From Clostridia bacterium (GTDB lineage: Bacteria; Bacillota_A; Clostridia; Oscillospirales; CAG-382): a stretch of 5,538 nucleotides of DNA. Shown piece after piece: positions 1-5,538 of this stretch (positions within the stretch are counted from its first letter, which is position 1; each line of letters opens with the position of its first letter). Below the pieces are notes generated by a model. The model did no database searches and was not told the DNA's origin. It worked only from the letters and a program-made list of their open reading frames with translations. Made by a program: the position numbers and the translations under genes. The stretch lies in contig JAFWWX010000231.1 in NCBI GenBank assembly GCA_017517985.1, positions 1 to 5,538 of the forward strand, in the 5' to 3' direction.

Positions 1-567
1 CCTACCTGTACTACACTGGGCTTCACAACATATACCTGCGAAGACTGTGGAAACAGTTATGTTGGCGATTATGTTGATATGACAGAACATAACTACAGCA
101 AGGAAACTGTAGAGCCAACTTGTACTGAACACGGATATGCAGTATATACCTGTCCTGATTGTGGCAAGTCCTATATTGGCGATTATAAGGATAGCCTTGA
201 GCATACATATACCGAAACTGTAATTGCTCCTACATGTACTGAAATGGGTTACACTATTTTCAAGTGTAATGATTGCGATGATGAGTACAAAGGTGATTAC
301 ACCGACAAGCTTCCTCACGATTATGATAAGGCTGTAACTGAGCCAACTTGCACAGAATTCGGTTATACCACTTATTCTTGTAAGAACTGTGATGATGAAT
401 ATGTTGCAGATTACACAGATAAGCTTGCACACAAATATGAAACAGTTGTAACTGCTCCTACTTGCTTAACAATGGGATATACCACATACACCTGCGAATG
501 CGGCGACACTTATAAAGCAGATTACAAGGAGCCTTTAGGACATACTCCGTCAGACTGGATTATTGAT
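1..567 (+). repeat. Five tandem 114-nt repeats encoding 38-aa Cys-rich units
   Basis: Units begin with Pro-Thr-Cys at bases 1, 115, 229, 343 and 457, so the period is exactly 114 nt for the first four. The shared pattern is PTCTExGYTxYxCxxCGxxYxxDYxDxLxH, with Cys at unit positions 3, 13 and 16 and His at 30. In the third and fourth units the Gly after the CxxC is Asp. The fifth unit has lost one residue, making CxC (Cys-Glu-Cys) instead of CxxC. A degenerate unit with ECLTCG follows near 604-627. The array probably continues to the left of the window. Similar Cys-rich repeats are common in secreted clostridial proteins. Metal binding or disulfide formation is inference. Confidence 0.9.
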
Positions 568-3500
568 ACACCTGCAACTATCCAGAATGCCGGCGCTAAG
601 CATATCGAATGCTTAACATGTGGCATCGTACTTCAGTCTGCTGATATTGCCCAGCTCGTTGATGAAGACCGCACAGATGAGGATGGTGAAGCTTCGGTAG
701 GTAGCTATAGCATCATTCTGACAGACTCAAAGAATATCCCTATCTTCAACAGCGATATTACAATTGATGTCAACGACAATGTTACTATAAAGCTTCCCGC
801 AGGAAGACTTCTGGACTATGAAGACCAGACAACTATCACAGTATTCCATACTGAAACTCAGGAAGCTGTAACTGACCTTCAGATCTTCATTTATGATGCA
901 TCAAACAATGCTGCAACAGGCGCAACTGATGCAAATGGTCAGCTCAAGGTTCCTAACAATCAGTCCTCTACAGGAGACGATAACGGTACTATCGGAAAGG
1001 ATGAAAACGAAGACAAGTTCACTTTCGTTGTTCGTGTATCCGATAAGGAAAATGTTGTGATTCCTGATTGTGACATTTATATCGGTGAAAGCAACAATAT
1101 CGTAGTTGACCTTCCTGAAGGCGTAAAACCTTCTGCTGAAGCTCCCGTAATCGTAACAGTTGAAGACCAGTATGGTAATCCTCAGAAAAATGTTACCATC
1201 ATTGCTCTCGGCGACAACGATTATATAGAAAAAGGCAAGACCGACATCTACGGTCGCGTAACTCTTCCGATGGTAAGTGAAGGCTTTACCAATAATCAGG
1301 GACATGTAACAGTGGACAATATCAATGTTATTGTCAGCGATGAAATCGGTCTGATAGCTGATGCTTTTGTTAAGCATAATGAAGACGGCACCATTTCGGT
1401 TATTCTTCCTGAAGGCAAAACTATTAGCCACGCAAACAGAACAACCATCACAGTTCTTGACTCCGAAGGTCTTGCAATTGTTGGTAAAACAATTACCGTA
1501 ACTGACCTCGAAGAAAAGACTTACACTGCTGCAACAGATGAGACCGGCATAATTGTTGTTCCTCCTCTTTCGGAAGACTACTCAGATGAAACCGGTATGG
1601 CAGCAGTAAACGGTTACACTGTACTTATCACAGATGAAACAAAGCCTATCGAAAATGCTTTTGTTGAAATGATTGATGGCGTTATCAGTGTAATTCTTCC
1701 TGACGGTGTAGTATTTGACTACCACAACAGAATCACTGCAGAAATTAAGGATACCGAGGGTAATCCCGGAGTAGGTATTACCGTAAACTTTACCGACGGT
1801 AATAAAAATAACGAATCTGTTGTATCTGATGAAAATGGTAAGGCAATTGTACCTCCTGTTCATAAGGACATGACCGATGTCGAAGGTAAAGCAAAGGTTA
1901 ATGGTTATAACGTAGTTATTACTGATGAAACCAAGCCAATTGCTAATGCGTTTATTGAAATGGTTGATGGTAAAATCAGTGTGAAGCTTCCTGAAGGAGT
2001 TACATTCGATTACCACAACAGAATTACTGCAGTTGTAACTGACAGTGAAGACAAGCCTGTCAAGGATATGAGTGTAACTTTCACTGACATGGAAAACAAG
2101 AGTGAAACTAACCTGACCGATGAAAACGGTAAGGCGGTTGTTCCTCCTGCGAACATCGACTACACTGACATTAACGGATTTGCTCAGGTTGACGGATACT
2201 CTGTAACCATCAAGGATGAAAACGGGTTCATTGAAAAAGCATTCGTTACTCATACTGCTGACGACAAGCTTGACATTAAGCTTCCCGACAATCTCCTGAT
2301 CCAGTATTCTAATAGAATCACTGTTCAGGTAACTGACAGAGAAACACAGGCGCCTGTTAAGGACCTCGCGGTCACTATAAACGAAGTCCTTGTTCCAACT
2401 GAGTCTGAGGAAGAAACTCAAAATCCTGACTCTTCAGAAAATAATCCGGATGCGCCTGGTGCAGGTACATCTAATGAAAATGAGTCTGACAAAACTGCAC
2501 CTGAAGCAAAGACCATGACCGGTACGACCGACGCCAAGGGTGTTGTAGTATTCCCGCCGCTTAACGAGGATATTACTGACAACGAAGGTAACTCCGGTAT
2601 CGAAGAAACTAAACCGGGCGCTGGCGAAGATACTGACGGTGACGGAAAAGAAGACAAACCGGGTGCTGATGTAACAACAACTTATAAAGTTCTCGTAAAT
2701 GATACAAAGGGTGTCATCGGTGATGCGCTCGTTAAAATCGAGGACGGCAAAGTAACTGTTACACTTCCTGATGGAAAGACATTAACAACCAGCAACCAGA
2801 CAACTGTAACTGTAAAAGATAACGAAGATAAGGCCGTTAAGGGTGTATCTGTTACTATCAAAGATAAAACCACATCCAAATCCGGTACTACTGATGCAAA
2901 CGGTAAGGTAACTCTTCCTGTTAAGTCATCCGGTGGTGGTGGCGGCAGCTACTCCGGTGGCGGTGGTGGCGGTGGTTCTTATTCGTCCACAACCATTAAA
3001 GTTGTAGATAAAGACGGTAAGACAGTATCCGTATCAAGATCCACAGCAACCAATAAAGCTACCCTTACTCTTCCTGCAGGCAAGAATCTTTTGAAGGATG
3101 ATAACTATTACGAAATCACAGTTACATCCGGCTCAAAGGCAAAGGCAGATTATACTATCGTTCTCAAAGACCGTAACGGAAACGAAGTAACAGGTGTTAC
3201 TGATGATGATGGTAAAATCACACTTCCCGGTGTTGAACACAAATCATACATCTTCGGTTATCCGGATGGAACCTTCAGACCGAACGGCAATATGACAAGA
3301 AGCGAAGCTGCAGCAATCTTTGCGCGCCTCATCGCAGAAGCCAAGGGCGAAACTATCTCTGGTAAATCTTCCTTCAAGGATGTTGCATCTGGTGAATGGT
3401 ATGCATCTTATGTTGCATATCTGGAAAAATATGATGTAATCAAGGGCTATGCGGATAATACATTCCGCGCAGACAATCAGGTTACACGTGCAGAGTTTGT

Positions 3501-3876
3501 TGCAATGAGCGTTCGCTACTATGACTTATTCAGTGATCTTCCTACAGTGTCCAACACAAAGAAATACAGCGATGTATCTTCTAACTATTGGGCAGTGAAA
3601 GAGATTTCTGTAGCAAAAGAAATTGGCTGGCTTAACGGATACGCTGACGGTACATTCCGTGGTGATAATGAAATCACTCGCGCAGAAGCCGTTACAGTTA
3701 TCAACCGTGCAACTGGACGTACTCCTGATAAGGAGCACATCAATGAGAACTATACCAAGCTTAACAGATTCACTGATGTGACTGATAACAATGCATGGTT
3801 CTTCTATGATTGCATGGAAGCTTGCAATACTCATTTAGGCGCAACAACTTCTGACGGTGAAAATTGGATAGACTAA
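1..3876 (+). CDS. Large SLH-domain cell-surface protein with Cys-rich and Ig-like repeats (5' partial)
   Basis: The frame is open from base 1 to the TAA at 3874-3876, giving 1291 visible residues; the start, signal peptide and any N-terminal domain lie left of the window. The Met at base 79 sits inside a repeat and is not the start. Order by visible residue: five 38-aa Cys-rich repeats (1-189) and a degenerate sixth Cys-pair unit (about 190-220); about eight beta-rich units (about 235-1078) with the pattern VxVxDxxxxPVxxxxVTxxD...TDxNGKxxxPP; acidic linkers (800-838 and 860-892) within or after unit six; a Gly-rich linker (976-996); and an SLH module (1079-1291). SLH domains bind secondary cell-wall polymers, so the protein should be displayed on the cell surface. 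I see no LPXTG motif or C-terminal membrane helix. The beta units resemble Ig-like/Big or carboxypeptidase-regulatory-like folds; the exact family and the ligand are unknown. The next gene begins 59 bases after the stop. Confidence 0.93.
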   Translation, partial: PTCTTLGFTTYTCEDCGNSYVGDYVDMTEHNYSKETVEPTCTEHGYAVYTCPDCGKSYIGDYKDSLEHTYTETVIAPTCTEMGYTIFKCNDCDDEYKGDYTDKLPHDYDKAVTEPTCTEFGYTTYSCKNCDDEYVADYTDKLAHKYETVVTAPTCLTMGYTTYTCECGDTYKADYKEPLGHTPSDWIIDTPATIQNAGAKHIECLTCGIVLQSADIAQLVDEDRTDEDGEASVGSYSIILTDSKNIPIFNSDITIDVNDNVTIKLPAGRLLDYEDQTTITVFHTETQEAVTDLQIFIYDASNNAATGATDANGQLKVPNNQSSTGDDNGTIGKDENEDKFTFVVRVSDKENVVIPDCDIYIGESNNIVVDLPEGVKPSAEAPVIVTVEDQYGNPQKNVTIIALGDNDYIEKGKTDIYGRVTLPMVSEGFTNNQGHVTVDNINVIVSDEIGLIADAFVKHNEDGTISVILPEGKTISHANRTTITVLDSEGLAIVGKTITVTDLEEKTYTAATDETGIIVVPPLSEDYSDETGMAAVNGYTVLITDETKPIENAFVEMIDGVISVILPDGVVFDYHNRITAEIKDTEGNPGVGITVNFTDGNKNNESVVSDENGKAIVPPVHKDMTDVEGKAKVNGYNVVITDETKPIANAFIEMVDGKISVKLPEGVTFDYHNRITAVVTDSEDKPVKDMSVTFTDMENKSETNLTDENGKAVVPPANIDYTDINGFAQVDGYSVTIKDENGFIEKAFVTHTADDKLDIKLPDNLLIQYSNRITVQVTDRETQAPVKDLAVTINEVLVPTESEEETQNPDSSENNPDAPGAGTSNENESDKTAPEAKTMTGTTDAKGVVVFPPLNEDITDNEGNSGIEETKPGAGEDTDGDGKEDKPGADVTTTYKVLVNDTKGVIGDALVKIEDGKVTVTLPDGKTLTTSNQTTVTVKDNEDKAVKGVSVTIKDKTTSKSGTTDANGKVTLPVKSSGGGGGSYSGGGGGGGSYSSTTIKVVDKDGKTVSVSRSTATNKATLTLPAGKNLLKDDNYYEITVTSGSKAKADYTIVLKDRNGNEVTGVTDDDGKITLPGVEHKSYIFGYPDGTFRPNGNMTRSEAAAIFARLIAEAKGETISGKSSFKDVASGEWYASYVAYLEKYDVIKGYADNTFRADNQVTRAEFVAMSVRYYDLFSDLPTVSNTKKYSDVSSNYWAVKEISVAKEIGWLNGYADGTFRGDNEITRAEAVTVINRATGRTPDKEHINENYTKLNRFTDVTDNNAWFFYDCMEACNTHLGATTSDGENWID
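1303..2178 (+). repeat. Three consecutive 97-98-aa beta-domain repeats
   Basis: Unit boundaries fall at 1303, 1597, 1888 and 2179, giving 98, 97 and 97 residues. The second and third units are very close: both contain ITDETKPI, FDYHNRITA and DENGKA(I/V)VPP at the same positions, and they are similar at the DNA level as well. More diverged copies lie before them (about 703-1302) and after them (2179-2577, 2674-2925 and 2989-3231). Each unit has the alternating hydrophobic pattern and DxNG turns expected of an extracellular beta-sandwich stalk. The near-identity of the two central units suggests recent duplication. Confidence 0.85.
2398..2676 (+). other. Acidic, low-complexity linker segments with a DxDxDG calcium-loop-like motif
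   Basis: Within the sixth beta unit the coding sequence is interrupted by a Glu/Asp/Asn/Ser/Pro-rich stretch (2398-2514). The unit then resumes with the TDAKGVVVFPP strand and is followed by a second acidic stretch (2578-2676). The second stretch contains DTDGDGKED at 2629-2655, matching the DxDxDGxxD pattern of thrombospondin type 3, OmpA-like and EF-hand-type calcium loops. The linkers probably act as flexible spacers; calcium binding by a single short loop is only a possibility. Confidence 0.6.
2926..2988 (+). other. Poly-glycine/serine/tyrosine linker
   Basis: The codons encode two runs of five and seven glycines separated and flanked by Ser-Tyr-Ser. The DNA is built from repeating GGT/GGC codons. 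It joins the seventh and eighth beta units and probably acts as a flexible hinge between the stalk and the wall-anchoring end. Confidence 0.85.
3235..3876 (+). other. C-terminal SLH (S-layer homology) wall-anchoring module
   Basis: Three GYxDxTFRxxxxxTRxE motifs are visible: GYPDGTFRPNGNMTRSE (from 3256), GYADNTFRADNQVTRAE (from 3448) and GYADGTFRGDNEITRAE (from 3640). The second and third are preceded by the usual SLH first half (FKDV...W from 3373 and YSDV...YWA from 3565). The first motif lacks that half and follows the last beta unit directly. The module ends with an orphan first half (FTDVTDNNAWFFYDCMEACN from 3769) without its GYxDGTF half. As I recall, this half-shifted layout occurs in many clostridial SLH proteins. 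SLH triplets bind pyruvylated secondary cell-wall polymers. Confidence 0.93.
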
Positions 3877-3888
3877 TCTGAGTTTTAA

Positions 3889-3914
3889 GTCCGGAGGGGG
3901 TAACTCCTCCGGAC
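3889..3914 (+). promoter_or_regulatory. Strong intergenic hairpin without a T-run
   Basis: GTCCGGAGG (3889-3897) pairs perfectly with CCTCCGGAC (3906-3914) around an 8-nt loop. It starts 12 bases after the SLH gene stop and ends 21 bases before the next start. No T-run follows; the next bases are GATTATAAAAAG, so it is not a canonical intrinsic terminator. It could be a leaky terminator, a 3'-end stability or RNase-processing structure, or a device that sets the expression ratio of the two genes. No separate promoter for the downstream gene is obvious in the 59-base gap. Confidence 0.6.
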
Positions 3915-3935
3915 GATTATAAAAAGAAGGTGAAA

Positions 3936-4445
3936 ATGATGAAAACTAAGATTTTCAGTATGGTATTTGCCATACTCATGTTGTGTTGCAGTATGACCAC
4001 AGCATTTGCTGCTCAGGGAACCGATGGTGATGAGCTCCATGTGGTCGAAGCACAGAAACTTGAAATTCAACTCGGCACAGAATGGGCTGGTGTGGAATTC
4101 ATGCTCAGAACCGATGCCGGAGTATATCCCGGAGTAATTCCCGTAGATGAAACCGGCGTACTTTCATTGGAAATTGGCGGTAGCAAGACTTATATCCTTT
4201 CGTGTTTACAGTCTTCCGTTGATATTCCGGACCTTACATTGTTGCAGGCTCCTGTCACAAGCGAGACTGAACCCGACAAAGATGATTTGGTAGATATCAA
4301 AGATAAAGAACCTGCGGTTCCTACTTCTCACATAATTATGTTTGTCGGAGGAATTGTAATAGCAATTGGAATATTAGTTGCAATTTACATATCCAACAAA
4401 AACAGACAAATTGTGCAAGATGACGACGAAGATGATGATTTTTAA
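3936..4445 (+). CDS. Small secreted single-pass membrane protein with acidic cytoplasmic tail, unknown function
   Basis: I do not recognise a named family. From the ATG at 3936 it has 169 residues. A signal peptide is clear: Met-Met-Lys-Thr-Lys, then a hydrophobic core (IFSMVFAILMLCCSM), then AFAA as a likely signal peptidase I site. The ectodomain of about 100 residues contains EWAGVEFMLRTDAGVYPGV and an IGGSKTYILSC segment, then an acidic Pro/Thr stem. A transmembrane helix follows (IIMFVGGIVIAIGILVAIYI), then a short tail that ends DDDEDDDF. Topology is therefore type I with an acidic cytoplasmic end. The AGAAGG site at 3925-3930 favours ATG 3936 or ATG 3939; a GTG at 3930 overlaps the SD and is unlikely. 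Lying just downstream of the SLH gene, it may act with it at the envelope (inference). Confidence 0.85.
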   Translation: MMKTKIFSMVFAILMLCCSMTTAFAAQGTDGDELHVVEAQKLEIQLGTEWAGVEFMLRTDAGVYPGVIPVDETGVLSLEIGGSKTYILSCLQSSVDIPDLTLLQAPVTSETEPDKDDLVDIKDKEPAVPTSHIIMFVGGIVIAIGILVAIYISNKNRQIVQDDDEDDDF

Positions 4446-4535
4446 GAAAATTCTTTCTCCAGACTGAGATAGAAAGCAAAAATCAAAACTTTGGGTAAAT
4501 ATTTTGTGCAAAACATAAAAACTTTACTAATCGGC
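4446..4535. other. AT-rich upstream spacer, no gene seen
   Basis: These 90 bases separate the membrane-protein stop from the downstream promoter. A weak 6-bp inverted repeat (CTTTCT 4453-4458 with AGAAAG 4471-4476) has no T-run after it, so I do not call a terminator for the upstream gene. A short palindrome, TTTTG-TG-CAAAA (4502-4513), lies about 22 bases upstream of the -35 box and could be an operator, but is too short to claim. Confidence 0.5.
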
Positions 4536-4564
4536 TTGACAAATGGATTATATTTTGCTATACT
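4536..4564 (+). promoter_or_regulatory. Near-consensus sigma-A type promoter with extended -10
   Basis: TTGACA (4536-4541) is a perfect -35 box. A 17-base spacer separates it from TATACT (4559-4564), one mismatch from TATAAT. A TG at 4556-4557 one base before the -10 gives an extended -10 element. The expected transcription start is near G4571. This promoter drives the structured leader and the DUF3268/sigma factor operon. Its strength suggests that control is exerted after initiation, through the leader RNA. Confidence 0.9.
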
Positions 4565-4703
4565 ATAACCGTGACAGGAGCTTGCATCCAGGCTCTCGGT
4601 ACATCGGACGAATTCCCGGTGTTAGACTTGTTCTTGGAAGTGGCAAGGAACCGTTACGGATTTAGCGCACTGAGCGATCCATAATGATGCAAGCCAAATT
4701 GAA

Positions 4704-4729
4704 TATTAAAGCCGGAGGGCTGCTTAATA
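4704..4729 (+). promoter_or_regulatory. Candidate antiterminator hairpin
   Basis: TATTAAAGCC (4704-4713) can pair with GGCT (4718-4721) and TTAATA (4724-4729), around a GGAG loop and with GC bulged. This makes 10 bp locally. It uses AAAGCCGGA (4708-4716), which is also the left arm of the terminator stem, so the two structures cannot coexist. The local fold forms first during transcription. Whether it is an antiterminator or only a transient fold is inference. Confidence 0.5.
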
Positions 4730-4818
4730 CTTTACAGAGTCAATCGTTGGGATGAGACACCAAAATTCCCGACACTATGGCTCTGTATTGTTATTTTTGC
4801 AGACTTTCCGGCTTTTTT
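4708..4818 (+). terminator. Long-range terminator stem with T6 run and branched interior
   Basis: AAAGCCGGAGGGCTGC (4708-4723) pairs with 4799-4815 over 16 bp: nine Watson-Crick pairs with TCCGGCTTT (4807-4815), then GGG with CTT (two G-U pairs), a bulged A4803, and CTGC with GCAG. The run of six T (4813-4818) directly follows GGC. The interior holds a second stem-loop: TACAGAGTC 4733-4741 with GGCTCTGTA 4779-4787, and GTTGGGA 4746-4752 with TCCCGAC 4767-4773, closing a 14-nt loop. It ends 23 bases before the DUF3268 start and before its ribosome binding site, as expected of a transcription attenuator. Confidence 0.7.
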
Positions 4819-4827
4819 CATTATAAC

Positions 4828-4834
4828 AGGAGGT
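4828..4834 (+). promoter_or_regulatory. Ribosome binding site deciding the TTG start of the DUF3268 gene
   Basis: AGGAGGT is a full Shine-Dalgarno match. It lies just after the terminator, with 8 bases between GGAGG and TTG 4842. No ATG is available at this distance, so the TTG start is well supported. Confidence 0.9.
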
Positions 4835-4841
4835 AATTAAT

Positions 4842-5309
4842 TTGAATAAAAAGACTAAAAAAAGAAAGGGATTAAGCGCTGCACCTACCCGTTGTCCGTA
4901 CTGTGGTAGTAGTGTAGTTTTCAGAAGTGCTGACGGTATCTACCAGGATAACAGTCGCGGCATGATGCTCTATGTATGCTCACATTATCCCCAGTGCGAT
5001 GCTTATGTAAGAACGCACGCAGGTACAAAGATTCCTGTTGGCAGCATGGCAAACCATGAACTCAGAAGCTTACGTAAAACAGCGCATCACTATTTTGATC
5101 AGTTACATAAATCCGGATTCATGACCAAGGATGATGCATATTACTGGCTCGCAAGCATCATTGATGCTCCGATGTCACAGGCTCATATCGGATACCTTAG
5201 CGAGTATTACTGTAAGCAGGTTATTGAGAAGAGCAAAGAATATCTCGAAAGGTGCCGTAATAAACGAAAAAACTTTAATCTTTGTAAAGGAGGTGCAATG
5301 GCATCATGA
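4842..5309 (+). CDS. DUF3268-type zinc-finger-containing protein
   Basis: The product has 155 residues and starts at TTG. A basic N-terminus (KKTKKRK, residues 3-9) is followed by a four-cysteine finger: CPYC (Cys18, Cys21) and CSHYPQC (Cys46, Cys52). The CPYCG...YVCSxYPxCDAYV arrangement resembles the C4 zinc ribbons at the C-terminus of type IA topoisomerases, which bind single-stranded DNA. The second half is helical, with ELRSLRKTAHHYFDQLHKSG and a MSQAHIGYLSEYYCKQVIE segment that I associate with DUF3268. The biochemical function of the family is unknown; nucleic acid binding is inference from the finger and basic start. The stop overlaps the ATG of the sigma factor gene, so the two are probably translationally coupled. 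Expression is likely gated by the structured leader. Confidence 0.87.
   Translation: MNKKTKKRKGLSAAPTRCPYCGSSVVFRSADGIYQDNSRGMMLYVCSHYPQCDAYVRTHAGTKIPVGSMANHELRSLRKTAHHYFDQLHKSGFMTKDDAYYWLASIIDAPMSQAHIGYLSEYYCKQVIEKSKEYLERCRNKRKNFNLCKGGAMAS
5286..5295 (+). promoter_or_regulatory. Shine-Dalgarno site for the sigma factor, inside the DUF3268 gene
   Basis: AAAGGAGGTG is a complete SD sequence located in the last codons of the DUF3268 gene. The gap from GGAGG to ATG 5306 is 12 bases, longer than optimal. An ATG at 5298 is only 4 bases away, but it is in frame with the DUF3268 gene and stops after three codons. Confidence 0.8.
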
Positions 5310-5538
5310 AATTAACTGCAGCACAACAAAAGTTGGTAGAAGATAATCTCGGTTTGGTGGGTAAGGTTATTGCGCAAAAGGTCCATGGGCTTCACAATAT
5401 CCCGTACTATACCTATGATGATCTCTTCCAGATTGGATGTATAGGACTTAGTAAAGCAGCAGCAACAGATAAAGGCGGCGTGTTTTCTACCTACGCTTAC
5501 AGACTCATTTGGAATGAAATCTGTGACGCTCTCGTGTA
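5306..5538 (+). CDS. Sigma-70 family RNA polymerase sigma factor, N-terminal part (3' partial)
   Basis: Seventy-seven codons are visible from ATG 5306, in frame 2, and the gene runs off the right edge. The product begins MKLTAAQQKLVEDNLGLVGK, typical of small alternative sigma factors of Clostridia and their phages. It continues into sigma region 2: YDDLFQIGCIGLSKAAA matches the region 2.1/2.2 core RNA polymerase-binding pattern DLxQxGxxGLxxA, and FSTYAYRLIWNEI matches the following FSxYAxxxIxxxI pattern near region 2.3. The -10-recognition and region 4 parts are outside the window. The ATGA overlap with the DUF3268 gene implies co-expression. Its regulon cannot be told from the sequence; a sporulation, stress or mobile-element role are all possible. 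Confidence 0.92.
   Translation, partial: MKLTAAQQKLVEDNLGLVGKVIAQKVHGLHNIPYYTYDDLFQIGCIGLSKAAATDKGGVFSTYAYRLIWNEICDALV

What the first reader, a model, noticed from the sequence alone, without database searches (positions are those of the whole stretch)
4571..4841. Riboswitch-like leader with mutually exclusive terminator and antiterminator controls a DUF3268/sigma factor operon
A branched domain closed by a perfect 9-bp helix (4580-4588 with 4686-4694) is followed by a segment, 4708-4716, that can pair either locally (4704-4729) or with 4807-4815 to make a 16-bp stem ending in T6. The ribosome binding site and TTG start come right after. This is the architecture of a ligand- or protein-sensing attenuator, and I recognise none of the common riboswitch cores. 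The downstream gene family (DUF3268) has, as I recall, a namesake orphan RNA motif, so this may be a member whose ligand is unknown. If the leader senses something, the output is a sigma factor, so one RNA switch would reprogramme transcription.
Basis: partly seen in the sequence, partly recalled or inferred. Interest (0 to 1): 0.85.

Follow-up and report, generated by a model that had tools for sequence, protein, structure and literature searches.

The report
Known orphan RNA with conserved terminator
The stretch is a copy of a known but unexplained bacterial RNA (DUF3268 RNA) followed by a conserved stop-signal hairpin placed between its promoter and its gene, so it probably decides whether a DUF3268/sigma-factor operon is switched on; in five relatives looked at more widely that operon sits beside secretion-system genes.

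Summary
Window 4573-4695 is Rfam RF02966, DUF3268 RNA (103.9 bits, cut-off 65.3), a known orphan whose k-junction is crystallised but which has no assigned function (PMC10573300). A sigma-A-type promoter lies just upstream (4536-4564). Downstream is a conserved domain that the Rfam model omits (4706-4818): a terminator stem with U-tract enclosing a hairpin, then an RBS and DUF3268. A model of this domain hits 67 of 78 DUF3268 loci, a model of the RNA 69 of 78. A small local hairpin, looped by GGAA in 40 of 59 leaders, uses the terminator's 5' arm. Most likely function: a transcription attenuator, off by default. The effector is unknown and switching is not shown. The RNA follows DUF3268 rather than sigma: 11 of 12 loci lacking sigma still have it. 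In 5 of 5 wider contexts the operon stands beside a type IV secretion module without a nearby PF03432 relaxase. The family is known; the platform and locus context are added here.

The parts
4536..4564 (+). sigma-A-type promoter: TTGACA 4536-4541, 17-nt spacer, TATACT 4559-4564
   Evidence: 11 of 12 matches, the only promoter-like site in 4440-4860, although shuffles give a mean of 1.1; at least 8 of 12 matches in 55 of 57 leaders scored, window included, 17-nt spacer in 56, 8 nt between -10 and RNA in 43
4573..4695 (+). sensor-like domain = Rfam RF02966 DUF3268 RNA, complete (model 1-121); P1 4580-4588/4686-4694, P2 4597-4600/4650-4653, P3 4601-4607/4616-4622, P4 4627-4633/4641-4647, P5 4658-4666/4674-4680
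   Evidence: pair counts; own model R1 108.3 bits
4625..4649 (+). k-junction signature: GA 4625-4626 facing GA 4648-4649 beside P4 in the three-way junction
   Evidence: read; these columns invariant or at least 90% conserved in 41 sequences; k-junction of this RNA solved as 8ITS (PMC10573300, passages)
4704..4729 (+). local hairpin (candidate antiterminator): AGCC 4710-4713 / GGAG loop / GGCU 4718-4721 with A/U flank; uses the terminator's 5' arm
4706..4818 (+). terminator domain: outer stem 4708-4723 with 4799-4815, U-tract 4813-4818
   Evidence: model R2 103.2 bits in window, 67 of 78 loci at E<0.05; the simple scan finds no terminator because its loop limit is 8
4733..4787 (+). inner hairpin held inside the terminator loop, ACAGAGUCA/UGGCUCUGU stem, followed by its own U-rich run 4788-4798
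   Evidence: 98.3% of cells paired in the basal helix
4828..4833 (+). ribosome-binding site AGGAGG
   Evidence: read
4842..5309 (+). DUF3268 zinc-finger protein, 155 aa, TTG start
   Evidence: PF11672, E 1.1e-52
5306..5538 (+). sigma-70-like gene, overlaps DUF3268 by 4 nt, cut off by the window end
   Evidence: (Sigma70_r2, E 1.9e-8); complete relative in L001
3930..4445 (+). upstream neighbour: protein with signal-peptide-like start, one membrane segment and acidic tail (my reading of the sequence), no Pfam match
   Evidence: related gene upstream in many loci
1..3876 (+). upstream neighbour: large surface protein with Big_1 and SLH domains (5' end outside window)

Best explanation
A cis-acting transcription attenuator of the DUF3268 operon. 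A constitutive-looking promoter starts the RNA a few bases before the DUF3268 domain. That domain folds as a three-dimensional sensor (k-junction core), the local hairpin forms next, and RNA polymerase then makes the terminator, whose 3' arm displaces the local hairpin and stops transcription before the RBS. When the sensor holds its effector, the local hairpin (usually with a GNRA-type GGAA loop) is presumed to be held long enough for polymerase to pass, so DUF3268 and, in this genome, the sigma factor are made. Shown by sequence and comparison: the parts, their order and their conservation. Inferred: that termination happens, that the sensor controls it, and that the effector turns expression on. 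Effector, as a guess: small molecule about 0.4, DUF3268 or another locus-encoded protein about 0.35, other about 0.25.
For: Rfam hit. Terminator domain before DUF3268 in 67 of 78 loci; RNA in 69 of 78 at E<=1e-10, and three of the other nine begin too near a contig end. Compensatory pair changes in sensor and terminator. Promoter layout in 55 of 57. Equilibrium folding of growing transcripts: local hairpin about 0.98 up to 4797, 0.002 at 4809, terminator 1.0 from 4812. Two divergent leaders (L046, L056) keep the terminator although the sensor is degenerate. The terminator lies between the promoter and its own gene, which makes sense if read-through is regulated or leaky.
Against: No transcript, 3' end or binding data. 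Sensor and terminator share no paired bases, and I found no supported long-range pairing. The local hairpin is weak and its covariation modest; its loop in the window is GGAG, not GNRA. P1 is absent from the window's single-sequence fold. Single-pair covariation in P1 and terminator did not pass the tree-based null. In a few relatives the outer stem is short, missing or of another kind (L109, L123, L126, L130, L133), though R2 still scores in the loci of two of them (L042 for L109, L051 for L133).
Confidence: 0.7

Rival explanations
1. Protein autoregulation: DUF3268 (a zinc-ribbon protein), or another protein of the same locus, binds the RNA and sets termination, as ribosomal-protein leaders do. 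This is a version of the attenuator with the effector named, so its odds overlap with the best explanation.
For: Strict link to one gene: of 68 RNA places examined 64 had DUF3268 downstream; the other four were three contig ends and one false sub-threshold hit. Four new RNA-first loci with downstream sequence all have DUF3268 (L139, L141, L142, L168, seen). Of DUF3268 relatives elsewhere, the four regions checked (three plasmid, one phage clone) hold no RNA.
Against: yjdF shows that a small-molecule RNA can also be tied to one gene of unknown function (PMC4793209, abstract start only). The predicted DUF3268 fold is of low confidence (mean pLDDT 69) and matched nothing at E<=0.001. Relatives of DUF3268 also occur in 64 plasmid and 541 phage records, so binding this RNA is unlikely to be a need of the whole family.
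Confidence: 0.35
2. The terminated transcript of about 250 nt is a trans-acting small RNA (Rfam types the family 'Gene; sRNA') and read-through to DUF3268 is incidental.
For: Own promoter and terminator; Rfam type.
Against: Same place before DUF3268 wherever the contig goes on, with an RBS soon after the terminator in the window and in many leaders printed; no other promoter-like site between it and the gene in the window. The RNA-first searches (1,678 genome scans, samples overlapping, strict filters) gave no true RNA without DUF3268 except where the contig ends.
Confidence: 0.12
3. Polymerase-modifying antitermination: the sensor acts on RNA polymerase itself, like put or EAR elements (recalled), rather than by refolding the local hairpin.
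For: Sensor and terminator share no paired bases; the sensor lies just upstream of a strong terminator; a short simple terminator replaces the usual one in L079.
Against: In most loci the terminator is one conserved domain rather than arbitrary terminators (67 of 78), and its inner hairpin is conserved in sequence as well as pairing.
Confidence: 0.15

Closest known systems
DUF3268 RNA, Rfam RF02966
   Same: Same sequence and structure family: 103.9 bits against a cut-off of 65.3, full model length; k-junction GA signature present; DUF3268 gene follows
   Different: Nothing notable in the 121-nt domain. The conserved terminator domain downstream is outside the Rfam model
TPP riboswitch (shares a k-junction)
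   Same: Three-way junction with tandem GA pairs, structured domain in a leader; [quoted passage not shown] coli TPP switch with about ten-fold weaker binding (PMC10573300, passages)
   Different: No TPP match by Rfam; different genes
yjdF motif RNA
   Same: An orphan leader tied almost exclusively to one gene of unknown function (PMC4793209, abstract start)
   Different: Different RNA family and gene; binding compounds reported for yjdF, none here
Ribosomal-protein leaders and T-boxes (recalled)
   Same: Leader with a terminator/antiterminator choice
   Different: No Rfam match to any such family; no ribosomal or amino-acid genes downstream in the window

Membership tests
RF02966 DUF3268 RNA | Covariance-model score at or above the gathering cut-off | tested here: met
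   103.9 vs 65.3 bits, model 1-121
RF02966 DUF3268 RNA | Consensus helices with compensatory change among relatives | tested here: met
   24 of 34 pairs with both-side changes, 41 sequences; only 3 pairs pass the stricter tree null; the window's own minimum-energy fold lacks P1
RF02966 DUF3268 RNA | k-junction tandem GA pairs | tested here: met
   sequence only: GA 4625-4626 / GA 4648-4649; folding not tested
Transcription-attenuating leader | Promoter, structured domain, intrinsic terminator, then RBS and gene on one strand | tested here: met
Transcription-attenuating leader | Terminator and alternative helix conserved and exclusive | tested here: inconclusive
   terminator supported; local hairpin conserved but covariation weak
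Transcription-attenuating leader | Regulated read-through | not testable with these tools
   needs transcription assays
Riboswitch | Direct, specific binding of a small molecule or ion | not testable with these tools
   no ligand known; folding of the k-junction by Mg2+/Na+ is reported but not as a regulatory ligand (PMC10573300)
Integrative and conjugative element (for the locus) | T4SS ATPase and coupling protein | tested here: met
   G001: PF19044 and PF02534, CD1115-family VirD4 above cut-off, VirB4 models below theirs; related genes in 5 of 5 contexts
Integrative and conjugative element (for the locus) | Relaxase beside the T4SS | tested here: not met
   PF03432: in 5 of 5 genomes the nearest match is at least 100 kb away or on another contig; other relaxase families not tested
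Integrative and conjugative element (for the locus) | Adjacent integrase | tested here: inconclusive
   PF00589 within 25 kb of the RNA in G001 and G068, none listed in the fetched stretches of G014, G009 and G048, but the list of matches was cut

The most novel reading that the evidence does not exclude
DUF3268 RNA is a dedicated switch of a clostridial type IV secretion/adhesin locus: its sensor reads a signal of contact, DNA or envelope state (a locus-encoded protein or an unknown small molecule) and, through a tetraloop-capped hairpin that competes with a terminator, turns on DUF3268 and a sigma factor that reprogrammes transcription of the locus.
Probability: 0.25. Interest if true: 0.8.

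Novelty: new member of a known kind. Interest (0 to 1): 0.5.

Why it matters
DUF3268 RNA is a structurally studied orphan with no assigned function (PMC10573300). Showing that a conserved terminator domain follows it, that it goes with DUF3268 rather than with the sigma factor, and that in five genomes looked at the locus is a secretion/adhesin module gives a concrete readout (termination near the U-tract) and a short list of candidate effectors to test.

Tried and rejected
Other riboswitch classes: a permissive Rfam scan of 4500-4900 gave only chance-level matches besides RF02966. A phage or virus origin: in viral contigs 31 stretches matched a peptide pattern but none was confirmed as a DUF3268 relative, and a pattern for the RNA core had no match there. 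Phage and plasmid records do hold DUF3268 relatives, all under 60% identical; only four of those regions were checked for RNA, with no Rfam match at E<=0.5. Integrative conjugative element: my first reading, withdrawn to 'T4SS-like locus' after no PF03432 relaxase was found nearby. Long-range pairing between sensor and terminator domain: a scan of 5-mers listed six pairs of places at 0.75 or more of 40 sequences; the best two overlap and give GGCUYU 4591-4596 with AGAGUC 4736-4741 (0.95 and 0.975). Both are nearly invariant, about what chance allows by my rough estimate, and the pairing is broken in L110, so it is not claimed. Sigma-specific promoters upstream of the adhesin: sequences printed, nothing convincing seen, no motif test run. 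Structure of DUF3268: mean pLDDT 69, no PDB match at E<=0.001. Defence-system models: none for DUF3268, sigma or signal peptidase. L140 was dropped as a false match inside what looks like coding sequence (32 bits, below the cut-off). One sub-threshold hit, G003:C31:146-235 (61.5 bits), was not examined; its downstream side has at most 145 bases of contig.

Full report
What is there. The window 4573-4695 is a full-length member of Rfam RF02966, DUF3268 RNA (103.9 bits, cut-off 65.3). A promoter TTGACA-17-TATACT lies at 4536-4564; 55 of 57 leaders scored, window included, match it in at least 8 of 12 letters at a nearly fixed distance, so the RNA probably begins within a few bases of the transcription start. 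Downstream come DUF3268 (PF11672) and a sigma-70-like gene cut by the window end.

The part that Rfam does not model. Between RNA and gene lies 4706-4818: a long stem with a U-tract (4708-4723 with 4799-4815, T6 at 4813-4818) that encloses a conserved hairpin (4733-4787) followed by its own U-rich run. I built a model from 28 such sequences, window included (R2). Of the 34 relatives' domains listed I left out seven unusual ones (L086, L112, L115, L116, L121, L124, L129); L079, L109, L123, L126, L130 and L133 had been set aside before. R2 hits 67 of 78 DUF3268 loci at E<0.05, upstream of DUF3268, and the window at 103.2 bits. Because the domain is nearly palindromic, R2 also scores on the opposite strand (39.7 bits in the window). 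The 11 loci without a hit at that level are L010 and L025 (near contig ends), L027, L054 and L055 (short or different platforms), L057, L062, L063, L072, L077 and L078.

Conservation. The 78 loci come from one scan of bacterial and archaeal species genomes with an alignment of the window protein and 33 of the 120 homologues listed (of 324 found). The scan uses two conserved peptide patterns, so distant DUF3268 proteins are not sampled. A sensor model (R1) finds 69 of 78 at E<=1e-10, L056 weakly (E 0.047), and not L010, L025, L060 (contig ends), L046 (degenerate sensor, same terminator), L057, L072, L077 or L078. These counts are partly circular, since many of the loci were used to build the models; Rfam's own model agrees (38 of 39 genomes with a match, 33 over the cut-off; 27 of 34, 23 over it; one genome is in both calls). 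Pair counts: sensor 24 of 34 pairs changed on both sides, score 0.420 against 0.208 shuffled; terminator domain 10 of 25, 0.250 against 0.181; local hairpin 1 of 4, 0.198 against 0.143, reached by 13 of 500 shuffles. RNAalifold recovers P1, P3 and P4 on 56 sensor rows, but on 50 terminator rows only the outer stem. Before the tree-based test I left out 15 named leaders with odd or missing platforms and one identical row, keeping 40; only three pairs, all in P3 and P4, passed. The window's own minimum-energy fold pairs the 5' strand of P1 elsewhere.

The competing helices. In the window AGCC 4710-4713 can pair with GGCU 4718-4721 or with the terminator's 3' arm. At the first of these positions the three partners change together in some relatives (A/U/U to G/C/C in 4 of 40 sequences). 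Of 59 leaders listed, near relatives included, the local loop is GGAA in 40, GAGA in 2, GTGA in 1 and starts GTAA in 1, all GNRA; it is GGAG in the window and two near relatives, and something else in the other 12. Equilibrium folding of growing transcripts gives the local hairpin up to 4797 and the terminator from 4812. Over 51 leaders the local segment averages -7.7 kcal/mol against -4.8 for shuffles, and only 15 of 51 are matched by no more than 5 of 100 shuffles. So the terminator wins unless something intervenes, and the local hairpin as antiterminator is a proposal.

Who is the output. With profiles built from the loci, sigma is found in 63 of 78. In 12 (L027, L030, L032, L033, L034, L040, L042, L054, L055, L061, L064, L072) a signal peptidase is found after DUF3268 without a sigma hit, and 11 of these have the RNA. 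L043 and L076 end inside or just after DUF3268, and L077 has neither gene by these profiles. Of 68 RNA places examined (67 hits in relatives plus the window), 64 have DUF3268 downstream; L118, L144 and L145 run out of contig and L140 is false. RNA-first searches give 6 of 299, 7 of 250, 1 of 38, 4 of 391, 1 of 250, 5 of 201 and 1 of 249 genomes with a match at E<=0.001, samples overlapping; the 6 include L140. Those searches use strict filters and score few candidates per genome, so weak relatives could be missed. New loci among them with downstream sequence (L139, L141, L142, L168) all carry DUF3268; L145 and L170 end at contig edges.

Where it lives. I fetched wider surroundings for five genomes (G001, G009, G014, G048, G068). 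In all five, genes for a large membrane protein, an NlpC/P60 protein, a VirB4-like ATPase, a VirD4-like coupling protein and an S1-domain protein precede the DUF3268-sigma pair in the same order (domains). The membrane-protein neighbour of DUF3268 is seen in four of them and in the fifth (L074). An adhesin-like gene is present in all five but in different places: just upstream in G001, G009 and G014, downstream in G048, and before the secretion genes in G068. The label VirB6-like that I used in scripts for the large membrane protein rests on its size and place; Pfam and NCBIfam gave no match. No PF03432 relaxase is nearby, so I do not call the locus a conjugative element. The window itself shows only the adhesin and membrane protein, and no genome is held for it. 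L001, whose DUF3268 is 94% identical, supplies the inferred surroundings; L145 (genome G810) has a nearly identical leader.

Literature. Five held papers mention DUF3268. Of two I saw passages only: PMC8191799 reports a probable k-junction, and PMC10573300 solves it and states that no function has been ascribed. The other three I saw only in the listing. The original 2017 description is not held, so what it says about gene context or terminators I do not know, and I make no claim that these features are unreported.

Verdict. A real, known orphan RNA in a conserved attenuator-like leader.

Noticed in passing
L046:5750-5960 and L056:5758-5951: Leaders whose sensor domain is reduced or strongly diverged while the terminator domain before DUF3268 is kept.
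   Followed up: partly
L126:1409-1610, and L123 on the reverse strand: Platform without U-tract: a long hairpin ends right before the SD, so control may be translational there.
   Followed up: partly
L132:1501-2350 (genome G044): Another open reading frame seems to lie between terminator and DUF3268, which starts about 700 nt after the RNA.
   Followed up: no
L146:1674-18381 and four other genomes: T4SS-like module with VirB4/VirD4-like genes but no PF03432 relaxase nearby; a protein with an S1 RNA-binding domain (PF00575 in G001) has relatives in all five.
   Followed up: partly
4591-4596 and 4736-4741: Nearly invariant sensor segment GGCUYU could pair with nearly invariant AGAGUC of the inner hairpin; no covariation and one clear break, may be chance.
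   Followed up: partly
1-540: Repeated cysteine-pair motifs (CxxC) in the N-terminal part of the surface protein, ahead of Big_1 and SLH domains.
   Followed up: no
3889-3914: Inverted repeat GTCCGGAG...CTCCGGAC between the surface-protein gene and the membrane-protein gene.
   Followed up: no
L162:3971-5042 (Vescimonas plasmid pMM35_02): DUF3268 followed by a sigma-70 gene, with pilin and sortase genes upstream, but no RF02966 match.
   Followed up: partly
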